A stretch of DNA of 64,000 nucleotides, from contig NZ_CP085154.1 in assembly GCF_022788695.1 (NCBI RefSeq), positions 434,001 through 498,000 on the forward strand, written 5' to 3'. Of this stretch, positions 1-64,000 are shown piece by piece. The DNA is from Pseudosulfitobacter sp. DSM 107133. Its GTDB lineage: Bacteria > Pseudomonadota > Alphaproteobacteria > Rhodobacterales > Rhodobacteraceae. The position numbers and the translations under genes are program-made. The notes beneath the pieces are model-generated. The model worked only from the letters and a program-made list of their open reading frames with translations, did not search any database and had not been told where the DNA came from. Position 1 is the first letter of the stretch, and each line of letters starts with the position of its first letter.

Positions 1-377
1 AGCGTGACCTTCATCAGCTCGGACGGCTGCAAGCGCATAAAGCCCAGATCAATCCAGCGTTGCGCCCCCATCCCGACAGACCCGAACAATTCGACCGCAA
101 CCAGAAGCATCACAGAAATGCCATAGGCCACCGATGACACCGAACGCCAGAACCAGATCGGCACCATCCCGACCAGCACCATCAGGACCAGACCCACACC
201 AAAGCGTTCCATCTGCGGCTCGGCCCATGGCGTATAAGAGCCACCCGCCACCGAATAAAGCATCAGAAAGCCGACACCGGCGACGGACGACAGCAGGATC
301 GTCAGCGGCCAGTTCAGATACAGGATTTTGCGAAATCCCGAGGGGACGGATTTGACGGAGTATTCAAGATAGCTCAT
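1..377 (-). CDS. rodA: Rod shape-determining protein RodA, N-terminal part (cut by window edge)
   Basis: SEDS-family peptidoglycan glycosyltransferase that works with PBP2 in lateral wall elongation at the inner membrane. Only about 125 N-terminal residues are present. The minus-strand reading from ATG at 377 gives MSYLEYSVKSVPSGFRK, then hydrophobic segments (LNWPLTILLSSVAGVGFLML) and, near the edge, the SEDS-like stretch GAQRWIDLGFMRLQPSELMK. The start overlaps the mrdA stop by four bases (ATGA at 374-377), so the two are translationally coupled. It is the last visible gene of the mreBCD-mrdA-rodA operon. The assignment is firm from sequence and position; the rest of the protein lies outside the window. 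Confidence 0.93.
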   Translation of the reverse strand, partial: MSYLEYSVKSVPSGFRKILYLNWPLTILLSSVAGVGFLMLYSVAGGSYTPWAEPQMERFGVGLVLMVLVGMVPIWFWRSVSSVAYGISVMLLVAVELFGSVGMGAQRWIDLGFMRLQPSELMKVT

Positions 378-2317
378 GCCTGATCTGAGCCACCCAGATC
401 GGCCAGGGGACGCACGCTGCGCAGGTGCTCTTGCTGGGTCTTGATCCGGCCCCGGTCTTTGGTTGGATAGGCATCAAGCGGCGGCTCACCGCCATAGAGA
501 GCCTGCAAGGTGATATCGCGTACAATCGGCGCCGCAGCGGACGACCCGCCACCGCCATGTTCGACGATGACGGAGACGGCATATTTGGGGTTTTCGAAGG
601 GGGCAAAGCTTACGAACAGCGCATGGTCGCGCCGCTCCCACGGCAGGTCGTTGTTGTTGACAACACCGCGTGCGCGTTCGGCGGCGGTGATGTTGCGAAC
701 CTGGCTGGTGCCGCTTTTGCCTGCCATGCGCATGCCTTCGGTGATGATCCGGCTGCCATAGCCCGTGCCGCGCCGGTCGTTCACCACATCGTACATCGCG
801 CGGCGCATCTTGCGCAGGTTGTTTTCGTTCAATCCCATGCTTTCACCGGCGCCTGACGGCTCTTCGATGCCGTCCACCGACTTCACTAGACGGGGCGTCA
901 CAGTGCGGCCTGTTGCAATACGGGCGGTCATGACCGCCAGTTGCAGCGGTGACGCCAGCATATAGCCCTGACCGATCGAGGCGTTGACCGTGTCGCCAAT
1001 CACCCAGTCCTGGCCGTGGACGCGCCGCTTCCAGTCCTTTGTCGGCGTCAGGCCCTGCGAAATGGCCGACATCGGCACATCATGACGCACCCCAAGACCA
1101 AAGCGTTGTGCCATGGCCGAAATCTTCTCGATCCCGACCTTCAGGGCCAGATCGTAATAATAGACATCGCAGGACTGTTTCAGACTGTTTTGCAGATCGA
1201 CATAGCCGTGCCCGCCCCGCTTCCAGCAGTGAAAGCGACGATCGGCCACTTCCAGATAGCCGGGGCAATAGACCGTCTCGTCAGGCTGGGCCATGCCCTC
1301 TTCCAATGCAGCCAGCGCCGTCATCATTTTGAACGTTGACCCCGGAGGATAAACCCCCTGCACTGATTTTGACGCCAGCGGACGGTGAAGGTTTTCAGTC
1401 AGTTCCTTGTAATTGGCCACGGAAATGCCGCGCACGAACAGGTTGGGGTCGAACGACGGCGACGAGGCGATGGCCACCAGATCGCCGGTCTCGCAATCGA
1501 TCACCACCGCGCTGGCGCTTTCTTCGCCCAGCCGGGCCTGAACGTAGTTTTGCAGATTTGCGTCGATGGTCAGCTGAATATCTGCCCCCGGTCGCCCCTC
1601 GCGGCGGTCCAGTTCGCGCATGACGCGGCCCGTGGCGTTGACCTCTTCACGTTTCACGCCGGCCTTGCCGCGCAGACGTTCCTCTTGCTTGGCTTCGACT
1701 CCGACCTTGCCGATCTGAAAGCGTGGAATCAGCAGCAATTGGTCGGGCGCTTCGATCTGTTCAAGGTCATAGTCGCTGACCGGTCCGACATAGCCCAGCA
1801 CATGGGCAAAGTCCGAACCCAGCGGGTAAATGCGGCTGAGCCCGACTTCGGGTGTGACGCCGGGCAGGGCAGGGGCATTGACGCTGACGCGGCTGATATC
1901 CTCCCAAGACACGTTTTCGGCAATGGTAATCGGATGGAACGGGGCCGAGCGTTTCATCTCGATCATCGCGCGTTCCAGCTCGTCAGGATCCAGCTTGACC
2001 ACGCGGGACAGCCGTTCGAGCGCGGCGTCGACATCGCCGATGTCCTCGCGTTTGACGACGATGCGGTAGGACGGGACATTCTTGGCCAGTTGCACGCCGT
2101 TGCGATCAAACACTTCGCCACGGGCAGGGGGAATCAGGCTGTCCTTGATGCGGTTGTCTTCGGCCAGCAGCCGGAACTGATCGGCCTGGTCGACCTGCAA
2201 AAAGTTCATCCGCGCGGCCAACCCGCCGACAAAGGCCAGTTGCATGCCGCCCAGAACGGCGGCGCGGCGCGAAATCGTGCGGTTGCCGGCTTCGGCCTCG
2301 GCGCGTGTGCGTTTCAT
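374..2317 (-). CDS. mrdA: Penicillin-binding protein 2, peptidoglycan D,D-transpeptidase
   Basis: Class B PBP that cross-links peptidoglycan during cell elongation; a single-pass inner-membrane protein with a periplasmic catalytic domain. The 647-residue product has a short basic N-terminus and one membrane segment (about residues 20-35). A PBP dimerisation domain follows (PARGEVFDRNG near 65). The transpeptidase domain carries SxxK at S327-K330 (PPGSTFKMM), an SxN-type SCD motif near residue 385 and KSGTS at about 534. All three catalytic motifs are intact and the length is normal for the family. It overlaps mreD and rodA by four bases each, so the operon is tightly coupled. Confidence 0.96.
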   Translation of the reverse strand: MKRTRAEAEAGNRTISRRAAVLGGMQLAFVGGLAARMNFLQVDQADQFRLLAEDNRIKDSLIPPARGEVFDRNGVQLAKNVPSYRIVVKREDIGDVDAALERLSRVVKLDPDELERAMIEMKRSAPFHPITIAENVSWEDISRVSVNAPALPGVTPEVGLSRIYPLGSDFAHVLGYVGPVSDYDLEQIEAPDQLLLIPRFQIGKVGVEAKQEERLRGKAGVKREEVNATGRVMRELDRREGRPGADIQLTIDANLQNYVQARLGEESASAVVIDCETGDLVAIASSPSFDPNLFVRGISVANYKELTENLHRPLASKSVQGVYPPGSTFKMMTALAALEEGMAQPDETVYCPGYLEVADRRFHCWKRGGHGYVDLQNSLKQSCDVYYYDLALKVGIEKISAMAQRFGLGVRHDVPMSAISQGLTPTKDWKRRVHGQDWVIGDTVNASIGQGYMLASPLQLAVMTARIATGRTVTPRLVKSVDGIEEPSGAGESMGLNENNLRKMRRAMYDVVNDRRGTGYGSRIITEGMRMAGKSGTSQVRNITAAERARGVVNNNDLPWERRDHALFVSFAPFENPKYAVSVIVEHGGGGSSAAAPIVRDITLQALYGGEPPLDAYPTKDRGRIKTQQEHLRSVRPLADLGGSDQA

Positions 2318-2853
2318 ATGCGGCCTCTTGTCGTTTCCAGATCGCCCGGTCCGGTTTTGCGGACCCGCATGATGCTGTGGGTGACCAGCACCACCAAGGG
2401 ATAGCTCAGGATGGTCAGCCCCAGTTGCAAAAGCGACAGGCCCATCGGTGCTGTGTCAATCAACATCACTTTGTGAACCAGACGATACGCCACAGCGACC
2501 CCGACCATCAACATGGCCACGGTCAACAATTCGGCAACAAGCGTCGACGCGCGCAAGGCACGGGCACGACCCTTGAGGTTTTCGCAAGCCAACAGCACCA
2601 GCGCAGCATACAGGCCGGGAGGGCGCTGCAAAAGCAGATCCGCCAGCAACAGCAGCGCGGCCAACATCAGGGCGGGCACATATTCGGGCCGGCGCACCGA
2701 CCAGGCAAAGGCAAAGCCCATCAACAGGTCGGGCGGCGCCCATTGTCCCGGCTGGGTTTGCAACGGCAGCAGTTGAAAGAAAAGAATCAGCAGCACCAGC
2801 CCGCAAAAAGCGGCACGCATCAGCCACAGACGGGGTTGTGACTGTTCACTCAT
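2314..2853 (-). CDS. mreD: Rod shape-determining protein MreD
   Basis: Small polytopic inner-membrane partner of MreB and MreC in the elongasome. The 179-residue product is dominated by hydrophobic segments (for example LVLLILFFQLLPL, VPALMLAALLLLADLLL and LLTVAMLMVGVAVAYRLV), as expected for MreD. Its sequence is poorly conserved in general, so the call rests largely on membrane topology, size and position between mreC and mrdA. It overlaps the end of mreC by eight bases and the start of mrdA by four. Start ATG is at 2853. Confidence 0.9.
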   Translation of the reverse strand: MSEQSQPRLWLMRAAFCGLVLLILFFQLLPLQTQPGQWAPPDLLMGFAFAWSVRRPEYVPALMLAALLLLADLLLQRPPGLYAALVLLACENLKGRARALRASTLVAELLTVAMLMVGVAVAYRLVHKVMLIDTAPMGLSLLQLGLTILSYPLVVLVTHSIMRVRKTGPGDLETTRGRI

Positions 2854-3730
2854 TCACCGCCCCTGTAGCCTGCTCCGGGGTTATGATCCGGGCTGTGTCG
2901 CTGACCGGTTCGTTGCCATAGTGGCGCAGCACCCGCAGGAATTCGAGCCGCTCGTAATCGGCCGCCAGACGCACGCGCAAGCGCCCGCCGGGGTCTTTGG
3001 CTATCTCGCCGATCAGCAGGCCCGCCGGAAACACACCGCCATCGCCCGAGCTAAACACACGGTCACCGGGGCGCACCAGATCGGGGTTTTCCAGAAAATC
3101 CACCGGCGGGTTGGGGCTGTTGTCGCCGGCCACAATGGCACGCTGTCCCGACGGCTGGATCGTCGCGGGAATGCGGCTTGAGGCATCTGTTAACAGGATC
3201 ACCCGCGCCGTGTTCTCGGCCACGCCTGAAATACGCCCGACAAGGCCGATGCCATCCATTGTGGCCCAGCCGTCAACCAGCCCGTCGCGTGCGCCCACGT
3301 TCAGCAACACGGATTGGCGAAAAGGCGATCCGCTGTCTGCCAGGACCATGCCGGAAATCACCGTCAAACGCGGGTCCAGCCGCACGTTGTTCAGGTCCAG
3401 CAGCCGCGCGTTCTCTTGTTCCAGCTGAACGGCGGCCTCTTTCCACGCCTGCATCTTGCGCAGCTCGCGGCGCAGTTCGGCGTTTTGTTCCGCGATACGC
3501 TGATAGCTGCGGAAGTTGCGCACCAGATTGATGGTGCCGGTGACGGGGGCCATCGCCCAGTCGAAATTCGGCACGATCCGGTCCGTGACCTGCGCGCGGA
3601 ACCGTTCGACGCGCGGGCTGTCGATGCGCCAGACGACAAAGGTGGCAATCAGCGCCAGAACCAGAACAGCCGTCAGCAGCCGCCGGATCGGAGCGACATA
3701 ATCAGATGATGAGGAACGGTCTTTGGCCAA
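2846..3730 (-). CDS. mreC: Rod shape-determining protein MreC
   Basis: Periplasmic scaffold of the elongation complex that activates PBP2. The 294-residue product has one N-terminal membrane segment (about residues 17-33, LLTAVLVLALIATFVVW). A coiled-coil stretch follows (RIAEQNAELRRELRKMQAWKEA, about 75-110), then the beta-rich MreC core with VLADSGSPFRQSVLLNVGARDGL. The predicted start is TTG at 3730; no in-frame ATG fits the conserved N-terminus better. It lies 90 bp downstream of mreB, separated from it by a strong hairpin. Confidence 0.94.
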   Translation of the reverse strand: MAKDRSSSSDYVAPIRRLLTAVLVLALIATFVVWRIDSPRVERFRAQVTDRIVPNFDWAMAPVTGTINLVRNFRSYQRIAEQNAELRRELRKMQAWKEAAVQLEQENARLLDLNNVRLDPRLTVISGMVLADSGSPFRQSVLLNVGARDGLVDGWATMDGIGLVGRISGVAENTARVILLTDASSRIPATIQPSGQRAIVAGDNSPNPPVDFLENPDLVRPGDRVFSSGDGGVFPAGLLIGEIAKDPGGRLRVRLAADYERLEFLRVLRHYGNEPVSDTARIITPEQATGAVNE

Positions 3731-3792
3731 CGTAAAATCTCACCTGCGGTTTGATCGGCGCGGCGAAGGTATGCATCGACTGTGCCGCAAAT

Positions 3793-3814
3793 GGCCCCTT
3801 TTTGCAAAGGGGCC
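3793..3814 (-). terminator. Hairpin between mreB and mreC, possible partial terminator or processing site
   Basis: A perfect 9-bp stem, GGCCCCTTT paired with AAAGGGGCC (3793-3801 and 3806-3814), with a 4-nt loop just after the mreB stop. On the minus strand it is followed by ATTTGCGG and not by a T-run, so it is not a classical strong terminator. It could attenuate read-through or protect the mreB 3' end. Function is inferred. Confidence 0.5.
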
Positions 3815-3820
3815 CAAGGC

Positions 3821-4903
<1,083 letters not shown>

Positions 4904-5106
4904 TCATGATTGCTGCGGGCGCTCGACTTATAGGGATGTGTCGCGCCAGACGAAAGGGCCGATTGGGTCTTGGTTACGCGGGTTCCCGCGCAGCTTGATA
5001 GATGCGCAGCCTTTGGGCGCAGATCGCAAAAACGTACTCCGGCCAACAGGATATGGCGCACAGGGCTGCGCGTGCTAAGTTCCGCGATGAAAAAGGGAGA
5101 ATAATC

Positions 5107-5688
5107 ATGCGCAAACTTCAGGTTCTGGGTGTTCATCACATAACCTTGACCGGTGCCGACCGGCAGACCACGATTGATTTCTGGGAGGGTGTGTTGGGTA
5201 TGCCGTTCATTTTCGATCAGCCCAATCTGGACGATCCCGATCAGGGGCATTTGTATTTCGATCCCGGAGACGGGCGGCTGATAACAGTCTTTACCAACGA
5301 CGCCCGCAAGGCCGACAACCGTCGCACGCCGATGGAAGTGGGCTGTGTACACCATCTGGCGTTCGAAGTGGACCGCGCCACATTCGGGCAGGTGCCTGAC
5401 CGGCTCAAGGCGCGCGGCATCGGCAATTCGGGCGTCAAGGACCGCGGGTTCATGGATTCGATCTATTTCAAAGACCCCTGCGGGTTGCTGATCGAACTGG
5501 CCTGCTACAAATTCATCCCTCCGCGCGGGTCCAGCCATGCCGCCGTTCTGATGGAAGCGCACAAGATCCGGGTCGCGGCAGGCGATGACCACATCGCCGA
5601 AGTACATCTGGCCGACGCCGTTGAGCGCATCGTGCTGCGGTCACAAGAGTCGCTGAGCGAAAATAGGGAGGCGAAAGACCCCTACTGA
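5107..5688 (+). CDS. VOC-family (glyoxalase/extradiol dioxygenase-like) metalloprotein
   Basis: Predicted cytoplasmic enzyme of the vicinal-oxygen-chelate superfamily; substrate unknown. The 193-residue product starts at ATG 5107 (MRKLQVLGVHHITLTGADRQ), eight bases after a GGGAG ribosome-binding site. It contains betaalphabetabetabeta-type signatures: GVHHITL near the N-terminus with its metal-ligand His, VGCVHHLAFEVDR in the middle and DSIYFKDPCGLLIELACY at about 120-137, where the Glu is a likely metal ligand. The ring-cleaving dioxygenase and glyoxalase branches are both possible. It is divergent from mreB and followed by a porin-like gene, which gives no functional clue. Confidence 0.8.
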   Translation: MRKLQVLGVHHITLTGADRQTTIDFWEGVLGMPFIFDQPNLDDPDQGHLYFDPGDGRLITVFTNDARKADNRRTPMEVGCVHHLAFEVDRATFGQVPDRLKARGIGNSGVKDRGFMDSIYFKDPCGLLIELACYKFIPPRGSSHAAVLMEAHKIRVAAGDDHIAEVHLADAVERIVLRSQESLSENREAKDPY

Positions 5689-5879
5689 CAGCGGCAGACA
5701 GTCAAGCCATTGATAAATAATCGTTAAGCTTGGCGCTGATTGTACAGCGCCTTATGGCTTGTGGCGTGAAGGTCACAAGCCGGCGGTACATTTTGGACAA
5801 CCTGCGGTTCACCCTGTCGGCGGCGGACCAAAGGCGTATTCCGACCTTCCGAGTAGCAAACAAGAAACGAAGGTACATC

Positions 5880-6746
5880 ATGTTCCGCACCGCAATCATC
5901 GCCACAGCAATCTGCGCAACGGCATCTGTCGCCGCCGCTGGTGAACTGACCTACGGCAACGCATTCATCAAACAACACCGCCTGGACGCGGACGGCGCCG
6001 GCGCTGCCGACCTGACCGTTCTGGGTGTCGGCATTGAGTACACAGCCAACGCATGGACGTTCTCGGGCGAGGCGGCGCACTTCGATCTCGAAGGCACCGA
6101 TCTGGACTATGGCTCGCTTGCCGCAGAATACCGCCTGAACAATGGCGTGTCGTTGGGCCTGGATTACAGCTCGCTGGATCTTGCCGGTTCGGACACCAGC
6201 CTGACATCGGTTTTCGCTTATTACGATATGGGCACCTATGCACTGGGCGCCGCAATTGGCGAGTCGTCCGATCTGAACGACACTGTCTACACCCTGTTCG
6301 GGTCGTGGGACGTTGCGCCGACCGGCACCGTCGGTCTGGATATCATCCGCATCGAAGGTGAAACACTGTTCGCAGGCTTCGCCGACTATGACATGGACAT
6401 CTACAACGTGCAGGCCGACGTGATCTCGACAGACGGTCTGGACCTGGTCTCGGTTGCCGGCGGCTACAGCTTTGGCAACGGGTTCTCGGCCATCGGTTCG
6501 GTGTCCTATTTCGATCTGGCCGGTACAGACGGCACATCGGTTACCGTTGGAGGCCAATATGAGTTCGTCGAAGGCGCGAATGTCGAGCTGGCTTTGGGCC
6601 GCATCAACATCGACGGCGCACCGAACATCGACCAGGTCAGTTTTGGCGTGAACTATGAATTGGGCCGCCGCACCTCTTCGCGTCGCACATTGGGCAACGT
6701 GATCAGCAGCGCGACAGGTTCGGTTGCAGGTCTGACCAGCTTCTGA
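5880..6746 (+). CDS. Outer-membrane beta-barrel (porin-like) protein
   Basis: Predicted secreted outer-membrane protein of 288 residues. ATG at 5880 begins a clear signal peptide (MFRTAIIATAICATASVAAA, cleavage before GELTYGN). The mature part is acidic and made of alternating amphipathic beta-strands rich in Gly, Tyr, Asp and Leu (FSGEAAHFDLEGTDLDYGSL, VSLGLDYSSLDLAG, FSAIGSVSYFDLAG), typical of Rhodobacterales porin-like proteins. An upstream in-frame extension to 5730 is rejected because it would bury the signal peptide. A strong terminator follows at 6774. The actual channel substrate, if any, is unknown. Confidence 0.82.
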   Translation: MFRTAIIATAICATASVAAAGELTYGNAFIKQHRLDADGAGAADLTVLGVGIEYTANAWTFSGEAAHFDLEGTDLDYGSLAAEYRLNNGVSLGLDYSSLDLAGSDTSLTSVFAYYDMGTYALGAAIGESSDLNDTVYTLFGSWDVAPTGTVGLDIIRIEGETLFAGFADYDMDIYNVQADVISTDGLDLVSVAGGYSFGNGFSAIGSVSYFDLAGTDGTSVTVGGQYEFVEGANVELALGRINIDGAPNIDQVSFGVNYELGRRTSSRRTLGNVISSATGSVAGLTSF

Positions 6747-6773
6747 TCTGCGCTGACAAAGCATGAACGACTG

Positions 6774-6805
6774 AAGCGGCCGGGTGGAGACATCCGGCCG
6801 CTTTT
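6774..6805 (+). terminator. Rho-independent terminator after the porin-like gene
   Basis: A 10-bp perfect stem, AAGCGGCCGG (6774-6783) with CCGGCCGCTT (6794-6803), and a 10-nt loop. The 3' arm runs into TTTT. It lies 28 bp after the stop of the porin-like gene. Confidence 0.9.
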
Positions 6806-6902
6806 GCGTGGGCAGGCAGGGTATTCAGCGCATCGGCCACGAAAAAAGGAGCACAGGATGATCCCTCTGCCCCTTTTTCATGTTTCACGAACTGCGTGTG
6901 GC

Positions 6903-8465
6903 TCAACTCACGTCTTTGTAGTTGATTTCGCGCTTGTCAGTCCCGCCCTTTTCGCGGCGCACCAGCAAACGGTTCAACGCATGGACATAGGCGCGAACCG
7001 ATGCCACGACCGTGTCTGTATCGGCTGACTGACCGGTCACAATCCGCCCGTCTTCCTCAAGCCGCACAGAAACAGTGGCCTGCGCGTCGGTGCCTTCGGT
7101 CACGGCGTGCACCTGATACAGTTGCAAGCGTGCTGTGTGCGCAACCAGTGCCTTGATGCAGTTGAACGATGCATCCACAGGGCCGTCGCCCGTCTGGCTG
7201 GTCTTGTGCTCAACGCCGTCGACGTCCAGCGTCATGTCGGCCTGCTGCGGGCCCTCGGTGCCGCAGATGACACGCATCGACACCAGCTTGATCCGGTCCT
7301 CTTCGGGATCGGTCGTGGTGCGCATCAACGCAATAAGGTCGTCTTCGTAGATTTCCTTTTTGCGGTCGGCCAGTTCCTTGAAGCGAACGAACACGTCCTT
7401 CAGCTGGTTGTCGCCCAACTCATACCCGAGGTCTTCCAGTTTCGAACGCAGCGCCGCGCGGCCCGAGTGTTTGCCCATCACGATGTTGGTCTCGGTCAGG
7501 CCCACATCCTCGGGGCGCATGATCTCGAAGGTTTCGGCGTTCTTCAACATGCCGTCCTGATGGATGCCGCTTTCGTGGGCAAAGGCGTTCTTGCCGACGA
7601 TGGCCTTGTTGAACTGCACGGGGAAACCGGAAACAGTCGCAACACGGCGCGAGATGTTCATCAGCTTGGTGCTGTCCACGCCGGTCTGGAACGGCATGAT
7701 GTCGTTGCGCACCCGCAAGGCCATCACGACCTCTTCAAGCGCGGTGTTGCCCGCGCGTTCGCCAAGCCCGTTGATGGTGCATTCGATCTGGCGCGCGCCG
7801 GCCTCGACAGCGGCCAGGCTGTTGGCGGTCGCCATGCCCAGATCGTTGTGGCAATGGGTGGCAAAGATGATCTCGTCGGCGCCGGGAACACGTTCCAGCA
7901 ACATACGGATCAACGCCGCACTTTCACGCGGGGCGGTATAGCCGACCGTGTCGGGGATGTTGATCGTGGTCGCCCCCGCTTTGATCGCGATTTCCACGAC
8001 GCGGCAAAGATAATCCGCCTCGGTGCGGGTGGCATCCATGGGTGACCATTGCACGTTGTCGCACAGGTTGCGCGCGTGGCTGACGGTCTGGTCGATACGT
8101 TCGGCCATTTCGTCCATGGTCAGGTTGGGGATCGCGCGGTGCAATGGCGAGGTGCCGATAAAGGTGTGAATGCGCGGGCGGGCCGCGTGTTTTACGGCCT
8201 CCCAGCAGCGGTCGATGTCGGGCAGCTGCGCGCGGGCAAGGCCGCAGATCACCGAGTTTTTCGCGTTCTTCGCAATCTCGGAAACGGCGGCAAAGTCGCC
8301 CTCTGATGCGATGGGAAAGCCTGCTTCGATGATGTCGACGCCCATTTCATCGAGCAGGCCGGCAATTTCCAGCTTCTCGGCGTGGGTCATGGTGGCCCCG
8401 GGCGATTGTTCACCGTCGCGGAGGGTCGTGTCAAAAATGACAACGCGGTCTTGTTCTTGGGTCAT
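6903..8465 (-). CDS. leuA: 2-isopropylmalate synthase
   Basis: First committed step of leucine biosynthesis: acetyl-CoA plus 2-oxoisovalerate to 2-isopropylmalate, in the cytoplasm. The 520-residue product has the HMGL-like catalytic signature VIFDTTLRDGEQSPG near residue 8, THCHNDLGMATANSLAA near 205 (metal-binding HxH) and GNTALEEVVMAL near 240. A C-terminal LeuA dimer/allosteric domain (about 390-510) matches long bacterial LeuA. Start ATG is at 8465. The gene is preceded by a leader peptide with clustered Leu codons and by alternative hairpins, so leucine-responsive attenuation is likely. Confidence 0.96.
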   Translation of the reverse strand: MTQEQDRVVIFDTTLRDGEQSPGATMTHAEKLEIAGLLDEMGVDIIEAGFPIASEGDFAAVSEIAKNAKNSVICGLARAQLPDIDRCWEAVKHAARPRIHTFIGTSPLHRAIPNLTMDEMAERIDQTVSHARNLCDNVQWSPMDATRTEADYLCRVVEIAIKAGATTINIPDTVGYTAPRESAALIRMLLERVPGADEIIFATHCHNDLGMATANSLAAVEAGARQIECTINGLGERAGNTALEEVVMALRVRNDIMPFQTGVDSTKLMNISRRVATVSGFPVQFNKAIVGKNAFAHESGIHQDGMLKNAETFEIMRPEDVGLTETNIVMGKHSGRAALRSKLEDLGYELGDNQLKDVFVRFKELADRKKEIYEDDLIALMRTTTDPEEDRIKLVSMRVICGTEGPQQADMTLDVDGVEHKTSQTGDGPVDASFNCIKALVAHTARLQLYQVHAVTEGTDAQATVSVRLEEDGRIVTGQSADTDTVVASVRAYVHALNRLLVRREKGGTDKREINYKDVS

Positions 8466-8490
8466 GTGAGATCTCTTTATTGTCCTAAAA

Positions 8491-8547
8491 GCCAGTGGCG
8501 CGCGGCACTCCCCTCTGAGCGGGCGCGCCGAATGGCACGCTCAGAGG
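8491..8547 (-). promoter_or_regulatory. leuA attenuator (mutually exclusive hairpins)
   Basis: Two competing structures can form between the leader peptide and leuA. One is a perfect 10-bp stem, 8512-8521 (CCTCTGAGCG) with 8538-8547, which overlaps the last codons and stop of the leader. The other is a 7-bp stem, 8497-8503 (GGCGCGC) with 8523-8529, followed on the minus strand by ACTGGCTTTT. The arms interleave, so only one can form at a time. This is the usual arrangement of a ribosome-stalling attenuator. The T-run is short. Confidence 0.72.
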
Positions 8548-8621
8548 CGAATTAGGATCAGTAGGTCACGCAGGATCGCACGCGAAGCGCGGGCAGTAGG
8601 GATATGTGCGACCTGTATCAT
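8541..8621 (-). CDS. leuA leader peptide
   Basis: A 26-codon reading frame, too short for ordinary gene finding, starting at ATG 8621 and ending with TGA at 8541-8543. Its C-terminal part reads ILRDLLILIRL: five Leu and three Ile in the last eleven residues, with two CTA codons, which are scarce in this GC-rich genome. The stop lies inside an attenuator arm. A TATAAG -10-like element sits only about ten bases before the ATG, so the peptide may be translated with almost no 5' leader. Stalling at low charged tRNA-Leu would favour read-through into leuA. Confidence 0.75.
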   Translation of the reverse strand: MIQVAHIPTARASRAILRDLLILIRL

Positions 8622-8700
8622 GGAGAAATCTTATACAGGCCTGCGAATGAATGAAAAGGGGGCAGAATTATTATTTGCACCACGCTGGCGCGCGGCGCGG

Positions 8701-8738
8701 TGCCTCCGGCGGGGATTTTCTGAACCAAAGAAGACGGA
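8701..8738 (+). repeat. Intergenic GATATTT-type motif, copy 1
   Basis: Contains CCTCCGGCGGGGATTTTC followed by CCAAAGAAGACGG. It is one of five similar short elements in the window (also 14405, 19791, 19957 on minus, 56726). It lies between the 3' end of the MORN gene and the leuA leader. A small CCTC/GGGG hairpin precedes the T-rich part. Function unknown. Confidence 0.6.
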
Positions 8739-8771
8739 CCCGCCTGTGCAGCGTGCCGTTTCGGCATAGCA

Positions 8772-8787
8772 TAGGGTCTGGACCCTA
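8772..8787. repeat. Palindrome overlapping the stop codon of the MORN gene
   Basis: TAGGGTCTGGACCCTA, an inverted repeat with a two-base centre. Its end supplies the TAG stop of the minus-strand MORN gene. The same 16-mer overlaps the stop of the DUF2834 gene at 33700. Confidence 0.6.
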
Positions 8788-10173
8788 ACCTTCCGGCTTC
8801 AGCGCGCCGTTGTCCCAATCGCCCGAGGCTTCCTCGCCGGTGGCATAGCGCATGGTGCCGTTGCCCTGACGTTTGCCCGCGCGGAAGGTGCCTTCGTACA
8901 CATCGCCGTTCACATATGTCGCTGTGCCGGTGCCGCTGATCTCGCCGCGCACCCATTCGCCTTCATAGGTAAACCCGTCCGACATCACGATTTTGCCGGT
9001 GCCGTGGCGCTGGCCGTTTTCAAAGTTGCCCTCATAGACGGTGCCATCGGGGTAGGTGGCCTTGCCCGCGCCGTGGCGTTGCCCGTCCTGCCAGCCGCCT
9101 TCGTAACGGTAGCCATCGGCATAGGTCATAACGCCTTGACCGTCATTCTTGGCATTCTTGAAACCGCCTTCGTAGACGACACCGTTGGGATAGACCGCCT
9201 TGCCTTGCCCTTCGATGACGCCCGCGGTCCAGCCACCCTCGTAGGTCGCGCCGTCGGCATAGGTGATCTTGCCGGTGCCATCGGCCAGATCGTCGCGGAA
9301 GTCGCCTTCGTAGACCGAGCCGTCAGGGTAGGTCACGCGGCCCTTGCCCTCGATCTGGCCCGCGACCCAGTTGCCGATATAGGTGTAGCCGTCGTTGCCG
9401 ATAAAGGTGCCGGTGCCGTCGCGGCGGTCGTCCTTGAAATCGCCTTCGTAGACATCGCCATTGGCATAGGTCACGCGCCCCTTGCCCTCGCGGCGTCCGG
9501 CGACAAGGTCGCCTTCGTAGATGTCGCCGTTGGGTTGGGTCAGTTTGCCATTGCCGTCGATCTGGCCGTTGACCCATTTGCCTGCATAGACCAGCCCGTC
9601 GGGCATGGTCAGCGTGCCGGTGCCGTCACGTTCGCCGTTGGCAATCTCGCCGTCATAAACCGCGCCGTCGGGGTAGGTGATGGTGCCCACACCCTGTTTG
9701 ACGCCATCAACCCAGTCGCCTTTGTATTCATAGCCACCGGGGCTTTGCATCACGCCTTTGCCGTGGTGTTTGGCATTGCGGAACGCGCCCTCGTAGCGCA
9801 CGCCGTTGGCATACAGCGCCACACCCTGACCCATGATTGCGCCGGCTTGCCAGTCGCCTTCATAGGTGCCGCCATCAGAAAAGGTGATCTTGCCGAAACC
9901 TTCGGGTTTGCCCTTTTCAAAATTGCCCTCGTAGACAGACCCGTTGGGAAAGCGCGCCACGCCCTCGCCCTTGATTTCGCCGTCGACCCAGGTGCCGGTG
10001 TATTCATAGCCGTTGGGCAACCGATAGGTGCCGGTGCCGTTTTGCAGGCCGTTTTTGAACGTGCCTTCGTAAATGCCACCGTCGTCATATTGCTTGGTCA
10101 GCACCTGACTGTCCTGCGCATGGGCAATGGCAGGAAGCAGGGCGAGGCAAAAGAACAGGCTGCGTGTGGACAT
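8785..10173 (-). CDS. Secreted MORN-repeat protein (19 units)
   Basis: Predicted exported protein of 462 residues. ATG at 10173 starts a signal peptide (MSTRSLFFCLALLPAIAHA, then QDSQVL). Almost the whole mature chain is 18 complete 23-residue MORN units of the type YEGxF/WxxGxxxGxGxxxxxxG plus a final partial unit (ASGDWDNGALKPEG). Position 5 alternates between F and W from unit to unit, giving a 46-residue super-repeat with one phase slip at units 9-10. An open frame continues upstream to 12108, but that is antisense to nadE and lacks MORN sequence, so it is excluded. MORN arrays are structural; a periplasmic or cell-surface role is inferred. The stop lies in a palindrome. Confidence 0.85.
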   Translation of the reverse strand: MSTRSLFFCLALLPAIAHAQDSQVLTKQYDDGGIYEGTFKNGLQNGTGTYRLPNGYEYTGTWVDGEIKGEGVARFPNGSVYEGNFEKGKPEGFGKITFSDGGTYEGDWQAGAIMGQGVALYANGVRYEGAFRNAKHHGKGVMQSPGGYEYKGDWVDGVKQGVGTITYPDGAVYDGEIANGERDGTGTLTMPDGLVYAGKWVNGQIDGNGKLTQPNGDIYEGDLVAGRREGKGRVTYANGDVYEGDFKDDRRDGTGTFIGNDGYTYIGNWVAGQIEGKGRVTYPDGSVYEGDFRDDLADGTGKITYADGATYEGGWTAGVIEGQGKAVYPNGVVYEGGFKNAKNDGQGVMTYADGYRYEGGWQDGQRHGAGKATYPDGTVYEGNFENGQRHGTGKIVMSDGFTYEGEWVRGEISGTGTATYVNGDVYEGTFRAGKRQGNGTMRYATGEEASGDWDNGALKPEG

Positions 10174-10368
10174 TTGGCACCTTTGGCGATGAAGGGGTGG
10201 CCCCCGTGGATCGTTGCCAAAGGGTAAAGAAACCGCGAGGGGGTCGCAATGGCTTTGCCGCCATTCAGGGCAACACAAGCGCGTGGTTGCCGCGAATTGC
10301 CTGCGGGGGTCTTTCACGCCGGGCGGCCAGACCGTATAGGGGCAATGAGCAATTTTCGGAGCGCAGGC

Positions 10369-12027
10369 ATGGCCGACACTTTTCGCATCACCCTGGGACA
10401 GATGAACCCCACTGTCGGTGACATCGACGGCAACGCGGCCAAGGCCCGCGCGGCATGGGAGGCAGGCCGCGACGCAGGTGCCGATCTGGTGGCCCTGCCC
10501 GAAATGTTCATCACCGGCTACAACGCGCAGGATCTGGTGATGAAGCCCGCGTTTCACATTGCAGCGATCGAGGCGGTCAAGGCGCTGGCGGTTGACTGCG
10601 CTGACGGGCCGACGCTGGCCATCGGCGGCCCCTGGGTCGAAGGCACCGAACTGTTCAACGCCTATCTGATCTGTCGTGGCGGGCGCATTGTCAGCCGCGT
10701 GCTGAAACATCACCTGCCGAACGAGACCGTCTTTGACGAGGTGCGCATCTTTGATGCAGGTCCCCTGGGCGGCCCCTATAGCGTGGGCAACGCCCGTGTC
10801 GGCAGTCCGATCTGCGAAGATGCATGGCACGAGGATGTGGCCGAGACCCTGCAAGAGACCGGCGCGGAATTTCTGCTGGTGCCGAACGGATCGCCCTATT
10901 ACCGCGACAAGATGGAAACGCGGCTGAACCATATGGTTGCCCGCGTGGTCGAGACCGGCCTGCCGTTGATCTATCTGAACATGGTGGGCGGTCAGGACGA
11001 TCAGGTGTTCGACGGCGCATCCTTTGCGCTGAACCCCGGTGGCAAGCTGGCCATGCGGTTGCCGGTGCTGGCCGAAACCATCGCCCATGTCGATCTGGAA
11101 CGCGGCCCTGACGGCTGGCGCGTGGTCGAGGGCGAGATTGCCCCGCAGCCGGACGAGTGGGAGCAGGACTATCACATCATGGTGCGCTCGCTGCGCGATT
11201 ACATGGCCAAGACGGGATTCAAAAAGGTGTTGCTGGGCATGTCGGGTGGCGTCGACAGCGCGCTGGTGGCGACCATCGCCGCCGATGCCATCGGCCCCGA
11301 AAACGTGCGCTGCGTGATGTTGCCGTCGGAATACACCAGCCCGGACAGTCTGGAAGACGCCGAAAGTTGCGCCAAGGCGCTGGGCTGCCACTATGACTAT
11401 GTCCCCATCGCCGAAGGGCGTGCCGCGATCACCAACACGCTTGCGCCACTGTTTGCGGGCATGGAGCCCGGCCTGACCGAGGAAAACATCCAGTCGCGCC
11501 TGCGCGGCCTTTTGCTGATGGCGATGAGCAACAAGTTCGGGGAAATGTTGCTGACGACTGGTAACAAATCCGAGGTCGCGGTCGGCTATGCCACGATCTA
11601 TGGCGACATGGCCGGTGGGTACAATCCGATCAAGGATATGTACAAGACGCGCGTGTTCACCACCTGCGCATGGCGCAACGCCAACCACCGCGACTGGATG
11701 ATGGGCAATGCGGGGCAGGTGATCCCACAGCGGATCATCACCAAACCCCCCAGCGCCGAACTGCGCGACGACCAGAAAGACAGCGACAGCCTGCCCGATT
11801 ACCCCGAACTGGACGCGATACTGGACATTCTGGTGGATCAGGACGGCAGCATTGCCGATTGCGTCGCCGCAGGCTTTGCACGCGAGACAGCGCAAAAGGT
11901 CGAGCGACTGTTGTTCCTGAGCGAATACAAACGGTTCCAGTCGGCACCGGGGGCGCGGCTGACCAAACACGCGTTCTGGCTGGACCGCCGCTATCCCATC
12001 GTGAACCGCTGGCGCGACAAAAGCTAG
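10369..12027 (+). CDS. nadE: Glutamine-dependent NAD+ synthetase
   Basis: Converts deamido-NAD to NAD+ in the cytoplasm with ATP and glutamine-derived ammonia. The 552-residue product combines two domains. An N-terminal nitrilase-type glutaminase (about 1-265) shows the Glu of ALPEMFITGY, the Lys of LKHHLPNETVFDE and the Cys of GSPICEDAWHEDV. The C-terminal NAD synthetase domain has the P-loop SGGVDSALVATIA near residue 290 and TTGNKSEVAVGYATIYGDMAGG near 400. Start chosen at ATG 10369 (MADTFRITLGQMNPTVGD), where conservation begins; ATG 10345 is also possible. Both catalytic triads appear complete. Confidence 0.95.
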   Translation: MADTFRITLGQMNPTVGDIDGNAAKARAAWEAGRDAGADLVALPEMFITGYNAQDLVMKPAFHIAAIEAVKALAVDCADGPTLAIGGPWVEGTELFNAYLICRGGRIVSRVLKHHLPNETVFDEVRIFDAGPLGGPYSVGNARVGSPICEDAWHEDVAETLQETGAEFLLVPNGSPYYRDKMETRLNHMVARVVETGLPLIYLNMVGGQDDQVFDGASFALNPGGKLAMRLPVLAETIAHVDLERGPDGWRVVEGEIAPQPDEWEQDYHIMVRSLRDYMAKTGFKKVLLGMSGGVDSALVATIAADAIGPENVRCVMLPSEYTSPDSLEDAESCAKALGCHYDYVPIAEGRAAITNTLAPLFAGMEPGLTEENIQSRLRGLLLMAMSNKFGEMLLTTGNKSEVAVGYATIYGDMAGGYNPIKDMYKTRVFTTCAWRNANHRDWMMGNAGQVIPQRIITKPPSAELRDDQKDSDSLPDYPELDAILDILVDQDGSIADCVAAGFARETAQKVERLLFLSEYKRFQSAPGARLTKHAFWLDRRYPIVNRWRDKS

Positions 12028-12238
12028 GGGGCGCTGCGGTTCCCCAAAAATCTGTCTTCGGTCAAAAATAGCCAAAACATTCACGAGGGTTGGCAAGAAT
12101 CTGCGCACAGGTCATGCATTCGCTCGGCCCCCTGATTTGGGACGGAACCGCCACTCTCCTGCACCGTTGTTCCCGCAGTCAAGCAGCGGTTTTCAGGCGG
12201 CATCCATAACGGAGCCCGGCCGTTGCGGAGGAACGACC

Positions 12239-12919
12239 ATGAGCATCACCAAACTTGGAATGGCGTCGATCATTGTGCTGACAGCCGCCGCCCCCGTCCT
12301 TGCCCAGAATACCGCAGCCGTCGCCGCCACAGATCTGAACATTCGCAGCGGCCCCGGCCCGCAATATGACATTCTTGGCGTAATCCCCGGTGGCGAATCC
12401 GCCGTGGTTGATGGCTGTCTGACCGACGCCGCGTGGTGCAAGGTTGTCTTTGACGGCAAGTCGGGCTGGTCTTCGTCCGACTACCTTGCCGTCGCTGTTG
12501 ACGAACAGGCCGTTGCCCTCAGCACGCGCCCCGCAACGGTCGAGGTGAATAGCGTGACCTATGAAGACACCGCACAGACACAAGCGGACAAGAACACCGG
12601 AGCCGCCGCCGGTGCAACCATCGGCGCGCTGACCGCCTATGCTGTGGGTGGCCCGATCGGGGGCATTATCGCCGGTGGCATCATCGGGGGCGCGGCGGGG
12701 TCGGCGGCTGTTGAACCGACGACCGAAACCGTGACCTATATCACGACCAATCCGGTCGAGACTGTATATCTGGACGGTGAGGTTGCAGTGGGCGCGACCG
12801 TGCCTGCCAACGTTCCGACCTATGAGGTGCCGCAAGAGGGGCTGCGATACCTGACCATCAATGGCCAGACCGTTGTGGTGGATGCGCAGACCAATGCCAT
12901 CGTGCAGGTCATGCGCTAG
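12239..12919 (+). CDS. Secreted SH3-domain protein with glycine zipper and DUF1236
   Basis: Predicted periplasmic or envelope protein of 226 residues. ATG at 12239 gives a signal peptide (MSITKLGMASIIVLTAAAP, cleaved around VLAQ). A bacterial SH3 domain follows (about 28-90, TDLNIRSGPGPQYDILGVIPGG and CKVVFDGKSGWSSSDYLAV). Next is a glycine-zipper hydrophobic segment (about 120-160, GATIGALTAYAVGGPIGGII). The C-terminal DUF1236-like region ends in YLTINGQTVVVDAQTNAIVQVMR. Such proteins are common in alphaproteobacteria; a wall- or envelope-binding role is inferred from SH3b. A terminator follows. Confidence 0.8.
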   Translation: MSITKLGMASIIVLTAAAPVLAQNTAAVAATDLNIRSGPGPQYDILGVIPGGESAVVDGCLTDAAWCKVVFDGKSGWSSSDYLAVAVDEQAVALSTRPATVEVNSVTYEDTAQTQADKNTGAAAGATIGALTAYAVGGPIGGIIAGGIIGGAAGSAAVEPTTETVTYITTNPVETVYLDGEVAVGATVPANVPTYEVPQEGLRYLTINGQTVVVDAQTNAIVQVMR

Positions 12920-12943
12920 GCACCGGCCAGCGCGGCACCACCG

Positions 12944-12969
12944 GGCCCGGGCTGATGTCCGGGCCTTTT
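12944..12969 (+). terminator. Rho-independent terminator
   Basis: 7-bp GC stem GGCCCGG (12944-12950) with CCGGGCC (12959-12965), then TTTT, 24 bp after the SH3/DUF1236 gene. Confidence 0.85.
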
Positions 12970-13053
12970 CGATTGCCCGGACCCGCTGAATCGCGGCTGA
13001 TCTGGACAAATCCCGCGCCCTGTGACACTTCGGCGCCTAACAGGAGAGCGCCC

Positions 13054-14388
13054 ATGTCCAATCAGATCACCACCCGTTTTGCCCCGTCGCCCACTGGCTA
13101 TATCCACGTCGGCAACCTGCGCACGGCGTTGATGAATTTCATGATCGCACGCAAGGCAGGCGGCACGTTCATCCTGCGGATCGACGACACCGACCCCGAG
13201 CGGTCGAAACAGGAATACGTCGACGCCATCAAACAGGATCTTGAATGGCTGGGCCTGCACTGGGACCGCGTCGAGCGCCAGTCCGAGCGGCTGGACCGTT
13301 ACGAAGAGGCCGCCGACAAACTGCGCGCGGCGGGTCGGTTCTACGAGGCGTTCGAGACGCCGACCGAACTGGACCTGAAGCGCAAGAAACAGCTGAACAT
13401 GGGCAAACCGCCCGTCTATGACCGCGCCGCACTGGCGCTAAGCGATGCAGAACGCGACGCCCTGCGGGCCGAGCGGGGCAATGGCGTGTGGCGGTTCAAG
13501 CTGGACCAGGAGCGGATCGAATGGACCGACGGCATCCTGGGCGACATCTCGATCGATGCGGCCAGTGTCTCTGATCCGGTGCTGATCCGGGGCGACGGTC
13601 AGATGCTGTATACGTTGGCATCGGTTGTGGATGACGTCGAAATGGGCGTGACCAACGTGGTGCGCGGGTCGGACCATGTGACCAATACCGCGACGCAAAT
13701 CCAGATCATCAAGGCGCTGGGCGGCACACCGCCTGCCTTTGCACACCACTCGCTGCTGACCGGCCCGCAGGGCGAGGCGCTGTCGAAACGTCTGGGCACC
13801 CTGTCGCTGCGCGACCTGCGTGCGGCAGGCGTGCAGCCGATGGCGTTGCTGTCGCTGATGGCGCGTCTGGGGTCCTCCGATCCGGTCGAACTGCGCACCG
13901 ACATGGGCGCGTTGATCGACGGCTTTGACATCAACCGCTTCGGCTCGGCCCCGACCAAGTTCGACGAGGCGGACCTGTACCCGCTGACCGGCCGCTATTT
14001 GCAGACGCTGGCGTTGGAAGACGTGCGCGCGGACATCGAGGCACTCGGCGTGCCTGCGGACCTGGCTCCGGCGTTCTGGGCCGTGACCCGCGAAAACATC
14101 AACACGCTGAACGATCTGGACGCGTGGTGGGTGATGTTCCGCGATGGCGCAGAGCCCGAGATTGACGCCGAAGACGCGGATTTCGTGGCCCAAGCGATGA
14201 CATTGCTGCCCGAGGGTCCGTTTGACGAAACCGCCTGGGGCACATGGACCGCTGCCGTCAAAGAGGCCACGGGCCGCAAGGGCCGCGGGTTGTTCATGCC
14301 GCTGCGCAAGGCGCTGACAGGGCAAAGCCACGGGCCGGACATGTCCGCCGTGATGCCGCTGTTGCAGGTCGTCAAAGCCCGCAAGTAA
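13054..14388 (+). CDS. gltX: Glutamyl-tRNA synthetase
   Basis: Class I aminoacyl-tRNA synthetase that charges tRNA-Glu (and possibly tRNA-Gln) in the cytoplasm. The 444-residue product starts at ATG 13054 after a CAGGAGAG ribosome-binding site. The HIGH-type motif FAPSPTGYIHVGNLRTAL is at residues 9-26, RIDDTDPERS near 46 and the KMSKS-type motif ALSKRLGTLSLRDL near 245. The anticodon-binding domain at the C-terminus is complete. Alphaproteobacteria often carry two GltX copies, so this may be one of two. An upstream in-frame extension to 12955 has no conserved sequence. Confidence 0.94.
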   Translation: MSNQITTRFAPSPTGYIHVGNLRTALMNFMIARKAGGTFILRIDDTDPERSKQEYVDAIKQDLEWLGLHWDRVERQSERLDRYEEAADKLRAAGRFYEAFETPTELDLKRKKQLNMGKPPVYDRAALALSDAERDALRAERGNGVWRFKLDQERIEWTDGILGDISIDAASVSDPVLIRGDGQMLYTLASVVDDVEMGVTNVVRGSDHVTNTATQIQIIKALGGTPPAFAHHSLLTGPQGEALSKRLGTLSLRDLRAAGVQPMALLSLMARLGSSDPVELRTDMGALIDGFDINRFGSAPTKFDEADLYPLTGRYLQTLALEDVRADIEALGVPADLAPAFWAVTRENINTLNDLDAWWVMFRDGAEPEIDAEDADFVAQAMTLLPEGPFDETAWGTWTAAVKEATGRKGRGLFMPLRKALTGQSHGPDMSAVMPLLQVVKARK

Positions 14389-14404
14389 GGCGCTTGCGGC
14401 GGGC

Positions 14405-14442
14405 CGACCCTCCGGGGGGAGTTTTCGGGCAAGATGAAGATG
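14405..14442 (+). repeat. Intergenic GATATTT-type motif, copy 2 (degenerate)
   Basis: CCCTCCGGGGGGAGTTTTCGG followed by GCAAGATGAAGATG, directly after gltX. The CTCC/GGAG arms could form a short hairpin before the TTTT. Confidence 0.5.
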
Positions 14443-14474
14443 AGGGCTGCGCGTCTCCGCGGCCCTTTTTTATA

Positions 14475-15032
14475 TTACAGATCCGCTTTGACGCGGGCGA
14501 CGTGGTGATCGACCAGAGCCATTTCGGCCGTGCTCAGCACTTGCGCGCGGGGATAGAGCGGCTTGTCGCGGTCATCCAGAATCGGCGTGTCCCAGCCCGA
14601 GGTGGTGGCAAAGAATTCGGCCACGCCGTCTTCCCCGAACTCGTTGAGAAACCCCTGCACGACCACATCCAGATAGCTTTGCAGGATGTGGTGCCGGCCT
14701 TCGTTGAGCATATCGGTGGGGTCGATGGCATAGACGGCGATGGATTCGGCATCGGGCGCCCCGTGGGTTACCGCATCTGTGGCCTCGCGGCGGCGGTAGC
14801 CGGTTTCGCGCGCGTCCAGCGCCGCCCAGTCGGCGTTCGGCACCGCTGCGATCAGGCCGGAGATTCGCGCCGTCGGATCGGGCACAGCCGTCAGGAACAC
14901 CAGATCGTCCCGTTCGCGCGCGCGCACCCAGGCGCGACGCCAGCCGGACAGGGTTGCGGTTTGCGCCTGCGGATAAGCGTGCGTGGCGCGGTTGACGAGG
15001 CTGCCGTAGCCAAAAAAGTATGGTGCTTTCAT
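14475..15032 (-). CDS. Gamma-glutamylcyclotransferase-like protein
   Basis: Predicted cytoplasmic enzyme of the GGCT/ChaC fold, 185 residues from ATG 15032 (MKAPYFFGYGSLVNRATH). The glycine-loop signature FGYGSLVNR at residues 7-15 is diagnostic of the fold. The family releases 5-oxoproline from gamma-glutamyl peptides such as glutathione, but the substrate of this branch is not known. Two upstream in-frame ATGs (15047, 15068) are less likely. It is convergent with gltX and divergent from the gcv operon. Confidence 0.72.
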   Translation of the reverse strand: MKAPYFFGYGSLVNRATHAYPQAQTATLSGWRRAWVRARERDDLVFLTAVPDPTARISGLIAAVPNADWAALDARETGYRRREATDAVTHGAPDAESIAVYAIDPTDMLNEGRHHILQSYLDVVVQGFLNEFGEDGVAEFFATTSGWDTPILDDRDKPLYPRAQVLSTAEMALVDHHVARVKADL

Positions 15033-15127
15033 GGGCACTGGTGTCATTCGCTGCGCCCGCAGTGTCAAGATGCAGCATCGGCTATTGACTGTATCCGACG
15101 CTCTTGGCTACTTATCCGACATCGACA

Positions 15128-15280
15128 TGGGAGAACCGGCCTCAAGTGCCGGTGCCGAAGGAGCAACCGCCCCGGAAACTCTCAGGCAACAGGACCGTGG
15201 CGATATTGAGGACTCTGGAGAGTGGTGCCGCGTGCACCCGCCGAAGGGATAACGATCTCAGGCGACAGGACAGAGGGGGC
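15128..15280 (+). promoter_or_regulatory. Tandem glycine riboswitch
   Basis: Two consecutive aptamer-like units lie upstream of gcvT. The first runs from GGGAGAACCGG through GGTGCCGAAGGAGCAA to ACTCTCAGGCAACAGGACCG. The second runs from GGACTCTGGAGAGTGG through CACCCGCCGAAGGGATAA to ATCTCAGGCGACAGGACAGAGG. The GCCGAAGG..CTCAGGC-ACAGGAC consensus occurs in both halves, as expected for the cooperative glycine riboswitch. It sits about 80 bp before gcvT and should switch the glycine-cleavage operon on in excess glycine. Confidence 0.95.
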
Positions 15281-15360
15281 ATCGCAGGCGCAGCCGTTGG
15301 GGCGCGTCATATGATGCCGGCCTGTTTTTCCAAAAACGGACCCGGTCGAAGGAGAGACCG

Positions 15361-16473
15361 ATGTCTGACGATCTGCGCACGCCGCTTTATGATCTGCACG
15401 TGGAACTGGGCGCCAGGATGGTGCCCTTCGCAGGCTACGCCATGCCGGTGCAATATCCGATGGGCGTGATGGGCGAACACAATCACACACGCACCGCGGC
15501 TGGCCTGTTCGACGTCAGCCACATGGGGCAGGTGATCCTGTCGGGTTCATCGTGGGAGGCGGTGGCGCAGGCGTTCGAGACGCTGGTGCCACAGGACGTG
15601 CTGGGCCTGGGCGACGGGCGGCAACGCTACGGGTTTCTCACCAATGACGCAGGCGGGATCGAGGACGATCTGATGTTTGCCCGCCGGGGCGACGATCTGC
15701 TGGTGGTGGTCAATGCCGCCTGCAAGGGCGCGGATATCGCACGGATGAAGGCCGCCTTGGCGCCATCGGTGACCGTCACCGAACTGGCCGACCGCGCGCT
15801 GGTCGCGGTGCAGGGGCCGGGGGCCGAGGCGGCTGTCGCGGCGCTGGACGCGCGTGCGGTGGACATGCGGTTCATGGATGTGGCCGATCTGTCGCTGGAC
15901 GGTGTTGACGTCTGGGCCTCGCGCTCGGGCTATACCGGCGAAGACGGCTACGAGATTTCGGTGCCCGCGGCCCAGGCCGAGGCACTGGTGCGCACCCTGC
16001 TGGCACAGGACGGCGTCGCCCCCATTGGCCTCGGCGCACGCGATTCGCTGCGGCTCGAGGCGGGCTTGTGCCTCTATGGCCACGACATCGACACCACCAC
16101 CACGCCCGCCGAAGGCGCGCTGATGTGGGCGGTGCAAAAGGTGCGCCGCCCCGGCGGCGACCGCGCAGGCAGCTTTCCGGGCGCGGACAAGGCGCTGGAA
16201 ACACCCGCCCGCAAGCGCGTCGGCCTGCTGCCCGAAGGGCGTGCGCCCATGCGCGAGGGCGTGGCCATCTATGCCAGCGAAACCGCGACCGATCCCGTGG
16301 GCCATGTGACCAGCGGCGGCTTTGGCCCCACGGTCGGTGGACCTGTGGCCATGGGCTATGTCAGTGTCGATCATACCGGCACCGGCACCCCCCTGTGGGG
16401 CGAGGTGCGCGGCAAACGGATGCCGGTGCAAGTGGCGGCTTTGCCCTTTGTGCCTGCCAACTTCAAAAGATAA
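15361..16473 (+). CDS. gcvT: Glycine cleavage system T protein (aminomethyltransferase)
   Basis: Transfers the methylene group from aminomethyl-lipoyl GcvH to tetrahydrofolate and releases ammonia. The 370-residue product starts at ATG 15361 ([20 protein letters not shown]) after GGAGAG. It shows [27 protein letters not shown] near residue 50, TGEDGYEIS near 195, [19 protein letters not shown] near 225 and the C-terminal barrel ending [17 protein letters not shown]. First gene of gcvTHP under the glycine riboswitch. Confidence 0.96.
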
Positions 16474-16493
16474 CCCTTCAGGAGACGACCCAA

Positions 16494-16853
16494 ATGATTT
16501 TCACAGAAGAACACGAGTGGCTGCGCGAGGAAGACGGCGAAATGGTCGTGGGCATCACCATCCATGCCGCCGAACAGCTGGGCGACGTGGTGTTCGTTGA
16601 ACTGCCCGAGGTTGGCACCACTGTCAGCAAGGACGACGAGATCGTCGTGATCGAATCGGTCAAGGCGGCCTCGGACATCCTGGCCCCCGTCGACGGCGAG
16701 ATCACCGAAGTGAACGAGATGCTGGTCGACAACCCCGGCAAGGTCAACGACGACCCGCAGGGCGAAGCCTGGTTCTTCAAGATGACTGTCAGCGACCCGT
16801 CACAGCTGGAAGAGCTGATGGACGAGGCCACCTATCAGAAGTTCATCGCCTAA
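16494..16853 (+). CDS. gcvH: Glycine cleavage system H protein
   Basis: Lipoylated carrier shuttling the aminomethyl group between the P, T and L proteins. The 119-residue product starts at ATG 16494 ([20 protein letters not shown]) after CAGGAGA. The lipoyl attachment Lys is K57 in [11 protein letters not shown], followed by the expected [11 protein letters not shown] and GEAWFFKM segments. Length is normal. It lies 20 bp after gcvT in the same operon. Confidence 0.96.
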
Positions 16854-16917
16854 GATCAAATGCGCTGCCCGTGCCGGGTGGCCCCATGACTGAAACCTAA
16901 ATGCAGGGGACGCATCC

Positions 16918-19767
16918 ATGTCGTTCACGCCGACCGAGTATTTGCCATATGATTTCGCCAACCGCCGCCATATCGGCCCGTCTCCGCACGAGATGGCCGA
17001 AATGCTCAAGGTTGTCGGTGCCAAAGATCTGGACGCGCTGATCGACGACACGCTGCCCAAGGGTATCCGGCAAAAGCAGCCGCTGGATTTCGGCAAGGCC
17101 AAATCGGAACGCGAGTTGCTGCACCACATGGCCGAGGTCGCAGGCAAGAACCGCGTGCTGACCAGCCTGATCGGGCAGGGCTATTATGGCACGGTGACGC
17201 CCCCCGCGATCCAGCGCAACATCCTGGAGAACCCCGCGTGGTACACCGCCTACACGCCCTATCAGCCCGAGATTTCCCAAGGGCGGCTCGAGGCGTTGCT
17301 GAACTTCCAGACCATGATCAGCGATCTGACGGGGCTGGAGGTTGCCAACGCCTCGCTGCTGGACGAATCCACTGCCTGCGCTGAAGCGATGACCATGGCA
17401 CAGCGGGTGTCCAAGTCGAAAGCGCGCGGGTTCTTCATCGACCGCGACTGCCACCCGCAAAACATTGCCGTGATGAAAACCCGGGCGGCCCCGCTGGGCA
17501 TCGAGGTGATCGTCGGCAAACCCGAGAATCTGGACCCCGAGGCCGTCTTTGGCGCGATCTTCCAGTACCCCGGCACCTACGGCCACGTGCGCGACTTCAC
17601 CGCGCAGATGGACGCGCTGCACGCGGCCAAGGCCATCGGCATCGTCAGCGCCGATCCCCTGTCGCTGACCATCCTGAAAGAACCCGGTGCTATGGGCGCG
17701 GACATTGCCGTCGGCAGCACCCAGCGCTTTGGCGTTCCCGTGGGCTATGGCGGCCCGCACGCCGCCTATATGGCCTGTCGCGATGAGATGAAACGCGCCA
17801 TGCCGGGCCGGATCGTGGGCGTCAGCATCGACAGCCACGGCAACCGCGCCTACCGCCTGTCGCTGCAAACCCGCGAACAGCACATCCGCCGCGAAAAGGC
17901 CACGTCGAACGTCTGCACCGCGCAGGCGCTGCTGGCGGTGATGGCGTCGATGTATGCCGTGTTCCACGGCCCGCAGGGGCTGAAAGCCATCGCCCAACGC
18001 ATCCACCGCAAGACCGTGCGCTTGGCGCGCGGACTGGAAGCGGCAGGCTTTGCCGTCGATCCCAAGGTCTATTTCGACACGGTGACTGTGGACGTGGGCC
18101 CGCTGCAATCGGCAGTGATGAAATCGGCGGTGGACGAGGGCATCAACCTGCGCCGCGTCGGTGAAACCCGCGTGGGCATCAGCCTGGACGAACGCACCCG
18201 CCCCGCAGACATCGAAGCGGTCTGGCGCGCCTTTGGTCTGGACGCCAAGGACAGCGACTATGCCCCCGAATACCGCGTGCCCGACGATCTGGTGCGAACG
18301 TCCGACTACCTGACCCACCCGATCTTTCACATGAACCGGGCCGAAACCGAGATGATGCGCTATATGCGCCGTCTGGCCGACCGCGATCTGGCGCTGGACC
18401 GGGCGATGATCCCGCTGGGGTCCTGCACGATGAAGCTGAACTCGGCCGCCGAGATGATGCCGGTGACGTGGGAAGAATTCTCGCTGCTGCATCCTTTTGT
18501 CCCTGCCGATCAGGCGGCGGGCTATGCCGAGATGATCGGCGACCTCAGCGCCAAGCTGTGCCAGATCACCGGCTATGACGCGATCTCGATGCAGCCCAAC
18601 TCGGGCGCGCAGGGGGAATATGCGGGTCTGCTGACCATTGCGGCCTATCACCGCGAGAACGGTCAGGGGCACCGCAACATCTGCCTGATCCCGATGAGCG
18701 CCCACGGCACCAACCCCGCCAGCGCCCAGATGGTCGGCTGGAAGGTCGTCCCGATCAAATCCGCCGCCAACGGCGACATTGATCTGGACGACTTCAAGGC
18801 CAAGGCCGAACAGCACGCCGACAACCTTGCGGGCTGCATGATCACCTATCCCTCGACCCACGGCGTGTTCGAGGAAACGGTGACCGAAGTCACAGCCATT
18901 ACGCACAAACATGGCGGTCAGGTCTATATCGACGGGGCCAACATGAACGCGATGGTGGGCCTGTCGCGTCCCGGTGATCTGGGCGGTGACGTCAGCCACC
19001 TGAACCTGCACAAGACGTTCTGCATCCCGCATGGCGGCGGCGGCCCCGGCATGGGTCCGATCGGTGTCAAAAGCCACCTGATCCCGCATCTGCCGGGCCA
19101 TCCGTCGACAGGCGGCACCGAGGGTCCGGTCAGCGCCGCCCCCTTCGGCTCGCCGTCGTTGTTGCCGATCAGCTGGGCCTATTGCCTGATGATGGGCGGG
19201 GATGGTCTGACCCAGGCGACGCGGGTTGCGATCCTGAACGCCAATTACATCGCCAAACGGCTCGAAGGAGCGTTTGACGTGCTGTACAAAGGGCCCTCGG
19301 GCCGTGTGGCGCATGAATGCATCCTGGACGTGCGTCCCTTTGACGACGCAGCCGGTGTGACGGTGGAAGACATCGCCAAACGTCTGGTCGACTGCGGTTT
19401 CCACGCGCCCACGATGAGTTGGCCGGTGGCAGGCACGCTGATGGTCGAGCCGACGGAAAGCGAGACCAAGGCCGAACTGGACCGTTTCTGCGACGCGATG
19501 CTGGCGATCCGGGCCGAGATCGACGACATCACGGAGGGGCGGATTGATGCGGTCAACAACCCGTTGAAGAACGCCCCGCACACGATGGAAGATCTGGTGC
19601 GCGACTGGGACCGCCCCTATTCCCGCGAACAGGGCTGCTTCCCCCCCGGTGCGTTCCGTGTGGACAAATACTGGCCCCCGGTGAACCGCGTCGACAACGT
19701 GCACGGCGACCGCAACCTGATCTGCACTTGCCCGCCGATGGAGAGCTACGCAGAAGCGGCCGAATAG
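16918..19767 (+). CDS. gcvP: Glycine dehydrogenase (decarboxylating), P protein
   Basis: PLP enzyme that decarboxylates glycine and loads the aminomethyl group on lipoyl-GcvH. The single-chain form (949 residues) carries both halves. The N-terminal half is the non-catalytic PLP-fold domain. The C-terminal half holds the PLP lysine K699 in [36 protein letters not shown] and [19 protein letters not shown] are typical P-protein blocks. Start ATG is at 16918, 64 bp after gcvH. A long antisense open frame (16897-19833) is a GC-bias shadow. Confidence 0.97.
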
Positions 19768-19866
19768 GGGGCTTTGCCCCCGCGCCGTGCGGCGCTCCCC
19801 CAGGATATTTGGGGCCAAAAGAAAGACGGCCAAAAAAGACGGGGGGTGTTGATGCCAATACCCCCC
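19767..19866. terminator. Cluster of hairpins after gcvP
   Basis: Three GC-rich hairpins follow the gcvP stop: GGGGGC-TTT-GCCCCC (19767-19781), GCGCC-GTGC-GGCGC (19782-19795), and GGGGGGT (19841-19847) pairing with ACCCCCC (19860-19866). None has a long T-run, but together they separate two convergent operons. Confidence 0.6.
19791..19829 (+). repeat. Intergenic GATATTT-type motif, copy 3
   Basis: CTCCCCCAGGATATTTGGGG followed by CCAAAAGAAAGACGG, following the gcvP 3' end and in the gcvP orientation. Confidence 0.65.
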
Positions 19867-19956
19867 GCCCGAAACGGTAAGTCGTTTCTTCTGGCACGGC
19901 CATCGGCGTCCCCGCCTGTGCCGTGCCCGATACTCACCCGGAAATGGTTAATAATT

Positions 19957-19994
19957 CATGTCTTCTTTTGGCAGGAAATATCCCCGCCGGAGGC
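19957..19994 (-). repeat. Intergenic GATATTT-type motif, copy 4
   Basis: On the minus strand: GCCTCCGGCGGGGATATTTC followed by CTGCCAAAAGAAGACATG. It lies just after the 3' end of the minus-strand ABC permease gene and faces copy 3 across the convergent intergenic region. Confidence 0.65.
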
Positions 19995-20003
19995 ATAAAA
20001 GTT

Positions 20004-22532
20004 CTACTCCCGCGCCCGCAGCACATGGGCCGGTCGCGCAGCAAGTGGCCCCCAGGCAAAGGCCAGCCCCGCCACCAGCGTCGCCACGATGCCGCCGGCG
20101 ATGATCGCCAGCGCCGAAGGCCAGATCACTTGATACCCCGTCTCCATGACAAAGCGCGACACAGCCCAGCCGCCCGCGATACCGGCCCCCAATGCCACCA
20201 GCCCGGCGGCAAGGCCCAGCAGGGCCGCACGCAGGGCAAAGCTGATCAGGATGCGCTTGCGCGACGCACCCAGCGTTTTCAACACTGCCGCCTCATAGGT
20301 CCGCGACTGGGTGCCCGCCGAGGCCGCGCCGATCAGCACCAGAAAGCCGGTCAACAGCGTCGCCGCAGCCCCGTATGAGCTGGCGGCGGCAATGCCCGCC
20401 AGCACCTCGGCGACGCGGTCGATGGCATCGCGCACGCGGATCGCGGTGATGTTGGGAAAGGCGTTTCCCAGATCGCGCAGGATCGCCGCTTCGGCTTCGG
20501 GTTCGGCATAGACGGTCGAGATATAGCTGTGCGGCGCCCCCGACAGCGCGGCGGGGTTCATCGTCATGACAAAGCCGATGCCCGCGTTGGAAAAGTCGAC
20601 CTCGCGGAAGGACGCGATGGTGCCGGTGATCTCGCGGCCCAGCACGTTGATGGTCATGGTGTCCCCCAGCTTCAGGCCCATTTCCTCGGCTTCTTCGGCG
20701 GCAAAGCTGATCAGGGGCGGGCCTGCATAGTCGGGCGCCCACCATTCGCCCTGGGTGATCTTGGTGCGCGCGGGCAGTTCCGTGGCATAGGTCACGCCCC
20801 GGTCGCCGCGCGTGACCCAGTGGTCGCCCGCAACCTCGCGGGCAGGGCGGTCGTTGATGCGGGTGATGACGCCGCGCAGCATCGGTGCGCTGTCGACACG
20901 GCGCACGGCGGGGTCGTTCGCCAGACGCGCGTTGAACCCGTCCATCTGGTCCTTTTGAATGTCGACGAAAAAGTAGGACGGCGCAACTTCGGGAAGATTG
21001 CCCGCGATGGCATTGCGCAGGTTGCCGTCGATCTGGCCGACGGCGGCCAGCACCGACAGGCCAAGACCCAGCGACAGAACCGTTGACGTGGCCCCCTCAC
21101 GCGGACCGGAAATCGCCGCCAGCGCCCACCGCAGGGCAGGGTGCCCCTGCGCCAGCCGCGCACCCCGCCGCGAGGTCCAGCGGATCACCCAAGCGGCCAG
21201 CGCCAGCAACACCAGCGCACCGGTGATGCCGCCCGCCATCCACAACGTCAGCTGCCATGTGCCCGAAAACAGCCCCGCGAGCCCCACCAACAGCGCCAGC
21301 CCCGCGCCCACGGCCACGACATAGCGCGCCTTGGGCAGCAGGGCCGTACTGCCAAGCGCATCGCGGAACAGGGTCGCGGCGCGCACGTCTTCGGCACGGG
21401 CCAGCGGCCAGAGTGTAAATATGAAGGCTGTCAGCAACCCGTAAATGCCCGCCTCGACCAGCGGACGGGGATATATGGCGATGCTGGCCGGGATCGGCAA
21501 ACGCGCCTCGATCAGCGGCGCCAGCAACAGCGGCGCCACCGCGCCCAGCACAAGGCCGATGAAAATGCCCAGCAGCGACAGCGCACCGATCTGGAGGAAA
21601 TAGGTCTGAAAGATCGTCGACCGCTCTGCCCCCAGGGTGCGCAGGGTGGCGATCACGCTGGTTTTCTCTGCCAGATAGGCCCGCACCGCCGCCGACACAC
21701 CAACCCCGCCCACGGCCAGACCGGACAGACCGACCAGCACCAGAAACGCGCCCAGCCGTTCGACAAACCGCGCCACGCCCGGCGCACCGTTGCGCGAATC
21801 GCGCCAGCGCATGCCCGCGTCGCCGAATTTGGTCGCGGCCGCCTGTTCCAGCGCCTCAAGGTCCGCGGTGGGGGGCAGGGTCAGGCGGTATTTCGTGTTG
21901 AACAGCGTCCCGGTTTCCAGCAGCCCCGAATTGTCCAGCGCCTGTGTGCGCACAATCGTGCGCGGCCCCAGACCAAAGCCTGCTCCGGCACTGTCAGGCT
22001 CGCGGGTCAGCAGGGCGCTCAGACGGAAGTCCTGCGTGCCCAGCCGCAGCGTGTCGCCCGTGGCCAGCCCCAGCCGGTCGGCCAGCACCTGTTCCATGAT
22101 CGCACCGGGCAGGCCGTCCTGTTCCCCCAGCGCCTGCGCCAGCGGCAAATCGGGGGACAGCCCCACGCTGCCGATCAGCGGATAGGCATCATCGACGCCC
22201 TTGACCTGTGTCAGCCCGCGCTCGGACTCTCCGTCGTGGTCCACCACCGCCATCGACCGAAAGTCGACCACCTGCGAGACGTTCTGCGCAATTTGCGCCA
22301 TCCACGCGCGTTCGTCCTCGGTGGCGAACCGATAGGTGAAATCCATCTCCGCCTGCCCACCCAACAGGGCAGCCCCCTCGCGGGCCAGCCCCGCTTCGAT
22401 GGCCGACCGGACCGAGCCGACGGCGGCGATGGCGGCAACCCCAAGCGCAAGACAGGCCAGGAAAATGCGAAAGCCGTGCAAGCCGCCGCGCAGCTCGCGG
22501 CGGGCCAGACGGGCGGCAATGCGCAGGCTCAT
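20004..22532 (-). CDS. FtsX-like ABC transporter permease (YbbP-type)
   Basis: Inner-membrane permease of 842 residues with two FtsX-type modules and a large periplasmic region. Membrane segments include ALGVAAIAAVGSVRSA near the N-terminus, LVLVGLSGLAVGGVGVSAAV, IGALSLLGIFIGLVLGAVAPLLLAPL, and the C-terminal AALLGLAAGLVALGAG and ALAIIAGGIVATLVAGLAFAW. Its start overlaps the stop of the upstream ATPase gene by four bases (22529-22532). The gene order ATPase-permease divergent from a TesA-like esterase matches E. coli ybbA-ybbP/tesA. The family exports or extracts lipophilic molecules; the substrate here is unknown. Confidence 0.85.
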   Translation of the reverse strand: MSLRIAARLARRELRGGLHGFRIFLACLALGVAAIAAVGSVRSAIEAGLAREGAALLGGQAEMDFTYRFATEDERAWMAQIAQNVSQVVDFRSMAVVDHDGESERGLTQVKGVDDAYPLIGSVGLSPDLPLAQALGEQDGLPGAIMEQVLADRLGLATGDTLRLGTQDFRLSALLTREPDSAGAGFGLGPRTIVRTQALDNSGLLETGTLFNTKYRLTLPPTADLEALEQAAATKFGDAGMRWRDSRNGAPGVARFVERLGAFLVLVGLSGLAVGGVGVSAAVRAYLAEKTSVIATLRTLGAERSTIFQTYFLQIGALSLLGIFIGLVLGAVAPLLLAPLIEARLPIPASIAIYPRPLVEAGIYGLLTAFIFTLWPLARAEDVRAATLFRDALGSTALLPKARYVVAVGAGLALLVGLAGLFSGTWQLTLWMAGGITGALVLLALAAWVIRWTSRRGARLAQGHPALRWALAAISGPREGATSTVLSLGLGLSVLAAVGQIDGNLRNAIAGNLPEVAPSYFFVDIQKDQMDGFNARLANDPAVRRVDSAPMLRGVITRINDRPAREVAGDHWVTRGDRGVTYATELPARTKITQGEWWAPDYAGPPLISFAAEEAEEMGLKLGDTMTINVLGREITGTIASFREVDFSNAGIGFVMTMNPAALSGAPHSYISTVYAEPEAEAAILRDLGNAFPNITAIRVRDAIDRVAEVLAGIAAASSYGAAATLLTGFLVLIGAASAGTQSRTYEAAVLKTLGASRKRILISFALRAALLGLAAGLVALGAGIAGGWAVSRFVMETGYQVIWPSALAIIAGGIVATLVAGLAFAWGPLAARPAHVLRARE

Positions 22533-23212
22533 GCAGCGGCCCGCGCGGCGATGCGGCCATCGACCAGCCGCACCACGCGGTCACAGCGTCCGGCCAGCGC
22601 GTTCGAATGTGTCACCAGCACCAGCGTCGCCCCGTGCCGGTCGCGCAGGTCGAACAACATGTCCATGATCGCGTCGCCATTGGCCAGATCCAGATTGCCT
22701 GTCGGTTCATCCGCCAGCAGGATACGGGGCCGCGTGACAGAGGCGCGCGCCAGCGCCACCCGCTGTTGTTCGCCGCCCGACATCTGCGAAGGGTAATGCC
22801 CGCTGCGATGGGCCAGCCCCACGGTGGCCAGTTCCGCCTCGGCCCGCGCAAAGGCGTCCGACACCCCGGCCAGTTCCAGCGGCGTGGCCACGTTCTCCAG
22901 CGCGGTCATCGTGGGGATCAGGTGGAACGACTGGAACACCACCCCCATGTTGTCGCGGCGAAAGCGGGCCAGCGCGTCTTCGTCCATCTGCGTCAGATCA
23001 TTGCCCAGTGCCATCACGGTGCCGGCCGTTGCGCGCTCCAGCCCGCCCATCAGCATCAGCAGCGATGACTTGCCCGAACCAGAAGGCCCCACCAGCCCGA
23101 CCGTTTCACCCGCGTTCACCTGCAAGTCGATGCCGTGCAGAATTTCGATGCGTCCGGCATTGCCCTCAAGCGATAAAGTTGCATTTTCAAGGGTCAGGAC
23201 TGGATCGGACAT
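22529..23212 (-). CDS. ABC transporter ATP-binding protein (YbbA/LolD-type)
   Basis: Cytoplasmic ATPase of 227 residues, partner of the downstream FtsX-like permease. Walker A GLVGPSGSGKSSLL (about 39-52), Q-loop VFQSFHLIPTMTALENV, signature MSGGEQQRVALARA and Walker B ILLADEPTGNLD are all intact. It belongs to the MacB/LolD-like branch. Start ATG at 23212 is 50 bp from the divergent esterase start, so the two transcripts share a short promoter region. Confidence 0.88.
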   Translation of the reverse strand: MSDPVLTLENATLSLEGNAGRIEILHGIDLQVNAGETVGLVGPSGSGKSSLLMLMGGLERATAGTVMALGNDLTQMDEDALARFRRDNMGVVFQSFHLIPTMTALENVATPLELAGVSDAFARAEAELATVGLAHRSGHYPSQMSGGEQQRVALARASVTRPRILLADEPTGNLDLANGDAIMDMLFDLRDRHGATLVLVTHSNALAGRCDRVVRLVDGRIAARAAA

Positions 23213-23262
23213 GCATGGGTGCCTTTATAGAGGGTAAGCATGGATATGGAGGCTGAAACACA

Positions 23263-23901
23263 ATGCGCAAGGCGATAGTCGGTATTCTCGCAGTTTTATC
23301 AGGGCCGGCCCTGGCCGAACCGGTGGTGATTGCGGCCTTGGGTGACAGCCTGACCCAGGGGTACGGGTTGCCGCAGGAGGACGGCTTCGTGCCGCAACTG
23401 GAAAGCTGGCTGCGCGAACACGGTGCCGATGTGCAGGTGCTGAACGCAGGTGTGTCCGGCGATACCACCGCCGGTGGCCTGTCGCGGGCGGCGTGGACGC
23501 TGACGCCCGAAGTGGACGCGATGATCGTCACGCTGGGCGGCAACGACCTGTTGCGTGGCATTGATCCGGCAAACAGCCGTGCCAATCTGGACGGGATATT
23601 GCAAGCCGCAGCCGAGGCAGATGTGAAAGTGCTGCTGGTGGGAATGCAGGCGCCGGGCAACTACGGGCCCGAGTACAAGGCCGCCTTTGATGCGATGTAT
23701 CCCGAGTTGTCGGCCAAGTACGGCACGCTTTATGCGCCCAGCTTTTTCGAGGGCTTGGGCGGCGCGGATACTGATCCCGCGGCTGTGCGCGACCTGATGC
23801 AGGCGGACGGGATTCACCCGAATGCGGACGGTGTTCAAAAGGTTGTGGAAGGGCTGGGCCCCGAGGTGCTGGAGCTGATCGGGCAAGTGCCGTCGGGCTG
23901 A
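23263..23901 (+). CDS. tesA: GDSL esterase/lysophospholipase, TesA-like
   Basis: Predicted periplasmic SGNH hydrolase of 212 residues. ATG 23263 follows a TGGAGG ribosome-binding site and opens a signal peptide (MRKAIVGILAVLSGPALAEP). SGNH blocks are all present: block I ALGDSLTQGYG (nucleophile Ser), block II Gly in GVSGDTTAGG, block III GGNDLLRG, and block V DGIHPNADG with catalytic Asp/His. The family hydrolyses acyl esters and thioesters. The neighbouring ybbAP-like ABC genes are divergent, as in E. coli. Confidence 0.88.
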   Translation: MRKAIVGILAVLSGPALAEPVVIAALGDSLTQGYGLPQEDGFVPQLESWLREHGADVQVLNAGVSGDTTAGGLSRAAWTLTPEVDAMIVTLGGNDLLRGIDPANSRANLDGILQAAAEADVKVLLVGMQAPGNYGPEYKAAFDAMYPELSAKYGTLYAPSFFEGLGGADTDPAAVRDLMQADGIHPNADGVQKVVEGLGPEVLELIGQVPSG

Positions 23902-23933
23902 TCGGGCAGCGGGCCATCGCGCGGTTGTCGAAC

Positions 23934-24020
23934 GTCAGATGACCGTTGCGTCATCAATTGGCCCGAACCAGAAAACCCGGCGTTCGCGCAGATTGCAGCG
24001 AATGGCAGTTAGGGACCTGA
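23934..24020 (+). repeat. Dispersed intergenic repeat A, copy 1
   Basis: Begins GTCAGATGACC..TTGCGTCATCAA and ends in CGTTCGCGCAGATTGCAGCG plus AATGGCAG. It is related to 33581-33670 and to the two halves flanking each IS copy. It lies between the tesA and marR 3' ends. Confidence 0.7.
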
Positions 24021-24064
24021 CTCTAAGAATCCTTGTTGAAGCGATTCTGCGCGATGCACCAACA

Positions 24065-24508
24065 TCACGTCTTGGTATTTGCGAGCTTTCCCAGAAGGCG
24101 CACCAGCTCGTTGAGTTCGGGTTCGCTGAGCGATTGCTGAACCGATTTGACCAACATCTCTTCATAGACCGGCCAAATTGCTCTGCGGGTTTCCAGTCCT
24201 TTCGAGGTGAGCCTGATGATCTGCCCTCTACCATCGCCAGCTACATCCTCACGCGTGATGAGACCTGCCTTCGTGAGTCTATCCAACAGACGCGAGGTTC
24301 CATATTGAGGGAGCAACAGCCGCTCTTTCAGCTCGTAAGGGCGTATGCCATCGGCCCCGGCTTTTTCAATTTCCAACAAAGCATCATACCAGCTCAGTCT
24401 TGGCAGGCCGCGTTCTTTCAACTCGATTTCAATCCCTTGAAGCAGCGTTTGGCTGACAGAGAGAAGGGATATCCATGCCCGGGTTGTTTGTGCGCTGAGT
24501 GTGGTCAT
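24065..24508 (-). CDS. MarR-family transcriptional regulator (of the GST gene)
   Basis: Winged-helix regulator of 147 residues from ATG 24508 (MTTLSAQTTRAWISLLSVSQ). The winged-helix DNA-binding part runs from LSWYDALLEIEKAGADGIRP through ELKERLLLPQYGTSRLLDRLTKAG to the wing REDVAGDGRGQIIRLTSKG. An open frame continues 26 codons upstream, but it would run through the operator sequence. It is divergent from a glutathione S-transferase gene. The two palindromes in the shared 95-bp region are its likely binding sites. The inducer is unknown. Confidence 0.85.
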   Translation of the reverse strand: MTTLSAQTTRAWISLLSVSQTLLQGIEIELKERGLPRLSWYDALLEIEKAGADGIRPYELKERLLLPQYGTSRLLDRLTKAGLITREDVAGDGRGQIIRLTSKGLETRRAIWPVYEEMLVKSVQQSLSEPELNELVRLLGKLANTKT

Positions 24509-24527
24509 AGGGTACATTAACGCAAAA

Positions 24528-24541
24528 GATGCAACTGCATC
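24528..24541. promoter_or_regulatory. MarR operator 1
   Basis: GATGCAACTGCATC, an inverted repeat of GATGCA with an AC centre. It is 20 bp upstream of the marR start, so it is placed for autoregulation. Confidence 0.72.
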
Positions 24542-24545
24542 AACC

Positions 24546-24575
24546 TTGACGTTCCGTTGGTTGCTCCCATATAGA
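24546..24575 (+). promoter_or_regulatory. Promoter of the GST gene
   Basis: TTGACG (24546-24551), 18-bp spacer, TATAGA (24570-24575). The -10 element lies inside operator 2, which would make repression direct. Confidence 0.65.
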
Positions 24576-24589
24576 TGCAACTGCATCTA
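24572..24589. promoter_or_regulatory. MarR operator 2
   Basis: TAGATGCAACTGCATCTA, an 8-bp perfect inverted repeat with the same AC centre as operator 1. Centre-to-centre distance is 46 bp. It overlaps the GST -10 element. Confidence 0.75.
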
Positions 24590-24603
24590 CATGGAGATTC
24601 CGA

Positions 24604-25278
24604 ATGACCCTGCATCTGATAAGCCATTCACTTTGCCCATATGTTCAGCGAGCCGCGATCTCGATGTTGGAAAAAGGCGTTTCTTTTGAACGCACTGACA
24701 TCGACCTTTCAAACAAGCCTGACTGGTTTCTAACCATTTCGCCGCTGGGAAAGACGCCGGTTCTGACCGACAGGCAAGAAGCGATATTCGAATCCTCTGC
24801 GATCTTGGAGTACCTGGAAGATACCCGGCCGTCGCCTCTCCACCCTTCGGCTGCGATAACGCGCGCGCAGCACCGTGGATGGATCGAGTTCGGGTCGGCC
24901 ACCCTCAACGACATAGCGGGACTTTATAACGCGCCGACTGCCGACACGTTCAATAAGAAACTCCAAGCACTGGAGGCAAAATTCACACAACTTGAGCGAC
25001 AACTGGGACAAGGCCCGTATTTCGCAGGGAGTGAGTTCACTCTTGTTGATGCCGTCTTTGCACCGGTCTTTCGGTACTTCGACTCGTTCGATGAAATCGG
25101 CGATTTCGACATCCTGACCGATAAAGAAAAGGTTCTGGCGTGGCGCGAAGTTCTGGCCGCGCGGCCATCGGTCAAACAGGCTGTATCTGAAAAATACCCA
25201 AGTCTTCTGAGGGCTTTTTTGCTCAACCGAAACTCCCACCTGTCTCGGCTCATGACGCGCCAAATCAGTGGAGACTAG
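24604..25278 (+). CDS. Glutathione S-transferase family protein
   Basis: Predicted cytoplasmic GST of 224 residues starting at ATG 24604. The N-terminal thioredoxin-like half has LCPYVQRAAISMLEKGVSFE with a Cys at the catalytic position, and PLGKTPVLTDRQEAIFESSAILEYLED with the conserved cis-Pro and Glu-Ser glutathione-binding residues. The helical C-terminal half begins near residue 85. The active-site Cys suggests an omega-, beta- or lambda-like thiol transferase and not a Tyr/Ser GST. Its expression should be controlled by the divergent MarR. Codon usage is less GC-biased than in neighbouring genes. Confidence 0.87.
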   Translation: MTLHLISHSLCPYVQRAAISMLEKGVSFERTDIDLSNKPDWFLTISPLGKTPVLTDRQEAIFESSAILEYLEDTRPSPLHPSAAITRAQHRGWIEFGSATLNDIAGLYNAPTADTFNKKLQALEAKFTQLERQLGQGPYFAGSEFTLVDAVFAPVFRYFDSFDEIGDFDILTDKEKVLAWREVLAARPSVKQAVSEKYPSLLRAFLLNRNSHLSRLMTRQISGD

Positions 25279-25282
25279 ACCA

Positions 25283-25294
25283 GGGTCCAGATCC
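25283..25294. repeat. Degenerate copy of the stop-codon palindrome
   Basis: GGGTCCAGATCC, five bases after the GST stop (TAG). It resembles the perfect palindromes at 8772 and 33700 but has one mismatch. Confidence 0.35.
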
Positions 25295-25310
25295 AGGGGC
25301 TGAAACGAAA

Positions 25311-25337
25311 ACGGCCCCCGCGCGATGCGGGGGCCGT
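25311..25337 (-). terminator. Rho-independent terminator of icd
   Basis: 11-bp perfect stem ACGGCCCCCGC (25311-25321) with GCGGGGGCCGT (25327-25337) and a 5-nt loop. On the minus strand it is followed by TTTCGTTTC. It also separates the convergent GST gene. Confidence 0.88.
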
Positions 25338-25360
25338 TGGATTGGACTGTAAAGCGCAGC

Positions 25361-27550
<2,190 letters not shown>

Positions 27551-27817
27551 GGGAATCTCCTTGATCTGGGATTTGCCCTCTCATAGCCGACCCTTTTGCC
27601 AAGGTCGACAGTATACCTTTGCATACCGAGATTTGTTTGCAGACAATGCTGAATGTTTTGGCGAAGTAAGGCCGCCCGCCCTTGGCCGCACGCGCGCGCC
27701 CGTGCTAAGGCCCGCCAAGCTGCCCAGACAGTATCGCAGACCGGCCGGACCGGTCGACCACGTTCACCCCACGCAAGGGCGGCCCCACGGTCGCCCGATT
27801 TTATGTGAGACACAGCC

Positions 27818-28735
27818 ATGACCATCACGCACCTCGTCACCCATTCCGGCGGTTTTCATGCAGACGAGCTTTTGTCCTCGGTCATCCTGACGCGGCTGTT
27901 TCCCGACGCGCAGCTGGTGCGCAGTCGTGACAAGGCGTGGATCACCCCCGCGTCTGACCGGATCATCTATGACGTGGGTGGCCAGTTTGATGCCGGCGCG
28001 CAGATTTTTGACCACCACCAACGCCCCAACCCGCTGCGTGAAGATGGCCAGCCCTACAGCTCGTTCGGGCTGGTCTGGGCGCATTATGGCCGTGATTATC
28101 TGGTTGCGATGAACGTGCCGCAGCAAGACGTCGAAACAATTCATGCCTCCTTTGACCGCGGCTTTGTGCTGCCGGTTGACCTGCTCGACAACGGCGCGGT
28201 GAACGCGTCCGAAGCGGGGCCTTTCGCGGGGCTGACGCTGCCGGTGCTGCTGGAAAGCCTCAAGCCCGTGTTCGACGACCGTGCCGAAGGCGCTGACGAC
28301 CGTGCCTTTATGGCGGCCCTGCCGGTGGCGCGTACCTTTGTCGAGGCGCAGATCAACCGCAGAGCCGCCAAACACCGTGCCGAAGCGATGGTGATGCAGG
28401 CCATCGAGGCTGCGGGCTCGGGGCGCATACTGGAACTGCCGATGGGCATGCCCTTTCGCGCCGGTGTTGAAAAGGCCGGCGCCGATCAGTTGCTGTTCGT
28501 TGTCCACCCGCGCGGCGACGACTGGGCGCTGACCACGATCCGCACCGGCGAGGACACCTTTGACACCCGCGCCGACCTGCCCGCCGCTTGGGCCGGTCTT
28601 GCAGATGCGCCTTTGGAAGCGGCGAGCGGCGTCAAAGGTGCCAAGTTTTGCCACAACGGGCGCTTTATTGCGGTCGCTGACAGCCGCGCGGCGATTTTGC
28701 AGATGGCGCAGCTTGCGGTTGCCGAAGCAGGTTAG
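27818..28735 (+). CDS. MYG1-family (UPF0160) predicted metal-dependent hydrolase
   Basis: DHH-superfamily-like protein of 305 residues from ATG 27818 (MTITHLVTHSGGFHADELLS). The THSGGFHADE block at the N-terminus, YDVGGQFD near 50 and IFDHHQ near 65 (DHH motif) are conserved metal-binding segments. In eukaryotes MYG1 is a 3'-5' RNA exonuclease; the bacterial role is not established. The chain ends normally near FCHNGRFIAVADSRAAIL. Followed 23 bp later by a GNAT gene in the same direction. Confidence 0.88.
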   Translation: MTITHLVTHSGGFHADELLSSVILTRLFPDAQLVRSRDKAWITPASDRIIYDVGGQFDAGAQIFDHHQRPNPLREDGQPYSSFGLVWAHYGRDYLVAMNVPQQDVETIHASFDRGFVLPVDLLDNGAVNASEAGPFAGLTLPVLLESLKPVFDDRAEGADDRAFMAALPVARTFVEAQINRRAAKHRAEAMVMQAIEAAGSGRILELPMGMPFRAGVEKAGADQLLFVVHPRGDDWALTTIRTGEDTFDTRADLPAAWAGLADAPLEAASGVKGAKFCHNGRFIAVADSRAAILQMAQLAVAEAG

Positions 28736-28758
28736 CGCAAAAGCCCAAGGTCTGGATC

Positions 28759-29220
28759 ATGCCCTATATCATCGCTCAAGCCACCGCCCAGGACGCCGAT
28801 GTCATTGCCCTTCTTGTCCGGCATTTGCAGATGATGCAGGCCCAATCGCCCCCCGAAAGCTGCCATGTGATGAACCCCGCATCCCTGTTCGACGCCGGGG
28901 CGATTGTTCTGGCTGCGCGGGAAAGCGATGTGGTTCTGGGGGTTGGCGCGCTCAAGCCGCTGGACGCGCAGCACGGCGAGTTGAAATCAATGCACACCGC
29001 CGCCGAGGCCCGCGGGCGCGGCATTGCGCAGGCGGTGTTGGGCGCGTTGATTGCACAGGCCCGGACCAGGGGGTTGACCCGGCTGAGCCTGGAAACCGGC
29101 GCCACGCAGCTTTTCGCCCCCGCCCGCGCGCTTTATGCCCGCAATGGTTTCGAAGAGTGCCAACCGTTTGGCAAATATGATCTGGATCCGCTGAGTGTTT
29201 TCATGACACGACATCTTTGA
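28759..29220 (+). CDS. GNAT-family N-acetyltransferase
   Basis: Predicted cytoplasmic acetyl-CoA-dependent transferase of 153 residues, ATG at 28759 (MPYIIAQATAQDADVIALLV). Motif A is AAEARGRGIAQAVLGALIAQA (about 80-100; R/Q-x-x-G-x-G/A acetyl-CoA loop). The C-terminal ALYARNGFEECQPFGKY is typical of the PhnO/ElaA-like branch. Acceptor unknown. Probably co-transcribed with the MYG1 gene. Confidence 0.86.
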   Translation: MPYIIAQATAQDADVIALLVRHLQMMQAQSPPESCHVMNPASLFDAGAIVLAARESDVVLGVGALKPLDAQHGELKSMHTAAEARGRGIAQAVLGALIAQARTRGLTRLSLETGATQLFAPARALYARNGFEECQPFGKYDLDPLSVFMTRHL

Positions 29221-29284
29221 CGCCCTGCGGCGCGCCCCGTCTTTCGGGCGATCTGTGAAGGGTCGGAAAATGCCGAAACCGAAT

Positions 29285-29290
29285 TTGACA
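29285..29290 (+). promoter_or_regulatory. -35 element of the tRNA-Arg promoter
   Basis: TTGACA, 33 bp upstream of the tRNA. No convincing -10 hexamer could be assigned at the expected spacing. Confidence 0.4.
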
Positions 29291-29323
29291 TTCGTATCTA
29301 TTCGCTCCAGAAGCTAGTCCAAC

Positions 29324-29400
29324 GGTCCCGTAGCTCAACCGGATAGAGCACCTGACTTCTAATCAGGGGGTTGGGGGTTCGAGTCCTCCCGGGATCGCCA
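29324..29400 (+). tRNA. tRNA-Arg (anticodon TCT)
   Basis: Complete cloverleaf of 77 nt with encoded CCA. Acceptor GGTCCCG pairs with CGGGATC. The D-arm begins AGCTCAACCGGATAGAGC. The anticodon stem CCTGA/TCAGG surrounds loop CTTCTAA (TCT, reads AGA). The T-arm is GGGGGTTCGAGTCCTCC. An accessory region starts directly downstream, and tRNA genes often serve as integration sites. No integrase was found nearby. Confidence 0.97.
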
Positions 29401-29600
29401 CTGCTGCGTCGTTACCAATGAAGCATAAGCTTGCACGATTTGGCGGTTTTCATGCACACCCTGTGTCAAGCGCTTTATGCGCCGACGCAGTGTGGGGCTC
29501 GGATTTTTATTCGCAACGACGCAGATTGGGAATGAAGCACGAAGCTGACGTTCGTGCCGTGTGCAGCGAAAGTCTCAAATGAGCCCGAAATACCGTGCAA

Positions 29601-29773
29601 CACAGGGCAGTGCCTGACCGCGGGTGGGCATCGGAATGCCAGTGGCCGCCACTTTATTTCTCGTCTTTGGCGTGCGGGAGAAGAGGTGAAACACGGTGAG
29701 GAAGCGCCCGCCCATGGGGCGGTCGGGCGCTGCCCGGCGGTGCTACGCACCTTGATTCCGGGCTTTGGTGAAC
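29601..29773 (+). repeat. Repeat B, copy 1
   Basis: Shares ACACAGGGCAG-GCC-GACCGCGG, GCCACTTTAT, CTTTGGCGTG, AGCGCCCGCCCATGGGGCGG, TCGGGCGCTGCC and CCTTGATTCCGGGCTTTGG with the inverted copy at 37030-37278. The central part forms a GC hairpin. Confidence 0.75.
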
Positions 29774-29990
29774 GGCAGCAAAGTCCGCTGAGCCGCCATT
29801 CACGACGACCACGATCAATGTCCCGAAACATCCGATCTGTGCATGCTTATGTGTGCAGTGTGCAAGATTATGCCCATGTTGAAAGACGGGTCGTCCCTAA
29901 GTCGCTGTTTGAAAATCCCTTTTCACATCATGATCAGGGCCGGATCGGTCGGGTGTGCAAACTTATGGTACATTGTCACGTCGTTGAACC

Positions 29991-30034
29991 TCAGATGACT
30001 TTGGCCTTTGCATCATCAAATGACCCAAAATGGA
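29991..30034 (+). repeat. Repeat A, copy 2, left half (split by the IS)
   Basis: TCAGATGACTTTGGCCTTTG plus CATCATCAA..CCCAAAATGGA. It matches the left part of the uninterrupted copy at 33581. The right half continues at 31596. Confidence 0.75.
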
Positions 30035-30041
30035 AAAGATG

Positions 30042-30053
30042 CCGTAATGGGGC
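30042..30053. repeat. Left sub-terminal inverted repeat, IS copy 1
   Basis: CCGTAATGGGGC, 12 bp, exact reverse complement of 31581-31592. Confidence 0.85.
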
Positions 30054-30188
30054 TTTCGGCGAATCGAGCACGTTTCGCTTGTTTGTCAGCATGATCTGAA
30101 GTGCCGTTGCCCTTGATGCGCCTGCAGCGCGTCTACGAGGTCGTATGTTTCCATGCGCCTCAATTCCTAAGAATAGAAGGGCAACGAC

Positions 30189-31220
30189 ATGAATGTATTT
30201 ATCGGATTGGATGTATCTCTGGCAAGCACTGCGATTTGTGTGCTGGGGCCACAGGGGAGGATCGTTGAAGAATTACAGGCGGAGAGCGAGCCTGAGGCAT
30301 TAGTACGTGCAATAGCGTCATTGTCATATTCGATCGATGCGATCGGGCTCGAAGCCGGACCTTTGTCCCAATGGCTGAGCAAGGGAATGGAAGAAGCTGG
30401 CTTTGACGTGGTCATGATGGAAACACGATTGGTGAAGGCAGCCTTGAAAGCCATGCCGATCAAGACCGACAGGCGCGATGCCCAGGGCATTGCGCGCTTG
30501 CTTCAAATGGGATGGTACAGGCCCGTGCACCGCAAATCTGTGTCCTCCCAGGAAATCCGCGCGTTGCTGACGGCGCGCAAGTCAGTTCAGCAGGCCATCA
30601 TCAACCTTGAGCTTTCGATGCGGGGTGTTCTGCGAAACTTTGGCATGAAGCTGGGGCATGTCACCAGGATTAGGTACGAGGCCCGGGTGAGGGAACTGGT
30701 TGAGCAGAATGAGATCCTGTCCGCGTCGACTGAGGCTCTTCTGCGCGCGCGTTCCCAGTTGCGCGCCGAGTTGGCTGACTTGGATGCCAAAATCGCGGGT
30801 CTGGCAAAACACGACGATGTTTGCCGTTTGATGATGACGATGCCAGGTGTCGGTCCGATCGTCGCCCTGACAGTCAAATCTGCGATTGATGATCCGACCC
30901 GCTTTGCGCGGTCGAAGGATGTCGGACCGTGGGCGGGGCTTACGCCAAGGCGCACGCAATCCGGAGAGATGGACATCGTTGGACAAATCACGCGAGCCGG
31001 TGATCGCGGGCTTCGAACCGCGTTGTATCAGGCAGCGATGATCCTGATGCACCGTGGTGCCCCGAACTGGCTGCAATCTTGGGCACTTAAAGTAGCGCAC
31101 AGGCGTGGGGCGAAGAGGGCCATGATTGCACTTGCTCGACGCATTGGCGTCGTCTTGCACCGCATGTGGATAGACGGCACGCCGTTCCGCTACACGCAGA
31201 ACTCCGGCGCGACTGCATGA
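30189..31220 (+). CDS. IS110-family transposase (DEDD recombinase), copy 1
   Basis: 343-residue recombinase, identical in sequence to the copy at 46463. The N-terminal RuvC-like DEDD domain shows D8 (FIGLDVS), E55 (IGLEAGPLS) and D94/D97 (KTDRRDAQGIARLLQMGWY). A coiled-coil linker spans about 165-205. The C-terminal Tnp_IS110/IS116/IS902 domain has MPGVGPIVALTVKSAIDDP, the GPWAGLTPRRTQSGE segment with the likely catalytic S258, and GDRGLRTALYQAAM. Ribosome-binding site AGAAGGGCAACG lies before ATG 30189. In this family the enzyme acts with an element-encoded bridge RNA. The copy looks intact and potentially active. Confidence 0.93.
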   Translation: MNVFIGLDVSLASTAICVLGPQGRIVEELQAESEPEALVRAIASLSYSIDAIGLEAGPLSQWLSKGMEEAGFDVVMMETRLVKAALKAMPIKTDRRDAQGIARLLQMGWYRPVHRKSVSSQEIRALLTARKSVQQAIINLELSMRGVLRNFGMKLGHVTRIRYEARVRELVEQNEILSASTEALLRARSQLRAELADLDAKIAGLAKHDDVCRLMMTMPGVGPIVALTVKSAIDDPTRFARSKDVGPWAGLTPRRTQSGEMDIVGQITRAGDRGLRTALYQAAMILMHRGAPNWLQSWALKVAHRRGAKRAMIALARRIGVVLHRMWIDGTPFRYTQNSGATA

Positions 31221-31580
31221 GCGGGAAGCTTCAAGGACAATTCAGAGCGGAGGGTTGAGCTGCGCCTCATGACAGGTACGTCGAGGTCCCTTGCCGGGAC
31301 GAGGTTCCTGGAGATGCCGAAGGCCCGCAAGTTATCAGCAAATGCTGAATACGCGGGAAAGATGGGCACCCAGGACCAGATTTGGACCAGGCATAGAGTG
31401 GCAGCTATGAGGCTGACTACGGACGGAAGAACGAAGCCCGGGTAGGGGGTGTCCCTCAGTCCTGATGTGCGGTTGCAGTGAAAAAGGAAAAGTAAGCTTT
31501 TGAATTTGTGTCTTAAACTTGGTGAGGAATGAGATCCTCGCCGGGATTTTTGACTTGCCCGAAACCCTTGACAGAGGCCC
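31221..31580 (+). ncRNA. Candidate bridge RNA region of the IS, copy 1
   Basis: 360 bp of non-coding DNA between the transposase stop and the right inverted repeat, the place where IS1111-group elements are reported to encode their bridge RNA. It can fold: GTCCC-TTGCC-GGGAC (31286-31300), and GGTGAGGA (31521-31528) with TCCTCGCC (31535-31542) followed by TTTTT at 31547, resembling a terminator. CGAAGGCCCG (31318-31327) is an exact reverse complement of the right target flank 31596-31605. ACGGAAG (31423-31429) equals the element right end 31589-31595. The RNA itself and its ends are inferred. Confidence 0.5.
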
Positions 31581-31592
31581 GCCCCATTACGG
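31581..31592. repeat. Right sub-terminal inverted repeat, IS copy 1
   Basis: GCCCCATTACGG, 12 bp, reverse complement of 30042-30053; three bases from the inferred right end. Confidence 0.85.
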
Positions 31593-31595
31593 AAG

Positions 31596-31650
31596 CGGGC
31601 CTTCGCACAGATCGTCGCGAACGGCAGGAACGAGCCCAACTTGACCAATG
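31596..31650 (+). repeat. Repeat A, copy 2, right half (split by the IS)
   Basis: CGGGCCTTCGCACAGATCGTC followed by GCGAACGGCAGGAACGAGCCC. It corresponds to ACGGAACCTTCGCGCAGATC and GCGGCGAACGGTAGG in the intact copy at 33581. Confidence 0.75.
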
Positions 31651-31743
31651 CCGCAAGCTGCGTGAATGTCTGCTTTGGCAGACCTGTCGATGTCGGCCTT
31701 TGAACCATGAAACGATAGATTTTCAGAGCAAAGGGCGCATACT

Positions 31744-33348
31744 TTGAAAAAGACTTCTGTTGTTCTGAAACGTCAAGTTCCCATTCGCTTCGATGAAGCG
31801 CCTCGATCTTGGCTGGGTGGGCTTCCAATGATGCCAAGGCTCACCAAGTGGCCACGCGACGATGAAGGTGCTCCACTGCACTTTGTTGCACAGATTTGCT
31901 GCGGTGATTTACCCCGAACTCTCTGGAATGGTTTGGGGCCGCGCAAAGGATGGCTATTGCTTTTTGTGGAGACCCTGAAACTTGAAGATCACGCCGAAAA
32001 CAATACCGTGCAGGTCTTGCACACCCCTCGCTTGGGCTCCGAGCGCCAACCACCAAAGGACACGCCGACCGTCCGCCACTCGATGTCCGAATATATCGAC
32101 TATACATCGCCCAAGATCAGGCCAGGTGTCCCGAAGTTCTGGCGCAGGTGGCCTATCGACATCGTTGTACAAGAGTTTGAATTTACCCAGATTGGCCCTG
32201 AAGAGGGTGGCCCTTCCGCGATTCAGGGTGAAGACCTTTACGAAGCACCTGTGGCGCAGAACGGCTTTAATAAGATTTCTTCCGCATTAAATCGCCCTCT
32301 AACATGGCGTGGCGCTCGCTATGTTGTCGAAGGAATTCTGAGAGATCTGAAACCTGATGAGTTCGAGCGCAGTTTTGTCGGGAATAGCGGATTACTGAGT
32401 GCGCCTGAATTCGACCATAGCGGGTTAACGGAAGAGATAAGCAAGCGCGCCATGCAAAGCACGGACTACCAAGGTGGGCCTATCAATAAATTTGGTCGAT
32501 ACAGCGCTCTTTTCGAACGTACTGAAACCGAGGTGCGTGCCGAACGTTGCACCGGATGGGTCAAACGGGCTTACGCGTGTATTGATGCGGAAATCGCCCA
32601 ATTCGCTGCCATGAAGGCCGAGCTTGAACAAGCGCATGCAGAGGGACGGACAGACGCGCTTGCAAGAAAGGGCAGCGTCAGTCTTCCATTGGAAGGGGTG
32701 CTATGGAACCTTGAGCGCTATGTGGGATATCGCAACGCTTTGGACAAAACGCTCGCAGAATATCCCGGTCCCGATCCTGAGGCGGCGTTAACAGAAGAAA
32801 TAGAGCGCCTTGGCCGGGCCTATCTGACCTGGGGTACGCGAATGGCTGAGGGGGCAAAGGCCGCCATGCAGAAAATAGAATCGCAAGATCCTCAGACGCC
32901 CATTAGCGCGTTGGACTGGGTAGAGCTGACCGGTGCATTTTGTGAAACCTCCGCTGAGTATTGGGTCAAGAGCGGCGAAGTCTTGGCCAAAAACTCCCAT
33001 AGCATTAACATGGAAAAACACGTCAAGATGGCAATTCGTGAAGATCTCCTTGACCTGTATACACATGACAATAATGCCCCACAGACGCTCCCACGGGATA
33101 TGCTTGAAACCTTAGCAGAGTCTGCAAAATACATCGAACCGGGCCTGCCACATCGAATGGGAGGACTGCCCGATCTCATCCAAAGTGACGCCTTTGATCA
33201 AATTGATCAGCTACTTTTTCAATTGGCAAGCGACCGGGCGATGGGGTGGATGTGGGGCGATGTCGGCGCTCTCTATGTAACTATCTCTGAGAGCGACTTA
33301 CGCAAAAGTCGATTTGAACATGTCGAAGCATGGCTTGAGGGGCATTGA
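31744..33348 (+). CDS. DUF1963 (YwqG-like) protein
   Basis: 534-residue predicted cytoplasmic protein with no signal peptide. The N-terminal part (about 10-140: RFDEAPRSWLGGLPMMPRLTKWP, FVAQICCGDLP, GWLLLFVETLKLED) and the C-terminal end (GGLPDLIQS.., WMWGDVGALYVTISESDL) together match the DUF1963/YwqG fold. A helical middle part of about 330 residues is inserted between them. The start is probably TTG at 31744: an in-frame stop lies at 31708 and the next ATG would remove conserved sequence. Codon use is less GC-rich than in core genes and it follows the IS directly, which suggests acquired DNA. B. subtilis YwqG lies in a toxin-immunity locus; any such role here is speculation. Confidence 0.72.
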   Translation: MKKTSVVLKRQVPIRFDEAPRSWLGGLPMMPRLTKWPRDDEGAPLHFVAQICCGDLPRTLWNGLGPRKGWLLLFVETLKLEDHAENNTVQVLHTPRLGSERQPPKDTPTVRHSMSEYIDYTSPKIRPGVPKFWRRWPIDIVVQEFEFTQIGPEEGGPSAIQGEDLYEAPVAQNGFNKISSALNRPLTWRGARYVVEGILRDLKPDEFERSFVGNSGLLSAPEFDHSGLTEEISKRAMQSTDYQGGPINKFGRYSALFERTETEVRAERCTGWVKRAYACIDAEIAQFAAMKAELEQAHAEGRTDALARKGSVSLPLEGVLWNLERYVGYRNALDKTLAEYPGPDPEAALTEEIERLGRAYLTWGTRMAEGAKAAMQKIESQDPQTPISALDWVELTGAFCETSAEYWVKSGEVLAKNSHSINMEKHVKMAIREDLLDLYTHDNNAPQTLPRDMLETLAESAKYIEPGLPHRMGGLPDLIQSDAFDQIDQLLFQLASDRAMGWMWGDVGALYVTISESDLRKSRFEHVEAWLEGH

Positions 33349-33444
33349 AAAATAGAGGCCGTTTCAGAGTAAGAGTTTAATCCCGCAAGCTGACATTCAG
33401 GTATCCGGTTTGAACGCCCGCTTCGTCCGCACAGCCGACTTGGT

Positions 33445-33508
33445 CCCAGACCGCGCCCAAGGTCTGGTTTGGGTCTGAAATGCTTGACGTTTTGACCAAT
33501 ATTGCGTG
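33445..33508 (+). repeat. Repeat C, copy 1
   Basis: CCCAGACCGCGCCCAAGG..GGTTTGGG..GAAATGC.TGACGTTTTG.CCAATATTG. A diverged direct copy is at 50518-50580. Confidence 0.75.
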
Positions 33509-33580
33509 AAGCGGCTCGTCTATAGGATTCAGAAAATCCGGTGCATCGATGCAAAGATGTGCGGCGTTCGACATACGTTG

Positions 33581-33670
33581 TCAGATGACTTTGGCCTTTG
33601 CGTCATCAACGAACCAAAATTGGCAGACGGAACCTTCGCGCAGATCGCGGCGAACGGTAGGTTCGCGGCC
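33581..33670 (+). repeat. Dispersed intergenic repeat A, intact copy
   Basis: TCAGATGACTTTGGCCTTTG, CGTCATCAACGAACCAAAATT, GGCAGACGGAACCTTCGCGC and AGATCGCGGCGAACGGTAGG in uninterrupted order. Both IS copies interrupt this unit between the CCAAAAT..-like part and the TTCGC part. No coding potential. Confidence 0.78.
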
Positions 33671-33699
33671 TGTCCACATGCGCCCGCCGACCGCCGCCT

Positions 33700-33715
33700 T
33701 AGGGTCTGGACCCTA
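33700..33715. repeat. Palindrome overlapping the stop codon of the DUF2834 gene
   Basis: TAGGGTCTGGACCCTA, identical to 8772-8787. It again supplies the TAG stop of a minus-strand gene. Confidence 0.6.
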
Positions 33716-34030
33716 GGTCACCGGCCGTGTGCGCAGGAACAGATACAGCGGCAACCCGCAGCTTACCCCGATGCAGAACGTCGCCGGAATCGCCAGCAGC
33801 GCCACCCAGTTGCGGCGCACCCGCACTTCGGCGCAGATCCACACCGTCAGGGCAATTGCGGCAATCGTCAGATCCCAGACCAGACCGCTGGAGGCCGCAT
33901 TGACATGCCATGCGTCCACCATCAGGCCAAGATCAAAGCCGTTTTCCCGAAACCATGCCAGAAACCAATACATCGGGTGCATCGCCCCCCAGACGGCCAG
34001 TCCCAGATACATCAGGCGCAGCGGCGACAT
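33713..34030 (-). CDS. DUF2834 membrane protein
   Basis: 105-residue inner-membrane protein of unknown function. ATG at 34030 (MSPLRLMYLGLAVWGAMHPM). Three hydrophobic segments are visible: LRLMYLGLAVWGAMHPMYWF, SGLVWDLTIAAIALTVWICA and WVALLAIPATFCIGVSCGLPLYLF. The FRENGFDLGLMVDAWHVNAAS loop between the first two is typical of DUF2834. Its start overlaps the stop of the upstream lipoprotein gene by one base (TGATG). Last gene of the argH operon. Confidence 0.8.
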   Translation of the reverse strand: MSPLRLMYLGLAVWGAMHPMYWFLAWFRENGFDLGLMVDAWHVNAASSGLVWDLTIAAIALTVWICAEVRVRRNWVALLAIPATFCIGVSCGLPLYLFLRTRPVT

Positions 34031-34191
34031 CAAAACGTTTTCACCACGCCGACCTTGGCAAAGCCCGAAACACGCAATCCCGGTTCGGTGGCCGACGGCT
34101 GCTGATGGTCATGCGGCGCGTCGGCTTGTGTTGCGGGGTCACAGGCCGCCAGCGCCGCCAGCGCGATCATGAAAGCGATGGCCCGGATCAT
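34030..34191 (-). CDS. Small lipoprotein (53 aa) in the argH operon
   Basis: Too short for standard prediction. ATG at 34191 gives [20 protein letters not shown]: a signal peptide with a lipobox (LAAC, lipidated Cys at 17) and a 36-residue mature peptide rich in His, Gln and Pro, ending GFAKVGVVKTF. The start overlaps the preceding lipoprotein stop (ATGA 34188-34191) and the end overlaps the DUF2834 start, so it is translated as part of the operon. Asp at +2 after the Cys would, in enterobacteria, favour inner-membrane retention. Function unknown. Confidence 0.75.
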   Translation of the reverse strand: MIRAIAFMIALAALAACDPATQADAPHDHQQPSATEPGLRVSGFAKVGVVKTF

Positions 34192-34360
34192 TGAACCCGG
34201 TATCCCACCGAAAGCGGCCCCTTGCGCAGACCCACGCCCACATGGGTTCCGATGCCGGACGTTCCCAGACTGATACCTGCGTTCATTGTCGGCTGTACGG
34301 GTTCGCCGTCGGCACCGCAGGCCGCAAGGGCCAGCAGCGACAAAACAGCAATCGTTCGGA

Positions 34361-34364
<4 letters not shown>
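34188..34364 (-). CDS. Small lipoprotein (58 aa) directly after argH
   Basis: ATG at 34364 gives [20 protein letters not shown]: signal peptide with lipobox LAAC and lipidated Cys at 16. A 43-residue mature chain follows, with Gly-rich [19 protein letters not shown] and ending SVGYRVQ. The start overlaps the argH stop (ATGA 34361-34364) and the end overlaps the next lipoprotein. The two peptides share the opening MIRxIA and lipobox but little else. Function unknown. Confidence 0.75.
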
Positions 34365-35752
<1,388 letters not shown>

Positions 35753-35774
35753 GGTTTGGACCTTTGGAGGGAAT

Positions 35775-36347
35775 ATGAAGAAACTCTTTGCTGCGCTCGT
35801 GTATACGGCCCTTGCCTTGGGTGCAAATACTGCCCTTGCTGACGTTCAGGCCGCAGCGGGCCTGCGCGACGGGTCGATGAAGAAGCTGGTGTTCCATGAC
35901 AGCCCCCAGGCCACTTCGACGGCAGCTTTCCAGTTGGAAGACGGCGGCGGCGAGGTGACGCTGGAGGATTATCGCGGCAAATGGGTCTTGCTGAACTTCT
36001 GGGCCACATGGTGCGCGCCCTGCCGCAAGGAAATGCCGATGTTGTCGGCCCTGCAAGAACAGTTCGGCGGCGACACTTTCGAGGTGCTGACGCTGGCCAC
36101 GGGCCGCAATTCGCCTGAAGGTATCAAGAAGTTTTTCACCGAAACGGGCATCGACAACCTGCCCCGCCATCAGGACCCGCAACAGGCTCTGGCCAGCCAG
36201 ATGGGCATTTTCGGCCTGCCGATTACCGTGATTCTCGACCCTGATGGCCGCGAAGTCGCGCGCTTGCGGGGCGATGCCGACTGGAGCTCGGACAGCGCCA
36301 AGGCGATCATTGCCGAACTGACGGGGCAAGACACGACTGGCAACTGA
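35775..36347 (+). CDS. TlpA-family thiol-disulfide oxidoreductase
   Basis: Predicted periplasmic thioredoxin-fold protein of 190 residues. ATG 35775 follows TTTGGAGGGAAT and opens a signal peptide ([22 protein letters not shown]). The redox site is WCAPC in [16 protein letters not shown] (about residue 80). The cis-Pro loop [21 protein letters not shown] is near 150. TlpA-type proteins reduce apocytochrome or CuA sites. It is divergent from argH with a 22-bp gap, so the promoters overlap. Confidence 0.9.
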
Positions 36348-36458
36348 ACCCGTACATACCGTCAGGCAATGCGCGGTATTTCCGTGTCGTTTGCGCTTGG
36401 GCAGGGTCGTCGATTATGTTATTTTGGAGCCAAACCTTCTCTTTTCACGAGTGTTCTT

Positions 36459-36911
36459 GTGCCGATCGAGTGCCTGATATTACCCGAACACCGACTGGTT
36501 TGGTTGCGCTATTGGGGCAACCTGACCCGACCGGAGATTTTTGAATCATTCGAAGGTTTCAGAAACGTTCCCAACTACGATATTTCCTTTGACGTCTTGC
36601 AGGACTTTCGCGGGACAGAGTCGAATGATCTGACCCATTCCGATGTGATCCTGCTGGCCGAAAGCATCAATAACCGCCGTCAGAGTCTGGGGTTTTCGGT
36701 GCGTATCGCGGTGCTGGCGCCTGGCGATCTGGGGTTTGGTATGGGGCGCATGTTTGTGACCCTGTTGGGCGAAAGCAAATTTATCACCGCATCCGCATTT
36801 CGTGAATTGAACGAGGCTGCGGCCTTTCTTGGCCTTTCGGGCGAAGCCTGCGAGACAATCCGCAGCGCAACCCCCGAGCAACATTTGTCGCATCAGCCTG
36901 CCAAGCGCTGA
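36459..36911 (+). CDS. Hypothetical protein, possibly STAS/SpoIIAA-like fold
   Basis: About 150 residues. The reading frame is open from 36369, but a natural start is GTG at 36459 (read as MPIECLILPEHRLVWLRYWG). Features are LPEHRLVWLRYWGNLTRPEI, NYDISFDVLQDFRGTESNDL, LGFSVRIAVLAPGDLGFGMG and a helical tail. The strand-helix pattern and the LxxxxxGxLT-like opening recall SpoIIAA-like proteins of other proteobacteria, but this is only a fold-level guess. No signal peptide from this start. Start and function are uncertain. Confidence 0.6.
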   Translation: MPIECLILPEHRLVWLRYWGNLTRPEIFESFEGFRNVPNYDISFDVLQDFRGTESNDLTHSDVILLAESINNRRQSLGFSVRIAVLAPGDLGFGMGRMFVTLLGESKFITASAFRELNEAAAFLGLSGEACETIRSATPEQHLSHQPAKR

Positions 36912-37029
36912 TCGGGCGGGGCTGTTTCAGACCGGTGCATCAGGGGTGTATGGTCCTGTGGTATTACAGCCAATAGCAGACGCTCAGACCGGGCAGGTTG
37001 GGTGTCAGTTATGCGGGACATAGCGCCCA

Positions 37030-37278
37030 TTCACCAAACCCACCCACCAAAGCCCGGAATCAAGGCGCGAAGTGCCGCCGACCTCTCGGTGTTCGCAAAG
37101 CGAACACCTGCCGGCAACACATTGCTTTGCAATGTGTGAGAGGCAGCGCCCGACCGCCCCATGGGCGGGCGCTTTTTCACCGTATCGCGTTTCTGCATCC
37201 CCACGCCAAAGGTTAGACATAAAGTGGCATCCACTTTCGTCATGATGCCCACCCGCGGTCTGGCGCTGCCCTGTGTGG
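37030..37278 (-). repeat. Repeat B, copy 2 (inverted, with a hairpin-bearing insert)
   Basis: The reverse complement matches 29601-29773 in several blocks (see that entry). Relative to copy 1 it has about 75 extra bases, which carry two perfect hairpins. Confidence 0.75.
37088..37177 (+). terminator. Array of three hairpins, the last with a T-run
   Basis: GGTGTTCGC-AAA-GCGAACACC (37088-37108), ACACATTGC-TTT-GCAATGTGT (37117-37137), and AGCGCCCG (37145-37152) with CGGGCGCT (37166-37173) followed by TTTTT to 37177. The first two are 9-bp perfect stems with 3-nt loops. The last resembles an intrinsic terminator in the plus direction. Confidence 0.65.
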
Positions 37279-37538
37279 CAAGGTCACGCAGGGCTCGATC
37301 CGAACCTTCGGCGCGCCCCGTACCAAGGTCCGCAGCGCGGACGGAGCCGCCGTTCAGCGGAAAGTCAGGAAGGAAATAAGAAGCAATGCTACAAACACCG
37401 CAATGCTTATCAGCCAAGTCTGTGCATCCCCGAGTTTTCCGTAGGACTCCCAGTTAAAACACACGATTCGCTTACAGGCATAGGCGGCCCGCTCTGCGAA
37501 CCCTCGCCAGAACATATCTGCCGGAAACCTTGGTTTTT

Positions 37539-37552
37539 GGGTCCTGATCCTA
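37539..37552. repeat. Degenerate stop-codon palindrome
   Basis: GGGTCCTGATCCTA, overlapping the TAG stop of the Hint-domain gene. Compare the perfect copies at 8772 and 33700. Confidence 0.4.
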
Positions 37553-38698
37553 GGCCGCGTGCCTCAGAATAGCCGCCTCTGACCCCGACAGATTGCGTCG
37601 CGCAAAGCGTCCGTAGATATGCGGGTCGTAGTCCAGATTGGGAAACCGGTCCAGCAACCGTTTGCGGTCACCCGAGGCCAGCGTGGTCAGCGCAGTATTG
37701 GCCGGATGAAAGCTTTCGGTTTCGACTCCGTTGGCCCACAGGATTTCGTGGCTGGGCAACATCAGATGCACATAGGTGACATTGGGCATCTGCAAATCCA
37801 CGGTGATCGTGCGCCCGTTTATCAGATCCTTGGCCGCGACCAGAACTTCACGCGTGTTGAACAGCGCCTGCGCCACGTCGCCCTTGACCAGCATCCGGTG
37901 CTCGGGCGAGACGAGCAGAGATTCATCGGGGCGTTCAACGCCCAGTGCGCCGGCGCGGATGCGGATCGGACGCATGTGCGGCATCGCAAACAGCCGTGCG
38001 CCGGTCATCGGGCGGCTGCCGACCCATTCGATGGGTTGCGCGCCGCTGTCCTTGGTCTGCACCAGATCGCCTTCGCGCAGATCCTCGATCAACCGCGCGC
38101 CATCCGGCGTTGTGATCCATGTGCCGGGGGTAAAGCAGATCACGCCGCCCGCATCGCGCCCCGTGGGGTTGCCGCGATTGGCGCCCAAGGTGTGATGCAC
38201 CACCCAAAGATCGCTGTTGCGCGGGGGGATGTCATTCAGGAACATCAGCAAGGGCTGCGTCCCGCGCCCCACTTCAATCAAGGTGACGGTGAACGTGCGT
38301 GCGCCATCCGTGACAACAAAACTGCTGTCCAGAAGCGGCGCTTCCTCGTCCCATTTCACCCGATCCGCTGGCGTGTAATCCAACGCTGCGCCCACCAGGC
38401 GATGCACCATGCGTGCCGCCCGCTTGCGCAGATTCTCTGAACCGTCCGCACCGTCCAGTCGCAAAATATCCGACGGCCCATCCACGCGCACGGGATCGCC
38501 ATACCATGACCACGCCGCCCCTACGTTGAGGGACTGCATCGGCGCGGCCTCAAGGCCGTCTATTTCTGTTTGCGACCAGGAGATGACAAACGTGCCACGA
38601 AAGCCCGTTCCCATTGCCTGCTTGCCTGCCTCTTCGTTTTTTATTGAGGTCAGGCTATCAAAACTGATTCCCTGCGCATAGGGGGTATTTTCGTGCAT
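37550..38698 (-). CDS. Hint-domain (Hint_2) protein
   Basis: 382-residue protein from ATG 38698 (MHENTPYAQGISFDSLTSIK). The N-terminal 200 residues are of unknown type. The Hint domain begins at GVICFTPGTWITTPDGARLIE, with the catalytic Cys of the CFTPG motif. It continues through VQTKDSGAQPIEWVGSRPM, SPEHRMLVKG and YVHLMLPSHEILWANGVETE (conserved His residues). This roseobacter-type Hint_2 module can in principle cleave its own N-terminal peptide bond. No export signal is evident. The stop overlaps a degenerate palindrome. Confidence 0.85.
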   Translation of the reverse strand: MHENTPYAQGISFDSLTSIKNEEAGKQAMGTGFRGTFVISWSQTEIDGLEAAPMQSLNVGAAWSWYGDPVRVDGPSDILRLDGADGSENLRKRAARMVHRLVGAALDYTPADRVKWDEEAPLLDSSFVVTDGARTFTVTLIEVGRGTQPLLMFLNDIPPRNSDLWVVHHTLGANRGNPTGRDAGGVICFTPGTWITTPDGARLIEDLREGDLVQTKDSGAQPIEWVGSRPMTGARLFAMPHMRPIRIRAGALGVERPDESLLVSPEHRMLVKGDVAQALFNTREVLVAAKDLINGRTITVDLQMPNVTYVHLMLPSHEILWANGVETESFHPANTALTTLASGDRKRLLDRFPNLDYDPHIYGRFARRNLSGSEAAILRHAA

Positions 38699-38726
38699 CC
38701 GCAAACTGTTGCAGGATGAACCTCAT

Positions 38727-39635
38727 TCAGAACCGGAACTGCGCGTGAAAACTGCCGATAAACTGGCCTTCGCCTTGCCCTTCGAATTCCTGCCCCAGAT
38801 AGCTGAGCCCGTAGAACACGCCGCCGCCGTTTTCGCCGCGCCATTCCACGCCGGCACGGGCGCGCAGCCGCGCATCGCGCAGGGCATAGCCGCGATCCCG
38901 GGGCAAAAACACGCTGTCGGCGACATGGGCCACATCGGCCCCCAGCACAAAACCAAGGCCGGCCGCGCCTCCGTCAATCGCGCGGTATTGTTGGCCGCTG
39001 ACCGGATCACGCACCATCAGCGCAGCGCTGTCCAGTCCGCCCCAATGCATGTCAAAACCGGCCCTGACCAGTGTCTCGGCCCCCGCGCGCCCTTCGACAA
39101 AGGGGCGCAGGGTGTGGCCGCCAAAATCATAGCTGCGCCCTGCTTCGACCACCAGCGTCGGATAAATCCCGTTGTCGATCTGTGCGCTGCGGGTGGCATC
39201 CGACACTTTGGGCCCGCCAAAAGCGTCGTGCAGTGCACCATGAAAGCTGTCCAGTCCGGTTGATGGTCCGACCACCACCAGGTCACCGCCCACCGACATA
39301 TCCAGCCCCTGCGCCTGAAAATGGCTGTGCACCCCAACCGACACGGCGCCCGCATAGGGCCGGTCAGAGGGCGCGGGTGTTTCCAGATTGTCGGGGGCGA
39401 TAATCTCGGCCCCCAGCCGCAATTCGATCAGCTGTCCAAAGCCGGTGGGCAGCGCGCCATCCCAACCCCGGCCCCAGACACGGGACGAGGCGACAGAGCC
39501 GGTGCGCCAGCGGTCCTGCCCGTCACCGATAAAGTCATTGGTCAGCAGATAGCCAAAGCCCAACCGCGTGAACTCTTGCGCCTGTGCGCCAAGGGGCAGC
39601 AGCGCGACCAGCGCTGCAAGTGCGTGTTTGAACAT
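38727..39635 (-). CDS. LpxR-like lipid A deacylase (DUF2219 family)
   Basis: Predicted outer-membrane beta-barrel of 302 residues with signal peptide MFKHALAALVALLPLGAQAQ. The family marks are LLTNDFIGDGQDRWRTGSVA near the N-terminus (equivalent to the NDxF..TDRxYTxG motif) and SDRPYAGAVSVGVHSHFQ near 90. The C-terminus is GSFHAQFRF, with the terminal Phe typical of outer-membrane proteins. LpxR removes the 3'-acyloxyacyl group of lipid A; whether this branch has that activity is not known. Start ATG at 39635. Confidence 0.82.
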   Translation of the reverse strand: MFKHALAALVALLPLGAQAQEFTRLGFGYLLTNDFIGDGQDRWRTGSVASSRVWGRGWDGALPTGFGQLIELRLGAEIIAPDNLETPAPSDRPYAGAVSVGVHSHFQAQGLDMSVGGDLVVVGPSTGLDSFHGALHDAFGGPKVSDATRSAQIDNGIYPTLVVEAGRSYDFGGHTLRPFVEGRAGAETLVRAGFDMHWGGLDSAALMVRDPVSGQQYRAIDGGAAGLGFVLGADVAHVADSVFLPRDRGYALRDARLRARAGVEWRGENGGGVFYGLSYLGQEFEGQGEGQFIGSFHAQFRF

Positions 39636-39862
39636 GGTTCTGTCCCGTCATCTGCGCCCCCACGGCTTGCTGGATATCTAATACATAGCCGCCAAAGGTG
39701 AAAACGCCCTTAGCGTTTTTTCCCTGCAACAGTCTGTATCCGTGTCCTGCGAGACGCAGCGCCGCAGAACCGCAGTGCGTCAAAGCCCTGCGTTCTGTGC
39801 GTTTTTGCGCAGGTCAAATCACCGTATACCCTGCCTATCTGATGTCGGGAAAGGAGACCGCC

Positions 39863-40429
39863 ATGACCGATCTCATCCCGATCCGCACCACTGATATGCC
39901 CGCTGAAATGGGCGTGCTGCTGCACGACTATCCCCGTGACGCCTGGGCGGCCAATCCGCATTTTGCCAAATCCACACGCCAGTGGATGCGCGCCCACGAA
40001 AAGTTTCGCGTGCTGGCGGACCATCTGCACGACCAGACCAAGGGCTTTCTGGACCGCAACCGCGATCCCGAAGACTTTGCCGACCATCTGGGCCGCTATG
40101 GCACGGCTTTGGTGCGCAATCTGCACGGGCACCACCACTTTGAGGACCGTGAGTTTTTCCCCGAACTCTCTGCCGCCGATCCGCGCTTTGATACGGGTCT
40201 GGAGATTCTGGAGAAAGACCACGAGGCGCTGGACCGCGTGCTGGACAATTTCAGCCGCACCGGCAGCCGTGTCATCAAACTGGTGCAACTGGACGAGGCC
40301 ACCGCACGCGAGGAAGCGGGGGAACTGGTGACGCAAACCGCCGCCATCCGCGCCTTTCTCGACCGCCATCTGGGCGACGAAGAAGATCTGGCCGTTCCCG
40401 TGATCCTGCATCACGCCTTGCGCGGATAA
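39863..40429 (+). CDS. Hemerythrin-domain protein
   Basis: Predicted cytoplasmic four-helix di-iron protein of 188 residues. ATG 39863 follows AAAGGAGACCGCC. Putative iron ligands are seen in WMRAHEKFRVLADHLHDQT (H), LHGHHHFEDREFFPEL (HHxxE), LEKDHEALDRVLD (H) and FLDRHLGDEEDLAVPVILHH (HxxxEE). Such proteins bind O2 or NO or repair Fe-S centres. The frame upstream to 39698 is non-conserved. Followed by a terminator. Confidence 0.88.
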   Translation: MTDLIPIRTTDMPAEMGVLLHDYPRDAWAANPHFAKSTRQWMRAHEKFRVLADHLHDQTKGFLDRNRDPEDFADHLGRYGTALVRNLHGHHHFEDREFFPELSAADPRFDTGLEILEKDHEALDRVLDNFSRTGSRVIKLVQLDEATAREEAGELVTQTAAIRAFLDRHLGDEEDLAVPVILHHALRG

Positions 40430-40455
40430 CAGGCAATCTGCCCAAAACCGGACCT

Positions 40456-40483
40456 CCCGGCGGCATCAATTCACGCCGCCGGG
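40456..40483 (+). terminator. Terminator-like hairpin after the hemerythrin gene
   Basis: 9-bp stem CCCGGCGGC (40456-40464) with GCCGCCGGG (40475-40483), then AAATTTCTGTTTT. Confidence 0.75.
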
Positions 40484-40519
40484 AAATTTCTGTTTTACTT
40501 CGCTTTCAAAATGTTTCAT

Positions 40520-40549
40520 TTGACGAACTAAATTTGTAGCCGCTATACG
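40520..40549 (+). promoter_or_regulatory. Promoter of the marR-RND operon
   Basis: TTGACG (40520-40525), 18-bp spacer, TATACG (40544-40549), about 43 bp upstream of the marR start. The surrounding AT-rich sequence is the likely place of autoregulation, but no clear palindrome was identified. Confidence 0.55.
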
Positions 40550-40591
40550 CTTGCAGCCCGAATCTGCTGTCGCGCACCGGAGACCGCCGAG

Positions 40592-41032
40592 ATGTCGAAC
40601 GAGATTTTCCTGATGAAAAGCATCAACGCCTTGAGCTCGGTCTTTGAGACGCGGGTTCAAAGCCTTGAACATGAACTGGACCTGTCGCGCCGCGAATTCC
40701 ACATCCTCATGCAGCTGACTGAAGCCAAACGCATGGGGGCGTTGGCCGAGGAGTTGCAGATTCTGCCGTCAACGCTGACGGCGATTGCCGACCGGCTTGA
40801 ACACGGCGGCCTGGTGTACCGCCTGCGCGACACGCAGGATCGCCGGGCGTGGCTGCTGGACGTGACCGACGCCGGGCGCGACTTGCAGATACATCTGGGT
40901 GAATTTGCTGCCCAGGAATTCCGCGAAGTGACCGGACTGAACAATCAGGAAATCGAGACCTTTGTCATGATGATGCAAAAAGTGATGAACAATATGACCT
41001 CTGACACCTGCTCTGAAGGGATGAAACCATGA
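40592..41032 (+). CDS. MarR-family regulator of the RND operon
   Basis: 146-residue winged-helix regulator, ATG 40592 (MSNEIFLMKSINALSSVFET). DNA-binding helices are in LSRREFHILMQLTEAKRMGALAEELQILPSTLTAIADRLEHGG; the wing is YRLRDTQDRRAWLLDVTDAG. Its stop overlaps the first adaptor start by four bases (41029-41032), so it is the first gene of the efflux operon. It probably represses the operon and is released by a drug-like ligand. Both are inferred from family behaviour. Confidence 0.87.
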   Translation: MSNEIFLMKSINALSSVFETRVQSLEHELDLSRREFHILMQLTEAKRMGALAEELQILPSTLTAIADRLEHGGLVYRLRDTQDRRAWLLDVTDAGRDLQIHLGEFAAQEFREVTGLNNQEIETFVMMMQKVMNNMTSDTCSEGMKP

Positions 41033-42114
41033 CACTGCGGGTCTTTGGGGGCCGCCAAGCCCTGCAAACCTTGTCTTTCTGGGCAGCTCTGACGCTGGCC
41101 GCCACAGGCGCAGTCGCGGAAGAGCCGCTGGCGGTCGAGATTGTCACCACCACACGCAGCGCGCAAACGCTGACCTATTCGCTGACCGGCGAGGTGGTCG
41201 CCCGCGACACGCTGCGCGCGTCGTTCCCGTCGGGGGGCCGCATTGCCAAGCTACAGGCCGAGGAAGGCGACAAGGTGAAACAGGGGGCCGTTCTGGCGCA
41301 GATGGACAGCGTGCAGCAGGTGCAGGCGCTGCGCGCCGCGCAGGCGGGGCTGTCCACCGCCCAGGCCAACCACACACAGGCCATCGAAGATCTTGACCGT
41401 CAGGATGCGCTGCTGGAACGCGGTGCCACCACACGGATCAGCCGCGACAGCGCCGAAGACGCTTTGCGCATCACCGAAGGTGCGCTGACGCAGGCCAATG
41501 CCGATCTGGAACGCGCGCAACGGGCGCTGGATGACACCACCCTTGCCGCCCCGACGGACGCAACCGTGATCGAGCGGCTGGCCGAACCCGGTCAGGTTGT
41601 CGGCGCCGCACAGCCGGTTCTGGAGCTGGCTCTGGGCAGCCAGATCGACGCGATCTTTGATATGCCCGAAGTGTTGATGTCCACGCCGCGACTTGTCGAC
41701 GAGATCGACCTTGCCCTGATCGACCGGCCCAACGTCCATTTCAGCGGCACCGTGCGCGAGGTCTCTCCGCTGGTGGACGCCGGGGCGGGCACAGTTGCGG
41801 TCAAGATCACGATAGAGGACACCGCCCCCAATATCACTTACGGCGACGCCATTCGCGGCACGGTAACTGTCACGGATCAACCCCGCATCGCCGTGCCCTA
41901 TACCGCGATGTCGGCCACGGCCGCGGGGCCTGCGGTCTGGGTTGTGAACCCTGACACGATGGCGGTGTCGCTGCGTCCCATCACCGTCGAACGCTATCAG
42001 ACCGGCTGGATCATACTGTCGGGCGGATTGGACGAAAACGAAGAGGTCGTCACACGCGGGGCGCAACTGCTTTACCCCGGCCGCATTGTACGTGCCGCAG
42101 GAGACAGCCAATGA
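41029..42114 (+). CDS. RND efflux periplasmic adaptor subunit 1
   Basis: Membrane-fusion protein of 361 residues, linking the inner-membrane pump to an outer-membrane channel. It has an N-terminal signal region (FWAALTLAATGAVAEEPLAV). The barrel-sandwich/lipoyl half is SFPSGGRIAKLQAEEGDKVKQG..LAQMD. A coiled-coil hairpin spans about 100-170. The second lipoyl half is TLAAPTDATVIERLAEPGQVV, followed by beta-barrel and membrane-proximal domains. It has no lipobox. Translationally coupled to marR and to the second adaptor. Confidence 0.88.
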   Translation: MTLRVFGGRQALQTLSFWAALTLAATGAVAEEPLAVEIVTTTRSAQTLTYSLTGEVVARDTLRASFPSGGRIAKLQAEEGDKVKQGAVLAQMDSVQQVQALRAAQAGLSTAQANHTQAIEDLDRQDALLERGATTRISRDSAEDALRITEGALTQANADLERAQRALDDTTLAAPTDATVIERLAEPGQVVGAAQPVLELALGSQIDAIFDMPEVLMSTPRLVDEIDLALIDRPNVHFSGTVREVSPLVDAGAGTVAVKITIEDTAPNITYGDAIRGTVTVTDQPRIAVPYTAMSATAAGPAVWVVNPDTMAVSLRPITVERYQTGWIILSGGLDENEEVVTRGAQLLYPGRIVRAAGDSQ

Positions 42115-43205
42115 AATCGCTCCCTGAACTGACACTTGTCCTGACCTTGCTGGCCGCGCTCGTTACACCGGCCCTTGCCAGCGACGACGCAACGCCCGCG
42201 CCGGACACTCCGCGCCCCGTGGTTTCCGAAATCGTGGACGCGCACGCAAGCTATCGCAGCCGCTTTGTCGGGATTGTCGGCGCGCGCACCGAAACCGATC
42301 TGGGCTTTTTGCTGGCGGGCACCCTTGCCGAACGCCCCGTGGAAACCGGCGACCTGGTGCAGAAAGGGGCCGTTCTGGCCCGCCTTGATCCCGAAGATCT
42401 GGACGCAGACGTGCGCGCCGCCGAAGCGGGTGTTCAGGTGGCCATGGCGCAGTTGCGCGCCGCGCGCGACGCTGAAAACCGCGCGCGCGAACTGCTGAGC
42501 CGTGGCACGGACAGCGCCACCCGTCTGGAAGACGCGGAACGCGCCCTGACCGGGGCCATTGCCACGGTTGAACAGTCCCGCGCCGCCCTTGCCCAGGCGC
42601 GCGACATGCGCAGCTTTGCCACGCTGACCGCGCCGCAGGACGGGGTGATTATTGAAACCGATGTGGAAGCAGGGGCTTCGGTCAGCGCGGGCCAGCGCGT
42701 CGTGGTGCTGGCAAGCACGGATATGCGCGAAATCACGCTGGACGTGACCGAGCGCGACGCGGCCGCGTTGAATGTGGGCCTGCTGTTCGATGTGACGCTG
42801 GCCGCCAACACCGACGTGACCGCACAGGCCGCGCTGCGGCGCATTGATCCGGTGGCCGCCACATCGACCCGCACGCGGCGCGTTCACCTGACCCTGCAAG
42901 ACCCGCCAGACGGCTTTCGTCTGGGCGCGCTGGTGCGCGTCTCTCCGGCCACCACGGCCGCGCTGGACATCACACTGGACCACAGCGCCGTTCTTGACCC
43001 CGAAGGCAGCCCCGCCGTCTGGATGGTCAGCCGCAGCGCGGATGGCGCGACAGGCACTGTCCATCGCACGCCGGTCGGTCTGGGCAGGCGCTTTGGCCCG
43101 CGCGTGCGCATCACCAGCGGCATCTCAGCCGGTGACGAAGTTGTCACCAAAGGTATCCATTCTCTAGAGGAGGGCCAGACTGTCGGCCCAGGCGTGTCCC
43201 AATGA
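42111..43205 (+). CDS. RND efflux periplasmic adaptor subunit 2
   Basis: A second, distinct adaptor of 364 residues immediately after the first, overlapping it by four bases. Signal peptide MKSLPELTLVLTLLAALVTPALA. The lipoyl halves are DLGFLLAGTLAERPVETGDLVQKG..LARLDPEDLD and FATLTAPQDGVIIETDVEAGASVSAG, with a helical hairpin (about 95-160) between them. Two adaptors for one pump suggest a hetero-oligomeric adaptor ring, as proposed for a few RND systems. Stop overlaps the pump start. Confidence 0.88.
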   Translation: MKSLPELTLVLTLLAALVTPALASDDATPAPDTPRPVVSEIVDAHASYRSRFVGIVGARTETDLGFLLAGTLAERPVETGDLVQKGAVLARLDPEDLDADVRAAEAGVQVAMAQLRAARDAENRARELLSRGTDSATRLEDAERALTGAIATVEQSRAALAQARDMRSFATLTAPQDGVIIETDVEAGASVSAGQRVVVLASTDMREITLDVTERDAAALNVGLLFDVTLAANTDVTAQAALRRIDPVAATSTRTRRVHLTLQDPPDGFRLGALVRVSPATTAALDITLDHSAVLDPEGSPAVWMVSRSADGATGTVHRTPVGLGRRFGPRVRITSGISAGDEVVTKGIHSLEEGQTVGPGVSQ

Positions 43206-46200
43206 ACCGTTTCAACCTGTCCGACTGGGCGCTGCAACACCGGTCTTTCGTGTGGTTCCTGATGATCGTGTCGATCGTTGCAGGGGCGCTGGCCTATAGC
43301 ACCATCGGGCGCGAGGAAGACCCCAACTTTGCGATCAAGACCATGGTGATCTCCTCAGCGTTGCCCGGCGCGGATGTTGAAGAAATGCGCATGCAGGTCA
43401 CCGACCGGATCGAGAAAAAGCTGGAAGACCTGCCTGAACTGGATTTCACCCGCTCGGTCACGCGCCCCGGCCAGACCGTTGTCTATGTCAATCTGCTGGA
43501 CACCGTGCGCGGCGACAAGCTGCGCCAGACCTGGCAAAAAGTCCGCAACATGATGAACGACATTCGCGGCGATTTCCCGGACGGGTTTTCCGGGTTTCAG
43601 TTCAATGACGACTTTGGCGATGTCTTTGGCAACCTCTACGCCTTTACCTCGGACGGGTTCAGCCCGCGCGAGGTGCGTGACTATGTCGAACAGACCCGCC
43701 GCGCGATTCAACAGCTGGACGATTCCGGCAAGATCGAGATTTTCGGCACCCGCGATGAAGTGGTCTATATGGAATATTCCACCGAACGGCTGGCGGCCCT
43801 GGGGCTGAACCAGCAGGCGGTACAGGCGACACTGGCCGCCCAGAACGCGATTGTGCCCAGCGGTGTGATCGACGCAGGCCCCGAACGGGTTCTGGTGCGG
43901 ATCGGCGGGCAGTTTACCGATGCTGCAAGCCTTCAGGACATCAACCTGCGGGTCGACGGGCGGTTTTTCCGGCTGACCGACGTGGCCGACATTCACCGTG
44001 GTTACGAGGACCCGCCGTCGGAACTGTTCCATTACAACGGCCAGGAGGCCATTGGCCTTGCCGTTGGGATGCGCTCGGGGGCCAATATCGTCGATTTTGG
44101 CACGGAGCTGGACAAGGTCATTGCTCAGGCACAGGCTGATCTGCCCGTGGGCATCCAGATCCAGCAGGTCGCGGACCAGCCGCATGTGGTGGAGGAGGCC
44201 GTGGGCCATTTCATTCAGGCGCTGGTCGAGGCCGTGCTGATTGTTCTGGCTGTCAGCTTTGTCAGCCTGGGGATGCGCGCAGGCTTTGTGGTGGCGCTGA
44301 CGATCCCGCTGGTGCTGGCGATCACCTTTGTGATCCTGAACTATCTGGATTTCACCCTGCAACGGATTTCGCTGGGGGCGCTGATTATCGCGCTGGGGCT
44401 GTTGGTGGATGATGCGATGATTGCCATCGAAACCATGATCTCGCGGCTGGAGCGGGGCGAAAGCCTGACCAAATCCGCCTCTTACGCGTGGACCTCGATT
44501 GCCTTTCCGATGCTGTCGGGCACGCTGGTGACGGTGGTGGGCTTTATCCCGATCGGGTTGAATTCGTCTTCGGCGGGGGAATTCACCTTTTCCCTGTTCG
44601 TCGTCATTGCGGTGTCGTTGCTGGTCAGCTGGATCGTCGCGGTTCTGTTTGCGCCCTTGTTGGGGGTCACTTTCCTGCCCGCAAAGTGGAAGCATCACAC
44701 AGGTGAACCGGGGCGCGTGCGCGGGGCTTTCCACCGCATCCTGCGGGGGGCCATGCGGTTTCGCTGGGTGACAATTGCGACCACTGTCGTTGTCTTTGGT
44801 ATTTCGGTCTGGGGGCTGGGTTCGGTTGAAAACCAGTTCTTCCCCAGCTCGGACCGCCCCGAGCTGATCGTTGACATGACCCTGCCACAGAACGCGTCGA
44901 TTTCCGAGACACAGGCGCAGGTCGAAAAGATGGAAAACCACCTGCAAGGCAACGAGAACATATTGTTCCATTCGTCCTATGTCGGACGCAGCGCCCCGCG
45001 CTTTATTCTGGCCTATGACGTGCTGACGCCCAGCCCGAACACCGCGCAGATCGTGATACAGACGCCATCGGTTGCAGCGCGCAATGCGTTGCGCGACGAT
45101 ATCGAAACCTATGCCGCCGACGCCTTTCCCGGCACCGATATCTTTGTGAAACTGCTGGAAGTCGGCCCGCCCGTTGGCCGCCCTGTGCAATACCGGATCA
45201 GCGGCCCCGAGAGCGACCGCGTGCGTGATCTGGCACGCGGGCTGGCGGCTTTGGTCGCCTCGGACCCGCGCACCAAAAGCACCGTGATGGACTGGAACGA
45301 ACCGTCGCGGGTGGTGCGGGTGAACCTGTTGCAGGACAAGGCGCGCCAGCTTGGCCTGTCCTCCTCGGACATCGCCAATGCCCTGAACGCGGTCTATGTC
45401 GGCGCGCGGGTCACGCAATTGCGGGATGCGGCCTATCTGATCGACATCGTGGCGCGTGGTGATGACACGGCGCGCCAGTCGGTCGAGGCGTTGGAGGAAT
45501 TGCAGCTGAACCTCTCGGACGGTGTCACGATCCCGCTGCAATCGGTTGCCACCTTTGAATACGACACCGAACAGCCGGTCTTGTACCAGCGTGGCCGTAT
45601 GCCCACCGTGACGGTGATGGCGGCAATTGCCACCGACGATCAACCGGCAACCGCGGTCAACGATCTGGCCGACAAGGTCGCGGCCTTTCGTGCCGATCTG
45701 CCGCTGGGTTACAAGGTGGTTGTGGGCGGGTCGGTTGAATCCAGCGCCGAAAGCCAGGGGCCGATCGCGTCGGTCATGCCGTTGATGATGTTGCTGATGC
45801 TGGTTCTGATCATGATCCAGATGCAAAGCTTCCGCCTCGGCTTTGTCGTGCTGTGCGCCGCGCCGCTGGGGCTGATCGGTGTGGTGGCGGCACTGTTGCT
45901 GTCGGGGGCGCCTCTGGGGTTTGTGGCGATCCTGGGCGTTCTGGCGTTGGTCGGCATCCTGATCCGCAACTCGATCATTCTGGTCCACGAGATCGAAGTG
46001 CTGCGCGAAAAGGGCCGCACGGCGTGGGCTGCGGTGTTCGAGGCCAGCGACAGCCGGGCGCGTCCGATCCTGCTGACGGCGGCGGCGGCGAGCCTTGCGC
46101 TGATCCCGATCTCGCGCCAGATTTTCTGGGGGCCGATGGCCTTTGCGATGATGGGCGGGATCATTGTCGGCACGATTGTGACGCTGCTGTTTGTGCCTGC

Positions 46201-46255
46201 GCTGTATCTGGCCGTGTTCAATGTGAAGCCGGACGGGGAGGATGGCGCGGCGTGA
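43202..46255 (+). CDS. RND-family efflux pump, inner-membrane permease
   Basis: 1,017-residue proton-driven transporter (AcrB/HAE1-like). TM1 lies near 15-35, followed by TIGREEDPNFAIKTMVI, typical of the branch. The periplasmic porter loops contain DFTRSVTRPGQTVVYVNL. TM4 carries the Asp-Asp proton relay in LGLLVDDAMIAIETM (about 405), and GFIPIGLNSSSAGEF follows. The second half repeats the fold, with ILGVLALVGILIRNSIILVHEIEVLREKG. No outer-membrane factor gene follows, so it must use one encoded elsewhere. The next element is an IS. Confidence 0.93.
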   Translation: MNRFNLSDWALQHRSFVWFLMIVSIVAGALAYSTIGREEDPNFAIKTMVISSALPGADVEEMRMQVTDRIEKKLEDLPELDFTRSVTRPGQTVVYVNLLDTVRGDKLRQTWQKVRNMMNDIRGDFPDGFSGFQFNDDFGDVFGNLYAFTSDGFSPREVRDYVEQTRRAIQQLDDSGKIEIFGTRDEVVYMEYSTERLAALGLNQQAVQATLAAQNAIVPSGVIDAGPERVLVRIGGQFTDAASLQDINLRVDGRFFRLTDVADIHRGYEDPPSELFHYNGQEAIGLAVGMRSGANIVDFGTELDKVIAQAQADLPVGIQIQQVADQPHVVEEAVGHFIQALVEAVLIVLAVSFVSLGMRAGFVVALTIPLVLAITFVILNYLDFTLQRISLGALIIALGLLVDDAMIAIETMISRLERGESLTKSASYAWTSIAFPMLSGTLVTVVGFIPIGLNSSSAGEFTFSLFVVIAVSLLVSWIVAVLFAPLLGVTFLPAKWKHHTGEPGRVRGAFHRILRGAMRFRWVTIATTVVVFGISVWGLGSVENQFFPSSDRPELIVDMTLPQNASISETQAQVEKMENHLQGNENILFHSSYVGRSAPRFILAYDVLTPSPNTAQIVIQTPSVAARNALRDDIETYAADAFPGTDIFVKLLEVGPPVGRPVQYRISGPESDRVRDLARGLAALVASDPRTKSTVMDWNEPSRVVRVNLLQDKARQLGLSSSDIANALNAVYVGARVTQLRDAAYLIDIVARGDDTARQSVEALEELQLNLSDGVTIPLQSVATFEYDTEQPVLYQRGRMPTVTVMAAIATDDQPATAVNDLADKVAAFRADLPLGYKVVVGGSVESSAESQGPIASVMPLMMLLMLVLIMIQMQSFRLGFVVLCAAPLGLIGVVAALLLSGAPLGFVAILGVLALVGILIRNSIILVHEIEVLREKGRTAWAAVFEASDSRARPILLTAAAASLALIPISRQIFWGPMAFAMMGGIIVGTIVTLLFVPALYLAVFNVKPDGEDGAA

Positions 46256-46264
46256 TTTTCGGCG

Positions 46265-46308
46265 TCAGATGGCTTTGGTCTTTGGGTTGGTAAATGACCC
46301 TTGGTGGG
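46265..46308 (+). repeat. Repeat A, copy 3, left half (split by the IS)
   Basis: TCAGATGGCTTTGGTCTTTG..GGTAAATGACCCTTGGTGGG, nine bases after the RND stop. It matches the left part of repeat A; the right half is at 47870. Confidence 0.72.
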
Positions 46309-46315
46309 AAAGATG

Positions 46316-46327
46316 CCGTAATGGGGC
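46316..46327. repeat. Left sub-terminal inverted repeat, IS copy 2
   Basis: CCGTAATGGGGC, pairing with 47855-47866. Confidence 0.85.
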
Positions 46328-46462
46328 TTTCGGCGAATCGAGCACGTTTCGCTTGTTTGTCAGCATGATCTGAAGTGCCGTTGCCCTTGATGCGCCTGCA
46401 GCGCGTCTACGAGGTCGTATGTTTCCATGCGCCTCAATTCCTAAGAATAGAAGGGCAACGAC

Positions 46463-47494
46463 ATGAATGTATTTATCGGATTGGATGTATCTCTGGCAAG
46501 CACTGCGATTTGTGTGCTGGGGCCACAGGGGAGGATCGTTGAAGAATTACAGGCGGAGAGCGAGCCTGAGGCATTAGTACGTGCAATAGCGTCATTGTCA
46601 TATTCGATCGATGCGATCGGGCTCGAAGCCGGACCTTTGTCCCAATGGCTGAGCAAGGGAATGGAAGAAGCTGGCTTTGACGTGGTCATGATGGAAACAC
46701 GATTGGTGAAGGCAGCCTTGAAAGCCATGCCGATCAAGACCGACAGGCGCGATGCCCAGGGCATTGCGCGCTTGCTTCAAATGGGATGGTACAGGCCCGT
46801 GCACCGCAAATCTGTGTCCTCCCAGGAAATCCGCGCGTTGCTGACGGCGCGCAAGTCAGTTCAGCAGGCCATCATCAACCTTGAGCTTTCGATGCGGGGT
46901 GTTCTGCGAAACTTTGGCATGAAGCTGGGGCATGTCACCAGGATTAGGTACGAGGCCCGGGTGAGGGAACTGGTTGAGCAGAATGAGATCCTGTCCGCGT
47001 CGACTGAGGCTCTTCTGCGCGCGCGTTCCCAGTTGCGCGCCGAGTTGGCTGACTTGGATGCCAAAATCGCGGGTCTGGCAAAACACGACGATGTTTGCCG
47101 TTTGATGATGACGATGCCAGGTGTCGGTCCGATCGTCGCCCTGACAGTCAAATCTGCGATTGATGATCCGACCCGCTTTGCGCGGTCGAAGGATGTCGGA
47201 CCGTGGGCGGGGCTTACGCCAAGGCGCACGCAATCCGGAGAGATGGACATCGTTGGACAAATCACGCGAGCCGGTGATCGCGGGCTTCGAACCGCGTTGT
47301 ATCAGGCAGCGATGATCCTGATGCACCGTGGTGCCCCGAACTGGCTGCAATCTTGGGCACTTAAAGTAGCGCACAGGCGTGGGGCGAAGAGGGCCATGAT
47401 TGCACTTGCTCGACGCATTGGCGTCGTCTTGCACCGCATGTGGATAGACGGCACGCCGTTCCGCTACACGCAGAACTCCGGCGCGACTGCATGA
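46463..47494 (+). CDS. IS110-family transposase (DEDD recombinase), copy 2
   Basis: 343 residues, identical to the product of 30189-31220: RuvC-like residues D8, E55, D94/D97 and C-terminal serine S258. Start ATG 46463 after AGAAGGGCAACG. Apparently intact, so either copy could supply recombinase for both. It lies 207 bp after the RND pump gene and in the same direction, so read-through transcription from the efflux operon is possible. Confidence 0.93.
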   Translation: MNVFIGLDVSLASTAICVLGPQGRIVEELQAESEPEALVRAIASLSYSIDAIGLEAGPLSQWLSKGMEEAGFDVVMMETRLVKAALKAMPIKTDRRDAQGIARLLQMGWYRPVHRKSVSSQEIRALLTARKSVQQAIINLELSMRGVLRNFGMKLGHVTRIRYEARVRELVEQNEILSASTEALLRARSQLRAELADLDAKIAGLAKHDDVCRLMMTMPGVGPIVALTVKSAIDDPTRFARSKDVGPWAGLTPRRTQSGEMDIVGQITRAGDRGLRTALYQAAMILMHRGAPNWLQSWALKVAHRRGAKRAMIALARRIGVVLHRMWIDGTPFRYTQNSGATA

Positions 47495-47854
47495 GCGGGA
47501 AGCTTCAAGGACAATTCAGAGCGGAGGGTTGAGCTGCGCCTCATGACAGGTACGTCGAGGTCCCTTGCCGGGACGAGGTTCCTGGAGATGCCGAAGGCCC
47601 GCAAGTTATCAGCAAATGCTGAATACGCGGGAAAGATGGGCACCCAGGACCAGATTTGGACCAGGCATAGAGTGGCAGCTATGAGGCTGACTACGGACGG
47701 AAGAACGAAGCCCGGGTAGGGGGTGTCCCTCAGTCCTGATGTGCGGTTGCAGTGAAAAAGGAAAAGTAAGCTTTTGAATTTGTGTCTTAAACTTGGTGAG
47801 GAATGAGATCCTCGCCGGGATTTTTGACTTGCCCGAAACCCTTGACAGAGGCCC
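47495..47854 (+). ncRNA. Candidate bridge RNA region of the IS, copy 2
   Basis: Same 360-bp non-coding segment as 31221-31580. The candidate target guide CGAAGGCCCG (47592-47601) pairs with the local right flank CGGGCGTTCG (47870-47879) at nine of ten positions. The RNA is inferred, not shown. Confidence 0.45.
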
Positions 47855-47866
47855 GCCCCATTACGG
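47855..47866. repeat. Right sub-terminal inverted repeat, IS copy 2
   Basis: GCCCCATTACGG, three bases from the inferred right end of the element. Confidence 0.85.
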
Positions 47867-47869
47867 AAG

Positions 47870-47920
47870 CGGGCGTTCGCGCCGGGTGTCGCGAAGGGGC
47901 GGTTCGAGCCCTTGCCGTTT
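47870..47920 (+). repeat. Repeat A, copy 3, right half
   Basis: CGGGCGTTCGCGCCGGGTGTC followed by GCGAAGGGGCGGTTCGAGCCC; compare 31596-31650. Confidence 0.68.
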
Positions 47921-47930
47921 GTCACCTGCG

Positions 47931-48041
47931 CGGCGATTTGGTTGCTGTTGCGCGTGACGGACAGCTGGGCTGTGCTTGGCTGCCATAAAGTGGCATGCAC
48001 GACGGTCGGATCGCCGCACCACGGCCCGTCGATGCGCGGCT
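47931..48041 (+). repeat. Repeat D, copy 1
   Basis: CGGCGATTTGGTTGCTGTTG..CTTGGCTGCCATAAAGTGGCA..GGTCGGATCGCCG..CCCGTCGATGCGCGGCTT. A direct, roughly 80-85 % similar copy lies at 54196-54307. The rest of 47921-48180 shows no gene. Confidence 0.78.
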
Positions 48042-48061
48042 TAGCGAACATCAGCTATGTC

Positions 48062-48110
48062 GCGCTCACCGGACTTCGATGCACTATGCGACGAATGTCG
48101 GCTTGGAGCC
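48062..48110 (+). repeat. Repeat E, left copy (flanks the broken decarboxylase gene)
   Basis: CACCGGACTTCGATGCACTATG..GACGAATGTCGGCTTGGAG. A direct copy lies at 49771-49818 on the other side of the pseudogene. Confidence 0.72.
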
Positions 48111-48180
48111 CAGACTCAGCGATGCTGCGCATGGCACGAATGGCCGCTCTACAAGGTGTGGTCAAAATCGTAACCAAAAC

Positions 48181-49584
48181 CTAAGCACGGATGCGTCGCC
48201 ACGCCGAAATGATTGCCTCCGCTGAGCGCGCACCGTCTTCCAACGTCATGGGGCCAGAGCATACCGAGATCCGCATGGCCGTGCGTCCACGCCAATGTCC
48301 AGCACTTGGATAACATATTCCCTCAGCCTGAATGGCAGCAAGCGTTGCCTCCGTCTTGCGACCAGCGTCTGGGTCGCCGTCATCTCCACACGTCAGGACA
48401 ACTTGATTCAGAGCCACATCATTGAGCACCGTCAGTCCCGACTCTTGCGCGAGACGCTCCGCAATATGTCTTGCAATTGAACAGTGACGGTCGATCATCT
48501 CAGCAACACCGGATCGTCCCAAGGTCTTTAGCATAGCCCAGACGGCAATTCCCCGCGCTCGCCGCGAAAGCTCGGGAGCGTAGTCCGCAGGGTTGCGCCG
48601 TTCCTCTTGGGGCAAATAGCTGGCAGTCGATCCCATTGCACGCTGTTGTGCCCCCCGGTCACGAACCACGACAACTCCACAATCATAGGGTATCTGAAGC
48701 CATTTGTGGGCATCTGCGGCCCAACTATCCGCACCGGCCATCCCTCTTGTTAGATGTTGGGTCCCCGGCGCTGCCGCGGCCCAGAGTCCGAATGCTCCAT
48801 CTACATGCACCCATGCCGCGTGTTTATGAGCGATAGGAATGAGGTCCTCGAACGGATCGAAGGCGCCGCTGTTCACGTTGCCCGCCTGCAGGCACACTAC
48901 GGTCGGGCCATCAAGGCTTTCCAATACTTCGGCAAGTCGGTCAGGCCGCATTCGGCCTTGTGTGTCGGCCTCTGCAATGTGGACGCGCTTTGAGCCGAAG
49001 CCCAGCATTCGAAGTGTCAGATAGACCGACGAATGCGCTTCCCCCCCTAGAACCACGTTGACCTGAGGAGCGCCAAACAACCCATCCGCTTCGACATCCC
49101 AACCAGCCCTGTCCAGAAGTGCGGTCCGGGCGGCGGCAAGTGCCGTAAAGTTCGCCATGGTCGCGCCTGTCGCAAAACCAAGACCCGCGTCTGCGGGCAA
49201 GCCAAGCAGGTCGAGCAACCATTCTGCCGCAACTTATTCAGCGGCCGACGCACCCGGCGCAATGTCGGCAAAGCTGGCAACCTGCCCCCAGGCCGACGTT
49301 AACCAGTCTGCTGCGACGGCTGCAGGATGCGAAGCACCAATGACCCAGCCAAGAAATCTAGGGTTGGTTGTGCCCATCAATCCCGGCTCTATTCGGTTGA
49401 TCAGCTCTCCGATGACCGCATCAGCAGCCATTCCTTGTTCGGGCATGCATTCGCGAAACCGTTCCAGGGCGGCAGGTGCCGGTTCTGAAGGGCAAACCGG
49501 TCGAGTATGATCGTCGCGTCGATAAGCCAGTGCTGCTCTCAAAGCCAATGAAAATGCAGTTTCTTGGTCAGAGCTGAGAGCCAT
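48181..49584 (-). pseudogene. PLP-dependent (group II / aromatic amino acid) decarboxylase, interrupted by an in-frame stop
   Basis: One continuous minus-strand frame from ATG 49584 (MALSSDQETAFSLALRAALA, after GGAGAATAAG) to 48181, broken by a single TAA at 49234-49236. The sequence around it reads ..GASAAE-stop-VAAEWLLDLLGLPADAG. Upstream, TNPRFLGWVIGASHPAAVAADWL and, downstream, ATGATMANFTALAAARTAL and DSWAADAHKWLQIPYDCGV (PLP lysine in the DAHKW motif) match the family. Without the stop the protein would be 467 residues, normal length. GAA-GAA to GAA-TAA is the simplest explanation. Unless the stop is read through, only a 116-residue fragment is made. Direct repeats flank the gene. Confidence 0.88.
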
Positions 49585-49770
49585 CTTATTCTCCACTAGT
49601 CGCCATTTGTAATGAAGACCACGGTACGAACGCAGAGCGAAATTACCAAGCAATTTGTAAGACTGGCTAACGTCGCTAGTTTGGGTCGCCCCAAGAACGA
49701 ATGTCTTTGGCTAGCTGGTTCATACTATTAGCTGTCCTTTGGGCAGCTGCAGCGAAAGTTAACTTTGTCC

Positions 49771-49818
49771 CGCGCACCGGACTTCGATGCACCATGCGGC
49801 GAAGGTCGGCTTGGAGGC
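49771..49818 (+). repeat. Repeat E, right copy
   Basis: CGCGCACCGGACTTCGATGC..CCATGCGGCGAAGGTCGGCTTGGAG; compare 48062-48110. Confidence 0.72.
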
Positions 49819-49866
49819 TAAATTGACTAGATTTCTTGTCCAACTTATCGTCACATCTCCCTGGAT

Positions 49867-50469
49867 TTGGCTGGGCTGATAGAAGTGAAGTCGTTAAGTA
49901 TCACTGATGCGTTAAAGTACTTGGGTGAAGACAAGTACGCGGTTTCCTTGGAGAACGCATGGTATCGGCGTCTTTTGTACAGAATTGGTGACAGCGAAGA
50001 CGAGTCAAGGCGGATAGGACGCTTTCTTGATGCACATCCGTTTCAGCTCACCTATGTCTTTTTGTCGATGGTGGAGTGGCTTCCGAAAAATACACATCGG
50101 CTGCTTTGGATCGATCATTTTGCGGATGGGTTTCCATCCCAGAAAAATCACTTTCTCAATATTATAGGTGACAATCTGGCTTCTGATCATCTGGTTGAGA
50201 ACCCAGCCATACTTTTTGGCCCGCTTTCCGACGACTTAGAGGATCAATTGGCTGGAACACCTCAGCAAAATGTAGAGGCCGAAGCGTTGGTTACACTTTG
50301 CATCTTGCTCAGCGTTGGACAATGGGATGCGAAATTGCTTTCGTGTGGGTCAACCGATTACGTCGAATTTTGGGAAGGTAACTTGCTGTTCTATTCGGAA
50401 AGTACCGAAGCCTTAAACCGTGCGGCTGAGATGTTTGATTTCTATGATCTCAAAACACCGTTGGCTTAG
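49867..50469 (+). CDS. Hypothetical protein, AT-rich and probably acquired
   Basis: About 195-200 residues; not recognised. Open from TTG 49867; GTG 49885 (read as MKSLSITDALKYLGEDKYAV) is another possible start, and neither has a clear ribosome-binding site. It is acidic and aromatic-rich (YVFLSMVEWLPKNTHRLLWIDHF, VEFWEGNLLFY), with no signal peptide or membrane segment. Base composition is clearly lower in GC than that of neighbouring core genes, with many codons rare here (TTA, ATA, AGA). The size, acidity and mobile-DNA context would fit an orphan immunity-type protein, but nothing in the sequence proves it. Confidence 0.55.
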   Translation: MAGLIEVKSLSITDALKYLGEDKYAVSLENAWYRRLLYRIGDSEDESRRIGRFLDAHPFQLTYVFLSMVEWLPKNTHRLLWIDHFADGFPSQKNHFLNIIGDNLASDHLVENPAILFGPLSDDLEDQLAGTPQQNVEAEALVTLCILLSVGQWDAKLLSCGSTDYVEFWEGNLLFYSESTEALNRAAEMFDFYDLKTPLA

Positions 50470-50517
50470 TCAGTCGAGGTTCTTCAGAGGCAGAAAAGTC
50501 CGCTCGTCTGCCCTTGC

Positions 50518-50580
50518 CCCAGACCCTGCCCAAGGACCGGTTTGGGACAGAAATGCGTGACGTTTCGGCCAGTATTGTGT
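50518..50580 (+). repeat. Repeat C, copy 2
   Basis: CCCAGACCCTGCCCAAGG..GGTTTGGG..GAAATGCGTGACGTTTCGGCCAGTATTG; compare 33445-33508. Confidence 0.72.
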
Positions 50581-50677
50581 GGCGTCGCCCCGTGGCCAGA
50601 GTCAGGAAACCAGCCATGTCAAAGATGCGCCACGTTCGCCCGTCGGGGCGCTGCGAATCGCCGATCGCACAAACAAA

Positions 50678-50699
50678 AACGGACGCCGAAGCGCCCGTT
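50678..50699 (-). terminator. Rho-independent terminator of cspA
   Basis: On the minus strand AACGGGCGC-TTCG-GCGTCCGTT followed by TTTG: a 9-bp stem with a G-T pair and a TTCG tetraloop, 25 bp after the cspA stop. Confidence 0.85.
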
Positions 50700-50724
50700 T
50701 CATCTATCATATCAACAAAAAGGC

Positions 50725-50931
50725 TTATGCCAGTGCGATGTTGATCGCGCTTTCGCGGTTGTCGCGGCCATTTTCGATGTCGAAAGTGACTTTCTGGTTG
50801 TCGGCCAGACCGGTCAGGCCCGAACGCTCAACAGCCGAAATGTGCACGAACACATCTTTGCTGCCGCCATCGGGTGCGATAAAGCCGTAGCCTTTTGTTG
50901 TATTGAACCATTTAACGGTGCCAGTAGCCAT
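50725..50931 (-). CDS. cspA: Cold-shock protein (CspA family)
   Basis: 68-residue single-domain RNA chaperone. [20 protein letters not shown] carries RNP1 (KGYGFI), and [10 protein letters not shown] is RNP2. It ends ESAINIALA. Length and motifs are those of CspA. Start ATG 50931 is preceded by AAAGGAGAATAACG. In front of that lies a small hairpin with six Ts, which may regulate the transcript. Strong own terminator. Confidence 0.93.
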
Positions 50932-51264
50932 CGTTATTCTCCTTTAAAAAACTGCCCACGGAATGCGGCAGGTCGGCAAAGTCTAGACAGATCGAGAGAC
51001 TGAGCCCGAAAAAGGAGCAGTGTGGTCGATAGGTGTAACGTCGCAGGTTGCATATGAGCACTCTTGGGCTCGAAATCAAGTAATATTCGACTCTGACCGG
51101 CTTTGGGCAAGACTGTGCCGATAGGTTTCGCTGCCCTGTTTTTGGGCGCCTGGCCTGTAAAAACCGGAGCTTTGGCAAGATAATTTTTTTACCAGTTGAT
51201 AAAAAAATTATTCCATGAGAGCATTTTTGCGAAGATGACAGCAAAATGTCTTGGGAGCGTGAAG
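50932..51264. other. Intergenic region between cspA and preT
   Basis: 333 bp without a gene. On the cspA side there is a terminator-like hairpin (50952-50971, CTGCC/GGCAG, followed on the minus strand by TTTTTT) directly before the ribosome-binding site. On the preT side there is an AT-rich promoter region with a RutR-like box at 51188. Open frames across it are not coding. Confidence 0.6.
51188..51203. promoter_or_regulatory. Candidate RutR box upstream of preT
   Basis: TTTACCAGTTGATAAA, an imperfect inverted repeat 61 bp before preT. It differs at three of 14 defined positions from the RutR consensus TTGACCA-NN-TGGTCAA. Confidence 0.5.
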
Positions 51265-52587
51265 ATGGTTGATGATGTGTTTACACCGGGGATCAAGGCC
51301 GGACGGCTGGAACAGGGTGCTTATGCGGCGCAGTTTTCAGACCTGCACCCGCCGTTGGACCACCACGAGGCGCTGGTCGCGGCGGATCGCTGCTATTTCT
51401 GCCACGACGCGCCGTGCATCACCGCCTGTCCCACGGACATCGACATCCCGCTTTTCATCCGCCAGATCGCCACGGGCACACCCGACGCCGCGGCCAAGAC
51501 GATCCTGGGGCAGAACATCATGGGCGGCATGTGCGCCCGCGTCTGCCCGACCGAACAGCTGTGCGAACAGTCCTGCGTGCGCGAGGTGGCCGAAGGCAAG
51601 CCGGTGCTGATCGGCCAGTTGCAACGCTATGCGACCGATCATCTGCAACAGCAGGGCATCCACCCCTTCACCCGTGCCGACGCGACGGGCAAGACCGTCG
51701 CGGTTGTCGGTGCTGGCCCCGCGGGTCTGTCCTGTGCGCACCGGCTGGCGATGCTGGGGCATGACGTTGTGGTCTATGACGCGCGGCCCAAGGCGGGCGG
51801 GCTGAACGAATTCGGCATTGCGGCCTACAAGACCCCGAACGGCTTTGCGCAGGACGAGGTGGATTGGCTGCTGAAAATCGGCGGCATCCGCATCGAGACG
51901 GGCAAGGCGCTGGGGGATGGTCTGACGCTGGATGCATTGAAGGCGGAGTTTGACGCGGTGTTTCTGGCCATCGGTCTGGGCGGTGTGAACGCATTGGACG
52001 CACAGGGCGCGGACAAGGACGGCGTCACGGATGCGGTCGATTTCATTTCCGAGCTGCGCCAGTCCAGCGACCTGTCTGCTTTGCCCATCGGGCGCGACGT
52101 GGTGGTGATCGGGGGCGGTATGACCGCGATTGACGCCGCCGTGCAGGCCAAGCTGTTGGGTGCGCTGAACGTGACGCTGGTCTATCGCCGTGGCCGTGAC
52201 CGGATGAACGCCAGCCCGTTCGAACAGGATCTGGCCGCCAGCAAGGGTGTGCGTATCGTCACCCATGCGGTGCCTGTGGCCGTGCATGGCAACGGTGCGG
52301 TCCGCGAGATCGAATTTGAATATGTCGATGGCGCGATGAAAGGCACCGGGGAAATGCTGCGCCTGCCTGCGGACCAGGTCTTCAAGGCTATCGGCCAGAC
52401 CCTGCAGGGCGACGGGCTGCCCGATCTGGAGGGGCGCAAGATCGCCGTGACCGGTGCGGGGCGCACCAGCGTCAAGGGTGTCTGGGCCGGGGGCGACTGT
52501 GCCTCGGGCGGGGACGATCTGACGGTGACGGCTGTTGCCGAAGGCCGCGACGCGGCGATGGACATTCACGCGGCGCTGACCGCATGA
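51265..52587 (+). CDS. preT: NAD-dependent dihydropyrimidine dehydrogenase subunit PreT
   Basis: Flavin and Fe-S subunit passing NADH electrons to PreA for reduction of uracil and thymine. The 440-residue product starts at ATG 51265. Cysteine motifs of the N-terminal Fe-S domain are CYFCHDAPCITACPTDIDIP and CARVCPTEQLCEQSC. The FAD-binding motif VAVVGAGPAGLSCAHRLAML is near residue 150, a second nucleotide-binding motif VVVIGGGMTAIDAAVQAKLL near 280, and the C-terminal GVWAGGDCASGGDDLTVTA. A slightly upstream start (51235) is possible. First gene of the pyrimidine-degradation region, 102 bp before preA. Confidence 0.94.
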   Translation: MVDDVFTPGIKAGRLEQGAYAAQFSDLHPPLDHHEALVAADRCYFCHDAPCITACPTDIDIPLFIRQIATGTPDAAAKTILGQNIMGGMCARVCPTEQLCEQSCVREVAEGKPVLIGQLQRYATDHLQQQGIHPFTRADATGKTVAVVGAGPAGLSCAHRLAMLGHDVVVYDARPKAGGLNEFGIAAYKTPNGFAQDEVDWLLKIGGIRIETGKALGDGLTLDALKAEFDAVFLAIGLGGVNALDAQGADKDGVTDAVDFISELRQSSDLSALPIGRDVVVIGGGMTAIDAAVQAKLLGALNVTLVYRRGRDRMNASPFEQDLAASKGVRIVTHAVPVAVHGNGAVREIEFEYVDGAMKGTGEMLRLPADQVFKAIGQTLQGDGLPDLEGRKIAVTGAGRTSVKGVWAGGDCASGGDDLTVTAVAEGRDAAMDIHAALTA

Positions 52588-52689
52588 GGTTTCGTGGCGA
52601 AACCTTCTTTATTAACAAAGGGTTAATCGAAAGCCCATGGTGCCCGGTCGAACCGTGCCCGCATATCCAACAACGGGAGGCCCTGAAAC

Positions 52690-53994
52690 ATGGCTGATCT
52701 GACTAGCGAATTCGTAGGCATCAAATCCCCCAACCCCTTCTGGCTGGCCTCGGCGCCGCCGACGGACAAGGAATACAACGTCCGCCGCGCCTTTGACGCG
52801 GGTTGGGGTGGTGTGGTGTGGAAGACATTGGGCATGGAAGGCCCGCCCGTCGTCAACGTCAACGGCCCGCGCTATGGCGCGATCTGGGGCGCGGACCGCC
52901 GCCTGCTGGGGCTGAACAACATCGAGCTGATCACCGACCGCCCGCTTGAGGTGAACCTGCGCGAGATGAAAGCGGTCAAGCGCGACTATCCCGACCGGGC
53001 GCTGATCGCGTCGATCATGGTGCCTTGTGAGGAAGAGGCGTGGAAGGCGATCCTGCCCCATGTCGAGGAAACCGGCGCGGACGGGATCGAGCTGAACTTT
53101 GGCTGCCCGCATGGCATGGCCGAACGCGGCATGGGCAGCGCCGTGGGGCAGGTGCCGGAATACATCGAAATGGTCACCCGTTGGTGCAAGATGTACACGC
53201 GGATGCCGGTGATCGTGAAGCTGACGCCGAACATCACCAACGTGCTGTACCCGGCCGAAGCGGCCAAGCGCGGCGGGGCCGATGCGGTGTCGCTGATCAA
53301 CACGATCAATTCGATCACATCCGTGGATCTGGACAATTTTGCACCCGAGCCGATGATCGACGGCAAGGGCACGCACGGCGGTTATTGCGGCCCTGCGGTG
53401 AAACCCATCGCGTTGAACATGGTGGCCGAGATCGCCCGCAACCCCGCCACAGCCGATCTGCCGATCAGCGGCATTGGTGGCGTGACCACATGGCGTGATG
53501 CGGCCGAGTTCCTGGCGCTGGGTGCCGGCAACGTGCAGGTCTGCACGGCCGTGATGACCTATGGGTTCAAGATTGTGCAGGAAATGATTTCGGGCCTGTC
53601 CGAATATATGGACAGCAAGGAAATGACATCGGTTGACCAGCTGGTGCGCAAGGCGGTGCCGAATGTGACCGACTGGAACCAGTTGAACCTGAACTATGTC
53701 GCCAAGGCCAGGATTGATCAGGATGCCTGTATTTCCTGTGGCCGTTGCTTTGCCGCCTGCGAGGACACCTCGCATCAGGCGATTGCCATGTCCGAGGATC
53801 GCACATTCACCGTGATCGACGAGGAATGCGTGGCCTGCAACCTGTGCGTCAATGTCTGCCCGGTCGAGGATTGCATCAGCATGGTGCCGATGGAAGCAGG
53901 CACAACCGATCCGCGCACGGGCAAGGTGGTGGATCCGGCCTATGCCAACTGGACGACGCACCCCAACAACCCGTCGGCGACGGCGGCGGAGTAA
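52690..53994 (+). CDS. preA: NAD-dependent dihydropyrimidine dehydrogenase subunit PreA
   Basis: FMN and 4Fe-4S catalytic subunit reducing uracil/thymine to the 5,6-dihydro forms. The 434-residue product has a dihydroorotate-dehydrogenase-like barrel (NPFWLASAPPTDKEYNVRRA, ELNFGCPHGMAERGMGSAVG, VKLTPNITNV). At the C-terminus it has two 4Fe-4S motifs, CISCGRCFAACEDTSHQAI and CVACNLCVNVCPVEDCI. Start ATG at 52690 follows ACGGGAGGCCC. Adjacent to preT, as in E. coli preTA. Confidence 0.95.
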   Translation: MADLTSEFVGIKSPNPFWLASAPPTDKEYNVRRAFDAGWGGVVWKTLGMEGPPVVNVNGPRYGAIWGADRRLLGLNNIELITDRPLEVNLREMKAVKRDYPDRALIASIMVPCEEEAWKAILPHVEETGADGIELNFGCPHGMAERGMGSAVGQVPEYIEMVTRWCKMYTRMPVIVKLTPNITNVLYPAEAAKRGGADAVSLINTINSITSVDLDNFAPEPMIDGKGTHGGYCGPAVKPIALNMVAEIARNPATADLPISGIGGVTTWRDAAEFLALGAGNVQVCTAVMTYGFKIVQEMISGLSEYMDSKEMTSVDQLVRKAVPNVTDWNQLNLNYVAKARIDQDACISCGRCFAACEDTSHQAIAMSEDRTFTVIDEECVACNLCVNVCPVEDCISMVPMEAGTTDPRTGKVVDPAYANWTTHPNNPSATAAE

Positions 53995-54341
53995 GCGATA
54001 CTCTTGCTGTCATAGGTCAGGCGAAATTGACCTTTGCGTCAAAGCTGTCCTGAAAGGGACAGCCGGACCTGTGCGGAGATGGCCGTGAATGGCGGGAATG
54101 AGGCCTTTCCGCCTGTCCTCGCGCGGGACAAGGCCGAAGGCCGCCGCGCATCATGCCTTAGGCATGTCTTCGACATGACGGGCCGCCCCACGGCACGGCG
54201 ATTTGGTTTCTGTTGCGCGAGACAGTTCGGTCGGATGTGCTTGGCTGCCATAAAGTGCCAGACACTAAGGTCGGATCGCCGTACCTCGTCCCGTCGATGC
54301 GCGGCTTTGCGTTCTGTTTCGAACGGCGGCTTCGTCAACAC
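53995..54341. other. Gene-free stretch with hairpin and repeats between preA and rutR
   Basis: 347 bp without a supported gene. It holds a perfect hairpin GCTGTCC-TGAAAG-GGACAGC (54044-54063, no T-run), a distant relative of repeat A (about 54020-54110) and repeat D copy 2. Confidence 0.6.
54196..54307 (+). repeat. Repeat D, copy 2
   Basis: CGGCGATTTGGTTTCTGTTG..CTTGGCTGCCATAAAGTGCCA..GGTCGGATCGCCGTACCTCG..CCCGTCGATGCGCGGCTTT; direct copy of 47931-48041. Confidence 0.78.
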
Positions 54342-54977
54342 TTACGCCGGGGTGCTGTTCTGCCCCGGTGTCAGCAGGTTCCGAAACATGGTCTGCAAGA
54401 ATTGCGAGGCCGCGTCGGTCGGCTCTTGTCCCTCAAGCAGCACCGCGATCTGCGCCTGAAAGTCGGCATAGTGCTGTGTGGTGGCCCAGATCGAGAAAAT
54501 CAGGTGGCGCGGATCGACCTGCGCCAGTTTGCCCGCGTCCATCCACGCCTGAATCACCGCGCAGCGGGCATCGAACAGCGGCTTGAGATCGGCACGCAAA
54601 TGCGGGTCCATGCGCGGCGCACCTTGCAGGATTTCATTGGCAAACAGGCGGCTTTCTCGGGGCAGGTCGCGCGACATTTCCAGCTTGCGATGAACATAGG
54701 CCAGAATCTCGGTCAGCGGGTCGCCGTTGGGGTCCAGTTCGATCAGCGGGTCCAGCCAGGTCTCCATCAGCTGGCTGAGGAGTGTAACGTGAATTTCTTC
54801 TTTTCCGTCAAAGTAATAGAGGATGTTCGGCTTGCTCAGCCCCGCCTGTTCCGCGATCTGGTCCAGCGTGGCACCGCGAAAGCCGTGGGCCGAGAAAACA
54901 TCAAGCGCGGCATCCAGAATTTTGCGCCGGTTGCGCTGCTGGATGCGGCTGGGTTTTTTCTGGGTCTGGTCGGCCAA
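54342..54977 (-). CDS. rutR: TetR-family regulator, RutR-like
   Basis: 211-residue regulator from TTG 54977 (then ADQTQKKPSRIQQRNRRKIL); no in-frame ATG occurs near the conserved start. The helix-turn-helix is ILDAALDVFSAHGFRGATLD..IAEQAGLSKPNILYYFDGKEE. The C-terminal part (YVHRKLEMSRDLPRESRLFANE, HLIFSIWATTQHYADFQAQIA) is typical of the RutR/YcdC ligand domain. RutR senses uracil/thymine and represses pyrimidine catabolism. It is divergent from the amidohydrolase gene, and a RutR-type box lies in the shared region. Confidence 0.85.
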   Translation of the reverse strand: MADQTQKKPSRIQQRNRRKILDAALDVFSAHGFRGATLDQIAEQAGLSKPNILYYFDGKEEIHVTLLSQLMETWLDPLIELDPNGDPLTEILAYVHRKLEMSRDLPRESRLFANEILQGAPRMDPHLRADLKPLFDARCAVIQAWMDAGKLAQVDPRHLIFSIWATTQHYADFQAQIAVLLEGQEPTDAASQFLQTMFRNLLTPGQNSTPA

Positions 54978-55080
54978 TGGACACGCCTTTTGGTTGCTGC
55001 AAATTCGGGCATTTGCGCAAAGCTTGCGCAATGCCTCCCAGACAGTTCTTGACTCAAAAGGTGCAGAGCGCAATCGTGTA

Positions 55081-55096
55081 TTTACCAAATGGTCAA
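55081..55096. promoter_or_regulatory. RutR box between rutR and the amidohydrolase gene
   Basis: TTTACCAAATGGTCAA matches the RutR consensus TTGACCA-NN-TGGTCAA at 13 of 14 defined positions. It is 33 bp before the hyuC-like start and 103 bp from the rutR start, so it could regulate both directions. Confidence 0.72.
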
Positions 55097-55129
55097 AAAC
55101 AGGCGCCGCAGAGCGCGAAGGGGAGAGAC

Positions 55130-56380
55130 ATGGCAGCACCTGGGGAAAACCTGCGGATTGACGGACAACGGCTGTGGGACAGCCTGATGGACATGGCCAG
55201 GATCGGCCCCGGCGTGGCGGGAGGCAACAACCGCCAGACGCTGACCGATGCGGATGCCGAAGGGCGCGCGCTGTTCCAGTCGTGGTGCGAGGCCGCGGGC
55301 TGCACCATGGGGCTGGACCAGATGGGCAACATGTTCGCGCAGCGCGCGGGCACGGACCCTGATGCGCTGCCAGTCTATGTCGGCTCGCATCTGGACACGC
55401 AGCCCACGGGCGGGAAATACGACGGTGTTCTGGGCGTGCTGGGGGGCTTGGAAATCCTGCGCACGCTGAACGATCTGGACGTGAAGACCAAACATCCGAT
55501 CGTGGTCACCAACTTTACCAACGAAGAGGGCACACGCTTTGCCCCCGCGATGCTGTCGTCGGGGGTTTTTGCGGGCATTCACACGCAGGATTGGGCCTAT
55601 GCCAAGACCGACGCCGAGGGCAAAACCTTTGGCGACGAGCTGGCGCGGATCGGTTGGCGGGGCGACGAAGAGGTGGGCGCGCGCAAGATGCATGCGTTTT
55701 TCGAGCTGCATATCGAACAGGGGCCTATTCTGGAGGCCGAGGGCAAGGATATTGGCGTTGTTACCCATGGGCAGGGTCTGTCGTGGACGCAAATCACGGT
55801 GACGGGCAAGGATGCACACACCGGATCGACGCCGATGCCGATGCGCAAGAATGCGGGGCTGGGGATGGCGCGGATTCTGGAAAAGGTGGACGAGATTGCA
55901 TGGAGCCATGCGCCGCATGCGGTTGGCGCTGCGGGGCATATTGATGTCTACCCGAACTCGCGCAACGTGATTCCCGGGCGGGTGGTGTTCACGGTCGATT
56001 TCCGCTCGCCCGACCTGTCGGTGATCGAGGACATGGAGGCGCAGCTGAAGGTCGAAGCGCAGAAGATTTGCGATGACATGGGGCTGGAGGTTGAATTCGA
56101 GAAGGTGGGCGGGTTTGATCCTGTCGCCTTTGACGAGGGCTGTGTCACGGCGGTGCGCACTGCGGCCGAGCGGCTGGGTTATTCGCATATGGATCTGATT
56201 TCCGGTGCGGGGCACGATGCCTGCTGGGTCAACCGTGTGGCGCCCACGGCGATGGTGATGTGTCCTTGCGTCGACGGGCTGAGCCACAACGAGGCCGAGG
56301 AAATCACCAAGGAATGGGCCGCCGCGGGGGCGGATGTGCTGTTGCACGCGGTGGTCGAGACGGCGCAGATTGTCGGGTGA
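55130..56380 (+). CDS. Zn-dependent N-carbamoyl-beta-alanine amidohydrolase (beta-ureidopropionase)
   Basis: M20-family amidohydrolase of 416 residues, ATG 55130 after GGGGAGAGAC. It hydrolyses N-carbamoyl-beta-alanine to beta-alanine, CO2 and ammonia, the last step of reductive pyrimidine degradation. Metal ligands appear in VGSHLDTQPTGGKYDGVLGV (H, D), TNFTNEEGTRFAPAM (E) and FELHIEQGPILE (H). LSHNEAEE near the C-terminus holds the last ligand. L-carbamoylase and allantoate amidohydrolase are close relatives. The neighbouring dihydropyrimidinase and PreTA make the pyrimidine role the best choice. Confidence 0.88.
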   Translation: MAAPGENLRIDGQRLWDSLMDMARIGPGVAGGNNRQTLTDADAEGRALFQSWCEAAGCTMGLDQMGNMFAQRAGTDPDALPVYVGSHLDTQPTGGKYDGVLGVLGGLEILRTLNDLDVKTKHPIVVTNFTNEEGTRFAPAMLSSGVFAGIHTQDWAYAKTDAEGKTFGDELARIGWRGDEEVGARKMHAFFELHIEQGPILEAEGKDIGVVTHGQGLSWTQITVTGKDAHTGSTPMPMRKNAGLGMARILEKVDEIAWSHAPHAVGAAGHIDVYPNSRNVIPGRVVFTVDFRSPDLSVIEDMEAQLKVEAQKICDDMGLEVEFEKVGGFDPVAFDEGCVTAVRTAAERLGYSHMDLISGAGHDACWVNRVAPTAMVMCPCVDGLSHNEAEEITKEWAAAGADVLLHAVVETAQIVG

Positions 56381-56393
56381 GGGATGCTCTGCC

Positions 56394-56714
56394 ATGATCG
56401 ACCCTGACCTGAGCATTGCGGACCGGATCGGGCTGCTGGTTCAGGCCGAGGTGGAGGACGCGCCGGTGGACACGCCCAAGGACCGCGCCTATCTGGCGGC
56501 CTTTCGCGCGGCATTGGTCCGGCCCTTTGCGACCACGGTGAACTTTTCCGGCGGGCTGACGCAGACCTGCTGGACCGTGACGCGGACCGATGGCGATTAC
56601 CGCGTGATCTATATGCCGCGTGCGGGGTATTTCGCGCTGTGTGTGGAGAGCGATTTCGGGCCGCTGGACATTGGCGTGCACGGGCCGGCGATGGGGTGCT
56701 TTGCCAGCGTGTGA
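56394..56714 (+). CDS. Hypothetical protein of the pyrimidine-degradation operon
   Basis: 106-residue soluble protein, ATG 56394 (MIDPDLSIADRIGLLVQAEV), 13 bp after the amidohydrolase gene. It has an acidic helical N-terminus and a beta-rich second half (TTVNFSGGLTQTCWTVTRTD, YRVIYMPRAGYFALCVESDF) ending GVHGPAMGCFASV. I do not recognise the family. Its place between hyuC-like and hydA genes and the normal codon bias argue for a real gene with an accessory role in this pathway. Confidence 0.75.
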   Translation: MIDPDLSIADRIGLLVQAEVEDAPVDTPKDRAYLAAFRAALVRPFATTVNFSGGLTQTCWTVTRTDGDYRVIYMPRAGYFALCVESDFGPLDIGVHGPAMGCFASV

Positions 56715-56725
56715 CGCGGGGCGCT

Positions 56726-56761
56726 GCCCCGGACCCCGGGATATTTAGGGCCAAAAGAAAC
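56726..56761 (+). repeat. Intergenic GATATTT-type motif, copy 5
   Basis: CCCCGGACCCCGGGATATTT followed by AGGGCCAAAAGAAAC, inside the operon between the 106-aa gene and hydA. Confidence 0.65.
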
Positions 56762-56794
56762 AGGCCGTACAAACGAGACGACAGGAGAGACGAG

Positions 56795-58255
56795 ATGAGC
56801 AAGGTGATCAAGGGCGGCATGGTCTGCACGGCGGACCGGACGTGGAAAGCGGATGTGCTGATCGAAGGCGAGAAGATCGTGCGCATTGGCGAGGATCTGG
56901 TGGGCGACGAATACATTGATGCGGAAGGGGCCTATGTGATCCCCGGCGGGATCGACCCGCACACGCATCTGGAAATGCCGTTTATGGGCACCACCGCCGC
57001 CGAGACATTCGAGACCGGCACATGGGCTGCTGCCGTGGGCGGGACCACGATGATCGTGGATTTCTGCCTGCCCGGCGAGGATGGCAGCATCAAGAACGCG
57101 ATCAACGAATGGCACCGCAAGTCTGCGCCGCAGATCTGTTCGGATGTCGGCTATCACATGGCGATCACCGGCTGGAACGAGAACGTATTCAACGAGATGA
57201 AAGACGCCGTGGAGATGGGGGTGAATTCGTTCAAGCATTTCATGGCCTACAAGGGCGCGTTGATGATCGAGGATGACGAGATGTTCGCGTCGTTCAAACG
57301 CTGTGCCGAGCTGGGTGCGCTGCCGATGGTCCATGCCGAGAACGGCGATCTGGTGGCGGAGTTGCAGCAGAAGTATTTCGATCAGGGGATTACAGGGCCT
57401 GAGGGCCACGCCTATTCCCGCCCGCCCGAACTGGAGGGCGAGGCCGCGAACCGGGCGATCACCATTGCCGATACGGCAGGTGTGCCGCTGTATATCGTGC
57501 ACGTGTCTTGCGAGCAGACCCACGAGGCGATCCGCCGTGCGCGGCAAAAGGGAATGCGGGTCTATGGCGAGCCGTTGATCCAGTTCCTGACGCTGGACGA
57601 GGGCGAATATTTCAACAAGGACTGGGATCACGCCGCGCGCCGCGTGATGTCGCCGCCGTTCCGCAACAAGCAGCATCAGGACAGCCTGTGGGCCGGTTTG
57701 CAGGCGGGATCGTTGCAGGTGGTGGCCACCGACCATGCAGCATTCTCGACCGAGCAGAAGCGGGCGGGGCGCAATGATTTCCGCATTATCCCCAACGGAT
57801 CGAACGGGCTGGAGGAGCGGTTGGCGGTGCTGTGGACCGAAGGGGTTGAAACAGGCCGCCTGACGCCGAACGAATTTGTCGCCGCGACCTCGACCAATGT
57901 GGCGAAGATCTTGAACATCTATCCCAAGAAGGGCGCGATTGTTGAGGGTGCGGATGCCGATATTGTGGTGTGGGACCCGAAGATCACCAAGACGATCAGC
58001 CCCGCCAACCATCATTCCATTCTGGATTACAACGTATTCGAAGGCTTCGAGGTGACGGCGCAAAGCCGCTATACCCTGAGCCGGGGCGAGGTGATCTGGG
58101 CATGGGGGCAGAACAGCCAGCCGCAGCCCGGACGGGGCAAGTTCGTGCCGCGCCCTGCCTTTGCCGCGCCCAACGTGGCGCTGTCGAAGTGGAAAGAGCT
58201 GACCAGCCCAAAGATGATCAAGCGTGATCCGATGAACATTCCGGCGGGGATCTGA
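56795..58255 (+). CDS. hydA: Dihydropyrimidinase
   Basis: Cyclic amidohydrolase opening dihydrouracil/dihydrothymine to the N-carbamoyl amino acid. The 486-residue product starts at ATG 56795 after AGGAGAGACGAG. The metal-binding PGGIDPHTHLEMPFMG is near residue 60. The carboxylated lysine lies in VNSFKHFMAYKGALMIEDDE (about 150). His ligands are in MVHAENGDL and YIVHVSCEQT, and the catalytic Asp in VATDHAAFSTEQK (about 315). This completes the PreTA-HydA-amidohydrolase route from uracil to beta-alanine. Confidence 0.95.
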   Translation: MSKVIKGGMVCTADRTWKADVLIEGEKIVRIGEDLVGDEYIDAEGAYVIPGGIDPHTHLEMPFMGTTAAETFETGTWAAAVGGTTMIVDFCLPGEDGSIKNAINEWHRKSAPQICSDVGYHMAITGWNENVFNEMKDAVEMGVNSFKHFMAYKGALMIEDDEMFASFKRCAELGALPMVHAENGDLVAELQQKYFDQGITGPEGHAYSRPPELEGEAANRAITIADTAGVPLYIVHVSCEQTHEAIRRARQKGMRVYGEPLIQFLTLDEGEYFNKDWDHAARRVMSPPFRNKQHQDSLWAGLQAGSLQVVATDHAAFSTEQKRAGRNDFRIIPNGSNGLEERLAVLWTEGVETGRLTPNEFVAATSTNVAKILNIYPKKGAIVEGADADIVVWDPKITKTISPANHHSILDYNVFEGFEVTAQSRYTLSRGEVIWAWGQNSQPQPGRGKFVPRPAFAAPNVALSKWKELTSPKMIKRDPMNIPAGI

Positions 58256-58258
58256 TTT

Positions 58259-59080
58259 GTGGAAGTGAATAACCTGAAAGACGCGGGCAATCCTGCTGCA
58301 AATGGCGGGGCCGTTATCTCGGCCAAGGATCTCGACCTGACGTTTCAGACCAACGACGGCCCCGTGCACGCGCTGAAAGGCGTGTCGCTGGACATCAACA
58401 AGGGCGATTTCGTCAGCTTTATCGGCCCCTCGGGCTGTGGCAAGACGACGTTCCTGCGGTGCATGGCCGATCTTGAGCAGCCCACGGGCGGCAGTATTAC
58501 CGTGAACGGTGTCAGCGCCGCCGAGGCGCGGGCGGCGCGGGCCTATGGCTATGTGTTTCAGGCGGCGGGGCTGTATCCGTGGCGCACCATCGGGGGCAAC
58601 ATCAGCCTGCCGCTGGAGATCATGGGCTATTCCAAGGCCGACCAGCGCGACCGTGTGGCGCGGGTTCTGGAACTAGTGGAACTGGCCGGGTTCGAGAAGA
58701 AATTCCCCTGGCAACTGTCGGGCGGAATGCAGCAACGGGCGTCGATTGCGCGTGCGCTGGCCTTTGACGCGGATATTCTGCTGATGGACGAACCCTTTGG
58801 CGCGCTGGACGAGATCGTGCGCGACCATTTGAACGAGCAGCTGTTGAAGCTGTGGGCGCGGACGGAAAAGACCATTGCCTTTGTCACCCATTCGATCCCC
58901 GAGGCGGTGTACCTGAGCACCAAGATCGTGGTGATGAGCCCGCGGCCGGGGCGGATTACGGACGTGATCGACAGCCCGCTGCCCAAGGAGCGCCCCTTGG
59001 ACATCCGCGAGACACCGGAGTTTCTGGAGATTGCGCACCGGGTGCGCGAAGGGCTGCGGGCGGGGCATAACGATGTTTGA
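58259..59080 (+). CDS. ABC importer ATP-binding protein (pyrimidine-locus)
   Basis: 273-residue ATPase of the nitrate/taurine/thiamine-precursor type. The start is GTG 58259, three bases after hydA. Walker A FIGPSGCGKTTFLRCMADLE, Q-loop YVFQAAGLYPWRTIGGNI, signature LSGGMQQRASIARALAFDA and Walker B ILLMDEPFGALDE are intact. The following two permeases and substrate-binding protein complete an importer, presumably for pyrimidines, dihydropyrimidines or hydantoins; the substrate is inferred from context only. Confidence 0.9.
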   Translation: MEVNNLKDAGNPAANGGAVISAKDLDLTFQTNDGPVHALKGVSLDINKGDFVSFIGPSGCGKTTFLRCMADLEQPTGGSITVNGVSAAEARAARAYGYVFQAAGLYPWRTIGGNISLPLEIMGYSKADQRDRVARVLELVELAGFEKKFPWQLSGGMQQRASIARALAFDADILLMDEPFGALDEIVRDHLNEQLLKLWARTEKTIAFVTHSIPEAVYLSTKIVVMSPRPGRITDVIDSPLPKERPLDIRETPEFLEIAHRVREGLRAGHNDV

Positions 59081-59104
59081 GGCTGTGACAGCGGGGCTGT
59101 GCTT

Positions 59105-59971
59105 ATGACGCGGTCGATCCTTCCCGTTCTTACGGTCGTCGCTGCCATTGTGGTGATGTGGTATCTGGCTGCCGTGCCGATGAATGCGCAATGGGCCTAT
59201 GACCGGGCGGCGCGGGCCGATGTTACGCTGTCGTTCAGCGATCTGGTGGCCGACACATGGAGCCAGGAGAAACCCCGGCTGCCCGCACCGCACCAAGTGG
59301 CGGTCGAGGTCTGGCAGACCACCGTCGACAAGAAGATCACCTCGAAACGGTCGCTGATCTATCATTCGTGGATCACGCTGAGCGCCACGCTGGTGGGCTT
59401 TGCGCTGGGCACGACGCTGGGCATTCTGCTGGCGGTGGGGATTGTCTATAACCGCGTGATGGACATGAGCGTGATGCCGTGGGTCATTGCGTCACAGACC
59501 ATTCCGATTCTGGCGCTGGCGCCGATGATCATCGTGGTGCTGAACGCGGTGGGCATATCGGGCCTGTTGCCCAAGGCGGTGATCAGCATGTACCTGTCGT
59601 TCTTTCCCGTCGCCGTGGGCATGGTCAAGGGGCTGCGCAGCCCCGAGGTGATGCAGCTGGACCAGATGCACACTTGGCACGCCAGCGCGTCCCAGACGTT
59701 CTGGAAGCTGCGCCTGCCTGCGTCGATGCCCTATCTGTTCACCTCGCTGAAGGTGGCGATGGCGGCATCCTTGGTGGGGGCCATCGTGGGTGAGCTGCCA
59801 ACAGGGGCGATTGCCGGGCTGGGCGCGCGTCTGCTGGCGGGCAGCTATTACGGCCAGACCATCCAGATCTGGAGCGCGCTGATCATGGCGGCGGCACTGG
59901 CGGCGGTCATGGTGTCGCTGATCGGGCTGATCCAGCGGATCGTGCTGAAACGGATGGGGATGGCGACATGA
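59105..59971 (+). CDS. ABC importer permease 1
   Basis: 288-residue inner-membrane permease, ATG 59105 (MTRSILPVLTVVAAIVVMWY). It has an N-terminal membrane anchor, a periplasmic segment of about 65 residues, then a BPD-type core. The core includes TLSATLVGFALGTTLGILLAVG, VIASQTIPILALAPMIIV and ISMYLSFFPVAVGMVKGLRS. The EAA-type coupling loop is WHASASQTFWKLRLPASMPY. It overlaps permease 2 by four bases. Confidence 0.88.
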   Translation: MTRSILPVLTVVAAIVVMWYLAAVPMNAQWAYDRAARADVTLSFSDLVADTWSQEKPRLPAPHQVAVEVWQTTVDKKITSKRSLIYHSWITLSATLVGFALGTTLGILLAVGIVYNRVMDMSVMPWVIASQTIPILALAPMIIVVLNAVGISGLLPKAVISMYLSFFPVAVGMVKGLRSPEVMQLDQMHTWHASASQTFWKLRLPASMPYLFTSLKVAMAASLVGAIVGELPTGAIAGLGARLLAGSYYGQTIQIWSALIMAAALAAVMVSLIGLIQRIVLKRMGMAT

Positions 59972-60894
59972 GCGCGGTAGTACAGAAACGGCCCGCGTGG
60001 CTGGGCTGGGCGCTGTTGGCGGTGGTTCTTGCGCTGGCGGCGGTGGTGGACTGGCGGCTGGTGCCGGTTCTGGCGATCTGGGTGGCAGGCTGGATGCTGA
60101 ACGCGCTGATTGCGCGGCACGGCACATGGACCTGGGGTGGCTATGTCATTCCGGTGATCTTTGGCATCACCTTGCTGGCGATGTGGGAAACGGGTGAGCG
60201 GCTGTTCGAAATCTCGGACGTGCTGTTGCCGGCACCCTCCGAGATTGCCGCGCGGTTCTGGCTGTCGCGGGACATCCTGTGGGTGGATTTTGTGCAGACG
60301 GTGATCAAGGGCGCGCTGTCGGGTTTTGTCATGGGCTGCGGTGCCGCGTTCGTGCTGGCTGTGGTCATCGACCGCTTTCCGTTCCTGCAAAAGGGGCTGC
60401 TGCCGGTGGGCAACTTTGTCGCCGCGCTGCCGATTGTGGGGATGGCGCCGATTCTGGTGATGTGGTTCGGGTTCGACTGGCAGTCCAAGGCGGCGGTTGT
60501 GGTGGTCATGGTGTTCTTTCCGATGCTGGTGAACACCGTGCAGGGGCTGCAATCGACCGACAATATGCAGCGTGACCTGATGCGCACATATGCGTCGTCC
60601 TATTGGCAGACCTTGCTGAAACTGCGCCTGCCTGCGGCGATGCCGTTCATTTTCAACGGGCTCAAGATCGCCTCGACGCTGGCGCTGATCGGGGCGATTG
60701 TGGCCGAATTCTTCGGCTCGCCCATTCACGGCATGGGCTTTCGCATCTCGACATCGGTGGGGCAACTGGCGCTGGATCTGGTCTGGGCCGAAATCGTTGT
60801 GGCGGCCATCGTCGGTTCTGCCTTTTATGGTGGCATCGCTCTGCTGGAACGGCTCGTGACATTCTGGCACCCTTCACAGAGGGGCCGGACATGA
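59968..60894 (+). CDS. ABC importer permease 2
   Basis: 308-residue permease of the same type, ATG 59968. Two N-terminal membrane segments (WLGWALLAVVLALAAVVDWR, VLAIWVAGWMLNALIA) precede the core. The core has ALPIVGMAPILVMWFGFDWQ, AAVVVVMVFFPMLVNTVQGL and the coupling loop YASSYWQTLLKLRLPAAMPF. With permease 1 it forms a heterodimeric channel. The stop is followed by a 40-bp gap to the binding-protein gene. Confidence 0.88.
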   Translation: MSAVVQKRPAWLGWALLAVVLALAAVVDWRLVPVLAIWVAGWMLNALIARHGTWTWGGYVIPVIFGITLLAMWETGERLFEISDVLLPAPSEIAARFWLSRDILWVDFVQTVIKGALSGFVMGCGAAFVLAVVIDRFPFLQKGLLPVGNFVAALPIVGMAPILVMWFGFDWQSKAAVVVVMVFFPMLVNTVQGLQSTDNMQRDLMRTYASSYWQTLLKLRLPAAMPFIFNGLKIASTLALIGAIVAEFFGSPIHGMGFRISTSVGQLALDLVWAEIVVAAIVGSAFYGGIALLERLVTFWHPSQRGRT

Positions 60895-60934
60895 GAATAA
60901 TAAACCAAGAAGACGACCAACAAGGAGTATCATA

Positions 60935-61915
60935 ATGAAGACGTTTACTTACGCGGTCACAACCGCTGCACTGGGCCTGATGGGCACCGGGGCGATGGCG
61001 GCGGACGATGTCACGCTGCAACTGAAATGGGTCACGCAGGCCCAGTTTGCAGGCTACTACGTGGCGCTGGACAAGGGGTTCTACGAAGAAGAGGACCTGA
61101 ACGTGACGATCAAGCCGGGCGGCCCGGACATCGCCCCGGTGCAGGTTCTGCTGGGCGGCGGTGCCGATGTGATGGTTGACTGGCTGCCCTCCGCGCTGGC
61201 GGCACGGGAAAAGGGCGCGCCGATTGTGAACATCGCGCAGCCTTTCGCCAAATCCGGCCTGATGCTGACCTGCTTGAAAGAGCACGGCATCACCTCGCCC
61301 GCCGATTTCCCCGGTCACACGCTGGGCACATGGTTCTTTGGCAACGAGATTCCGTTGCTGAGCTGGATGGGCAAGCTGGGCTATTCCACCGATGGTTCTG
61401 ACGGTGGCGTGACCATCCAGAAGATCAACTTTAACGTCGATCCGCTGCTGCAAAAGCAGGTCGAATGCGCCACGACCATGACCTACAACGAATACTGGCA
61501 GGTTATTGATGCCGGTCTGACACCAGATGATCTGGTGGTCTTCAAATACGAAGACGAAGGCATTTCGACACTGGAAGACGGGCTTTACACCACCGAGGCA
61601 AATCTGGCTGATCCGGCGATGGAAGAAAAGCTGGTGCGGTTTGTGCGTGCGTCAATGAAGGGCTGGAAGTACGCCGAAGAACACCCCGATGAGGCGGCAG
61701 AAATCGTTCTGGAAAACGACCAGACTGGCGCGCAGACCGAAAAACACCAGAAACGGATGATGGGCGAGATTGCCAAGCTGACCGAGGGCAGCAATGGCGC
61801 GCTGGACGAGGCGGCCTTTGACCGGAGTGCTGCGATCACCATGGAAGGTGGCATGATCACCAAGGCCCCCGAAGGTGCATGGACCCACGCGATCACGGAT
61901 AAAGCGCTGCAATAA
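60935..61915 (+). CDS. ABC importer substrate-binding protein (NMT1/THI5-like)
   Basis: Periplasmic binding protein of 326 residues. ATG 60935 after AAGGAGTATCATA; signal peptide MKTFTYAVTTAALGLMGTGAMA. The mature chain begins with VTLQLKWVTQAQFAGYYVAL, then DKGFYEEEDLNVTIKPGGPD, characteristic of NMT1/THI5-like proteins. These bind formylaminopyrimidine or riboflavin-like ligands in related systems. Together with context this supports a pyrimidine-type ligand. The operon ends here with a strong terminator. Confidence 0.9.
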   Translation: MKTFTYAVTTAALGLMGTGAMAADDVTLQLKWVTQAQFAGYYVALDKGFYEEEDLNVTIKPGGPDIAPVQVLLGGGADVMVDWLPSALAAREKGAPIVNIAQPFAKSGLMLTCLKEHGITSPADFPGHTLGTWFFGNEIPLLSWMGKLGYSTDGSDGGVTIQKINFNVDPLLQKQVECATTMTYNEYWQVIDAGLTPDDLVVFKYEDEGISTLEDGLYTTEANLADPAMEEKLVRFVRASMKGWKYAEEHPDEAAEIVLENDQTGAQTEKHQKRMMGEIAKLTEGSNGALDEAAFDRSAAITMEGGMITKAPEGAWTHAITDKALQ

Positions 61916-61937
61916 GCCGCTTTAGGGTTTGAAACTG

Positions 61938-61968
61938 AAAGGGCCAGCGCGATGCGCTGGCCCTTTTT
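61938..61968 (+). terminator. Rho-independent terminator of the pyrimidine operon
   Basis: 13-bp perfect stem AAAGGGCCAGCGC (61938-61950) with GCGCTGGCCCTTT (61954-61966), loop GAT, running into further Ts. Confidence 0.95.
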
Positions 61969-62100
61969 CCGTCTGGTGAGAGCGGGTGATTGGTTCCGGT
62001 TGGATGAGTTGGGAACCAGCCTTGCAACCCGTAGCTGCACGTCTTGCAAGGCGATAAAGGCCACATTGTATCGAGGGGGGGCAATGGACCTTCGGACCCG

Positions 62101-62946
62101 TTAACCGTGAGTGCCAGACGAATTCCTTTTGTCTACCATGCCGGCCTCGACCAGCAGGCCGGTCAGACGCTTGGCTGCTTCCAGTTCTTCCACGGTCGTG
62201 GCGTCGGTGATCTGGTCAACGCAATACTCTTCCAGCAGTTGACGCATCTGCGTTTCTTGGCTGACCGTGGCGGCCTTGGGCGTGCGGACGGTTGGCACAT
62301 GGTCGTCGGACAGTTCAAAGGCACGTTGATCGGAAACGAAGATGTCTCCTTTGATCCCTGCAAAGGCACGGATCTTGCCGATACGTTCATCCGAACAGTC
62401 CAGCAGCGCGGCCATCGCCGAGACTTTGCCCATCGGCTTGGTCGAACCGACATAGCCGTATGGTGCGCAATCCGAACGTTTCAGCACCCGGTTCATCACC
62501 GGATCAATCACCGTGACAATGTCCGAGATACCCGAATTCTTCGCATATTCCAGCGAGGCGGCCATCAGTTCGCATGTCGCATAGCTGACGGAATTGCGCG
62601 AATTTCCGCGGTCAAGAATTTCGGTGTCGACGCAAAAGCGCGTTGATTCCCACAGCGTCGCGCTGCGCAGGGGCGGCTCGCCGTCCAGAATGTCGTGGAA
62701 CACGTCGGACAGCATGTGCGGCCCTGTGGTTTGCAAGGCCCGAACACAGGACACAACATGCCCATCGTCGTTCAGCCCAATGACATAAGCCGGGTCAAGT
62801 CCGTCAAACTGGTCGATTTCCTTGCCGTCGGTGATGTTTACATCCCATCCCAGCCGCTGACCGAACACCCGTGCACGCAATGCAAACATTTCGTCCAGGA
62901 GTCGGCTGTAGCGATGCCGGTTAAGGCCGTCGATTACAATAATCAT
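62101..62946 (-). CDS. LuxI-family acyl-homoserine-lactone synthase, with C-terminal extension
   Basis: 281-residue autoinducer synthase from ATG 62946, preceded by GGAGAAAATC. The invariant LuxI residues are at canonical positions: R24, F28 and W34 (ALRARVFGQRLGW), D45 and D48 (EIDQFD), R69 (SCVRAL), E100 and R103 (LWESTRF). The synthase part ends near residue 205. About 75 extra residues follow (ATVSQETQMRQLLEEYCVDQ, TVEELEAAKRLTGLLVEAGM), mostly helical. Makes N-acyl-homoserine lactone from SAM and acyl-ACP; chain length cannot be told. It lies 83 bp downstream of luxR in the same direction. Confidence 0.93.
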   Translation of the reverse strand: MIIVIDGLNRHRYSRLLDEMFALRARVFGQRLGWDVNITDGKEIDQFDGLDPAYVIGLNDDGHVVSCVRALQTTGPHMLSDVFHDILDGEPPLRSATLWESTRFCVDTEILDRGNSRNSVSYATCELMAASLEYAKNSGISDIVTVIDPVMNRVLKRSDCAPYGYVGSTKPMGKVSAMAALLDCSDERIGKIRAFAGIKGDIFVSDQRAFELSDDHVPTVRTPKAATVSQETQMRQLLEEYCVDQITDATTVEELEAAKRLTGLLVEAGMVDKRNSSGTHG

Positions 62947-63029
62947 GATTTTCTCCGCTACCAAATCGTTAAGCAGATCATCATGTTTTTAAGGCTTGGC
63001 GGCTATAAGGGAAATCCCGTAGCGGGGGC

Positions 63030-63737
63030 TTAGCTGGGATGGACCATTCCCAGACCAATCGCGCGCCCGACGGCCTGCGGCGTGGTCAATGCGCCCAGTT
63101 TGGAACGGCTAGACCGCAAATGCACTTCGACGGTGCGGTTTGATATCGACAGAATGTCGGCAATGTCTTGCTGGCTTTTCCCTGCGGCAACCCACTGCAA
63201 TATCTCAAGCTCGCGCGCGGAAAGGCTGGGATGGGTCAGCTTGCGGGTCAGCGCATGTGACTGAATGACGTTGTCATGCAGGTGAACAGCCGCAGTCTGT
63301 AATTCACCAAGGATCTTGGCCTTGAGCAGATCCCATTCCCGATCAGAACAGTTGCGTGTGACACTGAACAGCCCGACATCGCCATAAGGGCCGCGCACCG
63401 GCACTGTCAGGCCCTGTTCGGAAATCCCATGGTCACTCGCGGCGCGAAAGATGTCCTGGAACGTTCGTTCACCACGCAACCGCTGCCAGTCGACAGGGGC
63501 GATGCTGCGGCTGGCCAGCAGCAATGCAGGGTCGCGGTGTTGAAACCCTTCGTTGACATATTGTCGTTGCCATTCATCGGGATAGTTCACAAATCCGTGG
63601 ACGGTTTGCGCGATCGGATCCATGCCGGCATAGGCCGCATAGTCCAGTTCGTGGGCATCGCAGACTGAATCGAGAAACGACCTTAAGTTGTTCCCGGGAA
63701 AGGGCAGATTGCTTAGATCTATGACAGACAAAGGCAC
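63030..63737 (-). CDS. LuxR-family quorum-sensing regulator
   Basis: 235-residue regulator starting at GTG 63737 (read as MPLSVIDLSNLPFPGNNLRS). The autoinducer-binding domain (about 15-160) has the aromatic and acidic residues of YPDEWQRQYVNEGFQHRDPA and APVDWQ. The C-terminal LuxR helix-turn-helix is LSARELEILQWVAAGKSQQD..IADILSISNRTVEVHLRSSRSKLG. It sits directly upstream of the luxI gene and is its likely activator. No clear lux-box palindrome was found in the 83-bp gap or in 63738-64000. Confidence 0.92.
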   Translation of the reverse strand: MPLSVIDLSNLPFPGNNLRSFLDSVCDAHELDYAAYAGMDPIAQTVHGFVNYPDEWQRQYVNEGFQHRDPALLLASRSIAPVDWQRLRGERTFQDIFRAASDHGISEQGLTVPVRGPYGDVGLFSVTRNCSDREWDLLKAKILGELQTAAVHLHDNVIQSHALTRKLTHPSLSARELEILQWVAAGKSQQDIADILSISNRTVEVHLRSSRSKLGALTTPQAVGRAIGLGMVHPS

Positions 63738-64000
63738 CCTTTCTTGGCCTGCGTTAACAGAATGAGCATGAGCATTAATGTACGATAGTCTGCTTGCTGG
63801 GTGTCTAACGCAACAAGAAACAGCAAACTTGGCCGTTTCTGCCAGAACGCACCGTTTCCAATCTGGTAAACAGGGTCATTCCGGACAGTTTACAGCGGGC
63901 GCAAGATCGGGCGAACGACAGCCCCCAAAACAGGCACAGCGCTGGCGCAGGTTGATGTTTTCTGCATCAACACGGTTCAAGGTTGTTGCGGTTACAGGAC
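63738..64000. other. Upstream region of luxR to the window edge
   Basis: 263 bp without a supported gene or clear operator. It should contain the luxR promoter. Confidence 0.4.

Follow-up and report, generated by a model that had tools for sequence, protein, structure and literature searches.

The non-coding region that directly follows a recombinase gene in the analysed 64,000-nt stretch of DNA (the window) very likely encodes, at 31281-31442, the guide RNA of an IS1111-group insertion sequence (IS), with one loop for the target and one for the donor. By sequence, four lines of evidence were found, namely the position of the region, its conserved structure, the covariation of four pairings between RNA and DNA, and repeated insertion at matching sites, while transcription, protein binding, a circular intermediate and strand exchange at AG are steps that we infer. 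The sequence-only reading of this DNA had proposed a bridge RNA or seekRNA with a target guide downstream of the IS1111 recombinase. Covariation strongly supports that proposal, whereas the left guide and the guide order that came with it did not hold. The features are collected in Table 1.

Table 1. Features of the IS1111-group element and its predicted guide RNA (window positions unless another contig is named)
Feature	Position	Strand	Remarks
IS1111-group IS, copy 1	30035..31595	+	1561 bp (7-bp/3-bp convention); delimited by comparing the three copies and by the inverted repeats
Left subterminal inverted repeat CCGTAATGGGGC	30042..30053	+	12 bp
DEDD recombinase (transposase), 343 aa	30189..31220	+	Single gene of the IS
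Predicted bridge RNA / seekRNA	31281..31442	+	Span of covariance model R1
5' hairpin GTCCC..GGGAC	31286..31300	+	Paired and kept in relatives with other targets
Target-loop stem	31303..31377	+	31303-31311 with 31370-31377, 31315-31318 with 31365-31368; RNAalifold compensatory pairs, single-sequence fold
Right target guide (RTG) AAGGCCCG	31320..31327	+	Partner: right flank 31596-31603, top strand; 10-nt match reaches 31318
Apical hairpin between the two target guides	31331..31353 (approximate limits)	+	Several compensatory pairs
Left target guide GGGAAAG, includes AG core	31355..31361	+	Partner: bottom strand of the left flank, whose last base is 30038
Right donor guide (RDG) GGCAT	31390..31394	+	Partner: IS left end ATGCC (30039-30043), top strand
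Hairpin between the two donor guides	31398..31421 (approximate limits)	+	Consensus fold
Left donor guide (LDG) ACGGAAG	31423..31429	+	Partner: IS right end ACGGAAG (31589-31595), bottom strand
Intrinsic-terminator-like hairpin and TTTTT	31515..31551	+	z -4.5; 0/200 shuffles fold as well
TTGACA, -35-like	31568..31573	+	TTGAC kept in 24/25 distinct right-end tails
Right subterminal inverted repeat GCCCCATTACGG, then AAG end	31581..31592	+	12 bp
Right target flank CGGGCCTTCG	31596..31605	+	Sequence match
IS copy 2	46309..47869	+	Its predicted RNA is 47555-47716
Second IS1111 family, copies L118, L119, L149, L150	C1:720921, 1861383, 2989318, 3346858		

The recombinase matches PF01548, PF02371 and NCBIfam IS110, and its length lies within the 330-350 aa of IS1111-group transposases, which combine both Pfam domains with the pattern GL-P----S(T)G; here the motif is GLTPRRTQSG with S258-G259. 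The residues D8, E55, D94, D97 and S258, which had been named beforehand, are all present. Similarity to TIGR-Tas is weak (28.1 bits, far under the curated cut-off of 100). As in other members of the group, the non-coding stretch downstream of the gene is long (31221-31595). The subterminal inverted repeats match at 12 of 12 bp, a length within the roughly 7-17 bp expected for the group, with outer extensions of 7 bp on the left and 3 bp on the right, and the ends are laid out as AAAG-ATG-CCGTAATGGGGC and GCCCCATTACGG-AAG. The genome holds three copies, nearly identical to their ends and with differing sequence outside: two in the window, copy 2 being 16,274 bp beyond copy 1, and a third on a 129-kb contig. 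The conservation of TTGAC fits a promoter at the circle junction and is only suggestive of one.

The left extension is AAAG (30035-30038) in both window copies and AGAG in the third copy and in relatives L003 and L007. Relative L014 presents a natural unoccupied version of the L003/L007-type (AGAG) site, ...CAAAGGGAGAG TGGGCCTTTT..., with no added bases. Because this empty site carries the four bases left of ATG, they look target-derived, and the IS proper would therefore start at ATG 30039 and extend as ATG...AAG with a shared AG. At the parB-side target there is thus no target duplication. For copy 2, alignable empty sites in two same-genus genomes (L157, L158) agree with this, with mismatches and indels near the junction. 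At what is apparently one plasmid site, L010 and L028 have AAAG and L003, L007 and L011 have AGAG, a difference due either to polymorphism of the site or to bases that come from the donor. The DNA immediately to the left of copy 2 (41029-46255) holds an AcrB-type RND transporter gene and two HlyD-like genes. Some 57 bases beyond the right end of copy 2, roughly at 47926-48045, lies a stretch of ~117 bases (query 259-376) that has many copies in this genome and in same-genus genomes.

Relatives were collected from genome contigs (59 loci), viral contigs (1) and plasmid records (211); whole-genome searches gave matches in 46 of 394 family members at the DNA level and, at the protein level, in 17 of 385 members of the class and 39 of 295 of the family. 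We aligned the 3' regions of 47 elements from a paired-repeat pattern search, after removal of reverse-strand readings and duplicates. The consensus fold of 28 non-redundant RNAs has 29 pairs, 15 with changes on both sides, and consists of the 5' hairpin, a stem that encloses both target guides and the apical hairpin, and a second hairpin with a donor guide on either side. Folded alone, 31280-31382 was more stable than its shuffles (z -3.9, 0/200 as good) and 31378-31450 was no better than them (z -1.0, 34/200 as good). The hairpin and TTTTT with which the region had been said to end were found. Rfam gave no match for the region up to E=1. A covariance-model search from homologous IS 3' regions had been proposed as a check, and it recovered the structured RNA in relatives: of the 73 other loci searched, 49 had matches to model R1 at E<=1e-4 (50 in all), some of these matches being to elements already in the model. 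The matches reach elements with transposase identity down to about 34-45%, and in many distant relatives the RNA is just after the transposase. Over the window, R1 found just the two IS copies up to E=10, and over the whole own genome it found all three, plus two weak matches (E 0.05 and 0.07).

The proposed right target guide stood: the reverse complement of CGAAGGCCCG (31318-31327) is identical to the right flank at 31596-31605, and natural covariation agrees with this role. The 10-mer recurs in 25 of 20,000 dinucleotide shuffles of the non-coding region (31221-31580), and when five flank or end 10-mers in either sense are allowed, a chance match arises in 97 of 20,000, so that the 10-nt match by itself is suggestive and not decisive. 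That frequency of 25 in 20,000, together with a position directly after the stop codon and a terminator-like hairpin at the end, would also fit a conserved region that acts in cis as a DNA site or forms, at the 3' end of the mRNA, a structure stabilising the recombinase transcript, with the target match due to chance. We regard this explanation as highly improbable, considering that compensatory pairs and covariation with flanks outside the IS are unexpected under it and that the covariation of guides with targets already contradicts it.

Among the relatives, RTG and right flank are AAGGCCCG/CGGGCCTT in window copy 1, AAAGCCCG/CGGGCTTT in L016, AAGGAAA/TTTCCTT in L024, AAGAACA/TGTTCTT in L045, GGTTGTCG/CGACAACC in L033, GAGCCGC/GCGGCTC in L082 and CGATGC/GCATCG in L094. 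On the left side, identical letters are in the RNA and the left flank (CTGGTAG in L031, TGTTGAG in L033, CTGAAAG in L077). The RTG of L076, L034 and L055 fits the right flank poorly.

The sequence-only reading had placed the left guide at 31288-31298, ahead of the right guide at 31318-31327, as in the IS110/IS621 order. CCCTTGCCGGG is indeed present at 31288, by eye it agrees with copy 2's left flank in 9 of 11 letters, and the neighbouring window 31285-31292 scores z 3.6 against the bottom strand of the left flank. However, the segment pairs within the conserved GTCCC..GGGAC hairpin, which is kept in relatives with unrelated targets, and the 8-nt windows starting at 31286-31292 score z -2.4 to 2.1 over eight region and strand choices, with 1.6 as the highest value against the left flank, whereas 31353-31363 reach 8-10. 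As such, we rejected this segment as the left guide and give its order almost no credence. Because the better-supported left guide (31355-31361) lies 3' of the right guide, the order is reversed, and the segment pairing with the top strand (31320-31327) precedes the one pairing with the bottom strand, as in seekRNAs.

To relate guides to sites, the ends of each element were chosen blind to the RNA, by taking the best inverted repeat without gaps that lay within set ranges of distance. The R1 search over 67 hand-chosen loci, with duplicates left out, gave 73 rows. Six were dropped, covering five weaker or off-place matches and both matches of L113, which has a partial transposase (E 2.7e-8 and 2.9e-6); the others are L040:1277, L039:70, L013:5194 and L115:832. 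From 67 RNAs, 39 had one best inverted repeat and 28 were left out (23 with none, 5 tied); three kept elements (L132, L118, L039) have wrongly picked ends. In the shuffle tests, close relatedness was removed by clustering only.

All four pairings exceeded 20,000 of 20,000 shuffles in these 39 elements from 19 RNA clusters (38 elements for two pairings), and did so again when a single element was drawn from each RNA cluster, in three such draws (18-19 elements). The check that had been suggested, whether guide variation co-varies with target flanks among homologues, thus came out positive on both the right and the left side. The own region was best or tied-best for only 11-14 of 19 cluster representatives with the RDG and 10-11 of 18-19 with the RTG. 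We also scanned 8-nt RNA windows against eight region and strand choices, using 19 hand-fixed representatives where the shuffle test used random draws. Out of 1,240 combinations, 28 had z>4, and 26 of them fell in the four pairings; the other two score the edge of the left guide against the bottom strand of the left end, a region that overlaps the left flank. With fixed columns and 31 unique pairs, the right target scored 6.15 of 9 (3.77 shuffled) and the left target 6.95 of 9 (4.66 shuffled), values that 0/20,000 shuffles reach in either case.

The segment ACGGAAG at 31423-31429, already put forward as a donor guide, is present, is the only copy in 31221-31580 and co-varies with the right end of the IS. 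The fourth guide, RDG, was absent from the sequence-only reading. By eye, left end ATACC goes with RNA GGTAT/AGTAT (L076, L031), ATGTC with GACAT (L034, L039, L040, L042) and ATGGGG with CCCCAT (L101), and right ends ATGGAAG, ACCGAAG, ACAGAAG and AGAGAAG have identical letters in the RNA. L026 is a mismatch, with GGCAG as its RDG, and in L023, L024, L031 and L036 the right end differs from the LDG, each difference amounting to a G.T wobble. In the distant relative L108, which has a non-AG core, the right end is AGACAAC, the RNA has GAGACAAC and the pairing rule is kept. Its right end AGACAACC and a left flank ending in ATAC are followed by the RNA guides, and the core dinucleotide may thus switch in nature.

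In an alternative reading, the RNA guides target choice only, the protein reads the ends via the subterminal repeats, and any match of the RNA to the ends is a leftover or chance. In the consulted parts of Siddiquee et al. 2024, an 82-nt target-only RNA was sufficient for ISEc11 movement and the role of the long RNA was left open (PMC11187229), a result that sits uneasily with a needed donor loop. Because the donor guides vary little, close relatives carry little information on them. In the small close set, the RDG with 4 unique pairs (1,698/20,000 shuffles as good) and the LDG with 7 (383/20,000) were not or weakly significant, and as this first unique-donor-pair test was too small, the wider element set was used. 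There, in contrast with what a target-only RNA predicts, the RDG co-varies with the left end and the LDG with the right end over 19 clusters (0/20,000 shuffles in four runs), and the donor pairings make up two of the four peaks in the unbiased scan. We therefore consider a target-only RNA unlikely for this element and favour the RNA with target and donor loops.

An independent case is a second IS1111-type family in the same genome, which has its own downstream RNA and 44% transposase identity to the window element. Its four copies agree in their ends and resemble one another in their flanks, which share GGCGGGR-AGC and KGWCRTTCGCTGC; between L118 and L119, 1,372 bp show no difference. In its RNA, GCCGGGAAGC matches the left flanks GGCGGGR-AGC, AATGTC matches the right flanks KGWCRTT, and AGAGAAGC matches the right end. 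The genome-wide R1 search missed this family; when the locus was supplied, the RNA was found (35 bits, E 3.8e-8).

The flanks of 26 of the 29 elements with 86-100% transposase identity hold genes of one cluster from plasmids of marine bacteria, ardC-DUF3768-parB-sno (loci listed as L003, L007-L029, L043, L045, L068, L071, and L169, L170). These 29 come from about 20 assemblies, two of which give four elements each. The cluster comprises ardC, whose product has ArdC and zincin domains, DUF6330, DUF3768, a parB-like gene, a regulator, a strawberry-notch-like helicase and DUF6878. The IS occupies intergenic gaps: before the gene preceding ardC (four elements: L024, L026, L045, L071), between DUF6330 and DUF3768 (six), between DUF3768 and parB (eight), before the strawberry-notch-like gene (the fourth site, six) and between that gene and DUF6878 (two). 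All reported cluster-gene matches are oriented as the IS. The remaining three are the two chromosomal copies in the window and L023, which has little downstream sequence and the right flank of the fourth site. L031 (69% transposase identity, unrelated guide) also belongs to this cluster, where it lies at the end of DUF3768, which brings the count to 27 of the 46 elements tested. The cluster may be a plasmid leading region, as ardC and such genes would suggest.

Three guide classes correspond to these sites: AAGGCCCR to the parB site, AAAGCCCG to three sites with common CGGGCTTT or CTGGCTTT, and AAGGACA/AAGAACA/AAGGAAA to the site before ardC. Among the fetched matches in annotated plasmids, DUF3768 was within the stretch in 7/7 and a ParB-like gene in 6/7; plasmids pRR4-35_2 and pRR4-35_4 show the cluster. 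Since L003 and L008 are 98.1% identical as elements and only 75-77% in their flanks, the same IS reached the same site in diverged plasmids. In one strain, identical IS are at three positions on its plasmids (L015, L016, L019, L021). We also considered intrinsic terminators as the targets. A clear hairpin with a T-run was found only at some sites (the DUF3768-parB site and its kin: L003, L008, L010, L011, L029), and the target sites of window copies 1 and 2 have no clear terminator hairpins, so terminator targeting is not claimed as a rule; a literature search on terminators and IS110 found nothing. In searches without preprints and most subscription journals, we found no paper on this cluster as an IS110/IS1111 target or on donor-guide covariation in IS1111.

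The RNA resembles the IS1111 seekRNAs of ISEc11, ISPa11 and ISKpn4, which, in the parts of that study consulted (PMC11187229), likewise involve the non-coding DNA 3' of a DEDD transposase of 330-350 aa, inverted repeats in subterminal position, insertion without target duplication, natural retargeting between relatives (described there for two pairs) and a top-strand match 5' of the bottom-strand match. The window element differs from these in sequence, hosts and targets, and it adds two segments that match and co-vary with the IS ends; the experiments there, in the same parts, needed the target part only and left end recognition open. With the IS110/IS621 bridge RNA it shares a target and a donor loop with two guides each, flanked here by conserved stems, and a common dinucleotide core (PMC11208160, consulted in part). 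However, the IS110/IS621 RNA lies upstream of the recombinase with the bottom-strand guide first, whereas the RNA described here is downstream with the guide order reversed in each loop, the core is AG in most relatives here and CT there, and long subterminal repeats are present here. Based on the downstream position and the reversed guide order, the RNA is of the IS1111 kind. In a working model, the guide RNA would be transcribed after the recombinase gene, with the terminator ending the transcript, and would fold into a target loop and a donor loop, which the recombinase would use to join circle and target at the common AG core without target duplication.

The kind of RNA is thus already known, and what is added here is sequence evidence that points to an RNA reading the ends of its own IS, and the finding that one gene cluster of plasmids hosts, under three guide classes, 26 of the 29 close relatives. 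Whether IS1111 RNAs read the target only or their own ends too is left open in the seekRNA study (PMC11187229), and Durrant et al. 2024 predicts, by inspection, donor-binding nucleotides in IS1111 RNAs (PMC11208160), as far as the consulted parts of both go. The question is directly testable because many natural changes of IS ends are mirrored in the RNA. Taken all together, IS1111 RNAs are probably bridge RNAs with a full set of four guides, those for the donor evolving together with the ends of the IS, and the subfamily is probably a specialist of one conjugative-plasmid cluster, moved between neighbouring intergenic sites by small guide edits, with the cluster as its vehicle between hosts. 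The natural guide and site pairs document how retargeting proceeds in nature, in this case inside a single gene cluster of plasmids, and they supply compact natural RNA-guided recombinases with known sites.
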